This document shows, one piece after another, positions 1 to 64,000 of a stretch of DNA of 64,000 bases. Origin of the DNA: Acanthamoeba sp. SK_2022b (lineage: Eukaryota; Discosea; Longamoebia; Acanthamoebidae); the NCBI GenBank assembly GCA_027943245.1, contig JANDJZ010000054.1, positions 98,501 to 162,500 on the forward strand, in the 5' to 3' direction. How positions within the stretch are numbered: position 1 is the first letter of the stretch; each line of letters begins with the position of its first letter. A model generated the notes under the pieces. It made no database searches, had not been told where the DNA came from, and worked only from the letters and a program-made list of their open reading frames with translations. Position numbers and translations under genes: made by a program.

Positions 1-3000
1 CTAGCCAGCACATATTTCGCCTTGCCTCTCGCTGACCGCCACCATCAGGGCCCGGCGCAGAAGCGACAGTTCGAAATCATCCGCAGGCTCTTCCAGTCGG
101 CCGACGGTAAGCACAAACCACAATGGTTATTGAAACGTTGGTGCGCGATAACCTCACCACTGCACTTCGTTTGGCGAGCAGAAATCATCAACGCCTGCGA
201 CGCGGGGCGTGAGGGCGAGCTCATTTTCAGAGAGATCTTCGAGCAGGCCAAGCCAAAAGCGCCGTTCAAACGGCTATGGATTTCTTCGCTCACCGACGAG
301 GCCATCCAGGAGGGGTACTTCTTCCACACGCCTACCCCCTCCCCGTTCGTTTGTCCAGACGTCTGGTTTCCAAGTCTGAATGGCTGCGTGCAGTTTTCGC
401 AAGCTCCAGGCCGGCACCAAGTATGACTCGCTCTATTACTCGGCCCTGGCGAGGACAAAGGCCGACTGGTAAGCCCCGTCTCTACGGCCCTCTCAGTGCA
501 GCTGGTTGCCTGCGCTCACCCTTTGCGATGCGTGTGGAAGGCTGATAGGAATGAACGCCACGCAAGCCTACACGCTTAGCTACCGTCCTAAAGTGCCTTC
601 CTTCCAGAGCAAGGTACGACACTCACCTCGAGCCAGGCCTCCCCAAGGGGCACTTTTTGTTGATAGCGCTTCTCCTCTCCCTCCCCCTCTCTGTGTGTCG
701 TGTGTGTGTGCACGTATGCCGTAAAGGAAGCCGTTTCCCTGGGTCGAGTCCAAACGCCAGTGCTTAGAATGATCGCGGATCGTTGGAAAGCAGCCCACAA
801 TTTCAAATCCGTAAGTCGAGACCCCTCAGCGCGCTTCTGGCTCCACGTCTCACATCGTTAACGGTTTGGTGGTGGCTGACAACCACAGGAGCCGTATTGG
901 GAGCTCTATCTTCGCTGTCGCCCGCAAGGAAGCGACGAGCACCTGCGACTCAAGTACTTCTCGCCCGAGGCCGCGAGCGAGCGCATAGACTCGGAGCAGG
1001 AAGCCGAGGACCTGCGACACGGGCTGGCGCCCGTGTGCACTGTCCAGCAGCTCACCCACAAACGCCGCATCGAGAAGCCACCGAAACTCTTTGATCTCAC
1101 GGCACTACAACGGTATCTCCACTGAGAATCGTTTGTCTTCCTCCGCGTTTTCCTCTGCGCTTACCATCTGGGGCATGCGCGTGCGTGGGCGCACAGGGAG
1201 GCCAACCGAAGATTCGGCTACACGGCCGAGCGAACGCTAGGCGCGCTGCAGGGACTGTACGAAAACCACAAGCTCATCTCCTACCCGCGGACAGATTCGC
1301 GCTACCTTACTCGGGACATCTTCGATGACGTCAACACCATTCTCAAGTATGTTCATTCAACCTTGAAGCGCGATGGACACACTCACTTGCTCATGCATGT
1401 CTTGCGACTTTTATTCATTTGTTTGTTTGTTTCGACGCACACAGTGGCATTGGCAAGCATGCCGTGTACGGGCCTGCGATCGAGGACATTCGAAACGGCA
1501 AAAAGCTGAGCCTGTCCAACAAAGGTCCGTAGGTCGGAGTGCTCGCCCTGTCGTGATCCCGGGCCAGCCCTGTATCACGCTTCTTGCTTATGCTCCCTTT
1601 CTCTGGCGCCGCAGCGGTGTTTGATGCGGGCAAGGTGTCGGACCACCACGCGATCATTCCTACTACCAAGGTTCCTTCGGAGAAGGCTCTAGCGCACCTC
1701 TCCGCCGATGAGCGAAAGCTCTACCACTTGATCGTGTCCCGACTCCTCTGTACGACACAGTCCTGGTTTAGCTCGAGCTCTCACTCGCTCACATTTATTG
1801 CTACCCCCCGGGGTTTCAGCTTGCTTCATGTCCGACTGTGAGAAGCAGCACACCGAGCTGGTGGCCGTCAACCGATCGAAACACTTTCGCGGACGGGGCG
1901 TCGAGCTCGTCAAGCCCGGCTGGCGATCGATCTACTCGCTTTCGCCGTTCCCGGCTGCTGCCCAGCAGGACGACGCCCCGGCTGAAACCAAGGAAAGCGA
2001 CGACGCCGGGGATTCGTCGGCGCAAGTCGCCGAGGGGGAGGAAGAAGGGGCGACGAACGATGGGACCGTCGACGGGAACCTGTGCGCCATCGCCAGCAAG
2101 CTGCGGGAGAATGACAAGCTCACGTGCCTCCTGCCGGCCGAGGTCAAGTGCGAGCACACGACGCCGCCGCCGCTGCTCAATGAGGCCTCTCTGCTCTTCC
2201 TCATGGAAACGGCTGCCAAATACGTCACCAGCAAGAAAGGAGGTTAGTGCATCCTCCCCGCTCTCCCGCACGCCTGTCCTGTCCTGACCTGACGCGTTGT
2301 GCTCATCATGTCTGACACACACAATGGGCATGACCAGCCTACGATGCGGAAATTGAGTCAAACGACAACGCTGAGGAGTCGCTGAAAGAGTTCGGATTGG
2401 GCACCCCGGCGACGCGAGCGCAGACTATCGAGCGGCTGATCAACGTCAAGTATGTGCGGCGGGAGGGCAGGAAGCTGGTCCCCACCGAGAAGGGCAAGAT
2501 CCTCATCGACCTCCTCCAGAAGACCCACTCCTCTCTCGCCTCGCCTCAATTGACCGGCCAAGTGCGTAGCCTAAGCCTCGTTGGCCTTCGCTGCGTGGTG
2601 TCCTATCTTAATGGTTTTTATTTGTTACTTTTTTTTTTTGAATGGACTTTGATCCCCCCCCCGGCCAGTGGGAGAAGCGGCTGCAGGACATCGCGAAGGG
2701 GGACGGCGATCACGAGGCCTTCGTCGAGGACATCAAGCGATTCGCGGAGCAGGTGGTAACCGAAGCCAAGGACGGCGCCACCAGGTTGCCAGACTTCCGC
2801 AAGCTGATGCGAACAATCGACCAAGAGGAGGGCAAACCTCAGTCTTCTGATGCCACTTCGGAGGTGCGCTTGATGTCTACGTCACGGGGACTACCTTGGG
2901 AGCGACCTTTTTTATTCTTGCTTCTGTTATTTTACGTATTTCAAGTTATTTACTTATTTTTGATTGCGCGTGGTGTTGTGTTTCATCAAAGGGCGCGGTC

Positions 3001-3486
3001 CAGACGCGAGAATGGGAGCAGGAGGAAGAGGAGATACTGGGCGACTGCTGGAAGTGCGGCAAGGGCCACATGGTCTCCCGATCCCGATCGAATCGATGGG
3101 CGTGCTCCGCCGAGGGTTGCGATTTCGTCATTTGGAAGACCACCGCCAGCCGTGAGATGCGGCGAGTACGATCACCGCTCGCGCCCTCCTCGGCCTCGTC
3201 TCGTGGGTTGTTGGCGGACGCGTCGCTCATTCCAGTGTTTCTCGCACATGTGTTTTAGGAGGAGCTGGAGGAGCTCCTGACCGAGGGCGTCACCCCGCTT
3301 CTGTCGGGCTTCAAGTCGCGCGCCGGCAAACCATTCGAGGCTCGGTTGGCCATCAACCAGGACAACAAAGTGGTCATGATGTTCCCCTTCACCACGCGCC
3401 GCAGCGCCGGCGGCGCGGGCGGCCACCGAGGAAGCTTCGCACGACGGTTGCCGGGCATCACCGCCAGCTCCGAAACTGACGAGTAG
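1..3486 (+). CDS. DNA topoisomerase III (type IA), bacterial TopB-like, 5' end outside window
   Basis: Type IA topoisomerase, which relaxes or decatenates DNA through a 5'-phosphotyrosine intermediate. Its N-terminus lies left of the window. About 13 exons are visible; the first boundaries read cleanly (exon ends at 106, 314, 468, 613, 810, 1112; next exons start at 182, 394, 541, 726, 889, 1197). In order I see the end of the Toprim domain with the acidic motif [13 protein letters not shown] (from about 200), a LIGMNAT motif (541 on), SLGRVQTP (from about 735), the active-site segment [12 protein letters not shown] (about 1275-1310, catalytic Tyr), SDHHAIIPT (about 1640) and LGTPATRA (about 2398). 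The C-terminus has a CxxC zinc ribbon followed by VIWKT and [13 protein letters not shown], ending at TAG 3484-3486. DAGREGE and the [10 protein letters not shown] tail are typical of bacterial TopB rather than eukaryotic TOP3 in my recollection of the families. An acidic insert lies at about 1970-2080. Confidence 0.88.
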
Positions 3487-3930
3487 CCACATGGGTTTCG
3501 CAAGCCGCATGAAGCTTCGGCGAGGTGACCTATGATGGCTGGTTCCTTACGTGTAGCGGCGTTGGTGGTATTCCAGGCACGATTGGTTATCCAAAATGTG
3601 ACTCGAGAGCTTGCTGGCAACTCAATTTTTTTCTTTTAACGAATACTTTTTTTTTTTCATTTTATCTAAATTAAAGACAAAGCAGGCCAGAAGATGAAAG
3701 GATCCTTGTGCGCGTCTGGCGTGACAAGGAAGGCGTATTTGCGGAGCGTCTATGTGCATAGAGCCCCCTGTGTCTGGCTTGCTCCTTCCAGTCATAGGAG
3801 GGCGTGGAGTGGTACGCCAGCTATTGACAACTGTAAACCAATCTGACAAAGATTGGACAATCTCGTGGCAGCACCCCTCAGCACGACAGCACATGGAAGT
3901 GGCCCAGGTCAACGTGGGAAGCGTGTGCTT

Positions 3931-6327
3931 ATGGTCGGCTCTGTGTGGCCGGAGGTACGTACCAGAGACTCTCCTCTCTTCTCACTGACGCGCTCATTCG
4001 GTCGGGGCTTCAGAAAGACAGCTCTGCGGCTGGCGTGCGTTCTTGGCAGCTCATCCGGGCGATGAGGGAGCAGGACTGGGAGGTGCACGTATGCTCTCCT
4101 GCTAAGCCTACCGCCTTCACGGATCGCCTGGGCCAAGGTTTGTCGGCAACCGCCTCAGCCAAGGCTTCGAGGTGTCTGATAACCACAAACGGGGCACTGC
4201 GTGCACCAGACTTAGGAGTGCACACACTGCAAGTGCGGGTCAATCACGACAGCTTCGACGAGATTGTTGCTCAGCTGGAGCCAGACTTTGTCATCTTTGA
4301 CCGTTTTCTCATGGCGCGTTCCCTCTCTCGCCGCCTAATTGCTCTCTCACTAGTAACGCTGTCTCACGCTCACCTACAGGAGGAACAGTTTGGGTGGCGT
4401 GTCAGACAGGCCTGGCCACCCTCGATTTGTGTGACTGATACTCAGGACCTCCACTTCATCAGGCGGGAGAGATTCAAGGCCCTAGAGCAAGGTCACTTCC
4501 GTTTGCTGAGCAACGTGGCCATGCACGTTGGATGATGAGCTCAACTGATGGCCCAGGCGCAGGTAGGACAATGGACGAGATAGTCGATATTCGTGTGCCC
4601 CCAACCAGCTCGGATATGCTGCGAGAGATCTCGTCCATTCGTCGCTCAGACCTCACACTGGTACTAGTTCTCTGGAGACTTGTTGTGGGCAAACATAGGC
4701 CGAGTGTTCAAAGCCGCTATATTACACCAGGTGGTCTCGTCGTGGGAGAGAGACCTCCTGATCCGCCAGTATGGTATACCGGAGCACACGGTAAGGTTAA
4801 TCGCGATCACCAAAATGCAACTGGGAGCGTGCTCTTCTCACGTTGTGTTGTGTTGTGTTGTGTTGTGTTGGCGTGCAGCTGCACTTGGCTCCGTTCTACT
4901 ATGACGAACCGCCCTGCCAACAGGATCTACCCACCTGGGATCGCCGGTAGACGCCTTGCTCTCTTTTAAATGCGTTCTCTTGAATGACCCGTATTTCCTT
5001 TTCGAACGCTTTGGGCGAGGCCAGGCAAAACTTCTTCATGCTGGGCAATTTCAGACATCCGCCCAACTGGGACTCCTTCCATTGGACATACCACCACATC
5101 TGGTGCGCCCCTTTTATTACATTCCTGTGTTGGATCTAGTCGCCTTACCCGTTCTTCTCTCCCGCAGGCCCCGCATTAGGGCGTCTCTGCCCGATGCCAA
5201 GCTGCACGTACGCTTGATAGCCTGGCCTCGTCGATTGTTTATGGTTGCCCGTCCGACATCGCGTTGCCGTGTTGGGTCATAGGTCTACGGAGCGTACCCG
5301 GACAAGGCCTCGGTTCTCCTGTCCTCAGCTGATAAGGGTTTCGTGGTCAAAGGCATGGGAGCCCCTCTCCTCTTATTGGTTATTCATTGCTGACTACGTA
5401 TTAGCGTTGCCGTTATCAAGGCGTCCTGCCACCCGAACGGCTGCATTCCACGATCCGGCGACACCGCGTCAACCTGGCCCCGTTGCGGTACGTGTGTGGC
5501 CTCCTCTTGCCCGTGTACCGGTTGCCACTGACTAGCGTCTCGCTTCCTTCTTCAGCTTCGGCGCAGGTATTAAAGGCAAGATTGCCGACGGATGGTGGTA
5601 CGCTTCCGAATGGATTTATAGCGTTCATGCGAGCTTAACGTTGGACTTGGTTTTCTGAGCAGGTCCGGTTTGCCCTGCGTCACCACTCCAATAGGTTAGG
5701 CTTTGTTTCTCTCTCTTTTTACATCGCGCTCCCATCTGACGTCGAAGACGCCTAGGCGCTGAAGGCATGCAAAGCGTCTCTGGTTTGCGAGACTGGGGTG
5801 GCGCTGTCGGAAGCACGGCAGAGGAGATTGCCGACCACGCCGTAGCCCTCTACTCTGATCAAGAGAGATGGAGTCGCGCTCAACAGGTGCGCCTCACTCG
5901 TGGAGTCGTCGCCGACAGTGCGCTGATGTTGGCATGTGTGTGATTTCAGAGAGGGCGAGAGCTGGTGGACGAACTGTTCGGCCACAAGGCCAACGCTCCA
6001 TCGCTTATCCAAGCCCTCAACCTCGCCTCTGCGCGCGGAAGCAACGCTCTCCGTTTCGCCCAGGGTATGTTGGGAGCACCCCAAAATTGAGTAGAATTCC
6101 TATGTCACTCACTATCGTGTTGGCTAGGCCATATGAACTTGGAGCTTGCGTTGGTATACTACAACAGCAACAAAGCAAACGAGGTACGTTGCCCATATAT
6201 ATATACACACGGCTTCCTAAATCTTCCATTCGTAACATCTTGTCACCTCCAGTTCTTCTCCAAGTCCATAATGGCCAAGCAGAAGCTGCGCAACAACGTG
6301 TTCATTCCAGAACAGTCCTCTTGTTAA
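3931..6327 (+). CDS. GT4-like glycosyltransferase of bacterial type
   Basis: Multi-exon gene for a GT-B fold glycosyltransferase, probably transferring a sugar from a nucleotide donor; the acceptor is unknown. The first recognisable segment is RVLMVGSVWPE, followed after an intron by DSSAAGVRSWQLIRAM (4015 on). Later exons carry EEQFGWRVRQ and VTDTQDLHFIRRER (4381-4470), an SSWERDLL segment (about 4740), NFFMLGNFRHPPNWDS (about 5029), PRIRASLPDAKLHV (5170 on), LAPLRFGAGIKGKIADGWW (5475-5595) and GLPCVTTPIG (5665 on). The last two correspond to the donor-binding C-terminal half. The downstream reading frame ends at TAA 6325-6327. The true start is uncertain: ATG 3931 opens the frame, but an in-frame stop at 3844 and the core strand residues before that ATG leave room for an upstream exon. 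The family is known to me mainly from bacterial surface-polysaccharide loci. Confidence 0.75.
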
Positions 6328-6859
6328 TGTGCTTTGATAGCCAAAGTCAAAATGGTTTTGTGGCAGTATATGTGTATGTGGATCATTGTTTAGGTGAAGA
6401 GGAGTGATTAGTTGAAGTGTGCAAAGTGAATGTACGAGTTGGAGAGAAGCAGCCGGCTCGTACTTGCGGCAGAAAATATTCCGGATAACCTGTGGTAAAC
6501 AAGGTAAGCCGAACAAGGAATGCAACGAGAGATAGATGGCGATTAGCATGATGGCTAATTAGGTACTTGCAACCGCTAATCCCTTTTTTGGCTTTGGTTG
6601 TGCAACGTGGAGTTTTCCGTGCCCAATTGCCTTCGAGCTTAAATGAAAGTTTGTTGGCTTTAATCCGGATGTTGCAAATTGTTTCAAATGGCAACTAGGA
6701 GACACCGGCATGTTCGGGCCGCTCGCTTGTTGTTTGTTTCTCACCTTCCTCACTCTCTGCCGCTCATGTCTCGGTCGGCATGTGCAAGTACCTTGACCCC
6801 ACCTTCTGCTCTTTTGTAGAACTTGGCCTGATTGGTATTTACTATGGATTGCAGCGGTG
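6328..6859. other. Intergenic region, glycosyltransferase 3' flank and receptor promoter
   Basis: About 530 bp without a supportable gene. It is more AT-rich than the flanking exons. I see no RNA gene or repeat in it. It must hold the 3' UTR of the glycosyltransferase and the promoter and 5' UTR of the frizzled-like gene. Confidence 0.6.
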
Positions 6860-9259
6860 ATGCTCTTGTTCTTAGCCATGGTGACAGCAGTGAAGGGTCA
6901 AGCGTGCGTGCCCTACCACGGGTCACCGGCCACCGGGGGCAAATGTGACAGCGTCGTGACCTACCCCAACGTTCTTCTCCTCCCCACGAAATCCTACCAC
7001 CAGGTTGTCTCACCAACTGCGCCACGGCATTTTTGAAAGCTATTAAGTGCTCTCGGTTAGACTCACCGGCCTTGGCTGTTACCCGCAGGTAGATGAGGAG
7101 GCGGCCAGCACCTCCAAGCTCCTGGGCGCGTTCGTCCCGTCGGCCTGTCGCTCCGCTGCCCTCCGGCTTGCTTGCTTGGGCAGTTTCATTGATTGCAGCT
7201 TCTCAGGGACCGCTTTCGTTTGTGCGTGTGACCCTAACCACATCAACAACACCACACGAACTAAAAGCGACTGGGTGATGCATGGGCAGACCGCCCTCCT
7301 TGCAAGAGTGTGTGCGACCAGGTGATCGACACCTGCTCTGAGTTCTTTCTCGCCCAGGGCCTGACCGCGCTGTTGCCAAACTGCAGCTCGCCCACCTTTG
7401 CCTCGCCCGTCTGTAACAACCACTCAGCAGGAGTGATAGTGCCTTACAGTCGGGCCGACTGTCCGTACCCACTCAAGTACAACCCTAAGGGCTCCTTCGC
7501 CGACTACAAGCAGAATCTGCGGTCGCCAAACCAGATCTGCGTCTACCCGTGCCCGGATCCCATGTTTACCAGCCAAGAGTGGAACACCTCAATGGGCCTG
7601 CTGATGGCCCTGGCAAGTACGAATACACCACATACAGACAAGCTACCCGATGTTGGACTGACAGCTGTGTGACCATCCTACTCGCAGGTCTTGCGCTGGT
7701 CATGACGGTATTCCTCGTCATTACGTACTGTCTCATGCCAACCAAGCGGCGTTTTCCGACGTCATTCCAGATCTACCTCCTGATCACCTCCGCGATCTGT
7801 AGCGTCGGGGTCATCCTCTCGGTGCTGGTTGGAGGTTCGTACGTCCACTCCCTCCACCCCGAAATAGGACGCATCTTAAACCCTAGTACTCAGGTCCGCG
7901 CAAAACTATCTGCTCCTGGGATGACGTGCCAGTCCTGCAAACGTTTGATAGAGCCAGTGACAATGATGGCCAGGGAGTGGCCTGCGTTATTCAAGGTCCG
8001 ATTACGCTTGTAAGCTAAGTTTGCTACAAGGCTATAGTGATGCAGACCCAGTCGTTACATTACAGGCGCCCTGGTGGCTTTCGGCGGACTCTCGGGCAGC
8101 TGCTGGTGGCTCATGCTCACTATCACAGCTTTCTCGCTCATCGTTCTGAGAGTGCCACTTAGAATCATGACTACAGTGGTATCACAATTATCTCGCTTGG
8201 AGAGGTCTCAACAACTTTTGGCTTACTGCACTACCTCGGCAGTTGCACGTTGCATCGCACGTGGTCGGCTGGGGCTTTCCTACGCTTGTCGTTGTAGTTG
8301 GTGCTTTCCTGCTTGGGGCTCGGGTGATGTGATGTGTGTGCTGAGACAAGTGCGTGCACAGGACTGGCCGCTCAAAAGTTCGAGAGTCTCTCTGGATCGC
8401 CTAACTGCTTCATCGCCCACCCTTGGGACTGGGGGCTGTGGTATGGTCCAGGTAGGTGAACGCCGAACATATATTTTTCTTATGACCGTCCACGTCCTCA
8501 GGCTGAAACCAATGGTTGTCAGTGTCGTTCAATCTTCTCGTAGGTTCACCGCTCATGGGCATAGTCATCTTCAAAGTCTGGCGGGTACGCTCCTGGTAGC
8601 AGACATCACCCAAGAAGACAAGGCTCTGATATGGCTCACATGACTCAATTATTTAGGTCCGAGCACGGCTAAAGGAGGTGAACGCAACCATGATCTCGGC
8701 TGAACACTTGATTCGGCTGTTGGTCTTGGTTATTGCCTTTTGGCTTATTGCGGTGTTCTTTGTTGGACATCGGATCTACACAGAGATCGTTTCTGTACGC
8801 TACGCAGGCTCTCCTCCTCGTTGCCCCAGTTCTTCCCAAGACGCTAAATTGGCTTGGTTGTGCACCTGCAGGACGATATCGTAAGTGCGGTAGCCGCTCA
8901 GATCATGTGTAGTGCTGCATCTGGGGAGCAGTGCCCGCTTACGCTAAAGTTCAACACGGGGTCTTGGTGCGAGGCAGTGAATCTACACATGCACATCTAA
9001 CCTTGGCTGATGTGTGAACTGCAGGCTTCTGCAAGCCATGGCATTGGGTGGGCAAGGCATCACGTTTTCCGTGGTTCTCGGTTCATCCAAGGTGTGCAAA
9101 GAGTTCACCTGCAGCATCGGCTCTTTTCACTGACCTGGCCATCACGATTCCCTCACCCAGGACATAATCACGTTCTGGCTGCTGCAGTTCAAGAGGTGGC
9201 GTACCCATGGTTGGGGCCATCACGGTGGCAACACAGATGAAGAGACTGATGAGCTCTGA
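6860..9259 (+). CDS. Frizzled/smoothened-like seven-transmembrane receptor
   Basis: Predicted cell-surface receptor. ATG 6860 gives a short signal peptide (LLFLAMVTAVKG) followed directly by the cysteine-rich ectodomain, which begins CVPYHG and has about ten cysteines spread over several exons up to VCVYPCPDPMF-like sequence near 7550. TM1 and TM2 are in the 7690-7850 exon (LVMTVFLVITYCLM, then YLLITSAICSVGVILSVLV). The extracellular loop TICSWDD...ACVIQG (about 7895-7995) and the next helix with GSCWWLMLTITAFSLIVL (8070 on) are typical of the frizzled fold. TM4 follows as HVVGWGFPTLVVVVGAFLL (about 8245-8310), then the FIAHPWDWGLWYGP loop (8411 on), GIVIFKVWR, LIRLLVLVIAFWLIAVFFV (8708-8765) and a last helix GGQGITFSVVLGSS (about 9050). 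The tail is short, with an acidic end; TGA at 9257-9259. I see no KTxxxW motif of animal frizzleds. Resembles the fsl family of Dictyostelium. Confidence 0.78.
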
Positions 9260-9400
9260 GGTGTCATGTGCACCAATCATTGATGCACTGCAACCCGCAT
9301 TTAGCAAATGCCAATCTAATTGGAAACTTAATTGGGCGGCTGGCGTTGTGGTGGAGTGGTGCACGCACAAGCCCGTTTGTATAAAAATAAATAAGGCTAA

Positions 9401-11370
9401 TTATTGCAAGGTACAGTTGAAGCAGGTGGAGGAGACTTGGCCAGCTCCAGCCTTACTGGGCGTCCAGATGCTGACGTCGCCGTCGCCTTCGTCAGGCTCG
9501 CCATCGTCCACCAACAGCGGTTCCCGAAAGGTTGAATTGCGGTTGGGCGGCCGTGAGTTGCTGCGCCACTTGCCAGAGTTGCGGTTGGGCAGCTGCTGAG
9601 GAGATGAGTGCGGCGACCCCTCGTCGAGCTGCATCTGCTCCACCCGCCCAGCCGTCAGGACCTGGCTCTGTCGCTTCACCTCCTGCAGCTCCTTTTGCAG
9701 CGCCGCCTTCTCGGATTCGAGCTGCGGTTTGTTCGTTGAATAAGCCAACACCACCGGTGAGTGAGACAAAGGGGTAGAGTGCAAGCAGGAGAGGCTCAGG
9801 GATAAGGACTACAGGTCCAAACGAACCTGCAGGCGGGCCTTGAGCTCCTTCTGGGCCATGGCCTTCCATTGAGCGACATCGGTGTCAGACCTCTTCTTCT
9901 CGTCGGCTAATTTGGCTTGCAGATCGTGGACCTTCCCCTCCAGAAGCTCCTTCATCTCCGCCATCTGCAGCTTCATCATCTCGATCGCCTGAAGCACCAG
10001 AAAGTACATCAATGGCAGGCATGGGGCGGCAGGGGTCAGCTGGGCGACCGAGTTCTGACACTCGCACACGAGAGAGAGCAGCAGCACGGATGTACCTGTG
10101 CGGGGTCGCTAAAGTCTCCGCTCTGTTCGATGAGGCGCTGCATATTGGCGAAGGTGTTCAAGTCCTTTTTCATTGCGTCCAGGGCCTCCTGCTTCTCCCG
10201 CATCTCCTCTCGCAATCGATTCACCTCTTCGTCCCTGCCCGACACAGTCCCGGCCTGTGCATCTCCACCGGACTGCAGCACTCGCCAACCGCAGAGAAGA
10301 AAGGGAAAGAGAGGGGAGGGGGATACCACGACGAGGCAGAGTCAGCCACCGACTTGAAAAACAAAACAGCCCCGAGTGCGCTTTGCGGGGATACCTGTTC
10401 ACGATCGCCAAGAAGCTGCTCCAGTTGCCGCAGCTGCGCTTTGAGCGAATTCCTCTCCTGTTGGAGCTGCTTGATGTTCTTCTGCTCCTTCTCCATGATG
10501 AACAGGGCCTTGCGCTTTTCGGCTTCCAGCGCTTCCTTGGTCTCGCGGAAGGCCTTCTCCAATTCTGCCAGTGTGCCGTGGAGAACAGCGACCACCCCAC
10601 TGAGCCCACTTTGTACAGCGGGTGTGTGTGCGTGCGAGCGAGCGCGCGCGCGCCTGTCTTTTGCAAGAGGGCAGCAGTCACGAGATACCTTTCACTTCAA
10701 GTTCGCGCGTCTGGTACCGCTGCATCAGCTCCGACTCGCGCAGGACGGGAGCGGCCCCTAGTCGATCCGAGTTGGTGGGCGAGGAGGAGGAGGACGACGC
10801 CGCAGAACTCGACGCAGAGGACTGCAAGGGTGGCCCGCCTGACGACTTGCGTATATCGAAATCTGAGAAGAGCGGGGTGGCCGCGGCGATGGGCGAGGGC
10901 TGGGCCGCCGAGGAGACGCTCAACGGGATCGTGGACGACGAGGTAGTGGCCGGAGACGTGGCGGAAGAGGCAGAGAGGGCAGCGCTGAGGGCCGACGCTG
11001 CGGCGAGTGCGGCGGCGGGCGAGGAGCCCGAGGAGGCGTGGAAGGCGCAGGAACGACGGAGGGCCTCCATCCACTCTTCCATCTCCGGCAGGGAGCGTGC
11101 GTGAAGGTAGTAGGTTCGCTGGGAGCCGCCGCTGTCGTGGTGGACCACCTCGAAGAGGAATGGATTGGCGGGCGAGGGGTCCGAGGGTCCGATGCTCACC
11201 ACCTCGGCCATGGGGATGGTGCCCAGAGCGGGCGTACCCGGTTTCTTGTGGTAGGTGAGCGTGTTGTCCTCCAGCACAAACCAGCGCAGCTTTAGGGTCT
11301 TGATGTAAGGCTTCTTGCCCCTCTTGTGTAGAAACCCCTGCTTTATGGGAGCTACCGCAGCAGCTGGCAT
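9401..11370 (-). CDS. PH-domain and coiled-coil protein
   Basis: Five exons on the minus strand, stop TAA at 9401-9403. The N-terminal PH domain starts almost at once (IKQGFLHKRGKKPYIKTLK, then RWFVLEDNTLTYHK) and ends with the conserved tryptophan of MEEWMEALRRS, so it probably binds phosphoinositides or a protein at membranes. A long Ser/Ala-rich linker follows (about 10800-11050). The next three exons (about 10396-10570, 10097-10277, 9825-9990) are charged heptad-rich coiled coil such as KQLQQERNSLKAQLRQLEQ. The tail is polar, Asn/Ser/Arg-rich. ATG 11370 was chosen because it sits just before the PH domain; the frame stays open upstream and a splice acceptor lies at about 11405, so a 5' exon is possible. 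Full-length homologues not recognised; likely a membrane-associated scaffold. Confidence 0.75.
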
Positions 11371-11808
11371 GATTGAGCCGCTCCCTTGCGCCGCGTTCTC
11401 CAGCTGCACATGAGATGGGGGACGGGAAGTGAAGAGATTATTACCGGCCACACGAAAATGAGACGCGCAACAAGACAAATCCGTACTGCTGCGGCAGCCG
11501 CGCCACTAACGTGAGTAACGCGCGTGGGTCCTGAAACACCCTCCATACTCTTTTTTGTCCTCTTCTTTGCTCCAGGCCTCCCTGCATTTATTTATTATCT
11601 CTATTTTAATATCCTTGGCAGAATTTGAAGAACGAAAAGCGTGCCTTCCCTTTCGCCGCCTTGATGTCTTCCAAAGATGGACAAAGCCGCTCGCCTTGGC
11701 GCCCCAGGCTACGGACGTGCGTTCGTAGACATCGCAGACGGTCACGCTCAAGGAGAAAGAAAGGGCCTCAAATATAAATCTTCGATTCAAACCGTCTAGC
11801 ACGCCACA
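11371..11808. promoter_or_regulatory. Divergent intergenic region
   Basis: About 440 bp between the start of the minus-strand PH/coiled-coil gene and the plus-strand PPM phosphatase. Both promoters must lie here. The middle (about 11580-11620) is AT-rich; I see no clear TATA box or other named element. Confidence 0.5.
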
Positions 11809-14800
11809 ATGGATTTAGAGTGGGAGCTCTTCAAGGCCCGTGCAGCGGAGAGCATGGTACTCGTACCCCCCCCCCACAGGGTAAACCTCTCTCTCAACTC
11901 AAAGTTCTTTGGTTTGTCTTGGCAGGCCAAGGTAAGCCAACAACATGATGGAGCTGTACTCGTACCGTCTGCCACAACACGTGGGGAAGGAGGGTTGGCG
12001 GTGACTGAGAGCACTGCGCAACTGGAGGTGCAACCGAAGCGGGCCCGCGCACCGTTGCTGGCCGCACTCAAGAACAGCCGCATATCCAGATCACTCGACG
12101 CCCTGCCAACAGAGGAAGTTCGTAATGCTGCAGCCAAGGCAAAGAACAGCCTCCTGTCTCCGCCGGAGGTCGGCCGCAGCATTCCCAGCCCTCCAGGCAC
12201 TCCCGAAACGCGTCGCTCAACTCGCAAGGTAAGTTCCCTTGCATCAACACCGTTGCTTGGGACACGACGGACAGTGTGCATGCACCCTCATATGGCCTCT
12301 TACTTTGCACTCGTCGGCGAAATGTGGAACATCGCAACCATCGCAACCATCAGGCGGCAAAAAAGGAGGCCAAGGGGAAGCAAGCACTCCCAGTCTCGCC
12401 GCGTTCTTCATACGACGTGTTCAAGCGATTCGCACGCAAGAAACACTCTGACTCTGCTTCACCACCCAAGTCGCTCGCCCTCCCACAACAAGACTACGTG
12501 CGCACCCAGAGCGAGTTCAAACCGGGCTCTCTGGACGAGGGCGAGCACCGAAACACCTCGTGGTGGGGGCGCACTGACAAACGAAAGGACGGCGGATCCC
12601 CGGACCAGCCCGGCACTCAATTCGTCATCCCGCCTGAAGTGATGAAGGCCACGCTCGCCAGGGTACCTGCCGACGTCTACTTTAGACCTCTGGCCGAGTG
12701 CGTACCTACGCCCACCAGCGATGACGCCGGCACACCAGTCATCCCTCCGTGCTACATGGAGGGACCCGACGATAGCGAGTCCGAGATGACCCTGCACCAT
12801 CCTGGAGGATGCAGCGGCTACAGTAGCCAAGACAGCGACGCCAGCAGCGGCTCCAGCGAAGGCGAGCTGCCGCTGATTAGGGATGGCGCCGTTCGGGCGT
12901 GTGGACAGTCCGTGTCCACCTACCCACGCGTGCTCATCATGCCCGGCACCCGACTTGGTTCGTTTACAAGGATCAGGGCCACTAACTACAGCGGTATTTG
13001 TCGAGCGTCGGACAAACGCTCATATATATCTTATCTATCAATACAGGTGATCCGGTTTGCGACTGCTTCGCCTTACGGCTCTACCAGAACGGAGCGATCT
13101 TCTGCCTGTGTGACGGATGTGGTTGGGGCCAAGCAGCGGTCACTGCGGCTCGTTCGGTGCGGTCCGTGTTCATGCAGAGCCTGCACCAGCACTCCACCAT
13201 CGTAAATCAGTCATCGCGGTTAGAGCTGATCCCATCTAGCAGCCAGCAAGTAAGTACCTCTCCTTCGACAGGTTGGAACCTCACCTCAAATTGAGGGGAA
13301 GGGGGCAGATCAGTCGTCTAACCCAAGGGGTGGTGCCCTTCCACATCTATAGGTACCGGAAGAGCGTGGCGATGCCCTGCTTCAGGACGGAGTGCGGTCA
13401 CGATCGCGCAGCGACAACTATCCGACGAAAAAGAAGGGAAAGGTGTCCCGGGTCATGGGAATGATGGGCGTGGGCACCACCAACAACAATGGCGAAGAAA
13501 GCAAGCGGTCGATACGACAAGCCGCCGAGTGTCTTCTTCAGCTCGTAGCCAAGGCACACAACAACATTCTCGCCGGAAAGTACGCCCACGCACTTTTTTC
13601 CCAGTTAGCCCGCGCCCTTCTTGCACCATCATGAGGTCACTGCAACCGCAGCGAGCAAGCGTTCCAGACCCACCAAGCTATTGACTGTTTACAGGGAGAT
13701 ATGGGAGTGCGGCACGACAACACTGTGTGCTGGTATGGTTGTTGATCTGGACACAAACGCTTCCCCTGCGGTACGCTTCGATTCACTTGGCACCATGTCC
13801 ACGTTCTATTGGAAATGGTTAGCCAGCCGCGGCGCTATGTTGACCTCAAGTGTCTCTCAGGCCGGCGATGATCAAGCCGCGGCAGGCAAAAAGTCTGCTT
13901 TCCTGTCCACCACCGACAAGAAGTCTGGGACTCGGCACTCCGCCGCATCCCGGCGCAGCTCCGACGCCGAGAGCAGAAAGGGCGCCAAGAAGAAAGGTCT
14001 GCTGGTCGTCTCGATTGGCGACTGCAAGGTGTACCTGTATTCCCACATCCACGGCACGATCAAGGACATCACCCAGGGCAACAGGTTGGTGTGGTGGTTG
14101 TGATGTCATTGCTGCGCGTATGCTCCGCACAGCCTTTCTGTTCTCGCCCTCATTAGCGCTGCGACTATCGTACCGCAGGCAAAATGCGACGTCGGTCAAC
14201 GACTGTGGCGGGCGACTGGGGCCGGCATCGGGCATGGAGTCGACGGATCCTGATCTGAGAAATCTTGATCTATATTTCTCCGAGTGCGACGAAGGTGATT
14301 GCGTGTGGGCGGTCAGCGACGGTGTCCACGATAACTTTGATCCCCAGATGATGGGCCTTCTGCCTCACGACATTGAGGAACAGGTTCAGGCGATCCCTCT
14401 TTTCTGTTTGCACTCTTAACTGTACCAAGGCTAACTCGTGCGTGCGCGCACTGTCCCTCCTCCCCCCCCTCTCACGCTTCACTCCTGATCGCTTGTGATA
14501 TAGAAAACGCCATCTGTTGAATGGGACGCACTCCCACCAGACAGCGTCGCGCGCCTAAAGAATGACTTTGCCGTTCGGGCGCTGGAGCGATTCCTGCTGC
14601 CCGGTTCTCCGACACAATCACCCCGACCATCACCTTCTCTTTCATCGCCACGACCACGCAGCGCTGGCAACCAATGCAACGTGCTGCGACCTTCCCCCGC
14701 TACCATGGCTCAGATATCGAAGCCCACCTCTACGCAGATCTTCTTCGACTCCATGAGCCGGGGAGCGCAGCGCTTGAGCGCTTCCAATCGAGAAGGCGCC

Positions 14801-15175
14801 CCCATGGTGATCCTGAGCGATCATGACCGTTGTGACGATCAGCACACCGCGGCGCCAGCAGGGTCCGTCGGGCCGGAGGCGACTAACTGTCTTGTCGCAC
14901 CCAACGACGGTCCCCAGGAACCAGCGCCACTACCCTCATTCTCGCGCCTCGCTCTGGCCGGTACCGCAAAGCGCAGTGATGCCGAGCAGCGAGGCCGGAG
15001 GACGGGCGTGCTGAGTCCGGCCGAGGTGACACGCAAGCTGATAGATCTATGTGTAGAGCAAACGCTCCACACGCGCAGCTTCATGGAGCAGAACCCGGAC
15101 AAGCGCCAACCATGCGACTACCGCGCCTTCCCCGGCAAGCTCGACCACACCACATGCCTTGCCTTCCGAGCTTGA
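11809..15175 (+). CDS. Divergent PPM/PP2C-type protein phosphatase with long N-terminal extension
   Basis: Starts at ATG 11809 and ends at TGA 15173-15175 over about nine exons. The first ~330 residues are a low-complexity Ser/Pro/Lys-rich extension. The PPM core begins at about 13050 with CDCFALRLYQNGAIFCLCDG followed by CGWG, the position of the metal-binding DGHGG in classical PP2C. Further family motifs follow: ECGTTTLCAGMV (about 13705-13740), VVSIGDCKVYLY (about 14005-14040, in place of GDSR), VWAVSDGVHDNFDPQ (about 14305) and, at the very end, LDHTTCLAF in the place of the HDNxTxxx strand. The second and fourth motifs keep aspartates, so the fold is likely intact; the DN pair near the C-terminus is altered, so activity is uncertain. 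Ser/Thr-rich inserts separate the motifs. Amoebozoan genomes contain PPM relatives with a DGCGWG form, as far as I recall. Confidence 0.75.
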
Positions 15176-15308
15176 GGCTCTGGCGGCTTGGAAGGCACGG
15201 TTGGCGCCAACGGTGATTGTACACACACAAATGGAGCAGCGAGGAGGAAAACCGTTTTAATTTCTGGTTTATTTTGTTACAAAGAGAGAAAAGAAAGGAG
15301 TCGACGTC

Positions 15309-16165
15309 ATGGTGCAGAGCTGGAACTGGCCGGGGGTGTACTGGGCGTTGCGGAGCGTGGTAATGCAACGCGGGTTGGTGGTGCCTCATTTCCGTGTGCC
15401 CGACATACGTTCAATCAACTGGGCGGCGCTCAAGGCCCGCGGCTGCCGTGGCGTGGTCTTCGACAAGGACAACACACTGACCGCCCCTTATGCCCCCAGC
15501 GTCTTCCCACCTTTGATGGTGCACAGTCCTCCCCTTCGCCAACGTTTCCAGAAAACCTGAAGCAGACCCCTTTGTCGGCCAGGACGCGCTGCGGCAGTGC
15601 GTGGAGGTGTTCGGCCGTGACGGCCTGGTGGTGTTTTCCAACTCGGCCGGGTCGGGCGACGACGCGGGCTACGAGGAGGCGCACAGGATCGAACGCACGC
15701 TGGGTCTGCCGGTCCTCCGCCACGCACACAAGAAGCCGCTCGGGTTCGATAGCGTCATGCACCACTTCGCCTCCCTTCCGCCGCCGTCCTGTGGTGACTC
15801 GGTGGCAGTGACGGGGCCCTCGCAACTGGCCATGGTGGGCGATCGCTACTTCACAGACATCCTCTTCGGCAACCTCCACGGAATGCTCACTGTCCACACC
15901 TCGCTGCTTACCTCCACTGGCGATCCGTCCGTCGTGAAAGCGGTACGTGGTGCTACTCCTCTTCATCTACCCAGTCCTCCTCTTCTCTCCTCACAAAGCA
16001 CGCCCCCCCCCCTCGCTGCTTGCTGTGTTTCGAAAACTGCCACAGATCAGAAGCCGGGAGGAAAACTACGTGCTGTGCCTGATGAAGAAAGGCGTGCGAC
16101 CGCCTGCTCACCCGCTCTATGACGAATCCATTGTCCACAGCTCCCCCGTTGTGCCTCCGAAATAG
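15309..16165 (+). CDS. Phosphatidylglycerophosphate phosphatase, GEP4-type HAD hydrolase
   Basis: Dephosphorylates phosphatidylglycerophosphate in cardiolipin synthesis, on the matrix side of the mitochondrial inner membrane in yeast. Three exons fit exactly: 15309-15518, 15583-15942 and 16046-16165, 690 nt for 229 residues. The HAD nucleophile motif is VVFDKDNTLTAPYAP, as in GEP4 (DxDxT with lysine between the aspartates). Motif II is VVFSNSAGSGDD, motif III lysines are in RHAHKKPLGF, and motif IV is MVGDRYFTDILFGN. The frame changes between the first two blocks. A 64-nt GT-AG intron, 15519-15582, restores it, so no frameshift need be assumed. Size agrees with the family (about 185-230 residues). 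A mitochondrial role is inferred from the family. Confidence 0.88.
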
Positions 16166-16204
16166 CACCATGCACCACGCCGCCAAGCTGCCTTTTAACT
16201 GCTC

Positions 16205-16664
16205 TCACTGCGTGGCTGGTGGCTCCTTCTCGCCAGTCATAAGCTCATGCTGCTTCTTGGCCACCTGAGGCATGAGCGGAGGGTGGGTGGGGAGCGTCAG
16301 ACTCCCTAGCACCTGAGCGGGCAGACACCCAAGCTTGCGGCGGGGTACCATTTCGTGTATCTGCATGACGCAGTCGCGTCCGGTGATGATCATGCGCGCC
16401 ACTGTCTCAGGGTCTTGCTCCCCCCGTGCGCCTTCAAACTCCTTACGAGCGCTCGTGCGAAGTACATCGCTCCTGCAGGGCACAACCCGCAGTGAGTGCA
16501 GGCACAAACTGAGGATACTCCTCAAAGCGGGGGCGGGGTCTTTACATGAGATGCCCCTGCTCGTTGCGGGTGGTATCAAACAGCCGGCATGCTCGCAACA
16601 CGTCTCGGTACAGCCGCAGGGCTTCAATGCGTGCTGCCTTGGCCCCCACACCTACCCTGCTCAT
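16205..16664 (-). CDS. LYR-motif (Complex1_LYR) protein
   Basis: Small mitochondrial-type protein of 128 residues in two exons (16664-16546 and 16472-16205; 73-nt intron). The LYR tripeptide is in ARIEALRLYRDVLRACRLF near the N-terminus, followed by SDVLRTSARKEFEGAR, which carries the conserved second-helix arginine and phenylalanine, and DPETVARMIITGRDCVMQI. These are the hallmarks of LYRM proteins, which bind acyl carrier protein and act in Fe-S cluster delivery or respiratory complex assembly. It looks closest to the LYRM2/plant LYR group, but I cannot assign an orthologue. Stop TGA at 16205-16207. The C-terminal tail of about 40 residues is not conserved as far as I can see. Confidence 0.82.
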
Positions 16665-16832
16665 CCTTCCTGTTCCTTCCGCGTCTTCTTGTGGACTTTC
16701 TCTATAATTTTCCTTTTTCCTTTCACCACCATTTTCTCCCTATTTTTGAGGCGGGACCACGAAACGATGGGAGGGAGGGGGGTATATTGGAGGAAGGAGA
16801 TGGGAGAGAAGACTGTACAACGCCATACACGT

Positions 16833-17807
16833 CTACGCCGTTACATTGTTATTGTGGAACGAGAATTGAACCTACCGAGCACACGCACATCCAAGTTAGC
16901 ACAGTAAGCCGGATGGCGTCGGCATGCACAACACAAACGTGGTCATCGTGGCACCGCCACGGGCGGGAGAGGCGAGGTACGCGTACCGTAAACGTGAGCG
17001 AGTCCCTGTCCCAGTTGGTGTAGAACTTGGACTCCTCGCCACCGCCACCACGATCGATCTCCCAGTTGGGGATCTTGAAGGCGATGGTTTCGTAGGGCTC
17101 GGCCGCGAAGAGGAGGTACTGGAAGTTGCGGTCGGGCGTCTCCACCTTCTGCTCAAAGGACGACATGAACCTGTGGCGCGGCTGGATGCCCTCGCCGATG
17201 TCGGGGTACTTGATCTCGAAGGTGAGGCTCTTTTGGCCGGACGTGGGGTCGATCTGCTTCGTGACCTTGTAGCCTGGTCGACCGATCTTGATCGTCCTGC
17301 GCGGTATCACCTTCTTCTTCTGGATGACCGGCTGTATGCCTGCAACGCCGAGTGGCCCGCCGTCGGCCATCTTGGCCTCACGAGCGGCACGCCGGCCCAG
17401 GTTATCCTGATGCCGCTTGCCCTGAGTGTGGGCCAGGTAGTTGCCCTCTGTCAGGTGGAGGGTCAAGCAGAGGCGGCACTCATACTGGCCCAGGTGATTC
17501 TTCATGAAGTAGGGGTCCTTGGCGAGATCGATGACTTCCATCGCCAGCCGCCTCTGCCGCTCCCTTCGATCGGCATTGGACTGAGAATCGGAAGCGATGC
17601 CTCCCGATCCCGTTTTGGCCTGATGCATCAAGCACATAAGAATACATAAAATTAACAAGCTTAATCAACCGCTGCAGCGCTAATGGCGCAAAATGAATGT
17701 AAATGTAAATTGCAATTAATGGGCAGGGAAGCAAAATAAGGGAAGAGAAGTAGTGTTGTGTATAAAGCCGTAAAGAGAGTACGTACTCCTCTTTCCATGG
17801 ATCCCAT
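16833..17807 (-). CDS. SF3A2: Splicing factor 3A subunit 2 (SAP62/Prp11)
   Basis: Subunit of the SF3a complex of U2 snRNP in the nucleus. Three exons: 17807-17787 (7 codons), 17619-16987 (211 codons) and 16871-16833 (12 codons plus stop), 230 residues. The hallmark KTGSGG lies just after the start. The matrin-type C2H2 zinc finger is at residues ~55-85 (YECRLCLTLHLTEGNYLAHT), followed by KIGRPGYKVTKQ, PRHRFMSSFEQ and AAEPYETIAFKIPN, all strongly conserved. The last intron (16872-16986) has a good branch site TGCTAACT. The 39-nt terminal exon supplies VQFSFHNN, matching the end of the conserved core. The proline-rich heptad tail of animal SF3A2 is absent, as in many protists and in yeast Prp11. 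Confidence 0.93.
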
Positions 17808-17939
17808 CTTGTGGCTTGTGGCTGGCACAGTCTAAATCAACAAGGCTAACCAGCGCACTTTTTCTTGTGGCCTTTTCCCAGCTTCTTCCCCCTCGAGCCG
17901 AAATTTCCACGCACGCACACACCAGGGCGAAACAGAAAG

Positions 17940-21243
<3,304 letters not shown>

Positions 21244-21307
21244 CGGACGAGGCGAAAAGGCGTGTATGTACAGAGAGAAGAATGGAGAAGAATGGAAAGG
21301 CGGCTCG

Positions 21308-22534
21308 CTACTGATCCGGTCGTGCCGGTGTTGGGGAGGTGGCAGCGGAGGGGAGCGGGACAGAGGGGGCGGGGAAGTAAGCCGGAAAGGTGGCCAGGAA
21401 GGTGTCGTGCTGCGTCGGCGCGGGCTGGTAGAGGCAGGGTGAGGAGTAGCTGGCATGGTGGTAGTTGGACCCGAGCTCCTCGCCAGCGGCCGCCTGCTGG
21501 GGAAACCCGAAGATCGGGTAGAGCGGCCGCGAGTCTTCGATGGGGAGCGACAGCAGCGGCGCAGAAGGAAGGTCGGGCTGTTGGGGCACGTCTGCGCCTT
21601 CTTCGCAGCTCAGAAGCGCGGCCTCCTCGCGCTCGTAAGCGCCGTCGTCGAGCTGAGTGAGAGGGTCGCCGGCATCTTCAAGGCGCCGAGCGTCCCAAAC
21701 GTTGATGACGCAGATGATGGCGTGGGCCGCCACGGCGATGCAGCACGCATAGGCGACTCTGGTGACAACCAGCGAGTGGTGCAGCTGGGACACGCCGAAG
21801 AAGGCCATCGCCATTGCTGAGGAGAAGAACGGGTCGTCGGCCAACGACCCCCAGGTGTAGGCCAAGGCCGAGAGTGATAGCATGCCTGCCGCAGCCCAGC
21901 ACGAAGAGCCGAAGAAGGCAACGTGGGCCTCGTGGTAGAGCGCGGCGGTCGCTTGGCTGAGCGTGGCAAAGACCGCCCAGCCGAACCATAAACCGAAGGG
22001 CAGGCGGACCAGCAGCGGCGACGCGTTTAACACGAGACCGATGGCAAGCAGCTGGCCGCAGACGGTGAGCGACATGAGCGTGCTGAGAGAGAGGAAGCCG
22101 TAGGACCAGAGCACGCTGCTCAGGGCGTGGCTGACGCAGGCCAGCACCAACGGTTGTGAGAGCCGGATGACGTCTCGCTTGCGCTCGCGCGACATCCACG
22201 GCAGGAAGGGCCACAGGAGGAAGGCCATAAGGGAGAGGGTGATGCCACTCCACACGGGCGATTCCACCCACGGAGCCATGGTGAGCCGTGTAGCATAGTC
22301 AACGGTAGTGGCGTAGAGCGAGGGACCGGCCCACTCCTCGGCAAGCATCATGCTCGTGTAGGCGGAAGCGTTGAGAGCGCTCAGAAAAAAGAGCAGCCAC
22401 GCGCTGGTGTCCTCCCCCTCATCCACCCCGCCGTCCTCGCATTCGTCCACTTCAAGGGCGACATCGTCGCCGTCCAGGTGTTCGGCCACCTCCCTGTCCG
22501 TCCGCTGTTCTGGTTCATGTTCCATGGTCGTCAT
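21308..22534 (-). CDS. Polytopic membrane protein, function unknown
   Basis: Single long exon of about 408 residues from ATG 22534 (MTTMEHEPEQR). The frame is open further upstream, but that part overlaps a CCAAT-rich, promoter-like stretch and reads as low-complexity sequence. An acidic N-terminus is followed by roughly eight hydrophobic segments, e.g. WLLFFLSALNASAYTSMML, GITLSLMAFLLWPFLP, PLVLACVSHALSSVLW, LTVCGQLLAIGLVL, LPFGLWFGWAVFATLSQA and HAIICVINVW. The C-terminal ~110 residues are acidic and then Pro/Ser/Tyr-rich, presumably cytosolic. The LPFGLWFGWAVFAT segment reminds me of TspO-related tryptophan-rich sensory proteins, but one segment is weak evidence and I would not transfer a function. 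Confidence 0.7.
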   Translation of the reverse strand: MTTMEHEPEQRTDREVAEHLDGDDVALEVDECEDGGVDEGEDTSAWLLFFLSALNASAYTSMMLAEEWAGPSLYATTVDYATRLTMAPWVESPVWSGITLSLMAFLLWPFLPWMSRERKRDVIRLSQPLVLACVSHALSSVLWSYGFLSLSTLMSLTVCGQLLAIGLVLNASPLLVRLPFGLWFGWAVFATLSQATAALYHEAHVAFFGSSCWAAAGMLSLSALAYTWGSLADDPFFSSAMAMAFFGVSQLHHSLVVTRVAYACCIAVAAHAIICVINVWDARRLEDAGDPLTQLDDGAYEREEAALLSCEEGADVPQQPDLPSAPLLSLPIEDSRPLYPIFGFPQQAAAGEELGSNYHHASYSSPCLYQPAPTQHDTFLATFPAYFPAPSVPLPSAATSPTPARPDQ

Positions 22535-22949
22535 TGGGGTTGTGTGCTCTTCCGCACACGCTTGAAAGTGGGAGAAGAGACCCCGGCTGGTCCGGTTTTG
22601 TGGAAGAGGGGAGGGCCGACCATGACCAACCCGCGGACTACCGCTGCATTGGGCGGGGATAAAGCAGCAGAAAATTCGCCCGACTGGCGTTCTGCGCCCG
22701 GACCCAATTGGGCCGCTGGCTAGTCGCCTCTGCCCATTGGTTACAATTGAGGTCGTAGAAACTTGGCGATTATTGCACAACCAATATGGGGCTCGCTCCT
22801 TCCATTGGCCCACAGAGTGTGTGGATCAGGCAGGCAGGCAGGCAGGCAAAAGGTCGCTGGTGATGGCGAGTCTCCCCGTGTTTTTATTCTGGCCTGGCGG
22901 ATGTCATGGCTTTGATCAGTGTCTTCGCTCGATTGCGTCGCGTTGTGGC
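22535..22949 (-). promoter_or_regulatory. CCAAT-rich promoter region
   Basis: About 415 bp between the membrane-protein start and the stop codon of the next minus-strand gene. Four CCAAT/ATTGG sites cluster at 22704-22711 (palindromic CCAATTGG), 22736-22740, 22781-22785 and 22804-22808, some 170-275 bp upstream of ATG 22534. This spacing would suit NF-Y binding. A (GGCA)n run lies at about 22831-22849. Confidence 0.5.
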
Positions 22950-24096
22950 CTACAGCGACAAGTCACACGACGCACGACGCACGGTTAGCTGGTGGGCACA
23001 AACAGATGCCGATGTGCGGAGGGCGCGCTGTGCGAGCCACAAGGTCAAGAGGCCGCGCTTGACCAGGTGTGAAGGGAAGGAGCTCACCCTCTTTGCCTCG
23101 GCTTCATCTTCCGTGATGCGCACACCCTCGGCCACGATTCGCTTGGCGCTGTCCAATGTTTTCTGTAGCAGCGAACGGAAGCCACACCGTCAGCGCAACT
23201 GTCCGTGTGAGGGTGGACGACGATTGGGAACAGGTGCTCACCTGGCGCGCACTGCCTTGCACCGCGAGGATGTAGCGGACGAACATGCCCCAGTATTCCC
23301 TCGACACCTGCAACGGAGCAGGTGCAGCGGCACCACTGTTTGCTCCCTTTCAAAGGAAAGAAAACTCCACGTTGCGGGACAAGTACGCACCTTGTCTTCG
23401 TCGAAAGCAATCTTGATTAAATGACTTTGAAGGAGCTTGCGGAACTTCCATTGTGATCGATCGGTGTCCCACAGTTTCAGATATGCCAGACTCGTCTGAT
23501 CTTTGTCCTCTTTCGGTTTCACGCCACCGTCCTAATGGCCAAGAGTTAAATGCGTTTAACATAAAATTAAATCTGGCCAAAAAGACAACTACATTGATTG
23601 AGAAAAGTACCGCTTCTCCCTCTGTGGCATTGGTTGGCTGCTTCTTTTGCTTCTTCTTCTTCCTCTTCTTCTTCTTCTTTTTCTGCGCAGATTTACCTTC
23701 ATCAGCCCCCGATTTGACGACGGTGGCGACGGCTGGAGTGGCCTTTTCCTTCTTCTCCTTTTTGTTCGCATCAGTGCTGGCAGATGTCGCTGGCGCTGGC
23801 GCGGTGCTGGCAGCCAATGCCTTGGCCTGATTTCGCTCTCGCTGAATGTCCGCCCATTTCCGCTTCTTGTTGGGATTGGCCGCCGTGGTTGTATTTGAGG
23901 GCCCCTCCTTCGTCACCTCCGCCTGTGGCTTGGCCTTTTCGTTCTTCTTCTTCTTCTGCTCCATCATGGACCAATTTCCGCTGAATTGAGAATCAATTCG
24001 AGATGAGCCAGATAAATCCTCGAAAATGTCTGAAATATCTCGCATTTTCTGTCGAACAGGCGACAGGCACAAGGACATAGTAATTTTCGACGACAT
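22950..24096 (-). CDS. WKF-domain protein, C7orf50 family
   Basis: Minus-strand gene in about four exons, ATG 24096 to TAA/TAG-type stop at 22950. The N-terminal half is a basic/acidic low-complexity region with a long lysine block (about 23640-23700), typical of nucleolar proteins. The conserved core begins LAYLKLWDTDRSQWKFRKLL and runs into IAFDEDKV, the WKF domain (once DUF2373). The next exons give YWGMFVRYILAVQGSARQ and LDSAKRIVAEGVRI, which match the order of blocks in human C7orf50. Role unknown; members are abundant in nucleoli and probably act in ribosome biogenesis. An alternative start (two adjacent ATGs) lies at about 23968. The 3' end after the core is not conserved. Confidence 0.78.
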
Positions 24097-24329
24097 TGGA
24101 GTTTAGGAGAACCAGGTGTCAAGCTGAGATAGATGGCGGCTGCGGTTGCCGTGCGAACGGGAGCAAAAACGGAGCCTCTGTCCAGAAGACCGCACTCAAG
24201 AACGGAGGTGGCCATTCCATCAACTAAATCACTTGCCTCGACAAGCTCTCCACCTCACCTCCACTTTGACCCAGCCCGAACGCGTTTGCCGCAGACCTTG
24301 GCGCACCAACAAGCAGGCAAGCGAGTGAC

Positions 24330-24800
24330 ATGGACGTAGACATTGAACGAGGAGGACACCCGACCAACAACACCGCCGGCAGGCGCGAGACTGCAATGGC
24401 TGCCGCTTCGGCTATGAACAAGAGGGCTAACGGCGCACGCAGAGCGAGCATCTCGGTGGACCGCACTCACTCGACTTCCGCCCCAGCCTCCGCTTGCTGC
24501 GCAGCAGCAGCCCTGCGACGGCGAAGAATGAGCCACGCGGCGCCCATGATGATGGAGGTGATTGCCCTGGAGCGACTCAAGCGGCAGCGGCGAGGGTCGG
24601 TGGTCTTCCTCCAGTGGGACTGGGAAGAACACAAGAGCAATGACCGCCTGTGCGCGCTCCTCGCCTCACAACTATCCCTCTGCAAGCACGCCCCCCCTGC
24701 TCCCTCTGCCGAGCCGACCAACCCCTTCACTCGCCACCATCACCACGGTGTGGAGGAGGCTGTGATGGAGGACTCCCCCACGACCCAGCCCAGCGCGTGA
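24330..24800 (+). CDS. Hypothetical small protein (doubtful)
   Basis: Open frame of 156 codons with ATG at 24330, about 230 bp downstream of the divergent WKF gene start. The product is Ala/Arg-rich at the N-terminus, has a region RRRGSVVFLQWDWEEHKSNDR-like in character in the middle, and a His-rich patch near the end. I recognise no domain. GC-rich sequence often stays open by chance, so this may not be a gene; a short upstream frame from ATG 24133 could be a first exon, but I cannot show a joining intron. Confidence 0.33.
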   Translation: MDVDIERGGHPTNNTAGRRETAMAAASAMNKRANGARRASISVDRTHSTSAPASACCAAAALRRRRMSHAAPMMMEVIALERLKRQRRGSVVFLQWDWEEHKSNDRLCALLASQLSLCKHAPPAPSAEPTNPFTRHHHHGVEEAVMEDSPTTQPSA

Positions 24801-25295
24801 CCATCGTCAGCAAATCCCGACTACACCACACCCACCACCTCTCGGCCCACTCGCCATGGCGATGCCAGGCATTGTGACGAGAGCTGAAGGCTACGGTCGT
24901 GCCGTGCGACCACGGCAGCCAGCGAGCGGAAGACCGAAGGAGTTCCTCCCGGGGAGCGCCGCAGACAAGCTGCAGTCAAATGGCAACAATTAGTTGATTT
25001 CTTTGTTAATATCCATTTATCCTTGTACATACGGTAAAAAAAAGCAAAAGCAAAAACTGTTCATGTTCATCGCCTAGTCGGTCGTTTAGTGATTAGAGAA
25101 AGAAGCCAAGTTAGAGGCATTAGAGGCCTTTAATTTATAAAATGATATTATATAAATAAAATAAAATAAAATAAAATAAAATAATACAATGAAATAAAAA
25201 GGCTCCCGCGTCACGAACTACGGCTGGTGGTGCATGCATTTTGGACACGTCATCTACTATGCTATGACCACGTTCGAGCACAAGCCACCCGACCA
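24801..25295. other. AT-rich spacer with pentanucleotide repeat
   Basis: About 495 bp between convergent ends. The right half is strongly AT-rich and contains an (AAAAT)-type pentanucleotide microsatellite of about eight units at 25153-25192. No gene is visible. It probably holds the 3' UTRs and polyadenylation signals of both neighbours. Confidence 0.7.
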
Positions 25296-28200
25296 CTACT
25301 GGAAGAAGTAGGGGCTGTTGAGGATCTCCTGGAGGTCAAGGTTGCCCTTGGGCGGCACGGGCGGGAACTCAATGCCAGGGTAGGTCCGCTTGAAGTGCAC
25401 CAGAAGGTCGTGGAGGAGCGGCCGCGAGTGAAGGTCCACGAATGTTCGTCGTAGGATGCCGTTCATCGTGTCCACTGTCGAGGCGTGCGTCCAGTAGCTG
25501 TCGTGCACCGACGCGTACGTGAGGCCTACACCACAACCACACCCGGGTAAGAATCGACAGCAAAAAAGCAGAGCAGAGCAAAGAGCCGGGAGAAGGTGGT
25601 GGTGGTGGGAGGGGCATACCCGCATCGTGGCACTCGAGAGCAGTGAGCATCATGTGCGTCGAGTCCAGCGAGTGGACGTAGTTGGGAGGGAAGGCGGTCC
25701 GATGCTTTCGTGTGTTGACCGGCAGGCTGTCGTTTTCCTCCCTGACCAGCATCACCTTCTGTAGGGCGGTGGTAACGACGTGGCTTTGCTTGCTCTTGGT
25801 GCGGTAGGGCTGCACCACTGGCAGCCCCATGGGCGTGACCCACGTTACGGGCTTACCCTGCTTCGCGATCAGCGTCGCACAATCGCCTGTCGTGGAGGGA
25901 ATCGGTGAGTTAACCTTGACCCACAGCAGAGAGCCGATTGGGTCGCTGGCCGGACGTACTGAGCCAGGTCATGATCTCTCTCGCTCCACTAAACATCTCT
26001 TTAATGGAGGAGAACGTCGACGTGGCAAGGTATCGGGAGGCGATGAACATATCCTCGTCGGAGATCTTGCCCTTGTCCTTCAGTGCGTTCTCAATCTGCT
26101 GCCTCGCTCCGATGAATGTGACGCCGTACACGCTGCGTGAAGCAGAGACGGAAAGTCAGAATTCAACACATCGGCGTAGGCGTACAAAACCACGGTATCG
26201 ACTGGCAAAGACGTACCTGGTCATCACGGTCTGCTTTATGGTCTTCCGGTCAACCTTGCCCAGCAGCGTCTGCGCGATCTCGAGTCCGCTGGCCGCGTCG
26301 TCCTCGATCCGTCGAACGACAAGCCCCACCACGCCCGAGTACACATCCTGTGGTCGTTCTGACGGCAGGAGGTTCACTTGTCGCGCGCCCATTTCGTCGC
26401 CACCCAAGGCGGCGTAGTGCTGCAATCCATTACAGGAGCCGTCCTGGTGGATGGGCAGCGTAGAGACATAGGTCTCGGGGCTGCCGCTGTTGTAGGCGTT
26501 GACGAGTTCGATCGACGCGGCGAGGCACTGCCACGGCTTGTCGGCCTGCAGCCACCAGCGCTGGCCGCTGAGAGGGTTCGACGCCGAATCCAGGATGCTG
26601 TCCATGTTGTTCTCCACGAATCGCACACGGTCCGCAAAGGTGATCTTGTCATTGCCGTACACGTTGGCCAAATGCACTTTCAGCCTGTGCAGCCAATCAA
26701 CACGACGAAAAGTATAAATAATCTCAACGGTCAGGCCGGATCGCCTTCCGCGGAGAGAGGGCAAAAGGGGAGCGAGGAGCCATTAGGGGAAGAAGAGCAA
26801 CAACAACAACAACAACGTACCAACGCAATCCGGACTCGCCAAGCGGCTTGCCGTCGGCGAATGTGAGGAGACCACGGCATAGATCCTGGCCCAGATGGTT
26901 CAGGTGGGGCGGAATGGGGTAGGTACGGCCACGGAAATCCATGTTGTGAGGGTAGTAAAAGGTCCTGTTCCGACACTCCTTCGCGACCTAGAGAGGAGCA
27001 AATTAACAAAAACAAAAGCGTTAGTAACGCCATTCAGCGAGTTGGAGGGGGAGCTTGGAGAACAAGGCAGGGCAGCGAAGGAAATGGAAGGCACCTGAAG
27101 TTTGTATGTCACGTCGCAGCGGAGCGAATGGAGGTTGTTGTTGGCGGTCTTCACCTTCTTACGCTCGCGGTCAAACTTCTGCTTGACATCAAAGTCCGTG
27201 AAGTACTCGGCCGGGGGTTCGGGTTCGGGCTGGGCACACAAGAGCGTGAGCGAGGACGGGGTGAGAAGGTGTTCCTACGGGGAGGGGAAATGGAAAGGAA
27301 AAGGAAAACTCGGGGGGGGGGACGTACAACGTTGGCGCGGCTCGGGAGGTCGGCAATGCCGCCGCCGTTCTCCCAGGCCTCGCAGATGACATCGTGCATG
27401 CGATCATTGATGCGCCAAGGAGTCGAGGAGAGGACGTTGAGGCACCGGTAGACGTTGTCCATGGACGCGCTGCGGAGGACCTCGGTCTGCATGCGGGAGC
27501 CCTTGGCGCGGAGCACCTGGGTGCGTGCGACGAGGTAGCCGCCTTGGTTGGGGGAGATCCACGGCAAGGGCTCGACCAGCATGGGCATATAGCGCGCCTG
27601 CAGAATGCCGCGCTGGACCTCTTCATGCTCCATCAGCGCCTTGACCTGTTCGTGGCACGAGACGAAGCCCACGACCTTGCCCTTGATCATGGGGCTGTGA
27701 TGGCTGAAGGCAGGTTCAAGCAGGGCCTCCTCCTTCGTCACGAACATCGGCTTCTTCGGCCGTTGTCCAGACAGGAGACGCGCGGGAGACGACTGGGCGG
27801 TGGCAACATCGACCTCCTCGGCCTTGCGCGCGATGGTCGCGGTGTCCAGGAGCTGCTTGAGGAGAAGCCCCCCGATCCTGGCGTGTAGCGCGCTGCCCCA
27901 GTTGGCGTCTTCGAACTGGGCCCTGCTCTCTGCACGGATGAGGGCGCAAAGCTGGTGCTTGGTGGGCGTGGCCGAACGGTTGCGCAGCTGCGGCTTCCAG
28001 CCCTCCTTGGCCAGGCGTTCGCAGTTGTACTCGTATTCGGCAGCGCGACCCAGGGTGAGGATCAGCTGCGCGTAGGGTGCCCCTTCGGGGTGATGGCTCC
28101 GCAAGATCTCGCACATGGTCTCGTGGATGGTGATTACCGCCAGCTTTTCGGGAGGGATGGTGACCAAGTAGGCGTTGAGCTCGCGATCATCTGCCTGCTG

Positions 28201-28827
28201 CTTCCTCTCCTTCTTTTTGGTGGGCGTGGCATCGGCTGTGGACGTCTTGAGAAGGGCCGCGTTCTGCTCCGCTCGGATGGCAGCACACAGGGGCTCAAAC
28301 CAGTGGCCCAGAATCTGATTACCCTGCAGCAGCTCAAATGCAAGGCCCAGCTGTTTGAGGCTCTTTGCGAGCTTCTTGTATCGCTCCACCGCCTTCTCCA
28401 CCGATTTAGTCTCCCAGTCGTACTCGAGATCTTCCAACTCGCGCTTCGCCTCCCAGTCTCTTTGTTGCTTCTCTAGCTCGGCTTGAGTCGCAGCCGATGC
28501 TTGCCGTTGTTGCTGCTGCTGAAGCTCGCTGGCTCTGAGGGAGGCTACGCTGAAGATAGGTTCGTTTGATTGGGCTGCTGAATGCTTGGCGCGAGCAAAA
28601 TTTACGAGCGTAGATGAGGGGGATCGAGATGTAGACGAGCCGGTTCGGGCCAAAGGGAAGAGAGTCGAAGCAGATGAGGAAGTATTATAAGAAGAAGAAG
28701 AAGAGAGCTTTGCCGAAGATCGCAGCTGAGGACTGAAGCGCTCGTATGATGACGACGCCGCGGAAGGCCGCAGACCGGACATGAGCGATCTCCCCAAAAT
28801 TGGCTGTTTAGCTCGTAGCAGCGACAT
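25296..28827 (-). CDS. Mitochondrial DNA-directed RNA polymerase, phage type
   Basis: Single-subunit T7-like polymerase that transcribes mtDNA. ATG 28827 gives an Arg/Ser-rich, acid-poor N-terminus typical of a mitochondrial presequence. A large first exon (to about 27335) holds the N-terminal domain, with coiled coil near 28380-28500 and [13 protein letters not shown] in the conserved region. Shorter exons follow: [38 protein letters not shown] (palm aspartate), [12 protein letters not shown] then [13 protein letters not shown] (O-helix Lys and Tyr), [20 protein letters not shown], and [13 protein letters not shown] with the second catalytic aspartate. The protein ends LNSPYFFQ; aromatic end residues are conserved in this family. 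Stop at 25296-25298. All catalytic residues appear intact. Confidence 0.95.
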
Positions 28828-29073
28828 AGCGAGGACGAGCAGCTGGGTAGGATGCGAGGGGCGTAATGCTCGAGAAGGAGCCGGTGGCAGGATGCGTCAC
28901 GATGCGATGTGATCGCAAGCAATTAGCGGAATAGAAGAGATTAATCAGCACGCGCTACTCCGGTCTGGAAGAGCAAATTTCCGCTCTTGTCGACCAGAAA
29001 CCACGACGTGATTGGGAATAGGTAACAAAACAAAAAGAAAACACTCCCGGAAAATTTGGCGTTAAAACACAAG
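28828..29073. promoter_or_regulatory. Bidirectional promoter region
   Basis: Only 246 bp separate the divergent starts of the mitochondrial RNA polymerase (minus) and dynactin p25 (plus) genes, so the two promoters must overlap or be shared. An A-rich stretch precedes the dynactin ATG. No specific element identified. Confidence 0.5.
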
Positions 29074-29895
29074 ATGGAGGCTGCGACAGAACCACCAGCG
29101 CAGTACTATGAAAAGTCCGAATTCATTGAGACACACACAGGCAACAAAGTGGGACGCAAATCCATCTTGTGTGGCAGTCAAAACATCAGGCTACACGGCA
29201 AGGTATCTTATACCTCCTCCTTCTTGCCGCGTGGTAGCGTTCATGCGTGATTCACGTTCAACATGCTGTCATATAGACGGTTGTAATGCCGGGGGCGAAG
29301 ATTCGGGGAGACTTGGGCGCAGTGAACGTGGGTAAGTATTCAGTCATTGGAAGGAACGTGGTCATTCGACCAGCCCATAAGCGGTACCAAGGGTACGAGA
29401 GCCCCCTCAGGTCCCTGCTTTCGCGTTCGCTCAACGCCGCCGGCTCTCCTCCCGCAGCTCTGTAGCATTCTTTCCTGTCACTATCGGCGACTTCGTTCAC
29501 ATTGAAGAGGACTGCATCGTGAGCGCTTCGTCCATCGGATCTTATGTGCACGTGGGCCGCGGTGCTGTGCTTGTGCGTACCCCCACCGCTGCATGCAGCG
29601 ACTCCCGATGCGGCAGGGGAACGAGCTACTTACCCAAGAGCATGTGCAGGGAAGGCACAGCGTACTGAAGGACTGCTGCTGGATTGAGGAGGGCAGTGTG
29701 TTGGCGCCTGGAACCGTGGTTCCGCCCTTCACCATCTTTGGCGGCGTACCCGCGGTCCAGAAGGGTCAGCTTCCCGAGTGTTTCCAGGAGATGCAGAAAG
29801 AGGCAAGCCTCATCAACTACAACACTTTCCTGCCCCAGCCCGACGTTGTGGCTGCCGGCGCCTCCGCCATTGCCACATCACTCCCAGCCAAATAA
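29074..29895 (+). CDS. DCTN5: Dynactin subunit 5 (p25)
   Basis: Pointed-end subunit of the dynactin complex, which couples dynein to cargo. Four exons. The protein starts [20 protein letters not shown] and continues [20 protein letters not shown], both near-diagnostic for p25. Later exons are left-handed beta-helix hexapeptide repeats: [82 protein letters not shown] and [11 protein letters not shown]. The C-terminal helix is [12 protein letters not shown]. Stop TAA at 29893-29895 with an AATAAA signal within ten bases after it. Length is about 185-190 residues as in animals. Confidence 0.94.
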
Positions 29896-29946
29896 CCCAA
29901 ATAAATTTTTCTAAATGATCTTTATTTCTATTGCTCGCAAGCAAGG

Positions 29947-32530
29947 ATGCAGCAACGCTCGAGTGCTAGATGGGGTGCTGTTGTCGTCGTCTTCGTGCTG
30001 GTCGCCGCTGCAGCGGCCAGCTTCACTGCGGACAAGTCAGTTATCAGGCGGGGGACTGTGCCGCCGTCCAAGAACGGCTGGGCCAGTTCCCCTCCTGTAA
30101 GATTGGTGGGGAGCCAGGCGGTGTGTCCCTGCCTACCCTCCCTCCCTCACCACTGTAGAGAACTGGCTGACTGTTGTGTCGAGTCGCAGGTAACCCTGCG
30201 CGTCGAGCTGAAGCAGCGCAACCTGGACGAGCTGGAAAGGCGGTTTTGGTCCGTTTCCGACCCAACCAGCCCAGACTACGGCAACTTCATGACTCTGCCT
30301 CAGCTGCGGGACCTCATCGCGCCGCCGACCGCTCACGTCCAGGCACGCCTTCTTCTGGCTCACACATGGCCATGTAGTCTGGGGCTCACCCAAAGCTGCG
30401 CTGCAGGCGGTGCTGGAGTGGTTGCAGAGCGGTAGGCCTTCTACTATGGAAATCGTGCCCACAGGTGACTACGTTGCCGTCACAATGTCAGCTGCCGCGG
30501 TCGAACGGCTCTTTGGTGTGGAACTGGTGCGCTACGTGAGGAACGTGAAAGAGAGTCAGGCCATCGTTCCTCAGTCCATCCTCCGCGCGAGGGAGCAGCA
30601 GTACTCTCTGCCCGCACACGTGGCCGAGCTGATCTACGGCGTTAGCGGGCTCGTCGACTTCCCTCCTCTCATTAAATCGTACGCTGTGTGTGTGTGTGTG
30701 TGTGTTTCAAGTTGTTGTTCCCGTTCTCTACGTTCTTCACCTGCTCATGGCGAGCAGACGGTCAGCGCAGAGCGCCTATGCCGACGAGCCAGGCATCAAC
30801 ATTACGCCAGGTATCATCAAGAATCTCTACAAGATCAACGACGCGGTCGGGAAGGCAGACAACAACAGCCAAGCGGTGGCCGAGTTTGAGCAGGAGTATT
30901 TCTATCCGTCAGACATCCCCATCTTCCAGAAGAAATTTGGCCTGCCCTTCAAGAACATCTCCCGCATCGTCGGTCGCAATCAGCCCAACACCGGTATGAC
31001 GCTCACCTTGCTGGCCGTTCTCTTTGGAATGCAGCGTGGCCATTATTTACGCGTCGAGTGTCGAAACCCTGAAGGCTACCTCGGCGAGGCCTCGTTAGAC
31101 ACCGAGTACATCATGGGCGTAGCGACGAATGTGCCCACCTGGGTGTTCTACCAGGACTCGTTTGACCTGGTGGCTTGGGGCATCAAGATCTCCTCCACTC
31201 CCGGCGCTCCATTGATTCATTCAGTCAGTAAGTGTCCCTCTGCTCGTATTTCGATCAAAATATTGCCTGCCCTCCCTCACCCCAGCCTTGCATGTCCATT
31301 GTAGGCTACGGCAGCGGCGAGAGCTCCTACGACGCGTCGACCATGTCGAGGGTGAACGTCGAATTCCAGAAGCTTGGTCTCCTCGGCTTCTCCCTCTTGG
31401 CGGTAGCCTCTTCCGTTGGATCTATTGCCTTGCGCTACGCCAGCACAGGAGCGCTGACTTACGCATGGCTTCTCTCCTGTGGTCTTCTGACTGCAGTCTT
31501 CTGGCGACGACGGAACCGGCCACACGGGCACCTTCTGGTGCGGCTCGTTCGATGCCAACTTCCCGGCGTCCTCACCCTACATCACTGCTGTGGGCGGCAC
31601 ATACTTGACCGCTCAAACGGGTATGTGGCCACCTCCTACTGCCGTGGAGACTCACACGGACGCACGTGATGACCTCATGCTGCGGTTGTTTGCGTTCTGC
31701 AAGGCGGCACCGAGATTGGGTGGCCTGGGAGCGGTGGCGGATTCTCGGCCAACTACCCCCAGCCCTCCTACCAGAGCGCTGCCATCAAGCAGTACCTCCA
31801 GCAGAGTAAGTGGGACCTTTATGTAGATTATCTAACAATCTCGCGCACATAATGTGTTAATGACGCACTCGCGCCATGGCCAGGTGGCCTGCCGGACGCC
31901 GAATACTACAACACCAGCGGAAGGGCGCTTCCCGACGTGTCGGCCCTGAGCACCAATTTTGAAGTAGTGGTCCAGGGCCTCTGGGGTCCTATCTCTGGCA
32001 CCTCGGCAGCCGCCCCGACCTTTGCGGCCATCGTGACCCTGCTCAACGACGCCCGCTACCAGGCGGGCAAGGGTCCGCTCGGCTTCCTCAACCCCTTCCT
32101 CTACCAGGTATGAGATCCCAGTAGACGGGAGTGACACCGCTATTGCTCACTGAGTTGTGTCTTGTCTCGCTCCAGGTGGGACGTATCGGGTTCGACGTGA
32201 CCCAGGGCAACAACCAGGTACGTGAGGACTCTAGGGGCTGGTTTTCCAATACCATTGGGGTTTCCTTCGGTCTGGTTGACACTGCTTCTCTCCCAATCCG
32301 ACCTTCTTCGTCCCATGCCCGAAACCAGAACTCCTGGTGCTCTGCCGGCTTCCCGGCAACCTCTGGCTGGGTATTTGCGCTCATCTCTCCTCCATGGTCT
32401 GGGTCACAATGGCATTACCCTCTCACCGGCGTATCGCTTGGCGTTCCTGCTCGGCCTTGTTCAGGACGCCATCACTGGCCTCGGCACGCCCGACTTCCAG
32501 GTGCTGTTGAACGCCGCCCTTCGCGTCTAG
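29947..32530 (+). CDS. Sedolisin-family (S53) serine-carboxyl protease, TPP1-like
   Basis: Predicted secreted or lysosomal acid protease. ATG 29947 starts a signal peptide (hydrophobic core VVVVFVLVAAAAA). A prodomain of about 180 residues follows (LKQRNLDELERRFW, SPDYGNFMTLPQL, VAVTMSAAAVERLFGV, VAELIYGVSGLVDFP). The mature enzyme begins after about 30790 (NITPGIIKNLY). Catalytic Glu and Asp are in GEASLDTEYIMGVA (about 31085), the oxyanion aspartate in SGDDGTGHTG (about 31500) and the nucleophile in ISGTSAAAPTFAAI (about 31990). The Ca2+-binding C-terminal segment is IGFDVTQGNN and DAITGLGTPDF. Stop TAG 32528-32530. The gene starts 51 bp after the dynactin stop. A (TG)n run lies in the intron at about 30684. 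All catalytic residues are present. Confidence 0.93.
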
Positions 32531-32604
32531 GTGCCGACTGGCTGGAGGCGGGAGAGCCAGGTCCAATACTTTGTAGTTTTTGTTTCGTTTTGTGCAGTTT
32601 GTGT

Positions 32605-33875
32605 TCAGGTGTGATTTTGTTTATAAAGTGGATTTTCGAGGAAGTCGCCTGCGTTGAAATCTGCTTCGTCGTCGTCGGCGTCGTCTTCCTCAGAGCCCGC
32701 CTCGCCCTCTTTTTCCTCATAATTATGTACACGCTTGCTCTGCTCTTCGAGGTGAGCCGCTACTCGCTCCCGCCGTTCTTCCGGTGACAGCTTGGTGCAG
32801 ACGTAGACGTAGAACGTTCCGCTTTCGTCGTCTTCCAGAACGGACAAACACCGCACCTGCTCCTCGCGACTCAGCGTGATCTTTCGCTCCTCAAGCCGCC
32901 ACTGGAGCGAATCAGGACGAGGAAGGGCCAGTGTTAAACGAGATCACTTGGTTTCACTTGCACGGCTCAACCCAGTGGCGACGCATCCAGGGCGGGGAGG
33001 CTCACCTTGTGCTTGAGCTGATCCTTCAGGAGGTAGTGTCGACGGAGGTAGGGAGGGCCGTAGCTTATGCACAAATACTGCCCGCCAGTCCGCATCACCC
33101 GCCATATCTCGTTGCACATCTCGTACACGAATTCGAAGCACTGTGGGCCGCAGCACACAGCATCCAAGGTCCCTGCGTGTGGAACGCGTTGGGCTCGATG
33201 ACGACGTTTAAACGGCGCGCCGTTGTGAGTGAGCACCTTTGTCTATGACCTTGTCGAAGGACTCGTCCTCAAAGTCCATTTTGGAGACATCCATCACTGT
33301 ATCTGTGAGCCAGCACCCCTCTATGGGGTTAGCATCGCTCATAGGACTTCTATAGGCGATGAGATGGTGATGGTACAGGTCATGAGCGGATAGCGGTCGG
33401 CCTGCTGTTCCACCATCTGCTGGATGATCACGTCCGATATGTCGATGTTCGTTATGTTCGTGTAGCCGTCCTCGTACAGTCCCGCTGACACAGCTGCACG
33501 CCGCACGCGCTAGTCGTCGGACTCCGCTCAAACGAAACTTCCCCCCCAGAGCGGACCACCCAAATAACGGGAGGGAAAAAATCAAACTAACGTACACGAG
33601 TTGCCACAACCAACGACCAACAGGCGGGGAGGCGCGACGGAGGGGGGCGCTGGGAGAGGAAGGTAGGGCGCGAAGACGGCCTGGGCATGCCGCCGGAGGA
33701 TGGGGTACTCGCAATACCAGTCTTTGTGCTTGGCAAACTTGGGCTGTGCGTACCGCGCATTCCAGTACTCTCGCCCTCCGCCATACACAGCTTCAGATTC
33801 AATGGTCGCTTTCTTTTCTGATTGTAGCAGCACCTCCTCCCGACGCGTCGCTGCTTCACCACCGCTGCCCTCCAT
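32605..33875 (-). CDS. SAM-dependent methyltransferase, METTL13/EEF1AKMT4-like
   Basis: Minus-strand gene of about five exons, ATG 33875 to TGA 32605-32607, convergent with the protease gene (75 bp between stops). The start contains YGGGREYWNARYAQ, then DWYCEYPILRRHAQAVF and LLVVGCGNS, the class I methyltransferase motif I in the form used by the METTL13 N-terminal/EEF1AKMT4 group. Next come GYTNITNIDISDVIIQQM (acidic ribose-binding residue), MDFEDESFDKVIDKG and TLDAVCCGP, EIWRVMRTGGQYLCISYGPP, and a last exon with SGTFYVYVCTKL and an acidic tail. Known relatives methylate lysine on translation elongation factor eEF1A; the substrate here is inferred from family only. Confidence 0.85.
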
Positions 33876-34144
33876 CTCTCTTTTTTTCCCCCGTCAGGTA
33901 TGCCCCCTCGAAATGCACCTCGCCTTGCTTTTGTACTTTTTAAAAGAAAAGCAGGAAAACCATATAGGAAAATCCAGACGCCGCCAGAAAGGAAAGCAAT
34001 GCGAGTTCTAGCCGTTGTTTAGCGTAGGGGCGCGCCTGGAGACTTGCTTAGACAAGGTGAAGGAGAAGGAGAGAAGGCACAGCGCTCCTAGATCAAGGAA
34101 GCAAGGCAGGAGGCTCTGAAAGACTCTCTTGAAAGACTGCCGTG
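33876..34144. promoter_or_regulatory. Bidirectional promoter region
   Basis: 269 bp between the divergent starts of the methyltransferase (minus) and the ArfGAP/PH gene (plus). An A-rich stretch lies at about 33945-33995. No named element recognised. Confidence 0.5.
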
Positions 34145-38625
<4,481 letters not shown>

Positions 38626-38795
38626 AAGATGCCCACGATGTTTTCTCTTTTTTTCCTTTATGCCGTTTCTTGTCGCCATAAAGCTTCGTGGCCGCCACCG
38701 GTGTTCTCGGATTTTTCCGGAGTTAGGTTCACACGAGGTTCCTGAAACGAGGGCAAAAAGGGCTTTGTGCATCTCGCTCTCGATCATTCACACAG

Positions 38796-41700
38796 ATGGA
38801 GACCCCTACACCTCAGGAGAACACAACACCAGTGCCCCAACAAGCGGGCGAGGATGTTGCAGCCGCCCCTGCCAAGCGGAAGGAGCCTGCGTCGTATGCG
38901 AAGCGCGATTTTTTGATCGCAATCGAGAAGGAGATCGCCAAGGATTGGGAAGAGAAGAAGCTGTGGGAGACAGATGCACCCAAGGAGGGTGAGACGAACG
39001 ATCCCAAATTCATGGTCACATTCCCGTACCCTTACATGAACGGCCGTCTTCACTTGGGCCACACCTTCACCGTGTCCAAGGCCGAGTACGCTGCCGGCTT
39101 CCAGAGGCTCAAGGGCAAGAGGGTTCTCTTCCCCTTCGGATTTCACTGCACTGGCATGCCCATCAAAGCGTGCGCCGACAAGATTAAGCGTGAAATCGAA
39201 CAATTCGGATGCCCGCCCAAGTTTCCCGAGCCCGTTGGTAGGTTTCTTAGACATCAATTATTATTGATTCTCGCCCTTGCCTCTGTCCTCTTGATGACGC
39301 AGAGCTGATGAAATTCTTCTTCTTCTTATTTTTTTTGTTATCCTTATTATTACCACATTTCAGAGGAACCCGAGGCTGCTACTACTCCAGAACCCACTCC
39401 CGAGAAGAAGAAGGTTGACCCCACCGCTTTCCACTCCAACAAGGTACACTGCGTGTTTCCCTTACGGTGATAGAGGACCCTCATCGCGACTTGGTTTCGG
39501 CGCTCACGGTGCACTTCCTCTCTTCCTCATGCGTGCGTCTTCGACCACCCAGTCCAAGGCCAAGGCCAAGGGCAGCGGAAGGGACAAGTACCAGTGGGAG
39601 ATCATGGAGGAGATGGGAGTGCCCGAGAGCGAGATCCCCAAGTTTGCCGATGCCCAGCACTGGCTTTACTACTTCCCCCCGTTCGCCATGGAGGACCTCA
39701 AGGACATGGGAGCCTGCGTCGACTGGCGTCGATCGTTCATCACCACCGACGTCAATCCCTACTATGACTCGTTCGTGCGCTGGCAATTCGAGACCCTCAA
39801 GGCTCAGGGCAAGGTCCAGTTCGGCAAGCGGTAACTCTCTCTCTCTCTCTCTCTTCAACATGAGGGTGCGTGGCCTATCTCCTGGGTGGGTGCTGACGTA
39901 CAGTTGTTGCACCAGATACTCGATCTATTCGCCGTTGGACGGACAGCCTTGCGCGGACCACGACCGCTCCAAGGGAGAAGGGGTGCTGCCGCAGGAGTAC
40001 ACTCTCATCAAGCAGGAGGTGCTCGGCCCTCTCCCCGAGAAGATGAAGGCGCTGGAGGGAAAGAAGGTCTACCTTGTGCCCGCCACCTTGAGGCCGGAAA
40101 CCATGTACGGTCAGACCAACTGCTACGTGCTCCCCACCGGCACCTACGGTGCCTACGAGATCAACGACACCGACGTCTTCATCTGCGGAGAGCAGGCCGC
40201 CAGGAGTACGACCGCCATCCTCGCTTCTGGAGGAGATGTCCTGGTCTTTGACGCAGCACTAACCACTGAGCGCAATCGTGTTGGCAACGCAGACCTCAGC
40301 TTCCAGGGCCACTCCAAGGAGTTCGGTAAGCCTGTGCGCTTGGTGGAGCTCACCGGCCAGGACTTGATCGGTCTCCGCCTCAAGGCGCCGCTCGCCAAGT
40401 ACGAGGCCATCTACGTCCTCCCCATGCTCACCGTCTCCCTCGACAAGGGCACGGGCGTGGTGACCAGCGTGCCCAGCGATGCCCCGGACGATTATGCCGC
40501 CCTCATGGACCTCAAGAACAAGCAGCCCTTCCGAGCCAAGTACAACGTCACCGACGAGATGGTGCTCCCCTTCGACGTGGTGCCCATCATCGACATTCCC
40601 GAGTATGGCGACACCGCTGCCGTGACGCTCTACAACGAGCTTAAGATCGCTAGTCAGAACGACAAGGACAAGCTCACCATCGCCAAGGACCGCGTCTACT
40701 TGAAGGGCTTCTACGACGGCGTCATGAAGGTTGGGCCTCACGCCGGAATGTACGCCGCCCCAACCTCCCTGAACAATGGGCTGTGCTTGCCATTGCGACC
40801 TTCAGCTCATTCCGATATTAATTGTGTGTTGGAAACAACGTTCTTCTCTGTCTCGCCCGCAGGAAGGTGCAGGACGCGAAGCCCCTCATCAGGAAGGAGT
40901 TGATCGACGCTGGGTTGGCCGTCGTGTACAGCGAGCCTGCTGAGACCGTCATTTCGCGCTCGGGCGACAAGTGCGTGTGCGCCCTCACCGATCAGTGGTA
41001 CATCGCCTACGGCGAGCCCGAATGGCGCGCCCAGGTACGCCCTGTTCTTCCCTCCCCTCCCCCCTCTCTCTCGTTGTCGGCGTCTGCCTTGGTGCTCACC
41101 CGTGTCACATAAACACTGAATTCAGGTGGAGGCCGTCTTGAAGGACATGGAGACCTACGGTACTGAGACGAGGCACCAGTTCGAGAAGACCCTTGATTGG
41201 TTGAAGGAGTGGGCCTGCTCGCGCAGCTACGGCTTGGGCACGAAGCTCCCGTGGGACACCCAGTACCTCATCGAGTCGCTCTCCGACTCGACGATCTACA
41301 TGGCCTACTACGCTGTCGCCCACCTGCTCCAGGCCGGCAGCCTCGACGGCTCCGTTGCCGGTCCGGCTGGCGTCAAGCCCGAGCAGCTCACCAATCAGGT
41401 GTGGGACTACATCTTTGCCCGCGGCGATCTTCCTGCCGAGACCACCATCCCGGTCGACACCCTCAAGACCCTCCGTCGAGAGTTCGAGTACTGGTACTGT
41501 GCCCACTGCAACTTGCAGTAACCCTGTGACACCGTCTTGTGTGTTGTGCCTTCATGTGCTCACCAGCGAGTCTCAATTCCTCTGAATGGTTCACACTCAC
41601 GCGCACGCACGATCAGGTACCCGTTGAACCTCCGCGTGTCGGGCAAGGATCTCGTGCCCAACCACTTGACGTTCTTCCTCTACAACCATGCCGCCTTCTT

Positions 41701-42910
41701 CCCCAAGGAGCGATGCCCGCAGGGCGTGCGCGCCAACGGCCACATCCTCCTCAACGGCGAGAAGATGTCCAAGTCGACGGGCAACTTCCTCACCCTGCGC
41801 GACGCGATGGAGAAGTACTCGGTGGACGGCATGCGCTTTGCTCTCGCCGATTCGGGCGACACGACCGAGGATGCCAACTTCCTCGATGAGACCGTGGACA
41901 CGGGCGTGCTCCGCCTCTACACGCAGATCGATTGGATCAAGGAGACCATCGCCAACTTGGGCAACCTCCGGGACGGCGAGCCGACGACCTTCTTTGACCT
42001 GGTGTTCCAGAGCGAGATCAACCGCGCCATCACCCTGACCGACGGCAACTACGAGCGCATGAAGTTCCGGGAGGCCCTGCTCACCGGCTTCTGGAACTTG
42101 CAGTCGGCGAGGGACAACTACCGCCTGGCCGAGAAGCAGATGAACCGGAAGCTCGTGGAGCGGTTCGTCGAGGTGCAGACCATCTTGCTCGCGCCCATCT
42201 GCCCGCACTACTGCGACTACATCTGGACCAAGCTCCTCCACCGCGCCGGCTCCGTGCGCCAGGCGTCCTGGCCCGAGTCGGGGCCCGTCGACGAGGCGCT
42301 CTTGGCCCAGAACGACTTCCTCCAGGAGGTCCTCCACACCTTCCGCATCCGCATCCAGAACACGCGGGAGCAGTTTGTCGATACGGCCAACGGCTACGTC
42401 TACGTGAGCGACGAGTTCCCCTCGTGGCACCAGAAGGCCATCAGGGCCCTCCTGCCCCTCTTCAACTCGGCCACCGGCGAGTTCGAGCCCGACTTCAAGA
42501 AGAAGGTCTCCGACGCCCTCAAGGAGGACCCCTCGCTCAAGGCCGACACCAAGAAGGTCATGAACCTCGTCGCCGACATGCCCAACAGGATCAAGGCCGA
42601 CGGCCCCGCGGCATTCAACCTCGCCGCCCCCTTTGACCAGTTGGCGCTCCTCAACAGCAACCAGGAGTTCTTGCGCGAGCAGCTCGGCCTTGCCGCCCTC
42701 TCTATTTATTCGGCCTCGGACGCCGACGCCCCCGACCACGACAACAAGAAGGCCACCGCCGTCCCGCTCAAGCCGGTCTTCACCTTTGCTGGCGAAAAGA
42801 AGAAGGTCGAGAAGAAGCCCGCCGCCAATAAGGCCAAGCCCGCCGCCGCCGCCGCCAAGAAGCAGAACCCGCCCAAGAACCAGAAGAAGGCCGCTCCTCC
42901 CGCCAACTAG
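38796..42910 (+). CDS. LARS1: Leucyl-tRNA synthetase, cytosolic
   Basis: Charges tRNA-Leu with leucine in the cytosol. ATG 38796; exons are long, separated by short introns. The archaeal/eukaryotic LeuRS form is clear: [20 protein letters not shown] contains the HIGH motif (HLGH), followed by [20 protein letters not shown]. The CP1 editing domain spans about 39940-40740 ([15 protein letters not shown], threonine-rich editing pocket; [19 protein letters not shown]). After it come [33 protein letters not shown] and the KMSKS motif in [17 protein letters not shown] (about 41757). The anticodon-binding domain and C-terminal region follow, ending in a Lys/Ala/Pro-rich tail; TAG 42908-42910. Codon use is highly biased to C/G third positions, as expected for strong expression. 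A tRNA-Leu locus lies 266 bp downstream. Confidence 0.96.
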
Positions 42911-43083
42911 ACCTTTTCCTCCTCTTTGGCCACGTTTTAGTAAACCGTTCGTCAGCCTCCTATGTCTGTTTCACTGTCGTCGCTGTGGAACGAGCAGGGT
43001 TCAGGGGAAGTCCTAAGATGCTTGTTTGCTTTTTCTCTTCACTTCCATATGGACACCACGGGACGGGAGGGTGCGTGGGTGTC

Positions 43084-43090
43084 AAAAAAA
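43084..43090 (-). terminator. Probable Pol III T7 terminator for the tRNA-Leu locus
   Basis: Seven T residues on the minus strand, the first run of four or more T after the B box, about 85 nt past the anticodon arm. The intervening trailer contains GGCGCGA (43154-43148), complementary to TCGCGCC in the leader (43281-43275). Confidence 0.5.
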
Positions 43091-43175
43091 CGAAATGGGG
43101 AGGTGGTTGCGTGAAGCGCCTCAGGGTCGTGAGACCTTGCCTCTTACTCGCGCCTAGTAGCCAGATTTCGAAGTA

Positions 43176-43256
43176 AATTGGCTTAAGCAATTCGCCTTAG
43201 ACCACTCGGCCACCCCAGCTTGAGAGTGTGTTGCTGGGGCCGGGATTCGAACCCGG
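43176..43256 (-). tRNA. Putative circularly permuted tRNA-Leu(UAA)
   Basis: Read on the minus strand, the 3' half comes first: T stem 43256-43252, loop TTCGAAT, T stem 43244-43240 (5/5 pairs), acceptor 3' strand CCCCAGC 43239-43233 and discriminator A 43232. A 12-nt spacer follows (43231-43220). Then comes the 5' half: acceptor 5' strand GCTGGGG 43219-43213 (7/7 pairs with the 3' strand), TG, D arm GCC/GGC, G26, and anticodon arm AATTG-CTTAAGC-CAATT (43192-43176, 5/5 pairs). The anticodon is TAA (43185-43183). Internal promoters are consensus but in reversed order: B box GGTTCGAATCC 43253-43243 before A box TGGCCGAGTGG 43212-43202. I find no normal-order partner for either half nearby. The variable arm and the exact processing junction are not resolved. 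The alternative is two truncated tandem copies. Confidence 0.6.
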
Positions 43257-43506
43257 GAAAGAAGTTAGACGTTCGGCGCGAAGGACAACGCAAGACGCTG
43301 TTCACCTAGCACCTCCACCTACCCTTGCATGTGTTGGCCACCCCTACAAATGCCTCGTCCTGCGACTTGCTGCGCTTATTATGGGCACCTTTAACTCCGA
43401 AATTATCTTAACTGAAGCAGTTTTTGCGGGGCAAGCAACCCCCCCCCCTTCGGCACAGGTCGCCTCACTTCGGCTACATAAATTAAAAAACTCCACACGA
43501 GAGCGT

Positions 43507-46352
43507 TTACATGGTGGCATCCTGTATGGCGTGTACTGTCTGGAGGAGCTTCTTTCGTGTGATGCCGTTCTTCTGCTGTGCCGCCAAGGGGTGGGCATCG
43601 AGAACCACCAACGTGGGCCGCCTGCGCAATAACAGTCAGTTATCACATGTCACTGTTCCTTTTCACGGCGGAGCACATGTGTGCCGGCTCTTGCTCCCAG
43701 GTGAGCGTACCTGCCCACGGGCTGGATCTTGAACTGCACCTTTAGGCCGAGCGTGTCCTTGAGGTACGTGGGCAAGCGCGTGGCAATTTCGCCCGTGAAC
43801 CCTGGCCGTGTGGGAGAGAGAGAGAGAGAGAACCATCAGCATCCAGCAGCACGGGAGCTACGCCACGCAGCAGCCTCTAAGAGAAGAGAGGAGGGAGGCG
43901 CACCCTTGGCCTTGTCATCGTGTTCTCGTCCGTCCTTGTCCCAGTTGGTGACGATCCACTTGAAGGTTTCCTCGTTGACCCGCACCCACACGCCCCACGT
44001 GAGCCCTTCGCCCTCGCCCTCGCCCCTTTCGTCCTTGGCCGACGAGGACGCCGAGGCCAGCGTCGGGATGTGAATGAGCCCTCGCACGAAATACTTCCTC
44101 TTGCGGTCCGTTCCCTCCTCATCTCCCTCCTTCTCGCTCTCCTCCGCCGACTTCACAATAATACACAAGTCCAACGATCTGCGTTTTGCGCCAAACGTTT
44201 GGGTAAGTGGCACCACTCATACATCGACAAACTCTCTCACACACCACGACGCCTACCAATCAAAACACACACCACCACACACACCACACAAGATATGGTG
44301 ATGGCGGTGCACGTACAGCTGGTTGTAACTGATGTTCCAGAGTTCGCTGGGGCTCGGGTGGGCTGCGCTGCGCACCCATCGCCAACCCTTGCGGGGCTTG
44401 CCCTTATCGCCGTCGCCCGACTGAGAGCCGTTGCCCTCGTCCCACTCGGCCGGGCAGCGGGCGTGGAAGTGGTACCGCTTGCCCGGGCTGTCCTTGGCGG
44501 CCTCCTCGCTGTCCTTGGACTCGCTCTTCGGCTTGATCTCAATCTTGGGATGCCGGATGAGCGTCGAGCACAGCGTACATGGCACTCCCTGCATCGCACA
44601 GCGCGGGGGGGGGGTGAGCCCGCATCATGTGGCGATGGCCCGGGCGAAGAGGGGAGAGGTGGGCGATGGGGGCAGAGAGAGAAAGAGAGACAGACCTTCT
44701 TTTCGTGGGCGTGATCGTCGTGCTTGGGCGTTTCGCCATCGGTGGCCTTGCCTTCGGCCTGGTCGCCGTTGTCGTCGGGCACGATGAATCCAAAGCCCGC
44801 GCTCCGAGGCTCGACCTCCGGAGACGAGGCCTTCTCGCCGGACTCGCCCTCGCCCTCGCTCTCCTCCGAGTCATCCGAGTCGTCGTCGTCTGGCAGAACG
44901 CAACTCCAACGTGTTAGACCGACATGCGAAACGAGTGATGGAGGGAAGGCGAGAACTATGCACGCACCATCGTCGTCGGAATCGTCCTCGTCGTCCTCGT
45001 CGCTCTTGAAGTCGGTGATCACCTTTTGGTTGGAGCCAAAGAGGAACGAGCCCTCCGAGGGTGCTCGCGAGTGCGCCTTCTTCAACTGTTCAAGTCAGAG
45101 AAGAGAGGGAGCGGGAGGACAACGTGTGCGCGCGTGCTCACGGCCTTAAGGCGACGAAGAGGCGGAGAAATGGGACGGGAAGGGGGCAACGTACGCCCAC
45201 TTGCGATCCGATCGCGCTGGCGCTGCGAGGACTCATGGTACGAGGGGCGCTGGTCTTGCCTCTCAAACGATTTCCCTTCCGCTCCTCTGTTTGTTGTTTC
45301 AGCGCGTTTAATTAAATAAATAATATGAAGGGGGGGAGGAATAATGATTGAAATGAACGTCTTGGCGTGAGGGTCGAACCTATGGCCTCTTGGATGGCGT
45401 TGATGATTTCTTCGTTGCCCGTGCTCCTGGACCAGGCGGTAAGCCACGCGTTCATTTCACCACTCGAGCACCTCTCCACACAACACACGACAGGCAACAG
45501 GTACCGCGCGAGATCAAGGGGCGCGCCAGCGTCGGACTCCTGGCGTGGGTCGCCGCCAAGCGACAGCAGCAGACGGACCATGTCCGCCCGAGCGGAACGG
45601 ATGGCCACCACCAGGCTGCTCTCCCCGTATTTGTTTTTGAGCTGTGGACACCGTGTCCAGGGAGAAAGAGGGGGGGGGGGCGACCGATCAGAGGACTGCA
45701 CGTGGGGAACGCCAGGAATGCGCACGACCACGACAGCCTAGGTGGGTGGGTGCATGGTGGAGCATACGTTGATGTCCGCGCCCAAGTGGTGAAGGAACAG
45801 CACGGCCTGTTAAACGGTTGGACAAGTTAGACTCAACGAAGAACGGTGCGGTGCGGTGTGATGGTGAGTTTTTTTGGGGGGGGGGCACGCACGTGTTCGC
45901 GGCCCTTGATGGCAGCATGGTGGAGTGGGCTTTCGCCGTGGCGATTCTGCGTGTTGACGGTACGCGCGCGTTCGACGGGAGAATCGCCCACGGCCATGCG
46001 TTCGAGCACCTTGTGAAACTCGGTCACATTCTTGGGGTCCATGCGGACAAAGTAGTGCAGCGGACATGAGCCGTCGTTCGTCTTGGCTGAGGCATCCGCT
46101 CCTGCGCGTGTGGTGTGTGTGATGTGTTTAACAGACGGGTCCGGGCGAATCGAACCGTTGGGTGGGTCGCGCGCACCTTTGTCCAGCAGGAGGCCGCACA
46201 CCTTGACGTGGTCCGATGTCAGACCCGACGCTGCGGCATGAAGAGGCGTCCTGCGTTCGCATTCATACACGTCGCGGCACATAAGACAAGAGCTTTGACA
46301 CTCACACAGAGGGAGGGGGAGAGAGGAGTCGAGTAGAGCACACAGCTTGCGG

Positions 46353-46434
<82 letters not shown>

Positions 46435-46960
46435 CGCGCGCGCGCGCGCGCAAGAATCTTGGGCGCACCAGTTGTTTTTGTCGCGGGCGTTAACGTTGGA
46501 CTTGGCTTTGACGAGCACCTTCACCACGCCAAAGTGGCCCTCGAAGCAGCCCACATGCAGAGGCGTCTGCTCCCTAGAGGGGAGGGCGACAGGGGAAGTG
46601 GGAGTGAGGAGGGACAAGAGAAATGAACCTCCTTCCCTTGCGGGCGCCCGAGGCAATCAATGAGTTCGTGTGCGATAGGTACCATTCATCCTTTTTGTCA
46701 ATGGAGCCCTTAGACTTACGCAGGGCTGCCTTGAGTTCCTTCACGTCACCTGAGAGCGCCCCATAAGATGGAAATCAAATTTGAATTATGGGTAATGCGG
46801 CGCGTAAAGGGAAATGCCCTCAGCGAGGGGGGGGGATCGCACTTTAAATGAAATGAAGGATCAAAAAGGGAACCAAAGCAAAAGAGATATACGAACCACT
46901 TTTGGCGATGCGATGAAGGGCCGACAGGGATTGCTCTCCGCTGATGGCCGCAAGCGCCAT
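43507..46960 (-). CDS. Ankyrin-repeat protein fused to DUF2199
   Basis: Minus-strand gene of about 12 short exons, ATG 46960 to TAA 43507-43509. The start MALAAISGEQSLSALHRIAK runs into ankyrin repeats: DVKELKAALRKSKG, EQTPLHVGCFEGHFGVVKVL, RRTPLHAAASGLTSDHVKVC, GSCPLHYFVRMD, GESPLHHAAIKGREH, YGESSLVVAIRSARADMVRL. After an acidic Asp/Glu-rich linker (44800-45030) comes a zinc-ribbon-like CTLC segment, then LDLCIIVK, KYFVRGLIHIPTLA, LTWGVWVRVNEETFKWIV and RPTLVVLDAHPLAAQQ, which match DUF2199, a family I know mainly from bacteria. Function unknown. The exons join in phase across the linker, but cDNA would be needed to exclude two genes. One intron contains the (TG)36(CG)12 tract. Confidence 0.72.
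46355..46450. repeat. (TG)36(CG)12 alternating purine-pyrimidine tract
   Basis: 72 nt of uninterrupted TG (46355-46426) followed directly by 24 nt of CG (46427-46450), inside an intron of the ankyrin-DUF2199 gene. 96 nt of strict purine-pyrimidine alternation is a strong candidate for Z-DNA. Confidence 0.97.
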
Positions 46961-47363
46961 CTTATACTACTTGAATCGAAAGAACAAGGGGCAGCAAGGG
47001 GACCGGTCGTAAGAAGAGGCTGAAGAAGCGAGTTTTGGTCAATAACTGCGACCTCGACAAGGGGGAGGGAGGGGACGAGGGCTGGCGGTTGCTCGCGGCC
47101 GTGTGTTCCTTCTTTGCTTTCGTCGTTTTCGTTTTTCGTTTTGTGTGGGCCGCGTGGTGGTGGTAGCGCACCAAATGAAAATCTTTGAGGCTCCGCGAGG
47201 CCTATCCGGTAGTGCGGAGGTGGTCAAGCACCGGTGCGGTTCGTTTGTTTAAAGTGCGTTATTCGAAAGGCCCACCTCCTTGGTTATGAACGAGGGCTCG
47301 TCTGACGTTTGTTTATATAATGGTGTGCGGCGTTCGCGGCGGCGGCACGAGGCAGACCTCCTC
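46961..47363. other. Intergenic region
   Basis: About 400 bp between two minus-strand genes. It should carry the promoter of the ankyrin-DUF2199 gene and the 3' UTR of the dehydrogenase. I see no RNA gene, repeat or named element. Confidence 0.6.
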
Positions 47364-49151
47364 TCAGGAGAGCGCACCCTTTGGGCGGCTGTCGTCGGAT
47401 TTGGGATGGTCGTGTTCCATGTTATTGAGCTTCTCCAGAGCCAGCTGGAGAGCATGGGTGCCCTTGCGGCCATGACCCTGCGCCACGGCCGTCAAGAGGA
47501 GATGAGAGAGGGGAAATGGACCATCTAGAGTAACACGAAGGGGTGACAGTCTTGTTTAACCTGAGCAGCAACGGCGACATAGAGCTGGTGAGCCAACGCG
47601 AGGCCCGGCAGACTTAGCTTCATTCTCTCAGCTTCCTTGAGGGCGATGCCCATATCTGCACAGAGATACGGAAATGTAGCCGAAGATGAATACCGAGTGG
47701 ACAACGTTGCTACGGGAAAGGTACCTTTAATGAAATGTTCGACGAAGAAGCCGGGATCAAAGTTCCGCTTCACAATGCGAGGTCCAAGGTTGTTGATGCT
47801 CCTGCGGGGTCCACGCACCAAGACCATGTGAGCGTCCCACCCAACCACATATCTGTACTCGCAATACAATAAAGATCTAGATCGGCGAGTTACCAGGAGC
47901 CAGCAGCGCCTTTACCCACAGCCTCGATCACTTGATTCAGGTCTAAGCCCGCCTTGTGGCCGTAGAGCAGGCCCTCCACCATGCCCACCTGTTTTGTGCC
48001 AACGACGTATTGGGCTAAATGCTGGAGATGAATGCAGGACTCTCGGAGAGGCATACCATGTTTGTGGCGATCAGTATCTGGTTCACCATCTTCGTATGTT
48101 GCCCTTGGATATGGCCCGCGGTCAGATCGATTACTCAACTTCTCATCTCGTGAACAATTGCTCAAAGCTGGGGGTGCCTGGGAAATATATATATATATAC
48201 CGGATGAAGCCGGGCCAAGGTGAACGATGTTCTTGCCCATGACATCGAACAGGGGCCTGACGGCGGACACGGCCTCCTCCTCGCCGCCCACCATGATCGA
48301 TAAACGAGCCTCCTTCGCGCCTACATCCCCGCCTGCTCGTTGGTCGCGTTCTACAGGTCAGAAAGTGTGGACTCTCTCAAGGCTTTGTTGCACGATGAAC
48401 GTGCGGGAGGAGAGGCCAACCGGAGACTGGAGCGTCGATACTGTGCACGCCCTTCTTTTTCGCCTCCTTATAGACTTCGAGTGCGAGGCTGGGCTCGCTG
48501 GTGGTCATGTCCACCACTACGCCGTCACTGTGGAGTCCCTCCAGCACGCCGGCACTGCCCAGGATTACGGTCCTCACTGAGGGCACCAAAACAACACCAA
48601 TCATCTGATAAGTTTGGATCGCCTTTCGTCTACGAGCCACGCGACATCAATGGATCTTGAGGGGGTGCTTAAAGAGCAGTGTGGTACCATCATGTGGGAA
48701 GCCCACCATGGTGAACACCACGTCTGATTGCTGAGCCACCTCTTTAGGGCTGGCCGCGAGCTTGGCTCCCCGCTCCACAAGTCCCTGCGCCTTCTCTGCT
48801 GTCCTGTTGTCCCACATCCCCCCCTGTGAATAAATAAGGCCTTAACTGCAGAGCTACAGCTGAGAGAACGAGAACCTGGTGTAGAGAGTCACGTCGTAGC
48901 CAGCTCTAAGCAAATGCCCACACATGTGTCCTCCCATCACCCTAACACACAGAGCAAACCACGTCAGCACCTCATGACAGTAGGTACCGCGGGGGGGGGG
49001 GAAGTGTAAACCCAGTGCCGATCCAACCAACTCGGGTGGATCCAGGTTGGGCAGCACTCACATAGGCTCGACGTGAAGTGAGAGGGTAAGCTCCAGCCCA
49101 CAACTGCCCCCACGCGGTGGAGCGCAGGCTGTTCGTCCTGCTGGCGCGCAT
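47364..49151 (-). CDS. 3-hydroxyisobutyrate dehydrogenase family, mitochondrial
   Basis: NAD(P)-dependent beta-hydroxyacid dehydrogenase, probably the valine-catabolic enzyme oxidising 3-hydroxyisobutyrate to methylmalonate semialdehyde. ATG 49151 starts an Arg/Ser-rich, acid-free presequence ([20 protein letters not shown]). The Rossmann motif RVGWIGTG is split by an intron from [20 protein letters not shown]. Substrate motifs follow: [13 protein letters not shown] and IDAPVSG, then [12 protein letters not shown]. The catalytic lysine is in [24 protein letters not shown] sequence at about 48040-47980, then [15 protein letters not shown] and [20 protein letters not shown]. The last exon gives [17 protein letters not shown] and a short polar tail; TGA at 47366-47364. 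Related GHB/glyoxylate reductases share these motifs, so the exact substrate is inferred. Confidence 0.87.
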
Positions 49152-49747
49152 GGTTCTTTTTTTCTTTTCTTTTTTTTTTTGATGAATTTCTCGACCGAAG
49201 GAGCGAGAAAAAACCAGAAAAATCGGGGCACGTGACCTGTTGGGAAGAGGTCCACATGTTGAGTGTCTTCCTTCCTCCTCGTCTTTGTCTACGCCACGCG
49301 TACAAGCTTCGTTGCGCTGCAGTCTCAGTGCTGTGTCGTTGCGCGCGCACACACACACACAAAGTCACTTGGTAAGACTGTGCCAGCCTCTATGCGCCCG
49401 ATGGTGCAGGATCCCTTGTCCGGAAGGAGAAGGAGTGTTAGGCCGCTGTTGCTGGTGGTCAAAATGCCGCCGCATGTCTTCCGCGCTGTTGGGTTTTCTG
49501 GCGTTTTTTGTGTGGGTGCGCGGAACGCGGAAAGGAGCCCCACCACACTGCTGTGCTACCGACGTTTGCAGAGCCAGTGTGCCGTGACCTCATCTCCAGA
49601 TCTTGCTCGCATCTCAAGCCTTTATTAGTCCCTGGGGACAACTTGGCCCATCTTCAAGATATAGAACATATAGACGTATGATTGGAGCCTAGAATTTCAT
49701 TTCATCATCTAGAAACCGCCCAAGATTTGGAGAAACGAAACAACGTT
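49152..49747. promoter_or_regulatory. Divergent intergenic region
   Basis: About 600 bp between the divergent dehydrogenase (minus) and USP (plus) starts. It contains a T-rich run at about 49157-49181 and a short (CA)n at about 49350-49361. Open frames here are not convincing as genes. Confidence 0.5.
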
Positions 49748-52700
49748 ATGGGGAATTCGCAGCCGAGCTACTTCTCGCCTCAGATTTTCGTTCCCTCACC
49801 TAACACCAACCTCAAGGGCCTCATTAACACACTCGGCGAGAACAATTGTTTCCTCAACGTGGTCATACAGTCACTATGGCACCTCGACTCCTTTCGTACC
49901 CCCCCCCCCCTTCCCTCCCTCTCCTCTCTTTCTCCTCTCTTCCTCTGCACTCCATCCGAAGTCTGCCCACCCGGGTGCAGTGTCGTAACATATCTCTCTC
50001 TCTCTCTCTTCGCTTCTTACATCAGGCGCGAGGTTCGAGGGAACTGGAGAGAAGCACTTGCATTCGACCCCCTACTGTGTGTTTTGTGCCCTTCAGGTGC
50101 GCTCGATGACACGAGCTCTGTTTTGCGCGTGTGCAGTAGGGATGTGCTTTTGCGCGAGTGCGCAGTCGAGTCCATGCGAAGCTAAATGGCACATTGCGGT
50201 GACTGGCGTAACAGGACCTGTTTGTCAACTACGCATACTCTGATGAGTTCATGATTCCACCCACGGACCTGCGACGCGCCTTGTCTGTACAGTTTGCGGG
50301 AGAGGCCCGCTTCAAGATCGGAGAAATGGTGAGCGCGTCATCTTCCTGAATGCTCTTTCTGTGCTGCACCGCACTTTTCCTGACATTTCTGCCCTCATCT
50401 CTCTCTCTCTCTCTTTTGCCGTTGCGCCAAGTACGATGCCACGGAAACGCTGGTACTACCAACTCTCAGTCCCTTTTATTTCAATCCCAAACGACGCTGT
50501 GATCACCTGCACGTGTGCTTATCTATTGTGGCTGGGTCTCTGTCACCTAGGTGGCCGTGCTGGGGTATCTGCACAGCGTGTTTGTAGGCGTGGAGGGAAA
50601 GGACGACGAGCCATGTGAACCTCTGTGTCTCGTGCATCAAGTGTTCTCCATGAACTTTTGTGACAGAGTAAGTGAGAGGAAGGCTTACCTGGTACCCGTC
50701 GTTCGGTCGCTCACCGGTCTGCTTCCCTGTAACGTCCTTGCTGTTGTGCAACAGACCGAGTGTCCGTGCGGGGCCACCTCCGAGCCTGCCCTATCATCTA
50801 CTTTTATTTATCCAGTTTATGTGACTGAACTAAGGTACGCTAACGGCGGTGTGTAGGATTGCCGCTACTTTATATATATATATATATATATAAATATGAT
50901 TACTGTTACTATTACGTGTTTGGCTTTTGGTCTGACCAGTGTGCTCAGGCGCACGTTTGAGGATGCCAACCGGCGTGACATTCGATTCGATGAGCTTATG
51001 TCCGTCCTCAACGACTCGGAACTCAAGAAATGCCCCGATTTCGTGCGCAATCCTCCACTTTTTTGAGTCTGTGGTGGACCGGGGCCAGAATTAGTGCGAT
51101 ACACTTGAGCGATGGTCACTGATTTCATTGATCGCAGGATTTGACGCAGTGCAAGCGAAAGAACAGAAACCAGCGTTTTTTACAGAACGTACCAAAGGTG
51201 TTCACCATCGACCTCGTGTGGGCGTCATCTACTCCAACGGTGGAGGAGATACGACAGACGCTGACGATCATCGCTGCTAACAATGCCCTCGAGATCGACC
51301 TGTCGACCATCTTTTACGGCGTGGAGCGTGAGACCACCTACGCCTTTCGCGGCATGATCACCTACTACGGCCTCCATTACGCGGCCTTCTTCCACTGCCG
51401 CTCTCGCGACCAATGGCTCATTTTCGACGACGAGAAGATCAAGGTGGTTGGCAAGACCTGGGACGATGTCATTGCTAACTGCTGCCGAGCGCACTGGCAA
51501 CCCTCAGTCCTCTTCTACGAGCGACGAGAACCGCCAGCCACGCCGGCCGCTATGACCTCACCGTTGCCGCCCATCGCAGCGCTGTCGCTCAAATTGCCTG
51601 CGGCGGCCACTCACTCCACGCCGGATATCAGCACGGCCACGGCGTCATCGTCCTTCACCTCCACCTCGGTGTCGGTGGCGATTCCCTGCATGCCCACACT
51701 CGCCGGGTCCTCGCCTTCGATGCGACGATCTCTCTCCGACTACTCGGTGGGGGGCAACAATGGCAGCGGCTCGCCCTCGCGACACTACACACCCACGGCA
51801 CCCATCAACATCGCCACTGGCATGGGCGCTTCCCTGTCCCAGCTCATGTCCCATCGCACATTGGCGCCGATGCATCACAAGAGCACCGTCCTGGTGGAGC
51901 GCAGTCTCCTGCTGGCTGGCACCGAGAAGGAAATGGAAAAGGAGGACCTGATCTCGTCGCCCGGGGAGAACGATGTCAACGTGCTCGATGACGTGCTGCC
52001 GCCGCTCGTGGCCTCGCCCTCGGCGGATATGGCCGGCTCCTACCGCGACAGCTTCCGGCTGGTCGACGAGTGGCACGCCACCAAGCGGGATCTCTACCCT
52101 AAGGCTCACGCAGACTGCCACGAGCACCAGGACGACGCGAGCGAAGAGTGTGAGGGCAAGGGCAAGGAGGGCAAACTGATCGCCGCGCCGGCCGAGCAGC
52201 GACGAACTCGGAACGAAGAGGGGGAGCAGCAGCAGCAGCAGGAGCAGCAGCAGCAGCAGCGGGATAGCAAGGACGCGACCAACGGCACCAAGTGGCCGTC
52301 GCCGAGGGGCCTAGCAAAGGAGTGTTCGTCTTCGAAGGCGATGTCGCCGCCGCCGCCGCCGCAGCAGAGCAAGGCCTTCAGCTGCGAGTTCGTCATCGGG
52401 CAGGTGGACATGCGGGAGAAGGAGTTCCGCATCAACCGCGCGTTCGAGGCCTTCGGCCGGCGGTGGCTGCTGGTGCTGGAGCGCACAAGCCGGCTAGACG
52501 ACAAGCAGTGGGGCAGCGACAAGCGGGGCTACGAAGGCTACATCACCGTGCGAGTCCAGCGCCTCGACCCCGGCCACGACGTACTCAGACTGGCCGTCAG
52601 CTTCGAGTGCCGCGTACAGTCGCGATCGTTTGCGTGCTCGATGCCGTGCGTGGCCGTGCGCGGCAACCAGGGCGCAGGCGACCCCTACTTCATCTGCCCG

Positions 52701-52778
52701 CAGCGGCAGCGCCAGTACCTCAGCGGCCGGAAGGAGCTCGGCCTGTCCCTCTCCATGCGCCTCCTCACCAAAGGATAA
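49748..52778 (+). CDS. Ubiquitin-specific protease, USP53/USP54-like
   Basis: C19 peptidase gene. ATG 49748; the Cys box comes early: GLINTLGENNCFLNVVIQSL. Subsequent exons follow the order of blocks in animal USP53/54: STPYCVFCALQ, LPPxxLR-type block PPTDLRRALSVQFAGEARFK, GEM-YDATETL joined to VAVLGYLHSVFVG, TECPCGATSEPA (zinc cysteines), FDELMSVLNDSELKKCPDF, KVFTIDLVWASSTPTVEEIR, FRGMITYYGLHYAAFFHCRS (His box) and WLIFDDEKIKVVGKTWDDVI. Cys and His are both present. The large final exon (51137-52778) adds a Ser/Thr-rich linker, a Gln run (about 52226-52260) and a C-terminal region from AFSCEFVIGQVDMREKEFRI to LSLSMRLLTKG that looks folded but that I do not recognise. A (TA)11 tract lies in an intron at 50871-50892. 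Confidence 0.87.
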
Positions 52779-52876
52779 GAGCCTAAGAAATTAAAAAATA
52801 AAACAAAAAACAATACTACAATGAGAGAAAACCAACGTTCTCTCCCTTCTCGCATACCTACCAACTCGCCAAGAGG

Positions 52877-55119
52877 ATGGAGAGCAGCGATAAGTTTGAC
52901 GTGGTGGCCAACTTGCCGCTGGAGGTGTCGGTATTCATCTTCAGCTTGCTACCCGCCCCGGATATTGGACGAGGTAAACCCCACAACGTTGACCCTTGAG
53001 AAAAAACGTTTGAACTTGTCTGACGCCAGTTTGGGGGGGGGGGAGGTGGGGGAGAGCAGTGGCGAGAGTTAGCAAGACGTGGAACGAAGTGGCGGCGAAC
53101 GATGCGCTCTGGCGCGTCCTCTACGAACAGCGCTACCGCCAAACGCCCGGCACCCGCGGGCCTACTTTCATGGAAGCGTTCCTCCTCGCAAGAACCTACG
53201 TACCACGCCACTTATGCGCGTCCTTGTATTGGTTGCCATTCCTAAGATACATCTCTCCCAACTCACCTACTCGGGTTAAAAACCAGGCCTGCGAAGAAGG
53301 CGGCGGGCGGGGCCGACGCGATCTGTTCCTGCGGAAGGCGAGGCTGGAGGAGAGATGGCGACGGGGCCAGCATCACAGGACTTCCTTTCAGGCGCATCCG
53401 CACGCCGTCAACGGGGTCAAGTTCCTTTCATCAGACCACGCTCCCCAGCTGCCCGAGCCCTCCGTTGTTAAGGGTGCATGCGTGCATCTACTTGTAGACC
53501 AAGCTCAAGGCTGGCCTCCGACGAGAACTAACTTGGTGGTTGGTGCGGACTTGCAGATAAGAAGGGACGGGGCAAAAGGGACAAGAACAAGACTTCGAGA
53601 GAAGAGGCCACCACGCCCGCCACTTCACCGATGGTGCTCATCACCTGGTCGGACGATACGACCATAAAGATATGGCAACCTCACGTCACCTCTGCCGCCA
53701 CGCCCAGCATAGAATGCAGCCTTGAGCTGTCTGGACATCAGTCTCTTGTGTTCACAGCCGACTCAGATAGCGAGATCATTGTGAGCGGTGGCATAGATGA
53801 GAGGTAAGAGCTGCTGCTGCTGCTGCTTGATGTTGTCCTGCGCTGTGTTCATGCGCGTGGTGATGTGTTTGGCCTGTGCGTGTGATGTGTGTTGTGGCCT
53901 GTGCGTGTGATGTATGTGTATGTGCGTGCGGCGTGCATGTGGATGATACTCTCAGGCTTATTATCTGGTCCATTCGTGATGGGCGGGCGTTGGATGAGAT
54001 TCCTGGCGTACACTCCAGAGGAATTGAGAAGCTGCAGCTTCATAAACAGGTACGCTTCCGCATCATCCTATCCACGCGTGCCAGTAGTAACGTGCATTCA
54101 TTTCGCCGTCCCTGGCTGTAATTGGCAGCAAGTGGTGACTTGCGGAGGCAACGATGCCACGCCTAAGCTGTGGGACATCCAGACCAAGCAATGCTTGGGT
54201 TCTTTTCTCGGCCACAAGGGTCGCGTGTTCACTCTCGCCGCCAACTTTAATGAGCATCTACTCGTCACAGCTGGCAGCGGCTCCACCTTCCGGTGTTGGG
54301 TATTGTATACTCTCGACCCTGGTTTTTTCCTTTTCAGTCACGTCGGTTGTTGCTGTGCTCGTTGACTATGTCGCGATGCACGCAACAGGATATGCGCACA
54401 CACGAATGCACACTCGTGGTAACCAACAAGAGCGACAAGCTGGGCTATAACATGAACGAAGTGTTGCGCCTCGAGGGGCAGATGCTGGCAACAGGCGGTA
54501 CGTTCCAAAAACCTCACCACACACCGCTCGCCGAGGAGTGACGAATAAAAGTTTATATTTAGCGTATTTTACACAAACTCTTCTGTGCTTGCAGACACTG
54601 CCGGAGATGTCAAGATATGGGATCTTCGGCAGTTAGAGCAGAGCGGCCAGGAGGGCTTCTGGCTGAGCCCAGTGACAACGTACTCTCACGGCAATCACAA
54701 CATATGTGGCATCTGGTGCGTTCACCACCCTCCGTTCCCAAAGAGAGAGAGAGAGAGAGAGAGTTGTTTGCCAACTTGGCCCCAAAAAATCAGGAACGAT
54801 GCAAGCAAGCTGGTCACCGTGGGATCCGAGAACGTCCTCAAGTTCTGGGAGTTTAGCGAGAGCAGCTTGTCGCAACCCAGCCACATGCAGCTCTTCTTCG
54901 AGATTCCTGCAACGCCTGCCCGGTACCGGGCCACCTTTCTCTTCTCTCTTCGAGCAGAACCATTGGCCCCTCTCACGCGTTGCCCTTGCGTGTAGGAGCA
55001 TCCAGGGAGACGAACGTGCGCTGGTAATGGGGGCGCGCGATGGTTCGGTCACCATCCTTGACTTTGGCGCTGATGACGAGCGGAAGAGAAGAACCAAGAA
55101 GGATTGCCTCCTCCAGTAG
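52877..55119 (+). CDS. F-box/WD40-repeat protein
   Basis: Likely substrate receptor of an SCF ubiquitin ligase. ATG 52877 opens an F-box: VVANLPLEVSVFIFSLLPAP, intron, VSKTWNEVAANDALWRVLYE. WD40 repeats follow over several exons: AHPHAVNGVKFL, VLITWSDDTTIKIWQPH, LSGHQSLVFTADSDSEIIVSG, LIIWSIRDGRALDEI, VVTCGGNDATPKLWDIQTKQ, FLGHKGRVFTLAANFNEHLL, AGDVKIWDLRQLEQ, SKLVTVGSENVLKFWEF and ALVMGARDGSVTILDF. About seven blades, enough for one propeller. Stop TAG 55117-55119. The substrate is unknown. Exon edges near 53270-53400 are uncertain. Confidence 0.83.
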
Positions 55120-55334
55120 CCAACTATGGTGGGCTACCAGAAGTCCTTAAGGTGGCTGCCGAAGTCAGCCATTCGAGGTTTCATTTACTCGGTTTGGTTG
55201 CTCAACACGTTTTATAAAACGCCCCACCCCAACCCCTACCTCTAAAACTCTCCCCCCTATCTTCGCGTTGCCCCCATTTCGGCTCACCCGAAGAAGAAGA
55301 AGAAGAAACACGAACCACCAGAACCTCTCATAAC

Positions 55335-58300
55335 ATGGCGGACCGACTGGAGCGTATGCTTGAGAACCAGAAGAAGAGGGAGGCTGCCATGCAGCAGAAG
55401 GCCGCTCAGGAGCAGGCAGCCAAGGAGGCTACTCGCAAGGTCCACCATCTTTACCATGTTTTTTTTTCACTCCGACGACCTAGACGTGTGCGCACTCATA
55501 ATCATCAACAGGAAGCACTTGCGCGAGCACCCGCTCCCGCTGTGTCGGCTGCCGCAGCCGCTGCCGACATCGTGGCTCCCATGGAGAACAACAGGAAACT
55601 GAGAAGTACGCTTCCTTCAGAGCTGCTTCTGCAGTCTTTTTTTCACCAACTACCCTCTTCCTCTCCCCTCCTTTTCTTGCCCTGCACACCCTGTCACTAT
55701 CTCACCTCTCTCTCTCTCTCTCTCCGTTCCCCCACCACGCTGTGTGCGCACAGAGTCCATCTTGGCTCCGTTGCCAGCGGTGCAGCGCGGCAAGCCCACG
55801 CTGATTGGCGGCGACCCGCAAGGCGAGAACATCCTCTACTGCCTGGGCAACGATGTCATCATCCGCTCTATCCAGGCACGCCTTCCCCCATCTCTCTCTC
55901 CCATTGCGTGCGTGCGTGCGTGCGCTCTTCAGTACTGACTGTGGTAACGAACGCACGCAATAACGTTGGGGGGGGGGGTGCAGAATCCGCTTTATGCCGA
56001 CCTGTATGTCGAGCACCCGCGCGCCACGACCGTGGCCCGCTACTCGCCCGACAGGCGTTGGATTGCCTCTGCCGGTTGGTTTCTCCCTTGTCCTCCTCCT
56101 CTCTCTTCATTCTCTCATGCTTCCGGCAACGTGCAGACGAGAGGGGCATCGTGAGGGTCTGGCACGCGCATGAGGTGGTGCAGGGTGTCTACTTCAAGCT
56201 CAAGTCAGAGAAGCCCGCTCTCGCCGGCGCCGTGCTCGACTTGGCCTGGTCCCCCGATTCCACCAAGATCGTCGCGGTGGGCCATGGGCGCGACAAGTAC
56301 GGCGAAGTGTTCGACATGGAAACCGGCTCGTCGCGTGGCATCATTACCGGCCACTCTAAGGCCATCAACGTACGCTGGCCACCCTCTCCCCAGCCATTGG
56401 TGTGCTAGCCCTGACCTATGCTCGACATCTTGTGTGTGTGTGTGTGTGTGTGTGTCTTGGGGGGGGGGATCGCGACAAACACAAATTAGTCGGTGGACTA
56501 CAGGCCCAAGTCGCCCTTCCGCGTGATCACGGGCGGCGAAGACCTGACGCTCAACTGGTATGCGCATGCATTGCCTCCCCCAATTATGAACCAATGGGGA
56601 GCATGCTCAGCAGAAGGGAGCGTTGCTCGGGGGCCACTGCAGGTTCGAGGGTCCCCCCTTCAAGTGGCATCACGGCATGCACGAGCACCAGCGGTTCGTC
56701 AACTGCGTCAGGTTCTCCCCCAACGGCGACCTCGCCATCTCCGTCGGTTCCGACAAGTTGGCGGTGCTCTTCGATGGCCAGACCGGCGAAAAGAAGGGCG
56801 CCTTTACCACGGAACACACGGGAGGCATCTACTGCGTCTCGTGGTCTCCGGACGGCTCGCAAGTTCTCACCTCGTCGGGCGACAAGACCTGCAAGCTGTG
56901 GGACGTCGAGACCGGCAAGTCGGTCACGTATGCGCTCCCCTAAGCTCTCTCCGCTCTTTCCCGTTGGCACTTGCTCACCTCATTACAACCGCGCGCGCGC
57001 GCGTTTGTGTGTCGTGTCGACCAACTACCACAGCACGTTCACGTTCGGCAGCGCAGTGGAAGACCAGCAGGTGGGCTGCCTCTGGCAGGGCAACTACCTG
57101 CTCTCGCTCAACCTGCGGGGCCACCTGTCCTACCTCGACCCCAGCAGCCCCAACAAACCCAGCAAGGTCATCAAGGGCCACAACAAGTCGATCGAGTCGC
57201 TGGCCTACCACAAGCCGTCCAACTCGCTGTACACCGGCTCCTACGATGCCGTGGTGACGCGGTGGGACGAGACCGACGGCAGCATGGAGGAGGTCGCTGG
57301 CGATGGCCACAAGAACGCCGTCATCGCGTTGGCCATGCAGGGCGACAATCTCGTCAGCGCTGCCATCGACGACTCGGTCCGCGTTACTCCTCACGGTGCC
57401 GACTTCACGTACGTGCACACATGCCTCCAACCTCGTGTGTTGCTGGCGTAGGGCTGGCCTGGCCATTCACACAGTTAACTTACGAAGCAACGCTCTCTCT
57501 TGCGTTGGGCGTGTTGTTCCTTGGCAGTGGCCAGACCACCTCAGTTGGTGGTAAGCCCTTCGGTCTGGCCGTTTCGCCCACCGAGCCTGGTCTCGTCGTC
57601 ACCGGCACTTTTGACCAGAAGGTCTAGAGCAGCCCTTTTCGCCATCCGAGCGCGCGCGCTCTCTCTCTCTCTCTCTCTCTCCTCTCGCTCTTCCCCCTCC
57701 CCGGTTCTCGTTTGCTTGGCCTGACATGTGTTTCGTGTGTGATTTGCTGCAGGTCCACGTTATCCGCGGTGGGCGTGTGGTGTCGTCCAAGGCTGTCGGG
57801 TGGACTCCGCTGTCCTTCGCCTTCTCGGCTGATGGGCGCCAAGTGGCGGTGGGCTCCGACAACAACCGCATCTACGTGTACGATATCTCCGGCGACAACC
57901 TCGCCAACGAGAAGGCTCTGGAGGGCCACCGCGCCGGCGTCTCCGCTCTGGCTTTCTCGCCGGATGGGCGCCACCTGGCGTCGGGCGACAAGAACAGGGA
58001 GATCCTCATTTGGCAGGAGGGCAAGATTGTCATTAAGGACTGGCAGTACCACTCTGCCAGGATCAACAAGCTAGTCTGGAGCCCCGACTCCAAGTTCCTC
58101 GCCTCGGCCTCGCTCGACACCAACATCATCATCTGGAGCGTCGAGGTGCGTCTGGCGACCAGCAACCTTGCACACACGCACACCAGACCGCTTACCTCTC
58201 CCTCTCCTCACACACACACCCACCCACTCGCACTCTTCTCTCTGGCAGACGCCCAACAAGCGGCTCACCATCACCGCCGCCCACCACGGCGGCGTGAACG

Positions 58301-58383
58301 ACCTCACCTGGCTCGATCGGGCCACCCTTGCCTCTGTTGGGCAGGACTGCACCACCCGCACCTGGAACGTGCAGTGGGAGTGA
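55335..58383 (+). CDS. AIP1: Actin-interacting protein 1 (WDR1), with N-terminal extension
   Basis: Cofactor of ADF/cofilin in actin filament disassembly. The AIP1 core starts at about 55755 with LAPLPAVQRGKPTLIGGDPQ and NILYCLGNDVIIRSIQNP, exactly the usual N-terminus of AIP1. Two WD40 propellers follow: VEHPRATTVARYSPDRRWIA, IITGHSKAIN, VDYRPKSPFRVITGGED, HHGMHEHQRFVNCVRFSPNG, IYCVSWSPDGSQVLTSSGDK, VIKGHNKSIESLAYH, LFTGSYDA-type repeat, LAVSPTEPGLVV, ALAFSPDGRHLASGDKNREI, LVWSPDSKFLASASLDTNII and VNDLTWLDRATLASVGQD. Ends TWNVQWE, stop TGA 58381-58383. Before the core, ATG 55335 starts an extra ~75 residues (RLERMLENQKKREAAMQQK and an Ala/Pro segment), which may form a helix. I do not know this extension in animal or yeast AIP1. 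Confidence 0.93.
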
Positions 58384-58682
58384 GCTGGCGCGCATGGTTA
58401 ATGGTTTTAGCAGCTTCTCCATAAAGACTTTTCACGGGGTGACGCTAAGAATAAGACCTGTGGTTGCTGCCCACTCAGCGGCCTGAATCAACGTTGCTCA
58501 GAGATGTTGGTGCAAGCGAGAGTATTGTTTAAGCACAATGCAAGGGGTTCAGGTCTTAGCCAAGGGTAGAACCCAGCCATTTTGGCTTGGTCGAACGCTG
58601 GGCGAACTCTTACCACGGTCTTTCCATTTTATTAATTTCGTCCTTCATTTTTTTCCCCGACAAACCGCGGCATTATTACAAG
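58384..58682. other. Intergenic region after AIP1
   Basis: About 300 bp with no recognisable gene; presumably the AIP1 3' UTR and the promoter of the next small ORF. Confidence 0.6.
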
Positions 58683-58976
58683 ATGAGGCGACAGCAGCAG
58701 CAACGCAACGACGACGACGACGACGAGGCTGAGGCCAAAGAAGATGTGGAAGAAGAAGAAGAAGCTTCTCCTCCGAAACGCCCCTGCCTTGGCCCACATG
58801 TTTGCACCCAATGTTCGTCAAACTTCCCATTGGAGCACATACAACAGGTTCATGCAGCTGTGGCGGACCACACCTGCCCCCACTGTGAACAAGTCTTCCC
58901 ATCAAGCAGTTCTCTTCCACAACATCTGTGCAAAACAGCCAAGGTCACACGTAGAGATACTTTGTGTACACTGTGA
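58683..58976 (+). CDS. Small acidic C2H2-type zinc-finger protein (possible)
   Basis: Open frame of 97 codons with ATG 58683. It begins Gln-rich (RRQQQQRN), continues with Asp/Glu runs and ends with two finger-like motifs: CTQC with H-x4-H after it, and CPHC followed after 12 residues by HLC. The spacing of the first is shorter than a classical C2H2 finger. It may be spliced further; expression is unproven. It sits at the boundary to AT-richer, repeat-like sequence. Confidence 0.42.
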   Translation: MRRQQQQRNDDDDDEAEAKEDVEEEEEASPPKRPCLGPHVCTQCSSNFPLEHIQQVHAAVADHTCPHCEQVFPSSSSLPQHLCKTAKVTRRDTLCTL

Positions 58977-60229
58977 TTGTGAGTTGATGACATCCAGGGA
59001 CCACAGGCACAGACACAAATGGGTGCCCAAAACAATGCAACCCCTAACCCTATGGAACTTGGTGTTTGCAGGTTGTGTGTAGCTGGGCTCAGGAGCATGG
59101 ATCACTGACATCATCAGCGTCCACTTGCGGATGACGTTGGTGTTAATGTTTCTTTTGATGTTGACATTGGAGAGAACATGCAATCACAGTGTACATGAAT
59201 GGCACTGGTACTTGAGTGGGATTGATTCCCAAGACTGTGATGGGTTTGCTTGGCAGGATAACGTGTCTGCATTTGTAGTGAACCTTTGGCCTGGAATGGC
59301 CGTTCAAGCTTAGGTTGGTGGGTGTTAGGGTTCAATGTCATGCCAGTTGTTATGGTGTGTAGCAAACAACCTCTCCATGTGGTGTCTGCACAACAGTTAG
59401 GGATCAGGGTTTAGGCCTTGACTATCTCTGCGTGTTTGCATTTCATGTCAACCAGGGGTCAAGCACTGTCTCGCTGTGGGGAGCTTCCATAGTTGACGTT
59501 ATGGTGATTATTATTGTAGCAGTCACTTGGCAACTGGTCAGTGTACGTAGTCCAGGATACCAGAGATTACATTGCTGAGTGATTAAGGTCACCTGCTGTC
59601 ACAGTCTAGCATAAATCGAAACAACCCCACCTGTTTTATGTGCTACAACACTTTGCAAAATTGTGTGACCATTTTCTATTGATCTAGGCGTTAAATTTGA
59701 CTAAATCAACCAAGAAGAAGGAAATCATCAGGAAATTTTGTTTTCTCAACAGGATTCCACCATGATGCCTCCTTTTTTCCTGCCACAACTTTCTGTGCCT
59801 TGAATTTGCCTGCTTTGGCGCACCCTGCATATTGGCTGGACATCAAATCGTCCCATTGGAGCTCCCAAACGTTTCAGGAGGTTCAGCTTTGGAGTTATCA
59901 GGACATCAGCATGCTCACCACTACCACTATTAAATTACTGGGATCCTTTTGGCCCATCACCACAACACAATCACCTAGACCAACTTGGTGGGTGGCCTCA
60001 GCATAGGTACCTTGCTCCACAGGCAGTTGTTCTTGCATAGCCATCAGAGCACACTGAGGTGGCCTGCTGCAGTCATGGTCCTTGCAGAGTCCATAATGCA
60101 AACACACCACAAAAGCCATTAGTTTGTTATACTCATGTCCCTTCTCCAAACCACAACTGTGGATGTGACTGTGATTTTTGCATCTCTTGACTGCGGCCAT
60201 GCCTCTATGTTTGGTAGTAGTAGTAAATG
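58977..60229. other. Gene-poor AT-richer region
   Basis: About 1.25 kb whose composition differs from the GC-rich genes to the left. A Cys/His-containing frame on the minus strand (60200-59898, with KDHDCSRPPQC and LPVEQGTYAEATHQ) is the longest; I do not recognise it and it may belong to a repeat. No splice structure or known domain is seen. Confidence 0.5.
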
Positions 60230-60361
60230 TGGACAGGGAGGAGCCCCTTAAGGGGGTCTAGAGTGTGAGCTCCCTCCCTGTGTCCCTGGTTTTTGGTTGG
60301 CTTATGTTATTCCCTTAAGGGTTCCTCTGGCAACCTTTCTTATTTCTGTGATCTTTTTCCT

Positions 60362-60901
60362 TCATAGATCCCACATTTCCTTGGCGCACATGCACATGAT
60401 GCTGAGGATGTCATGGAGGCTCTCTTCTGTGTTGGCTGCTGGGATTCCCCATTGAAGTATTGCTTTTCCAAGTGCATCAGGGCAGTAGCCTAGGGCGCCC
60501 ATTTTGCCATTGTAGCAGGCTAGTTGTACTTGTGGGTCAGTCATGTTGGCGGTGCCATTTTGGTTATGGTTGAACCATAAGGTGATGTGTTCAGCTTTAA
60601 GTGTTGTGAGGGTGGACTTCTCTTGGATGAGTTTGATAATTTCTAGGTTTCTGGCTTCCTGTATTGGGAGTGTTACCTGGCATTCAGAGTAGACATGGTG
60701 GTGCATGTCTTTTTTGTCTGGCTGCGCCTCCTGTCTGTAGAGTATGGCTGTGTCGGCTCCACATGGAGTGTCTGATGTGCATAAGGGGCACTCTTGCATA
60801 CTGTGTACCATTTTGTTGATTTGCCACCTTTCTGTATTGTTTTCTGCAGGCACCTCTTTGGCAATCCATATGTTGTTCATGTGTTCCCAGTAGAGATGCA
60901 T
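60362..60901 (-). pseudogene. LINE ORF2 C-terminal Cys/His domain
   Basis: Frame of 179 codons with CPLCTSDTPCG followed about 35 residues later by HHHVYSECQ, resembling the zf-RVT type end of plant and protist LINE ORF2. It is the 3'-terminal coding part of the element; ends with a stop at 60362-60364. Confidence 0.6.
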
Positions 60902-61417
60902 GTGCTCTGTGTTTGGTGTCTGCGATTTCAGTCTGGCCTTGTAGGCCCATAGTCTTGTGTTGCCCTCCCTGGCTACGTAGGGTACCTGTGACTTGCCATT
61001 GTCTGTGTGTGCGTCCTGAAGGTACTCTCCTCTGGATACACGTTTTTGCTGTGTTTCTTCCCTGCTTAGGGTGTGTCTGTGTAGTGTGATTTCTTTCAGT
61101 CCTGCTTCAATGAGTTCCTTGTTGGTTTATTAGGGCTACATTGTCTAGGGATGTGGAGGCATCTCTAGTGTACGTGCTGGTAGGGTGTGCTCTGGCTTCA
61201 GTGGCCAGCCTGTCTGCTTTTGTGTTGTCCTTCTACAAGGCTGTTGAAGTCTGCCCCATGCCATTCCCTTAGTGCTTTCATTTTTTCTTTCCATTTGGCG
61301 AGTTGTATGCCTCCTATGGCCTGGTATCTGTTGTTTTTTTCCTAAATATGGCTGGGTATATAGGTGAATAGGGTGTTTAGTTTGTGTTGGTTTCTCTTGT
61401 TAGTTTGATGCTGGCCT

Positions 61418-61687
61418 TTATGATGCTGCATCCTTCAGTGTTTGCTTGGCGCCCCTTTTTCCATGACAACTATCATAGTTGTCTATGGCAGTGACTGCAC
61501 TGGTACAGTCTGTCACTATTTCCAGGTTGGTGTTAGGGGCTTTTTGTAGTGCAATGAGTATGGCCACTATCTCTCCAACGAAGGAGCCTCCATTGGTGAT
61601 GAGGGTTTTTTCTTGTAGTGTTGGGTGTTCTCCTGTGTATACTGCTGCAGTGGTGGTGCCATCTTTGTGTCCTCCATCAGTCCACAT
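61418..61687 (-). pseudogene. LINE RNase H domain
   Basis: Short frame with the RNase H1 catalytic pattern: Asp in MWTDGGHKDG, Glu in SFVGEIVAILIAL and Asp in EIVTDCTSAV. It belongs to the retrotransposon, lying 3' of the RT. A downstream stop separates it from the C-terminal domain, and the fourth acidic residue is not visible. Confidence 0.8.
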
Positions 61688-62156
61688 CCTGATGGTGTTG
61701 GTGGCATAGTTTCTGTGTGTGTACCCTTCTGTTTCGTCCAGTGAGATGGGTGTGGTTATTGGATTTGCCTCTACATTGGTGTGGTCCTTTTTTTGGCTGC
61801 TTGCTGTAGTGTTATAAGTTCTGTGATGTCTTGGGGTTGGCTTTGTAGGGCATGGTGACTGTGTTACAGTATTGCTTTAGTTGCTCGGTTTGGGAGGGCA
61901 GTTGTTTCCATTGTGTGATGCTGAGTTTGTATAGTTTTTGCAGGACTGCATTGTTGTTGCTGCAACCTATGTGTATTTGTGATGGGTCTCTAATATTGAT
62001 AACTGGCACTATTTCCAGCATTTTTAGGGCAGTGTGCCATCTGCCTAGTGTGTTGTGTGGGGTGGGTAGGTTGGCCATGTTGGCTAGAATGGTATCAGAG
62101 GCAATGGTATTGGCGTCCAGGTATAGGGCCATACTGCTGAGGTCCAAGAGGCCTAG

Positions 62157-63710
62157 GCCTCCTTTGTTTTTGGCCATGAAGATGGGGTCATTGTCATATC
62201 ATTTGGATAGTCCCATTCTGTGTTGGCACTGGCCATGCTATTGTTGATACGTTGCAGTATATCAGGTTTAAGGGGGACCACATGCATGCTGTATGTTAGT
62301 ATTGCAGATGCAGTGGCGTTGAGCACTGCTGCCATTAGGTCAGCTGGGAGGCGTTTGTTTCTTAGCTTTGCCAGGCTGGTCATTGCCTTGGTGTTGATTT
62401 CCTTGATTTGTTTGTCCCAATTAAGGGTCAGGCTGATCCATATGCCTAGGTACTTGTAGTGTTCGCTTGGCCCTATTTTACTGATGTGGGTGTTATGGTA
62501 GAACAGGTTATATGACTGTTCTTGTGCGTTTGTGGTGTATCCTGACTTGCTGGTGTTGATGGTGAGGTTGTGGTGGTCATAGTACTGGGTTAGCTTATTG
62601 ATGTCTATGTCTGTTTTGTTGCGACCTAGTAGTACTATGTCATCACAGTATGCTAGCAGGGAGAGTTTGAGCTGGCTACTGAAGGTGTATCCTGCTTTGT
62701 TGTCCTCTTCTATCCATTTGATGAGTGGGTTGAGGAAGATAATAAAGAGTAAGGGTGAGAGGCCATCCCCTTGTCGGACTCCTTTGGCATACTGGATCTT
62801 TTCTGTGAGTTTGTTGTTGATTTTTAGCTGTATGGTGCACTGTTCTGTAGCTTGCTAAGGATAGTTTTGTTGAAGGCTTCATATAGTCTAGCTGTAAGGA
62901 TGTTAGTGTATAGTTTGTATTGGACTTGTAGTAGTGTGATAGGCCTGTAGTTTCCTGGGTGTGCCTTGTCCCCATCCTTATAAATTAATGTGACAGCTGC
63001 CTCCCTCCAGCTGTCAGGTATATGCTCTCCTTTTAGGCATTTATTGAACATCATGGTGAGTGTGTCTACTAGTTCGTTGGGTAGTATTTTCAATGCTACA
63101 GCTGGTATGCCATCTGTTCCAGGGGTGGTGTTTTTCATTTTTTTGATTGCCTTTTTGACCTCATCCTTGGTAATGGGTTGGTTTAGGTTGGTGTTCTGTT
63201 CTGCATTTATCTTTTGGATGTGTGGTATCCAGGGTTCCTCACCCTGGTTGTCAGGTGTTTTTGTGAAGAGGTGTCCCCACCACTTTGCAAACTCTGTTTT
63301 TATTGTCTCTTCATCCATGTAGTACTGTTCAGTGCCATTTTCTGTGGTTCTGACTGCTTTGATGGGGTGTTGTGCCTGTTTTCTGGTTCCAGGGAGTCGC
63401 CAGAATTCTCTAGGGTTAGAGTGTCTGGCTTTAATGAGGTTGTGCGTGTATCTGCGCATATTCTTGTCTACCATGGATTTGTGTTCTCTTTTTATGGTTT
63501 TGTTGAGGGCGCTTTGGTGCTCCATGAGTAGTGTTAGCATCTTTTCTATGTGTGGTACGCAGTACCTGAGCGGCACGGTGATTTCTTCACCTATCAGGCG
63601 CTCTTGTGTGTCTTTGCTCAGGTTTGGTGCTTCCTTGTGTCTGAGTGCCAGGGTTAGTGCATTGATTGCTTTGTTGACGTCTCAGCGTCTTTTCTTGGTG
63701 ACACTACCTG
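62157..63710 (-). pseudogene. LINE reverse transcriptase domain, broken
   Basis: The upstream part reads IKKMKNTTPGTDGIPAVALK, then IPDSWREAAVTLIYKDGDK and NYRPITLLQ, standard RT blocks. An in-frame TGA lies at about 63678 (context CGC-TGA-GAC, one transition away from a sense codon). At about 62840 the frame shifts, and the block with catalytic motif A (the first Asp) is absent: sequence jumps from LYEAFNKTILSKL to AKGVRQGDGLSPLLF. The catalytic box of motif C is YCDD rather than the usual YADD/FADD (about 62640). Downstream linker LRNKRLPADLMAAVLNATAS is also recognisable. The copy cannot encode an active RT. Confidence 0.85.
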
Positions 63711-63899
63711 TTGTGTTCCAGTATGGTGTGGGCGTTTTGCCCTTGGTTACTGGTATGACTTTATCTATGGCTGAGTTTTAGATAGTTGTAAGGTGTGTAT
63801 AATTCTTGCATGCTTGTGTCTCCATTACTATCAGTTGTGTCTTGTTGGCTGGTGATGGTGTGTATCTGTTTCTGTAGGGCGTCTCGTTCACATTGGTGG

Positions 63900-63931
63900 T
63901 GAGGTGGTCAATATATTGATTGACCACCTCA
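63900..63931. repeat. Perfect 13-bp inverted repeat with 6-nt loop
   Basis: Arms 63900-63912 and 63919-63931 (TGAGGTGGTCAAT and its complement) flank ATATTG. It lies in or just 5' to the retrotransposon coding remnant and could form a stable hairpin. Confidence 0.9.
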
Positions 63932-64000
63932 ACAGAAAGACCTCTCCAGAAATTGTTAATGGCTGTGGAGCCTCAAGCCTCAGAGCTTCTCACTGTGGTG

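Follow-up and report, generated by a model that had tools for sequence, protein, structure and literature searches.

A candidate pair of paralogous circularly permuted nuclear tRNA genes, Leu(UAA) and Arg(UCU), in an Acanthamoeba genome

We describe a locus which, judged from its sequence, is probably one of two paralogous, functional circularly permuted nuclear tRNA genes, Leu(UAA) and Arg(UCU), with a new type of junction; we give this reading a probability of about 0.68. The Leu(UAA) copy lies on the minus strand of the window (the whole stretch of DNA that was analysed, 64 kb, G+C 57%), and the Arg(UCU) copy lies elsewhere in the same 45-Mb assembly. At each of the two loci the 3' half of a tRNA stands upstream of its 5' half, the arrangement by which a permuted tRNA gene is recognised. 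Neither is reported as a conventional gene by ARAGORN, nor by RF00005 at its gathering score.

The Leu tRNA body was located by direct reading and by a script on the minus strand from 43256 to 43176. As the first-pass annotation of this DNA had claimed, the T arm and the acceptor 3' strand precede the acceptor 5' strand, the D arm and the anticodon arm. Its pair counts for the acceptor (7/7), the T stem (5/5) and the anticodon stem (5/5) were reproduced by both approaches, and it had correctly placed the B box ahead of the A box and the break at the variable arm. The 12-nt spacing and the T7 terminator that it described are likewise present. The parts of the unit, from the leader to the terminator, and the neighbouring gene are as follows.

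43084..43290, minus strand: the permuted tRNA-Leu(UAA) unit as a whole, leader and terminator included, with a provisional 5' end, located by direct reading, DNA similarity and the covariance model R1 (see below); the pairing may extend to about 43320
43283..43288, minus strand: leader motif TTGTCC, with the same letters in the Arg(UCU) sister; GAGGCAA in the trailer is a possible pairing partner
43275..43281, minus strand: leader strand of the leader/trailer helix, TCGCGCC (CGCAGAC in the sister)
43240..43256, minus strand: T arm including the B box, CCGGGTTCGAATCCCGG, 5/5 pairs (R1 and script)
43233..43239, minus strand: acceptor 3' strand, CCCCAGC (R1 and script)
43232, minus strand: discriminator A73, with no encoded CCA behind it
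43220..43231, minus strand: 12-nt spacer from the mature 3' end to the mature 5' end (script)
43213..43219, minus strand: acceptor 5' strand, GCTGGGG, 7/7 pairs with the acceptor 3' strand
43193..43212, minus strand: D region including the A box, TGGCCGAGTGGTCTAAGGCG; the D stem has 3/4 pairs, the fourth being G.A
43176..43192, minus strand: anticodon arm, AATTGCTTAAGCCAATT, with anticodon UAA (TAA) and loop CTTAAGC, 5/5 pairs
43167..43175, minus strand: TACTTCGAA, immediately 3' of the anticodon arm, with the same letters in the sister; putative junction site
43148..43154, minus strand: trailer strand of the leader/trailer helix, GGCGCGA (GTCTGCG in the sister)
43137..43149, minus strand: trailer motif, GAGTAAGAGGCAA; mismatch-free GAGTAAGNGGCAANGTC occurs in the own genome at the two permuted loci only
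43084..43090, minus strand: T7 run, a Pol III-type terminator, read as A7 on the plus strand
38796..42910, plus strand: multi-exon gene of a cytosolic leucyl-tRNA synthetase, in convergent orientation to the permuted gene and outside the unit

From 43320, in the folded leader, to the terminator the script found no further run of at least four T. A simple text scan found no TATA-like site within 160 bases upstream of either the Leu or the Arg leader. Conventional tRNAs in the 64-kb window numbered 0 by ARAGORN and 0 by Rfam at the gathering threshold, in agreement with the earlier remark that the window holds no conventional partner half.

A DNA search of the assembly with the Leu unit found two places, the window itself and a second locus that aligned with positions 3-196 of the 207-nt query at 69% identity (E 3e-8). 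The reverse search from this second locus returned the same two loci only. The sister is built as follows.

C488:56537-56729: Arg(UCU) sister, consisting of T arm GCGGGTTCGAATCCCGC, acceptor 3' strand CGTCCTC, discriminator G73, 8-nt spacer, acceptor 5' strand GAGGGCG, D arm and anticodon arm TTGAA-CTTCTAA-TTCAA with anticodon UCU

The anticodon loops are complete at both loci, with 7 nt each (CTTAAGC in Leu and CTTCTAA in Arg). Both units end with a T7 terminator and contain no other T4 run, including within the spacers of 12 nt (Leu) and 8 nt (Arg), and CCA is not encoded. Leader and trailer are also conserved between the two loci, and the leader/trailer helix is kept with other letters (TCGCGCC/GGCGCGA in Leu versus CGCAGAC/GTCTGCG in Arg). 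According to the script, 20 of the 21 tRNA pairs form at both loci; the exception is the last pair of the D stem, which is G.A in Leu and Arg alike. Both partners have been replaced in nine of the 20 pairs (T stem one, acceptor three, anticodon stem five), a single partner in one, and ten are unchanged, a count that comes from two sequences and is not a statistical covariation test. Since every stem has been kept while the letters changed, decayed or truncated copies are disfavoured. The same sister, with its nine compensatory changes and 20 retained pairs, speaks against the main alternative of the first-pass annotation, namely two truncated tandem copies.

The discriminators suit the respective classes, as A73 is found in the genome's own Leu genes and G73 in its own Arg(ACG) genes. 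A point against functional permuted tRNA genes is that the D loop of the permuted Arg gene is Leu-like (AGTGGTTAA) and unlike that of the own Arg genes (AATGGAAA). The permuted Arg(UCU) gene may have been recast from a permuted Leu gene through changes of the anticodon arm, the acceptor and the discriminator. Given a second member of the same design, the permuted design is, as far as two loci in one assembly of one species can tell, a gene type and not an accident.

To score the arrangement as a whole, a covariance model (R1) was trained solely on 14 of this genome's conventional tRNAs, with their halves put in the permuted order; neither the Leu nor the Arg permuted locus was included in this training set. 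R1 matched the Leu locus end to end with 59.3 bits (E 4e-13), which was its sole match in the window at E up to 10, and the Arg locus with 63.1 bits (E 3.5e-14). Adjacent conventional tRNAs that were matched across the gap between them served as the yardstick, reaching at most 44.5 bits at 11 loci of the same genome and up to 46.3 bits in a bacterial Phe-Val-Gln tRNA cluster. With 59.3 bits, above both values for tandem conventional tRNAs, the Leu locus is no mere look-alike. When RF00005, whose gathering score is 29, was applied to the Arg(UCU) locus, the 5' half alone (L029, 1568-1620) gave 28.9 bits. As this falls only just short, a conventional scan could half-detect genes of this kind.

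With the tRNA domain kept fixed, leader and trailer can form 39 cross pairs at the Leu locus and 47 at the Arg locus, and these numbers fell to 17 and 25 when the trailers were swapped. The leader/trailer energies corresponded to z values of -2.5 and -2.9 relative to dinucleotide shuffles. As many cross pairs were reached by 29 of 300 shuffles for Leu and by 5 of 300 for Arg, so the pairing is only moderately beyond shuffles. An alternative fold, in which TTGTCC pairs with GNGGCAA, costs 0.4 and 1.7 kcal/mol at the two loci. For a strict 3-4-3 bulge-helix-bulge between leader and trailer, 161 of 300 shuffles reached the best score at one locus and 198 of 300 did so at the other; relaxed forms were also listed, with no shuffles for comparison. 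The 7-bp leader/trailer helix noted in the first-pass annotation is real as a pairing, but the splicing through a circle that was expected from it gains nothing from a strict bulge-helix-bulge, which does not rise above shuffles.

The conserved flanks were also used as search motifs. In the own genome, the trailer motif with up to three mismatches gave 1006 matches versus 1271 in the control, and the leader motif gave 210 versus 256; mismatch-free matches of either motif lay at the two permuted loci only. When R1 was applied to 30 of the trailer-motif places, it returned the two permuted loci and one 8.4-bit match only. The trailer motif occurred in 18 stretches of viral contigs, with no R1 match at E up to 1. 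In prokaryote genomes, the leader motif occurred in 27 stretches, about as many as chance would give with 17 fixed bases among 257 billion. Only one of these 27 (L115) had R1 matches, three of 46.3, 44.5 and 31.5 bits within the conventional Phe-Val-Gln tRNA cluster and a further one of 15.0 bits.

We then considered which conventional genes could serve the same codons. The first-pass annotation had named a conventional tRNA-Leu(UAA) gene elsewhere as a point that would count against its proposal, and in this part it was borne out: a look for normal tRNA-Leu(UAA) genes by pattern searches found one (C991:107173-107257, 60.8 bits), which has a long variable arm and does not encode CCA. Hence, the permuted Leu copy is not needed for UUA decoding, and it is ruled out as the sole source of Leu(UAA). 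A first, narrower Leu pattern gave 19 matches, one of them UAA, and missed this gene; a looser pattern gave 47 matches (24 in the backward control) and found it, with one extra D-loop base.

For Arg(UCU), a eukaryotic anticodon-arm pattern with up to three mismatches gave 29 matches, and the sole UCU tRNA arm among them was that of the permuted gene on C488. The other 28 were assigned by eye as 10 Trp-like, 15 Arg ACG, 2 Arg CCG and 1 without a tRNA. A freer arm pattern with one mismatch gave 2 matches (14 in the backward control); by eye, the anticodon stem pairs in neither. Another pattern, which runs from the Arg A box up to and including position 37 and would tolerate an intron at 37/38, gave 24 matches (15 ACG, 7 CCU, 2 CCG and no UCU, as read from the matched letters; 0 in the control). 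The permuted gene's own D arm, used as a pattern, gave 1 match, again on C488. In the RF00005 genome search, the best 63 of 1099 candidates were scored. ARAGORN over 81 loci reported one Arg(UCU) gene, on C1108; it was rejected as a host gene and attributed to bacterial contamination, as it has an encoded CCA and adjoins an enterobacterial-type folD. Judged from these searches, which are not exhaustive, a host-type conventional Arg(UCU) gene is likely absent from the genome, while a divergent or differently interrupted gene could escape such patterns and the assembly may be incomplete. Both AGA and UUA are rare but used, with one of each in 586 codons of the leucyl-tRNA synthetase gene.

The product of that gene comes closest to the human cytoplasmic chains. 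The gene is convergent with the permuted tRNA-Leu, and some 175 bases separate its end from the tRNA terminator. No arginyl-tRNA synthetase was seen by eye among the ORFs beside the Arg locus. As the Arg sister has no such visible neighbour, the adjacency of leucyl-tRNA synthetase and permuted tRNA-Leu may be a coincidence. Bacterial origin of the Leu locus is ruled out by its multi-exon eukaryotic neighbour. Bacterial contigs do occur in the assembly, namely C1108 (tRNA-Arg(UCU) with encoded CCA, and folD) and C1005 (a tRNA cluster with encoded CCA). Elsewhere in the window, a long GT/CA dinucleotide run lies at 46358-46468 within spurious reading frames.

If the two units are functional permuted tRNA genes, RNA polymerase III would make a single transcript of about 200 nt from each, ending at T7. 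Its order would be leader, T arm, acceptor 3' strand, spacer, acceptor 5' strand, D arm, anticodon arm and trailer. Pairing of leader and trailer would hold both tRNA ends in place, RNase P and tRNase Z would excise the spacer, and CCA would be added post-transcriptionally, a step proposed because CCA is not encoded. Loss of the leader and trailer and ligation of the two halves within the variable region would yield a tRNA for UUA or AGA codons, which would presumably be charged. As the strict bulge-helix-bulge did not stand out from shuffles, the joining step is proposed by analogy only. Within this reading, the chance that the halves are joined is in our estimate about two in three, and the chance that the tRNA stays permanently in two pieces about one in five.

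The most serious rival, although unlikely in our view, is a tRNA mimic resembling Y RNA, that is, a stable non-coding RNA of about 200 nt with an end-to-end stem and a permuted tRNA-like domain, which would be bound by a Ro60/Rsr-type protein and would never be a tRNA. Bacterial YrlA combines a stem of paired ends with tRNA-like D, T and acceptor arms, according to the accessible part of PMC8394870. The Rfam YrlA model, in which the T arm comes before the D arm, gives weak matches to the Arg locus (24.2 bits, E 0.0069) and the Leu locus (19.9 bits, E 0.12). The genome also has two loci with a TROVE domain (Ro60-like), at C662:2476-3678 and C409:138342-139783; the C662 locus has a 730-aa open frame with no internal stops. 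Moreover, the conserved, unpaired-looking leader and trailer motifs, TTGTCC and GAGTAAGNGGCAANG, would suit protein binding. However, the two YrlA scores stay far under the gathering score of 69, by which membership of the family is judged. The model also has no anticodon arm, whereas both loci have a perfect one in which all five pairs have changed on both sides, and anticodon loop and discriminator agree on one amino acid at each locus. The Ro-binding helix of vertebrate Y RNA was not seen by eye at either locus.

Less likely again is that the genes are functional and their halves are never joined. The spacer would be opened by RNase P and tRNase Z, and the acceptor stem and the leader/trailer duplex would hold the pieces, with the duplex replacing the variable arm; this is a sub-case of functional permuted genes as regards function and a rival as regards mechanism. 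The break does sit at the variable region, where class II tRNAs tolerate a long helix, but we know of no precedent for such a long helix on a ribosome-bound tRNA. The strict bulge-helix-bulge that fails to exceed shuffles and the loss of cross pairs upon trailer swapping both fit halves that stay apart, while the 29 of 300 shuffles that equal the Leu pairing speak against them. In the accessible text of PMC3978253, permuted tmRNAs function in two pieces, whereas the permuted tRNAs described there are all re-ligated. A two-piece nuclear Leu(UAA)/Arg(UCU) tRNA that has a duplex in place of the variable arm and is the sole reader of AGA codons seems to us improbable. Least probable of all are non-functional remnants, in which a tandem tRNA pair lost its outer halves, was duplicated once and has been drifting since. 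The conventional Leu(UAA) gene does render the permuted Leu copy dispensable, and tandem conventional tRNAs mimic the permuted order up to the 46.3 bits given above. However, neutral drift to 69% identity should break stems, and here nine pairs have changed on both sides with no further pair lost. In addition, the acceptor has 7/7 pairs at each locus with different sequences, and leader and trailer are conserved even though they lie outside any tRNA.

If the two loci are indeed functional permuted tRNA genes, then, in a host that seems to be a non-photosynthetic eukaryote and with their variable-region junction and conserved flanks, they would show that the permuted arrangement arose again, and that anticodon and acceptor can change while a gene is permuted. 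Should the Arg copy be the sole source of AGA-reading tRNA, its processing pathway would be essential and open to direct test. As standard tRNA finders report neither locus as a tRNA gene, others may be overlooked.

What is new in these genes, as read from their sequences, is the junction in the variable region together with the conserved flanks, and the host group is probably new for permuted tRNA genes as well. In the open literature, the phrase permuted tRNA was found in connection with Acanthamoeba in a reference list only; later or closed work may differ. In the accessible part of PMC3978253, 34 permuted tRNA genes were tabulated in 2014, with red and green algae, one nucleomorph and one archaeon as hosts. 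The junctions tabulated there are 15/16, 20/21, 37/38, 50/51 and 59/60, and none of them is in the variable region. The same table has permuted Leu(TAA) genes from C. merolae, O. lucimarinus and M. pusilla and a permuted Arg(TCT) gene from O. tauri, with junctions elsewhere than here. For the known permuted tRNAs, the accepted model is that the splicing endonuclease cuts the ends at a bulge-helix-bulge, that the ends are joined and that the spacer is removed afterwards, and the known set includes junctions without the central helix of the bulge-helix-bulge (PMC3978253, accessible part).

Compared with the permuted tRNAs of algae and Thermofilum pendens, as far as the available portions of PMC3978253 and PMC3218864 describe them, the present loci share the 3' half in first place, the absence of encoded CCA (in eukaryotes), the T-stretch terminator, and a leader and trailer able to pair. 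The spacers of 12 and 8 nt compare with 1-74 nt in those genes. The differences are the variable-region junction, the lack of a strict bulge-helix-bulge above shuffles, the long leader and trailer conserved across two isoacceptor families, and a host that is apparently no alga. Bacterial YrlA and Y RNA (RF02553; PMC8394870, accessible part) likewise have a T arm, an acceptor-like stem and a D arm permuted within a long end-to-end stem; unlike YrlA, the loci described here have a complete anticodon arm, a decoding loop and a matching discriminator. With two-piece tmRNA (PMC3978253, same portion) they share the permuted order and the cut-out between the mature 3' and 5' ends, but an anticodon arm is present here, the break is elsewhere, no tag reading frame was noticed, and RF04321 gives 11.2 bits at the Arg locus. 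Finally, the nematode nev-tRNAs, in the accessible part of PMC4033280, combine a Leu/Ser-like body with a foreign anticodon, similar to the Leu-like D arm of the Arg(UCU) copy. The nev-tRNAs are not permuted, however, and the discriminator of the copy described here is G73, as in the genome's own Arg(ACG) genes.
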